A stretch of 10,497 bases of DNA from Bacteroidales bacterium (GTDB lineage: Bacteria; Bacteroidota; Bacteroidia; Bacteroidales; UBA932), in assembly GCA_017471085.1 (NCBI GenBank), contig JAFUWW010000035.1, forward strand, positions 1-10,497, in the 5' to 3' direction. Numbering within the stretch: the stretch's first letter is position 1; each line of letters starts with the position of its first letter. The notes beneath the pieces are model-generated. The model was not told the origin of the DNA. It saw only the letters and a list, made by a program, of their open reading frames with translations, and ran no database searches. Positions 1-10,497 of the stretch are shown piece after piece. The position numbers and the translations under genes were made by a program.

Positions 1-473
1 AGGCGCTTTTTCACGGAATCCTTGGCCATCATGTAGTTCACGGTGATGTGCTTGCCGATGTCACGGATGAAGTTGATGAAACTGTAGTCCTTCATCCAGT
101 CGTAGTTGTTCACCAGTTCCGCCTTGTTGGGGGCGTCGGATTCGAAATCCAGGAAACGGCTCAGCTGGGCCTTGATGCAGGCCACGTTGTGGTTGAGGGT
201 TTCCTCGTCCAGCAGGTTCCGTTCCGCACTTTTCATGGACGGGTCCCCGATCATGCCGGTGGCGCCGCCCACCAGGGCGAAGGGCTTGTGGCCGCAGCGC
301 TGGAAATGCTTGAGGATCATCACGCTCACCAGGTGCCCGATATGCAGCGAATCGGCCGTGGGGTCGATTCCTACGTAGGCGGCCTGCGGGCCTTCCATCA
401 GTTTCTCTTCCGTCCCGGGCATGATGTCCTGGATCATGCCTCTCCATTTGAGCTCTTCAACAAAATTTTTCAT
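1..473 (-). CDS. tyrS: Tyrosine--tRNA ligase, N-terminal part (cut by window edge)
   Basis: Class I aminoacyl-tRNA synthetase that charges tRNA-Tyr in the cytosol. The visible 157 codons are the start of the Rossmann catalytic domain: [17 protein letters not shown] contains the ATP-binding HIGH motif (residues 44-47), followed by [17 protein letters not shown] (about residues 69-85) and [20 protein letters not shown], all typical of bacterial TyrS. The KMSKS loop and the C-terminal RNA-binding domain lie beyond position 1; the family is about 430 aa. I chose ATG 473 because [23 protein letters not shown] matches the usual N-terminus of Bacteroidota TyrS. An in-frame ATG at 506 would add 11 polar residues, but it sits almost on the predicted transcription start. 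It is divergent from nrdD. The family call is near certain; only the start is open. Confidence 0.97.
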
Positions 474-512
474 CGGTATCGTGTCTTTTTCTTTATTCTC
501 TGACATAATTTG

Positions 513-520
513 CAAAGATA
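513..520 (-). promoter_or_regulatory. Promoter -7 element for tyrS
   Basis: Read on the minus strand this is TATCTTTG, an exact match to the Bacteroidota -7 consensus TAnnTTTG. Transcription would begin around 506-508, giving a leader of about 35 nt to ATG 473 and arguing against ATG 506 as the start. No convincing TTTG -33 element is seen at the usual 19-21 bp spacing. Confidence 0.6.
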
Positions 521-554
521 CAAAAAATTCCCGTATCCGTTGTGTTAAAAACCT

Positions 555-563
555 TGTGGATAA
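555..563 (-). promoter_or_regulatory. Perfect DnaA-box 9-mer between tyrS and nrdD
   Basis: The minus strand reads TTATCCACA, the exact high-affinity DnaA box known from E. coli. It lies about 40 bp upstream of the nrdD -7 element and about 35 bp upstream of the tyrS -7 element. A looser relative (TGTGTTAAA) is at 541-549. DnaA control of a ribonucleotide reductase operon is known for E. coli nrdAB; applying it here is inference, and a single 9-mer can occur by chance. Confidence 0.4.
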
Positions 564-602
564 CTTTCGCGGGGAGGAGGTGTGAATCCGCCGGGAACCC
601 TC

Positions 603-610
603 TATCTTTG
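603..610 (+). promoter_or_regulatory. Promoter -7 element for the nrdDG operon
   Basis: TATCTTTG matches the Bacteroidota -7 consensus TAnnTTTG exactly. The -33 region, about 19 bp upstream, has only a partial match (TGTG near 581-584). Transcription would start around 616-618, leaving a leader of about 85 nt before nrdD ATG 702 that includes the hairpin at 623-646. A second, weaker AT-rich candidate (TATAATTTG, 671-679) has one base too many between TA and TTTG. Confidence 0.55.
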
Positions 611-622
611 TATCTACATTGT

Positions 623-646
623 GCGGGTAGCCCTCCGGCTGTCCGC
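623..646 (+). promoter_or_regulatory. Stable hairpin in the nrdD 5' leader
   Basis: GCGGGTAGCC and GGCTGTCCGC pair over 10 bp (eight Watson-Crick and two G-U pairs) around a CTCC loop. The hairpin begins a few bases after the predicted transcription start. No T-run follows, so it is not an intrinsic terminator. AGCC recurs at 653-656 and could compete for GGCT (637-640), allowing a weak alternative fold. It may act in mRNA stability or translational control. No known riboswitch family is recognised. Confidence 0.45.
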
Positions 647-701
647 GATTATTAGCCCCTGATGGAATCGTATAATTTGTAAATAATTAAAAATCAATAC
701 T

Positions 702-2882
702 ATGGAAGTTCGTAAAACCAACGGATCCTACGAGGAATTCGACAGAGAGAAGCTCATGAACGGCATCCGCCTGGCCTATGTGCACACCGGCCAGCCCGTC
801 CCCGAGGACGTGGTGGTTTCGGTGGTGGACAACCTGTTCATCTACGACAAAATGTCCAGCCAGGAGATCCGCCGCCAGGTGGTGGACTCCCTCATGTCCA
901 TCAACAAGAAGGTGGCCCTCGAGTATATCGAGACCTTCGACCGCGGCATGGACCTCCGCAAGAAGAACGACTTCATCAAAGACTATATCAAGGCCTCCAA
1001 CGCCGCCACCGGTTCCAAGTTCGACTCCAACGCCAACATTACCCACAAGAACATCGTGACGCTGGGCAACGAGCTCTACAAGGAGAACAACATCAAGCAG
1101 AACCGCTATATCATGCAGGACAAGATCAAGTCCCTGTACGGCAGGAACCTCGCGCAGCAGTACATCGCGGACCTGGAGTCCCACGTGCTGTACAAGCACG
1201 ATGAGAGCGGCACCCCGGGCTATCCCTATTGCGTGGCCATCACCATGTATCCCTTCCTGGAAAGCGGTCTCCGGGAGCTGGGCGGCGTGTCCATCGCCCC
1301 TACGGACCTCAAGTCCTTCTGCGGCGAGTTCATCAACCTGGTGTATTCCATCTCGTCCCAGTTCATGGGTGCCGTGGCCACTCCGGAGTTCCTGATGTAC
1401 CTGGACTATTTCATCCGCAAAGACTACGGCGACGATTACCTGGACCGTCTGGAAGAGGTGGTAGAGCGCAACACCAAGCAGCGCACCCTTCTCAAGGTCA
1501 TCGACAACTGCTTCCAGCAGGTGGTCCATTCCATGAACATGCCGGCCGGCAACCGCGGCTACCAGACGGTGTTCTGGAACATCGGCTACTTCGACAAGCC
1601 CTATTTCGACGGCGTCTTCGGCGAGTTCCGCTTCCCGGACGGATCGGCCCCCAAGTGGGAAACCCTGAGCTGGCTGCAGAAGCATTTCATGCAGTGGTTC
1701 AACGAGGAGCGCAACCACTATATCCTCACGTTCCCTGTGGAGACGATGGCCCTTCTGACGGACGGTGGCGACGATTATGCCGACAAGGAATATGCCGATT
1801 TCACCGCCGAGATGTGGTCCAAGGGACACAGCTTCTTCTGTTATATCTCCAACAGCCCCGACAGCCTGTCCAGCTGTTGCCGCCTGCGCAATTCCCTGAA
1901 AGACCTGGACGACGACTCCCACAACCACACCACCCACCAGTATTCGATGGGAACGGCTTCCGTGGCCACCGGTTCCAAGAGCGTGATGACCATCAACCTG
2001 AACCGGCTGATCCAGGACGCCGCCCGCAAGTATTTCAAGGTGGAGAAGGGCGAGGCCATCGCCCCGGACCGCCCCCTGAAGCCTTCCATGTACGATAAAG
2101 ACGTGCTTTACAGGTACATCACCGAGGCGGTGACGGAGCAGACCGTCCGCGTGCACAAGTACCAGACCGCCTTCAACGAGATCATCAAGGACTTCCTCAA
2201 GGCCGATATGCTCGATGTCTACAGGGCCGGCTTCATCGACATGAAAAAGCAGTACCTCACGGTGGGCGTGAACGGCCTCACGGACGCGGCCGAATTCCTG
2301 GGCCTCAAGATTTCCCCGAACGCCGCTTACAAGGAGTTCGTGAACACCCTGCTGGAGACCATCAATGTCTGCAACCGGAAAGACCGCACCAAGGAGACCA
2401 TGTTCAACACGGAGTTCGTCCCCGGGGAGAACCTTTCCGGCAAGAACTACAAGTGGGACAAGAAGGACGGCTACTTCGTGAGCGCAAAGCACAACATGTA
2501 CAGCTCGTATTTCTACAATCCGGAAGACGAGAGCCTGTCCATGATCGACAAGTTCAAGCTCCACGGGGAAGACTACGTGAAGTACCTGGACGGCGGAAGC
2601 GCCCTGCACATGAACATTGCCGAGCACCTGACCAAGGACCAGTACCGCCAGCTGCTCAACACCGCCGCCCATTACGGTACCAACTACTTTACCTTCAACT
2701 GCCGGAACACGGTGTGCAACGACTGCGGCTACATCTCCAAGGATACCCTGAGCGTGTGCCCCAAGTGCGGCGGCACCAACCTGGATTACCTCACCCGTGT
2801 GATCGGCTATCTCAAGCGCATTTCCTCCTTCAGCGAAATGCGTCAGGACGAAGCGGAACACAGGTTTTATATCGACCAGTGA
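702..2882 (+). CDS. nrdD: Anaerobic (class III) ribonucleoside-triphosphate reductase
   Basis: This glycyl-radical enzyme reduces ribonucleoside triphosphates to deoxynucleotides without oxygen, in the cytosol, using formate or a thiol system as reductant. It is 726 aa, a normal length. Residues 1-90 are an ATP-cone (MEVRKTNGSYEEFDREKL...), the allosteric nucleotide-binding module. The central barrel carries SSCCRLRN with Cys392/Cys393, in the position expected for the active-site cysteine. The C-terminus has a zinc ribbon, C672-x2-C675 and C686-x2-C689 (with a further Cys667), followed by RVIGYL in which Gly702 is the predicted radical-bearing residue. The start follows an A/T-rich leader typical of Bacteroidota. 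It overlaps nrdG by 4 bp, so enzyme and activase are translationally coupled. All key residues appear intact. Confidence 0.98.
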   Translation: MEVRKTNGSYEEFDREKLMNGIRLAYVHTGQPVPEDVVVSVVDNLFIYDKMSSQEIRRQVVDSLMSINKKVALEYIETFDRGMDLRKKNDFIKDYIKASNAATGSKFDSNANITHKNIVTLGNELYKENNIKQNRYIMQDKIKSLYGRNLAQQYIADLESHVLYKHDESGTPGYPYCVAITMYPFLESGLRELGGVSIAPTDLKSFCGEFINLVYSISSQFMGAVATPEFLMYLDYFIRKDYGDDYLDRLEEVVERNTKQRTLLKVIDNCFQQVVHSMNMPAGNRGYQTVFWNIGYFDKPYFDGVFGEFRFPDGSAPKWETLSWLQKHFMQWFNEERNHYILTFPVETMALLTDGGDDYADKEYADFTAEMWSKGHSFFCYISNSPDSLSSCCRLRNSLKDLDDDSHNHTTHQYSMGTASVATGSKSVMTINLNRLIQDAARKYFKVEKGEAIAPDRPLKPSMYDKDVLYRYITEAVTEQTVRVHKYQTAFNEIIKDFLKADMLDVYRAGFIDMKKQYLTVGVNGLTDAAEFLGLKISPNAAYKEFVNTLLETINVCNRKDRTKETMFNTEFVPGENLSGKNYKWDKKDGYFVSAKHNMYSSYFYNPEDESLSMIDKFKLHGEDYVKYLDGGSALHMNIAEHLTKDQYRQLLNTAAHYGTNYFTFNCRNTVCNDCGYISKDTLSVCPKCGGTNLDYLTRVIGYLKRISSFSEMRQDEAEHRFYIDQ

Positions 2883-3355
2883 TCAAGTACGTCCCGGAGA
2901 TGACTTCCGTGGTGCTGGAGGAGATTCCGGACCGCGTTTCCCTGGCAGTGGACATTTCCAACTGCCGGGGAAACTGCATTGGATGCCATTCACCGTTTCT
3001 GAAAAAGGATATCGGCCGGGAGCTTACTCCGGAGGTGATCGATGCGCTGGTGGCCGATAATTACGGGGTGAACTGCTTCCTGTTCCTGGGAGAGGGGAGG
3101 GACCCGGAGACCCTGCTGGATTTGGCCGACCATGTCCGCTCCCTGGGGCTGGAGGCGGCCGTGTACAGCGGCAGGGAAGTGGTGGAGGACATCTTCTGGA
3201 ACCATTTCGACTACATCAAGGTGGGCCCTTACCGTCCGGAATGCGGCCCGCTCAACAACCCCTCCACCAACCAACGCCTTTACCGGGTGGTGGACGGCCG
3301 TCCGGAAGACATCACCCATCGCTTCTGGCACCGCGGCCTGGAGGCGGGCCGATAG
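2879..3355 (+). CDS. nrdG: Anaerobic ribonucleotide reductase-activating protein (radical SAM)
   Basis: NrdG cleaves S-adenosylmethionine at a [4Fe-4S] cluster to place the glycyl radical on NrdD. It is 158 aa, within the usual 150-175 range. The cluster motif is CRGNCIGC, C29-x3-C33-x2-C36, the radical-SAM signature. Downstream, FDYIKVGPYRPECGPLNNP and TNQRLYRV match the C-terminal part of Bacteroidota NrdG. I chose GTG 2879, which overlaps the nrdD stop as GTGA, because the residues after it (IKYVPEMTSVVLEEIPDRV) align with the family's N-terminus. ATG 2900 would remove seven residues. It is transcribed with nrdD; no intrinsic terminator is obvious after the stop. Confidence 0.96.
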   Translation: MIKYVPEMTSVVLEEIPDRVSLAVDISNCRGNCIGCHSPFLKKDIGRELTPEVIDALVADNYGVNCFLFLGEGRDPETLLDLADHVRSLGLEAAVYSGREVVEDIFWNHFDYIKVGPYRPECGPLNNPSTNQRLYRVVDGRPEDITHRFWHRGLEAGR

Positions 3356-3377
3356 TTTCCCGTTGTCCGCCCTGCGT

Positions 3378-3438
3378 GCTCGTGTGTACGTGTACTCACG
3401 TGCGCTCGTGCGCTTCTGAGCTCGTGTGCGCGTGTGCA
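3378..3438. repeat. Alternating purine-pyrimidine tract with GCTCGTG repeats
   Basis: Strict purine-pyrimidine alternation runs over 3381-3395 (15 nt), 3397-3405 (9 nt), 3407-3413 (7 nt) and 3423-3438 (16 nt), mostly as GT/GC/AC steps. Such runs are known to favour left-handed Z-DNA under negative supercoiling. GCTCGTG occurs three times (3378-3384, 3404-3410, 3420-3426), and CACGTG is a small palindrome at 3397-3402. The tract starts 22 bp after the nrdG stop. A function is not shown; it may be a simple-sequence expansion. Confidence 0.55.
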
Positions 3439-3515
3439 AGTGGTTGATTATCAGCGTTTTGCTCGTTTTCCTTTCGACCAAATCACCTAAAGGAATTTGC
3501 GTAGAACGCTATTAA

Positions 3516-3629
3516 TCAAATACTTACTTTCACGGGCGCATAAGCCTTGTAGAGTTTGCCGACTGTCCCTCGCTCAAAAGAGTCGTCATCCGTTCCAAGG
3601 AACTGGAAAACGAGATTCCGTCGGATTGA
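3516..3629 (+). pseudogene. C-terminal fragment of a lost gene, LRR-like
   Basis: The frame from 3516 to the TGA at 3627-3629 has no usable start codon, yet reads like the end of a real protein: SLVEFADCPSLKRVVIRSKE followed by LENEIPSD and a stop. The pattern of a cysteine, then SLK, then alternating hydrophobics resembles one turn of BspA-type leucine-rich repeats, which are common on Bacteroidota surface proteins; that assignment is tentative. The upstream frame closes at the TAA at 3513-3515, so the rest of the gene has been deleted or scrambled. Its position next to another decayed gene supports a deletion scar. It could be a chance open stretch. Confidence 0.35.
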
Positions 3630-3653
3630 TTTTCTCATCCGGCAGATTTTCAG

Positions 3654-3661
3654 TATATTTG
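3654..3661 (+). promoter_or_regulatory. Promoter -7 element ahead of the AKR relic
   Basis: TATATTTG matches the Bacteroidota -7 consensus TAnnTTTG exactly. A weak TTTT occurs about 20 bp upstream (3630-3633) in place of TTTG. Predicted transcription starts near 3667, shortly before ATG 3678. This promoter probably still drives the downstream oxidoreductase through the relic gene. Confidence 0.5.
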
Positions 3662-3677
3662 GGAAGTGAATACATTT

Positions 3678-3875
3678 ATGAAGTACGTTAGACTCAACTG
3701 CGGCATTGAGATGCCGATTATCGGCTACGGTGTCTATCTCGTGGACCCGTCCATCACCGAGCGTTGCGTTCTGGACGCCCTCAGCGTGGGATACCGCTCC
3801 CTGGACACCGGGCACAACCTGGAAGGCTGGCCGGCGGATGCCCTGAAGTACAATCCCAAAGAGATAAACAGATGA
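3678..3875 (+). pseudogene. Aldo-keto reductase relic with internal deletion
   Basis: Residues 1-44 (KYVRLNCGIEMPIIGYGVY, then CVLDALSVGYRSLDT) are the first strands of an aldo-keto reductase TIM barrel, NADPH-dependent enzymes of about 280 aa that reduce aldehydes and ketones. Asp43 corresponds to the first residue of the catalytic Asp-Tyr-Lys-His tetrad; the Tyr, Lys and His are missing. Residues 42-65 (LDTGHNLEGWPADALKYNP...) look like the extreme C-terminus of an AKR, where an LDTG-like sequence also occurs. The simplest reading is an in-frame deletion of about 200 codons, perhaps between two similar LDT-coding sequences. ATG 3678 is preferred over GTG 3666, which lies at the predicted transcription start. 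The stop overlaps the next start as ATGA. No catalytic activity is expected. A functional 65-aa peptide is possible but unlikely. Confidence 0.7.
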
Positions 3876-4510
3876 AAGCACTTGTCATTGGCGCAACTGG
3901 CGCCGTGGGAAAAGATCTCGTGGAGCAGCTTCTGAAGGATGGCTCTTTCGATCGGGTGGACGTCTTCGTCCGTCGTGAGGTGAAGATTCCATCGGCCAGA
4001 CTGGTCTCGCACATGGTCGATTTCGACCATCCCGAAACATGGGCGGAACTACTCACCGGCGATGTCCTGTTCTCCTGTCTCGGCACCACCATCAAAGCTG
4101 CAGGCAGCCAGGATGCGCAATGGAAGGTGGATTACACCTACCAGTATGAAGCGGCAAAGGCTGCCAGGGCAGGCGGCGTTCCGAAGCTGGTCCTTGTCTC
4201 TTCCGTCGGGGCCGATGCGAAGTCCAGGTTTTTCTATTCCAGGATGAAAGGCCAGTTGGACGAGGACGTCGGGAAGCTTGGCTTCCCGGGCTGCTTCATC
4301 CTCCGCCCGCCGTCCCTCATCCGGAAGGGGAGCGACCGCTTCGGTGAGAAAGCCGGGGTGGCCATCCTGAAAGGACTCAATGCCATCGGCCTCATGCGTT
4401 CCTGCAAGCCGATGCCCACGGAAGAGGTGGCGGCAGCCATGATCCGGCTTGCAAAAGGTGGACAGTCCGGCACGCGGATCATCGACTCGCAAGAAATATT
4501 AAAAGTCTGA
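3872..4510 (+). CDS. Atypical SDR, NAD(P)H-binding oxidoreductase (HTATIP2/TIP30-like)
   Basis: A 212-aa Rossmann-fold protein, predicted cytosolic. The N-terminal GATGAVG (residues 7-13) is the dinucleotide-binding glycine motif. LFSCLGTTIKAAGSQ (residues 66-80) and LVLVSSVGADAKS (107-119) follow, then FYSRMKGQLDEDV with Tyr122-x3-Lys126 in the place of the SDR catalytic pair and Ser110/Ser111 just before it. This order is typical of small atypical SDRs annotated as NAD(P)H-binding or HTATIP2-like; the substrate is not known. ATG 3872 overlaps the stop of the AKR relic by 4 bp, so translation was probably coupled to it, and the two once formed a redox gene pair. A longer in-frame start at 3764 would lie inside the AKR frame and is rejected. 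Confidence 0.88.
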   Translation: MKALVIGATGAVGKDLVEQLLKDGSFDRVDVFVRREVKIPSARLVSHMVDFDHPETWAELLTGDVLFSCLGTTIKAAGSQDAQWKVDYTYQYEAAKAARAGGVPKLVLVSSVGADAKSRFFYSRMKGQLDEDVGKLGFPGCFILRPPSLIRKGSDRFGEKAGVAILKGLNAIGLMRSCKPMPTEEVAAAMIRLAKGGQSGTRIIDSQEILKV

Positions 4511-4553
4511 TTTACATGCCGTCCCATAAAAAGAAAAGACCGAATCCCTACAA

Positions 4554-4573
4554 GGAAGCCAACGAGGCTTTCC
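4554..4573 (+). terminator. Weak hairpin between oxidoreductase and dehydratase-like gene
   Basis: GGAAGCC pairs with GGCTTTCC across AACGA, with one bulged T, and is followed by CTCATTTT. It might act as a weak intrinsic terminator in the 98-bp gap. The poor T-run makes this doubtful, and no clear promoter was found for the following gene, so read-through from upstream is equally likely. Confidence 0.25.
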
Positions 4574-4608
4574 CTCATTTTCGAGCTCAAACTTGTCAAG
4601 ATAGAACG

Positions 4609-5418
4609 ATGAAAAGAATCTTCCGCTCCATTCTCCCGATTATTCTCCTGTGCACGGCAGCCATCAGCTGCGGGACGCAGAATCGGGTGTCAAGCACGCC
4701 GACAATCGACAGGATCCAGGAGCGGGGGATCCTCATCGTGGGCACGACGGGGGATTACCGGCCGCTGAGCTACAAGGAGCCGGAGACCGGCGATTACTGG
4801 GGCTTCGGCATTGACGTGGCAGGGGAGATAGCGGGGAACCTGGGCGTAAGCGTCCGTTATGTCCCCACCTCCTGGCCCACCCTTTCGGCCGATGTCCAGG
4901 AGCCGGAGCTGTTCGACTTTGCCATCGGCGGGATTACCATCACGGAGGCGCGGCTCCAGACCATGGATATGTCGGAAGGCTATCTCTGCAACGGCAAGAC
5001 CATTCTCTGCCGGAAGGAAGATGCCGGCAAATACAACTCGCAGGAAGACCTCAATCGGCCCGATGTCAGGGTGATGGTCAATCCGGGAGGCCTCAACGAG
5101 AAGTTCGCCCGGCAGAATCTGCCGGAGTGCCATCTCATTGTCCATGAAAAGAATGAGGAAATCCCTTCCAAAGTTGCAGAAGGGGAGGCCGATGTGATGA
5201 TCACCGAAATCACGGAGGCGCCCTGGTATGTCCGGAACGACGCCCGGCTCGCGGCTCCGCTTCTGGACAGGCCTTTCACCCGCGGGCAGATTGGCGTTCT
5301 CATGCGGAAAGGACAGGAGGATCTTTTGCAGAAGGTCAACGCGAAGATCCGGGAAATGAAATCGGACGGCTCGTTAAAGAATCTTCACGACAAGTATGGC
5401 TTGGTCTACGGATACTGA
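4609..5418 (+). CDS. Cyclohexadienyl dehydratase-like periplasmic lipoprotein (SBP family 3 fold)
   Basis: A 269-aa exported protein. Residues 1-20 are a lipoprotein signal with Cys21 as the likely lipidated residue (LLCTAAISCG). The rest has the type II periplasmic binding protein fold of amino-acid ABC receptors. Motifs resemble cyclohexadienyl dehydratase PheC more than a transport receptor: TTGDYRPLSY (46-55), VPTSWPTL (85-92), VNPGGLNEKFARQNLP (157-172) and LIVHEKN (176-182). PheC enzymes convert prephenate or arogenate to phenylpyruvate or phenylalanine; their catalytic general acid is a glutamate in the segment matching ITEITEAPWYVR, where Glu203 is a candidate. No ABC permease or ATPase lies nearby, which also argues against a transporter subunit. 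ATG 4609 is chosen because it starts the signal peptide; an upstream ATG at 4516 would bury it. An amino-acid binding protein remains possible. Confidence 0.8.
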   Translation: MKRIFRSILPIILLCTAAISCGTQNRVSSTPTIDRIQERGILIVGTTGDYRPLSYKEPETGDYWGFGIDVAGEIAGNLGVSVRYVPTSWPTLSADVQEPELFDFAIGGITITEARLQTMDMSEGYLCNGKTILCRKEDAGKYNSQEDLNRPDVRVMVNPGGLNEKFARQNLPECHLIVHEKNEEIPSKVAEGEADVMITEITEAPWYVRNDARLAAPLLDRPFTRGQIGVLMRKGQEDLLQKVNAKIREMKSDGSLKNLHDKYGLVYGY

Positions 5419-5435
5419 ATAAGACCGTGGACTGC

Positions 5436-5452
5436 AGGGCGATTTCGCCTTT
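5436..5452 (+). terminator. Possible intrinsic terminator after the dehydratase-like gene
   Basis: AGGGCG and CGCCTT pair over 6 bp (one G-U) around an ATTT loop, followed by TTCT. It begins 17 bp after the stop at 5418. The stem is short and the T-run poor, so this is a modest candidate. Confidence 0.4.
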
Positions 5453-5511
5453 CTGAGACAAAACTGACAGGGTTTGATTCAATCTTGCATCTGTTTCTTC
5501 CGGAAAAATGG

Positions 5512-5520
5512 TATCTTTCG
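5512..5520 (+). promoter_or_regulatory. Candidate promoter -7 element for the GH9 gene
   Basis: TATCTTTCG is close to TAnnTTTG but has a C before the final G. It sits 17 bp before ATG 5538, similar to other promoter-to-start distances in this window. No good -33 element is seen; a TTG at 5485-5487 is slightly too far away. Confidence 0.35.
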
Positions 5521-5537
5521 GTAGAAATTGTTGCATT

Positions 5538-8072
5538 ATGAAGCATTTATCCTTTTTCCTTGGATTATCGGCCTTGCTGATGGTCTCCTGCCAGGCTCCT
5601 GACTCCGGCCTGGAACTCAACGACCTTGAGTATTTCGAGCGTCAGGGCGTGAATGTCCTGGTTTTCAGCAATCCTTTCAACGGCGGTTTCAACGATGAGA
5701 AAGACTCTGGAATCGAGATCGTGCATCACGGTGTCCGGACGGTCCAGGGCGGTGCCGTCCGCCTGAGCGTCACTCCGGAGCAGTGGGACCTGGTGCCCCA
5801 GATGACCTCCAGGACGGTGGACCGGGACAACGGTTCCATCGAAGTCGGGCTGCGCTACGATGAATACGACTTTGATTCCCGCGTGGCCGTTACCGCTGTC
5901 GGGGATGCCGTGGAGATTTCCGTCTATCTGGACAAGCCGGTGCCGCAGGCGCTGGAGGGCGAGGCCGGATTCAACCTGGAGTTCCTGCCTTCGCAGTACT
6001 GGGGGAAGGCTTTCCTGATGGACGGGCGTCCGGGCCGGATTCCGCGCTATGCCGTAAGCGACACGCGCACGCGCCCCAACAGCGAGAAGGTGCGTCAGTT
6101 CAAGGGATACCGTACCTATGACGACCGCGGTACCGGCGAATTCGTGGAGCCGCTTCCCATCGACAAAGGACATGACCTGATCCTTGCTCCCGATGCTCCG
6201 GAACGGATGGTCTCCGTTTCTTCGGCCGATGGGGAACTGGCCCTCTACGACGGGCGGATGCTGGCCCAGAACGGCTGGATGGTGCTTCGGAGCGTGCTTC
6301 CCGCCGGGAAGACGGGAAAGGTCCTCACCTGGACGGTGAAACCCAACGCCGTGCCCGGCTGGATCCGGGAACCCAATATCGGCCTGTCGCAGGTGGGGTA
6401 TATCCCCGGCCAGCCCAAGGTGGCAGTGATAGAGCTGGACAAGAAAGACAAGATGCGCCCCTCCGCCTCCATCGTGAAAGTGGAGGCCGACGGCAGCGAG
6501 AAGGAAGTCTTCTCCGGAAAAGTGGTCTCCTGGGGAGACTACTATAAGTACCGCTATGCCCGGTTCGATTTCTCGCAGGTGAAGGAGCCCGGCGTCTATT
6601 TTATCCGTTACGGGAACTGCGAGACCAACAATTTCATCATCGACCCTTCTGTCTATGACAAGATCACGGTGGCTACGAGCGATGTCTGGATTCCCATCCA
6701 CATGAACCACATGACGGTGAACGAGGCGTACCGGATCTGGCACGGCGAGCCCTTCAAGGAGGGTTATCTGCAGGCTCCGCCCAATACGGACCACTTCGAC
6801 CTGCACTGGCAGGGACCTTCCACGGATACCAGATACAAAGCGCTGGAACTGATTCCCGGACTCAATGTGGGCGGTTTCTTCGATGCCGGCGACTTCGACA
6901 TCGAAACGGGCTCGAACATCAGCGTGGTGCAGAACCTGATTTCCCTGTGGGAGCAGTTCCACCCGCAGCGGGACGAGACCTTCGTGAGCGAAGAGCAGCG
7001 GTATGTCGACCTCCATCGGCCCGACGGCGTCCCGGACATCCTCCAGTATATCGAGCACGGAACGCTGAATCTGGTGGCGCAGGCCGAGCAGATCGGCCAC
7101 ATGGCCCAGACCCTTTCCAATTCGGTGCTGGACAATTACCACCATTTGGGCGATGCTGCCGCCATTACGGACGGGCTGCATTACGACCCGCGCTTGAAGC
7201 CTTACCAGAAGTCCGCCGACGGGCGCTCGAGTGGTACGCCGGACGACATGTGGGCCTTTACCACCAGGAATCCGGGCCTGGACCTGCAGGCCGCCACGGT
7301 CTTTGCCGCTGCCAGCCGTGCCCTGAAGGGGTATAACGACGATCTGGCGCGCCGGGCGCTGGCCCAGTCAAAGCGGCTGCAGAAGGAGGCTTCGGTTTTG
7401 ATGGAAGCGGATACGACCATGCGCCGCTGGCGGGGGTTCGGCAATATTTCCGCATCCCTGCAGCTCTATGTGTCTACGGGTGAGCAGCAGTATCTGGACC
7501 AGTTCGACCAGCAGCTCTGGCCGACGTTGGACCGTTCGGCCCTGATGGCCATCAACGTGGCCCTGGACGCCGTCCCTTATTTCGGGGAAGACTATAAGGA
7601 GAAACTCCGCCCTTACGTGCAGCAGTACAAGGAATACGTGGAGAGCCTCATGGAAGACAATCCCTATGGCGTTCCCATCGGCCTGGGCAACTGGGCGGGC
7701 GGAGGACAGGTGACCGGTTTCGGGACCACCATCTGCAATGCCTGCCGCTATTTCCCGGACATCATGCCGATGGAATATGCCTTCCGCGCCCCTTCCTGGC
7801 TGTTCGGCTGCCATCCCTACCACAACAAATCGTGGGTAGCCACCGTAGGTGCCACCCGTCCCAAGGAGGTCTTCTACGGAAACAACCGGGCCGATTTCTC
7901 CTTCATCCCGGGCAACATGGCTCCCGGCCTGCTGTTCCGCCAGCCGGACCACTTCGAAAACTACGATGACTGGCCCTTCCTGTGGGGGCAGAACGAAGGC
8001 ACCATTGCCGGCAATGTCGGCTATCTGATCTTTGCCACTACCTTCCGGGAAATGCTGGGCGCGGCCGATTAG
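5538..8072 (+). CDS. Glycoside hydrolase family 9 lipoprotein with extra N-terminal domain
   Basis: An 844-aa exported glycosidase of the endoglucanase/exo-glucosidase GH9 family, probably anchored to the outer or inner membrane. Residues 1-17 form a lipoprotein signal with Cys18 at the lipobox (LLMVSCQ). About 20-280 is a beta-rich region I cannot assign. About 280-375 is the Ig-like domain that precedes many GH9 domains (NIGLSQVGYIPGQPKVAV). About 385-840 is the alpha/alpha catalytic barrel: GGFFDAGDFD carries Asp449 and Asp452, the expected catalytic-base aspartates, and WGQNEGTIAGNVGYLIFA near the C-terminus carries Glu820, the expected general acid. The usual basic/His block between these is replaced by LFGCHPYHNKSW (near 755-766). 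Substrate is unknown; beta-glucan or related plant or host glycans are plausible. ATG 5538 is chosen because it begins the signal peptide. No SusC/SusD pair is in the window, so this is not visibly part of a PUL. Its stop overlaps that of the opposite gene. Confidence 0.93.
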   Translation: MKHLSFFLGLSALLMVSCQAPDSGLELNDLEYFERQGVNVLVFSNPFNGGFNDEKDSGIEIVHHGVRTVQGGAVRLSVTPEQWDLVPQMTSRTVDRDNGSIEVGLRYDEYDFDSRVAVTAVGDAVEISVYLDKPVPQALEGEAGFNLEFLPSQYWGKAFLMDGRPGRIPRYAVSDTRTRPNSEKVRQFKGYRTYDDRGTGEFVEPLPIDKGHDLILAPDAPERMVSVSSADGELALYDGRMLAQNGWMVLRSVLPAGKTGKVLTWTVKPNAVPGWIREPNIGLSQVGYIPGQPKVAVIELDKKDKMRPSASIVKVEADGSEKEVFSGKVVSWGDYYKYRYARFDFSQVKEPGVYFIRYGNCETNNFIIDPSVYDKITVATSDVWIPIHMNHMTVNEAYRIWHGEPFKEGYLQAPPNTDHFDLHWQGPSTDTRYKALELIPGLNVGGFFDAGDFDIETGSNISVVQNLISLWEQFHPQRDETFVSEEQRYVDLHRPDGVPDILQYIEHGTLNLVAQAEQIGHMAQTLSNSVLDNYHHLGDAAAITDGLHYDPRLKPYQKSADGRSSGTPDDMWAFTTRNPGLDLQAATVFAAASRALKGYNDDLARRALAQSKRLQKEASVLMEADTTMRRWRGFGNISASLQLYVSTGEQQYLDQFDQQLWPTLDRSALMAINVALDAVPYFGEDYKEKLRPYVQQYKEYVESLMEDNPYGVPIGLGNWAGGGQVTGFGTTICNACRYFPDIMPMEYAFRAPSWLFGCHPYHNKSWVATVGATRPKEVFYGNNRADFSFIPGNMAPGLLFRQPDHFENYDDWPFLWGQNEGTIAGNVGYLIFATTFREMLGAAD

Positions 8073-9610
8073 AAGCCGTTCCCGAACTGGAGCCAGTATT
8101 TGTCTTCCAGTGCCTTCCAGCTGCGGACTCCTTCCTGATAGATGTACTCTGTGTAGGCATTGAGGGCGGCGGAAGAGAGGGGCGATGCGGGGAGTCCGTC
8201 GAGTGCGAGATTCTCCAGCCGGAGGATTTCCTCATTGAATCCCTCCTTGGTCGACTGCCAGGAAAGCGTTGCGAGTTTGTTGGCCCTGCGGAACTGCCAG
8301 AGGTACGAGTCGGGGACATACTGTTTCTGTCCGCAGACTTCGAAATTCTTCGGGAGTGAGGTGGTTCCGGAAAAGACGGGAATCCTGGGGCTTTGGCCGG
8401 GGTTGTCCACTGAGATCCAGCATACCCCGCCAATGCTGTCGGGAAGCCAGGAACGGAGCTGGGTGATGTGCGAGTAGGCGCACCATGCCACGGCCACTGT
8501 CCTTCTGAATTCCACCGTCCCGGGCGCGATGGTATTGAGGGTGTTCCTCATGGTGGTTGTCAGCCAGGGATTGGCGACAGGGCTCGTCACGGTATCGGCC
8601 GGATGCTCTTTGTTGGCGGCACGGGCTATCTTGACGCCGCGGGTCATGTCGAAGTCGGTCCCTTCGTAGGTTTCCCGGTAAAGGGCCATTACTTCGCGGA
8701 TGTCCACCTGTTTTTCGGGCTTGACGGAGAAGGGCAGTTCGTCCATGTCGTAGGTGAGTCCAAGGGAAGGAGCGAAGTGGTTGAGGATGAAGTACTCCCT
8801 GTCGTTGAAGTTCTTCCCTTTGGCGTAGCTGGTGTTGAAGGATTTCCAGAAAACGAACGTTCCCTTGCCGTCCCACAGGCCGTTGTCGATGGCCACCTTC
8901 TCTACATTGGAGGAGGCCATCATGTCTTTGTCCTTTCGGTCGATCCGGCCGATGCGGGGGATATTGGCGGATACCGCGACATGGTCGTCGGGAATCCGCT
9001 TCGCCACCCAGGCCGCTCCGATCCTGTTCTTTCCGACTCCTACGATTTCGAACTGCCAGACTTCGTTCTTGTCGGCCACCGTGAGGCATTCGCCGCCATC
9101 TCCATAGCCGTACTGCTCGGCCAGTGCCCCCATCAGGCGGATGGCATCGCGGGCATTGTCACAACGCTGCAGGGCGACTCTTTCGAGCTCTTCGATTGTA
9201 AACCAGCCAGCCGCGTTCACGAGGGTGTCTGGCCCACCGAAAGTGGTTTCGCCGATAGCGAGCTGTTTTTCGTTGAAACAAGGATAGGCCGTATTGAGGT
9301 AGGCATATGTGTGTGCGACCTGGGGGATTTCCCCCATGAGTTTCACGCCGACGGTGTCTCCCCGGAAGCGGGTCTGCATGGTGCCCCTGAGGACGGGGTG
9401 CATGGTGCCGGGCTCATGATCGGCGGCCGGTTCCATCTGGACCCAGGTGCGATACCTTCCGTCACAGGTATGGGAGGTCATGACCGATCCGTCCGTGGAG
9501 GCCTTTCGGCCCACCATGATGGACGTGCAGCTCTGCCCGTCGTATTCCTGGGCGCGGAGGGGGGAGAAAAAGACCAGGATACCAAGAATCCCGGAGAAGA
9601 TTTTTTTCAT
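8069..9610 (-). CDS. Secreted dipeptidase, peptidase family C69
   Basis: A 513-aa N-terminal-nucleophile (Ntn) hydrolase related to PepD/lactobacillal dipeptidase A, which splits dipeptides. Residues 1-20 (MKKIFSGILGILVFFSPLRA) look like a signal peptide. The family's signature follows: SCTSIMVGRKASTDGSV, where Cys28 becomes the catalytic N-terminal nucleophile after autocleavage. TYAYLNTAYPCFNEKQLAIGE (two pieces around 103-123), NAAGWFTIEELERVALQR and GGECLTVADKNEVWQFEIVG are further C69-like segments. Full length agrees with the family (about 470-550 aa). It lies 24 bp downstream of the C_GCAxxG gene and is probably co-transcribed from the promoter at 10048-10079. The TAA stop overlaps the GH9 stop tail to tail by 4 bp. 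Periplasmic peptide use is the likely role. Confidence 0.94.
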   Translation of the reverse strand: MKKIFSGILGILVFFSPLRAQEYDGQSCTSIMVGRKASTDGSVMTSHTCDGRYRTWVQMEPAADHEPGTMHPVLRGTMQTRFRGDTVGVKLMGEIPQVAHTYAYLNTAYPCFNEKQLAIGETTFGGPDTLVNAAGWFTIEELERVALQRCDNARDAIRLMGALAEQYGYGDGGECLTVADKNEVWQFEIVGVGKNRIGAAWVAKRIPDDHVAVSANIPRIGRIDRKDKDMMASSNVEKVAIDNGLWDGKGTFVFWKSFNTSYAKGKNFNDREYFILNHFAPSLGLTYDMDELPFSVKPEKQVDIREVMALYRETYEGTDFDMTRGVKIARAANKEHPADTVTSPVANPWLTTTMRNTLNTIAPGTVEFRRTVAVAWCAYSHITQLRSWLPDSIGGVCWISVDNPGQSPRIPVFSGTTSLPKNFEVCGQKQYVPDSYLWQFRRANKLATLSWQSTKEGFNEEILRLENLALDGLPASPLSSAALNAYTEYIYQEGVRSWKALEDKYWLQFGNGF

Positions 9611-9634
9611 GGCGATTGTTTTAGAGGCGTTTCA

Positions 9635-10024
9635 CTACAGGTATTCTTCCAAAAACTCAGCGGCATCGGCCACACAGTCGGGGCAGTCCCTGAGCGGCTT
9701 TCCCGTCCCTGCGCCTTTGAGCAGCTTGCACCGGGTGGCTCCGTTTCGTTCCTGAAACTTTACCATCATCTCTTTCATGCGGGAGCGGGATTTGATCCGG
9801 TCTTTGGTTGCGAGCCCTACGATCATCCCGGCACCCACGAGGGCGCCGCAGGTCCCTTCCATATTCCCCATGCCGGTCCCATAGGCCCCGGCAATATCGA
9901 GGGCGGTCTGTTCCGGCAGCCCCACGAGGTCACAGTAGGTGCAAACGACAGCCTGGGCGCAGTTATGGGAGTTGCAGCGCTTCTTTTCCGCCGCGAGGTG
10001 TTTTCTTGTTTCCATAGCGTTCAT
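9635..10024 (-). CDS. C_GCAxxG_C_C family cysteine-rich (putative redox) protein
   Basis: A 129-aa cytosolic protein with the spacing that defines the C_GCAxxG_C_C family: CNSHNCAQAVVCTYC near the N-terminus, then GNMEGTCGALVGAGMIVGL, then NGATRCKLLKG, and CPDCVADAAEFLEEYL at the C-terminus. The many conserved cysteines suggest metal or redox chemistry, but the biochemical role of the family is not established. Two starts are possible, ATG 10024 and ATG 10015 (three residues shorter); the second gives a longer leader and neither can be excluded. It is the first gene of an operon with the C69 dipeptidase and has the best promoter in the window. Confidence 0.88.
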   Translation of the reverse strand: MNAMETRKHLAAEKKRCNSHNCAQAVVCTYCDLVGLPEQTALDIAGAYGTGMGNMEGTCGALVGAGMIVGLATKDRIKSRSRMKEMMVKFQERNGATRCKLLKGAGTGKPLRDCPDCVADAAEFLEEYL

Positions 10025-10047
10025 TGAAGATCAGAGAACTGGTTGGC

Positions 10048-10079
10048 CAAAAATACTAATAATAACTGTCAATAGCAAA
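10048..10079 (-). promoter_or_regulatory. Full Bacteroidota promoter for the C_GCAxxG-C69 operon
   Basis: On the minus strand, TTTG (10079-10076) is followed by 20 bp and then TATTTTTG (10055-10048). This matches the Bacteroidota sigma consensus TTTG-N19-21-TAnnTTTG exactly in sequence and spacing. Transcription should start near 10041-10043, about 18 nt before ATG 10024. Confidence 0.75.
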
Positions 10080-10099
10080 CAGACGCTATGTGGTATCAT

Positions 10100-10136
10100 T
10101 GACATTTTGGGTTGGTGCTTGTGGCATTTTGGGTTG
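10100..10136. promoter_or_regulatory. 15-bp direct repeat upstream of the operon promoter
   Basis: TGACATTTTGGGTTG (10100-10114) recurs as TGGCATTTTGGGTTG (10122-10136), with one mismatch in 15 and a 22-bp period, about two helical turns. It lies 21-57 bp upstream of the -33 element of the minus-strand promoter, where an activator could bind on one face of the helix. The regulator is unknown. Confidence 0.45.
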
Positions 10137-10159
10137 TTTTCCCGTCCACACCGCGTTCC

Positions 10160-10215
10160 TGCCGCGTTGGTTATGAAAATCGGCCTTGGAGTGCACTACG
10201 GTTGTCAACGCGGCA
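10160..10215. repeat. 10-bp perfect inverted repeat with 36-bp spacer
   Basis: TGCCGCGTTG (10160-10169) and CAACGCGGCA (10206-10215) are exact reverse complements. CCGCGTT also occurs in direct orientation at 10151-10157, 11 bp before its copy at 10162-10168. It could form a long-loop stem-loop in RNA from either strand or bind a dimeric regulator. No T-run or ORF with support lies in 10080-10252, so this stretch is regulatory or spacer DNA. Confidence 0.4.
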
Positions 10216-10252
10216 AGGGACCGCCTCCCCGCCGTCGCTGCATCACCTGCTC

Positions 10253-10497
10253 TAAAGCACACTTTGGCTCTTCCAGGTCACATTTCGTGCTTTAGCCATA
10301 TCTGCACCCCCGCACTAAAGCACACTTTGGCTCTTCCAGGCCACATTTCGTGCTTTAGCCACGCCTGCACACCCGCTTTAAAGCACACTTTCGCTCTTCC
10401 AGGCCACATTTCGTGCTTTAGCCACGCCTGCACACCCGCTTTAAAGCACACTTTCACTCTTCCAGGCCCCATTTCGTGCTTTAGCCACGCCTGCACC
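10253..10497. repeat. 63-bp tandem repeat array, palindrome-ended units
   Basis: Four units start at 10253, 10316, 10379 and 10442, exactly 63 bp apart, and the last is cut by the window edge. Each has a 42-bp core that begins TAAAGCAC and ends GTGCTTTA (perfect 8-bp inverted repeats), plus a 21-bp linker that is itself conserved (GCCACGCCTGCACACCCGCT in copies 2 and 3). Copies differ at only three core positions or so: TTTGGC/TTTCGC/TTTCAC, GGTC/GGCC and CACA/CCCA. In copies 1 and 2 an inner TGGC...GCCA pairing (one G-U in copy 1) extends the hairpin around the loop TCTTCCAG. Because 63 is a multiple of 3, the minus strand stays open with a 21-residue periodic translation, but copy 1 breaks it with a TGA. 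A non-coding repeat is favoured; its function is unknown. Confidence 0.92.

Follow-up and report, generated by a model that had tools for sequence, protein, structure and literature searches.

The stretch of DNA analyzed here (the window, 10,497 nucleotides) ends in four tandem copies of a short palindrome. This array is very probably a cluster of REPIN-like (BIME-like) non-autonomous elements, lacking the GTAG tag, that would have been dispersed by a diverged Bacteroidales RAYT. The sequence-only reading could name no repeat class for the array, which we find to behave like REPINs/BIMEs. Among its options was a mobile palindromic element that has amplified, and our results favor that option: copies are dispersed, whole units are gained or lost, and in five genomes arrays lie next to a transposase gene.

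Anatomy of the array in the window

TRF reported only one array, at the right end of the window (10238-10496), with a period of 63, 4.1 copies, 92% matches, and 0% indels. It contains four 42-nt palindromes of the form TAAAGCAC-N26-GTGCTTTA, which are separated by 21-nt linkers and span 10253-10483; the array reaches the end of the record. The palindrome pattern matched exactly four times (10254-10293, 10317-10356, 10380-10419, and 10443-10482), and unit bounds are given as the pattern match plus the outer T/A. No match to the pattern occurred in 200 dinucleotide shuffles of the window. The four exact matches, three 21-nt linkers, and TRF period of 63 bear out the initial description of at least four units at 63-bp spacing running up to the window end. 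The features are as follows:

9635-10024, minus strand: nearest gene, encoding a C_GCAxxG_C_C family protein of 129 aa (Pfam PF09719, 1.2e-28)
10238-10252, plus strand: linker-like stretch of 15 nt before unit 1, left edge of the array (TRF start; by eye like the 3' part of the later linkers)
10253-10294, plus strand: palindromic unit 1, TAAAGCAC-N26-GTGCTTTA, 42 nt (pattern match)
10295-10315, plus strand: linker 1, C-rich, 21 nt
10316-10357, plus strand: palindromic unit 2, 42 nt (pattern match)
10358-10378, plus strand: linker 2, C-rich, 21 nt
10379-10420, plus strand: palindromic unit 3, 42 nt (pattern match)
10421-10441, plus strand: linker 3, C-rich, 21 nt
10442-10483, plus strand: palindromic unit 4, 42 nt (pattern match)
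10484-10497, plus strand: start of a further linker, 14 nt, then the record end

All 16 arm positions are the same in the four units, and mean identity is 0.91 in the interior and 0.81 in the linker, in agreement with the earlier view that the arms are constant while the interior varies. The hairpins proposed at the same time stand as palindromes, with weaker backing from folding: units 1 and 2 folded better than their own shuffles (z -1.84 and -3.00), and units 3 and 4 hardly did (-0.89 and -0.63). Rfam gave no match in the window at gathering scores. The array had also been said to be neither a CRISPR nor an integron attC array, and both exclusions held. Judged on repeat layout only, interior and linker are both related between units, and palindromic arms flank the interior. 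The core consensuses of integron attC sites are GTTRRRY and RYYYAAC, and none of 130 units carries both. A coding repeat was considered and rejected. In the window, two frames stay open across the 63-bp period, but periods across loci are 62, 63, 64, and 75, and the relatives' periods of 62 and 64 break any common reading frame.

The C_GCAxxG_C_C gene starts 228 bases from unit 1 and is a mere neighbor, outside the repeat system. Because its 129-aa product is 84-91% identical in five genomes of one Bacteroidales genus group (G020, G038, G058, G029, and G532), we placed the window near that group; no such protein was found at 1e-10 in the remaining 14 of the 19 genomes examined. At the DNA level the gene (9635-10024) is 76-80% identical in the five genomes, and homology ends at the gene ends. 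The genes around these relatives differ across the five loci read, and there is therefore no orthologous array to compare with that of the window. In G058, a single unit with one arm mismatch lies about 0.5 kb from the relative of the gene.

Related arrays in one genus of Bacteroidales

Exact arms are required in all our genome counts. In a sample of 151 genomes from one Bacteroidales genus, 9 contained such units, at 8 to 72 per genome (G038, 72; G029, 44; G006, 21; G532, 13; G058, 11; G540, 11; G001, 9; G533, 9; G514, 8). Of the 151 genomes, 10 had interiors of 25-28 nt and 4 had interiors of 36-46 nt; the scan for interiors of 29-35 nt covered 11 genomes. Four more genomes of the genus had one match each. 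By their interiors, those in G525 and G039 seem real and those in G495 and G055 do not; contamination is possible for the G039 match because its interior is nearly that of a G006 unit.

Beyond the genus sample, a one-genome-per-species scan with a stricter pattern returned a single locus (L003) with two diverged units 63 bp apart. It belongs to G001, a Bacteroidales MAG from water buffalo reticulum and one of the nine carriers. Among relatives of G001, 7 of 101 genomes matched, three of them (G025, G073, and G100) with single units of unlike interior. An order-wide sample gave 2 of 393 genomes: the known carrier G029, and G450, with one perfect hairpin of unrelated make. Reversed-pattern controls yielded nothing in the 151 genus genomes and single matches in 1 of the 101 and 3 of the 393 genomes of the other sets. 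Two pattern matches in viral contigs have unrelated interiors and by eye look like chance, and plasmids gave one short 82% match in Novosphingobium (E 0.8). Within the samples searched, the repeat is confined to a minority of one genus of uncultured Bacteroidales.

The fetched loci comprise 61 arrays and 131 units. Perfect arms were found in 113 units, a share that is biased upward because the loci were retrieved with exact arms, which also explains part of the apparent invariance of the arms. By size, 22 arrays are single units, 23 have two units, 8 three, 5 four, 2 five, and 1 nine; the core thus recurs outside the window, also singly, as the sequence-only reading had suggested checking. Linker length is steadier than unit length. 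Units are mostly 42 or 43 nt, with 54 nt in G006 and G038 and a few of 41, 45, 48, or 53 nt, and 56 of 70 measured linkers are 21 nt, 13 are 20 nt, and 1 is 33 nt. The linkers are C-rich on one strand and start mostly with RCC. Read on the opposite strand, the tetranucleotide just 5' of the palindrome has, at its successive positions, G in 74, G in 90, G in 90, and Y in 119 of 130 units. GGGY is the commonest tetranucleotide at this foot (47/130), and GTAG and CGTC occur within 6 nt of a foot in 2/130 and 3/130 units, respectively. Identity within genomes is 0.91-1.00 for arms, a range raised by the exact-arm search, and 0.42-0.91 for interiors; the four units of the window, which TRF picked up, were free of selection by arms.

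Most arrays (56 of 61) are free of ORFs of at least 150 aa, and 5 overlap one. The flanking ORFs of the 41 arrays that could be classed are tandem in 16 cases, divergent in 13, and convergent in 12, against a background of 92, 43, and 50 for the other gene pairs of those loci. Among 164 ORFs near arrays, we found no recurrent neighbor except a TrkH/helicase/DPPIV/RAYT locus and a few small pairs and triplets.

Other repeats share these intergenic regions. In G029, a conserved leader that contains another palindrome, GGAATTT...AAATTCC, stands ahead of several arrays (L040 1800-1881, L041 4048-4134, L046 4598-4684, and L048 6925-7011), and such arrays belong to larger intergenic mosaics. Loci of G001 share yet another intergenic repeat, which has GCGCAGGT-like motifs (L028 4464-4563, L030 4003-4101, and L031 4326-4424).

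A RAYT clade beside the arrays

A close RAYT clade (below 1e-140) was detected in 5 of the 151 genus genomes (G514, G029, G533, G532, and G038), all among the nine carriers and each with one close copy, whereas some relative at 1e-25 was detected in 69 of the 151. Co-occurrence of the clade and the repeat by chance has a probability of about 2e-7 assuming independent genomes, a value that is weakened because the five RAYT genomes may be kin. TAAAGCAC arrays adjoin the clade gene at all five loci, on both sides in G532 and G533. For the four carriers without a close RAYT, the best E values were 1.6e-28 (G001), 4.7e-26 (G006), 5.3e-47 (G058), and 3.3e-27 (G540); loss or incomplete assembly may account for the absence. 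The window's own species presumably has, or had, a RAYT of this clade.

The clade proteins are 304-330 aa long and have a C-terminal extension and the motifs T-H-F-H and Y[IV][FL]RNC. Their predicted structure most resembles that of a REP-associated tyrosine transposase (RAYT) in complex with a REP hairpin, with the HUH pair and the tyrosine on a Y1 core, and we count the Y1/HUH transposase fold as present in the sense of a predicted fold. Four of the proteins scored 33.7 (E 3e-8), 18.4, 18.4, and 12.7 with the NCBIfam model NF047646 (REP_Tyr_transpos), below its 80-bit cut-off, and the clade also falls below the curated Pfam Y1_Tnp cut-off. The relation to REP_Tyr_transpos is one of profile and fold, not membership of that equivalog. 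None of the 120 relatives listed has a precomputed Pfam domain. The cognate RAYT scored below what Pfam detects and was reached only through its gene neighborhood.

Canonical Y1 genes found with Pfam were rejected as the source of the cognate enzyme. Of 15 genomes, 13 had Pfam Y1_Tnp matches, whether or not they carried the repeat. At 16 such loci in four carriers (85.6 kb, 3.7-6.0 kb each), we found no TAAAGCAC palindrome, allowing up to three arm mismatches and loops of 20-34; this result was at first counted against any RAYT. A lone 9-mer arm, relevant to DNA uptake sequences, was seen once in passing in the same 85.6 kb.

A tree of 27 proteins, drawn from 30 loci, groups the five clade proteins together with support of 100/99. 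Among the 27 related proteins, which are about 220-360 aa long, T-H-[FL]-H is found in 21 and N at that place in 4; no such motif was seen in the other 2 within the stretch read. Some RAYT-like matches have in-frame stops (e.g., G462, G508, and G535), and decayed copies may exist.

Other RAYT-like clades have arms of their own: CAGCGGCA pairs with a 20-nt linker on both sides of the gene in G488, CGTTCTAA in G508, AGTTGGTG in G048 and G024, GGCAGATG in G473, and TGGGTGCA in G527. With one fixed test that used ORF bounds, same-arm palindromes were present at 12 of 29 related transposase loci and missing at 17. The same test was positive at 1 of 29 helicase loci (L124, a TAAAGCAC array) and at 4 of 16 Pfam-found Y1 loci (L070, L071, and L073 in G029; L083 in G038). 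The palindromes of the other clades appear to be further REP-like families in the same genus. At L200, L196, L202, L204, L209, L212, and L218, several palindromes lie within direct repeats of roughly 40-200 bp. At L218 (2876-3248, G025), three copies of a 52-nt palindrome with TGTGTCGC arms, spaced 156 and 165 bp, lie beside a RAYT-like gene.

Mechanism, rival explanations, and known systems

Each unit consists of two inverted copies of a short end, TAAAGCACR, with a drifting middle between them. Neighboring units lie 20-21 nt apart across a C-rich linker, which on the opposite strand mostly places GGGY directly 5' of the palindrome; both the GGGY and the fixed linker may serve the enzyme. We propose that the diverged RAYT would bind single-stranded DNA at the hairpin formed by the ends, cut close to the foot of this hairpin, and join the element elsewhere. 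Copies with good ends would spread between genes in this way, and arrays would gain and lose whole units.

A more elaborate version of this proposal seems unlikely to us. The phased row of hairpins would itself be the RAYT substrate, the C-terminal extension gripping neighboring palindromes across the 20-21-nt single-stranded linker (GGGY side) and copying or deleting whole units. The evolving entity would then be the array itself, which would also act as a local inversion breakpoint, perhaps at the helicase/DPPIV/RAYT locus. The helicase/DPPIV/transposase locus (L111 4000-9300; orthologs L108, L118, L113, and L048) differs in arrangement between species, and DPPIV is inverted in several genomes. 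Palindromes lie at the helicase/DPPIV junction in G532, G533, G540, and G006. We do not claim a palindrome-linked inversion because in G020 and G030 the following gene is convergent and no palindrome is present.

Arrays at shared sites differ in unit number between species. At the site beside the transposase gene, both flanks and most units are common to G533 and G532; the G532 array is longer by one whole unit, and both arrays finish with two decayed units. Elsewhere, at a second site, the two genomes agree in the right flank and a decayed last unit and differ in the left flank and the remaining units. At a third, three units occupy 0.8 kb in G532, whereas G514 has 58 bp and no unit; because G514 is without the entire 0.8-kb stretch, a target-site footprint of insertion is unreadable. 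Comparison of the seven units common to G533 and G532 gave changes at 6 of 112 arm positions and 23 of 181 interior positions (Fisher P 0.045); in this small sample of two species, arms thus change somewhat less often than loops. The two decayed end units show no such arm advantage (arms 3/32, interiors 6/52).

These comparisons bear on a neutral minisatellite, in which slippage without any enzyme would have produced the array. The likeness of the window units, with their interior identity of 0.91, and the whole-unit differences between species are what slippage would give. The sequence-only reading had named the observations that would favor this explanation, namely, a core that occurs only here and arms that vary as often as loops; we found the core elsewhere and the arms changing less at shared sites. 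The repeat also sits at many loci with mostly unlike flanks, keeps its linker length while the linker sequence diverges, combines the same arms with both 42-nt and 54-nt units, and is linked to one transposase clade. We therefore regard slippage alone as very improbable.

We used pair counts to weigh a structured RNA array, in which the units would be transcribed and the hairpin would be the product or a protein-binding RNA. The counts, made by scripts, cover 70 unique 42-nt units with at most one arm mismatch and are thus little informative on the outer stem. The first freely varying pair, R9/Y34, is AT in 29 units, GT in 20, AC in 19, and GC in 2, with fewer Watson-Crick pairs than in shuffles (z -2.7); pair 10/33 likewise has fewer (z -3.2). 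Deeper pairs mostly equal the shuffles, with 16/27 above them (z +3.2) and, in G029, 16/28 (z +3.3) and 18/26 (z +3.5). For pair 2/41, we examined 22 imperfect matches adjoining arrays, a set that includes some shifted reads of 54-nt units or of other units. These matches gave three pair-keeping double changes (two to G-C, on a single G533 contig, and one to T-A), three double changes to G-T or T-G, and five A-C mismatches.

The pairs above shuffles, the pair-keeping changes at 2/41, the 113 units with perfect arms (from loci found by exact arms), and the two window units that fold better than shuffles speak for an RNA. Against it stand the two Watson-Crick deficits, the excess of A-C mismatches over pair-keeping changes at 2/41, the mixed orientation to neighboring genes, and the absence of the repeat from most genomes of the genus. 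Changed arms keep pairing only occasionally. Because covariation is slight, the structured RNA array that had been offered as an option is unsupported, and we give it very little credence. Pairing may matter a little, as for a single-strand hairpin; the counts do not support an RNA helix kept by constant selection.

Weak pairing covariation would also suit an array of double-stranded operator sites, in which a nucleoid or regulatory protein would read the half-site TAAAGCACR with phasing by the 20-21-nt linker. Invariant half-sites and rigid linker length fit such a protein, and a period of 63 equals six turns at 10.5 bp. However, the repeat is patchy within the genus, 43- and 54-nt units break exact phasing, the 164 nearby ORFs include no recurrent neighbor beyond the exceptions given above, and the linked gene has a predicted transposase fold. 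Operators are accordingly a highly unlikely explanation, and we retain REPIN-like elements dispersed by a RAYT.

REP/RAYT systems are best known from Proteobacteria. One Bacteroidales genus has a set of diverged RAYT-like transposases unnamed in databases, several with their own palindromes, and the nearly fixed linker and missing GTAG offer a direct test of what such enzymes read. Intergenic palindrome arrays with periods of 62-75 bp lie at several contig ends of the assemblies studied and are easily mistaken for CRISPRs, RNAs, or reading frames. Among the open-licence papers listed by our literature searches, we found no description of this repeat family.

REPINs are described as inverted REP doublets around a spacer that form tandem clusters, some beside their own RAYT (PMC3116915), and the RAYT of E. 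coli binds hairpins that carry GTAG at the foot, cleaving at CT (PMC8266576). Like these Pseudomonas and enterobacterial systems, the present repeat has inverted ends, a variable spacer, many intergenic copies, and tandem clusters, including clusters beside a cognate RAYT, and the enzyme has the same predicted fold (4er8). Unlike them, it has ends of 8-9 nt instead of 16, lacks GTAG, has a 20-21-nt linker in 69 of 70 cases, and is paired with a RAYT of 304-330 aa with T-H-F-H and Y[IV][FL]RNC.

TnpA-Y1 subclass 2.6 of Bacteroidetes is reported to have "atypical secondary structures," which are palindromes lacking GT[AG]G; its motifs are NH[LIV]H and YIH[QN]NP, and its median length is 179 aa (PMC6006769). 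It resembles our system in phylum and in a gene flanked by palindromes without GT[AG]G that have copies elsewhere in the genome; it differs from the THFH and Y[IV][FL]RNC motifs and the 304-330 aa found here. Short palindromes tagged with GTAG or CGTC, the CGTC type reported from Bacteroidetes among other phyla, likewise occur in dimers and tandem groups (PMC3733652), whereas the foot here is GGGY far more often than either tag. Unlike IS200/IS605 elements, no unit contains a gene, units form many-unit arrays, and each of the five genomes has one close transposase copy. Because the family lacks the GTAG feature of the canonical REP superfamily and falls below the NCBIfam cut-off, we file it as a REPIN/RAYT variant and not as canonical REP. 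Besides mobilization by the RAYT, a putative feature drawn from static comparisons between species, three features of REPINs/BIMEs in the wide sense are present: dispersed intergenic palindromes, inverted doublets, and a Y1/HUH gene, by predicted fold, with the same repeats beside it at each clade locus.
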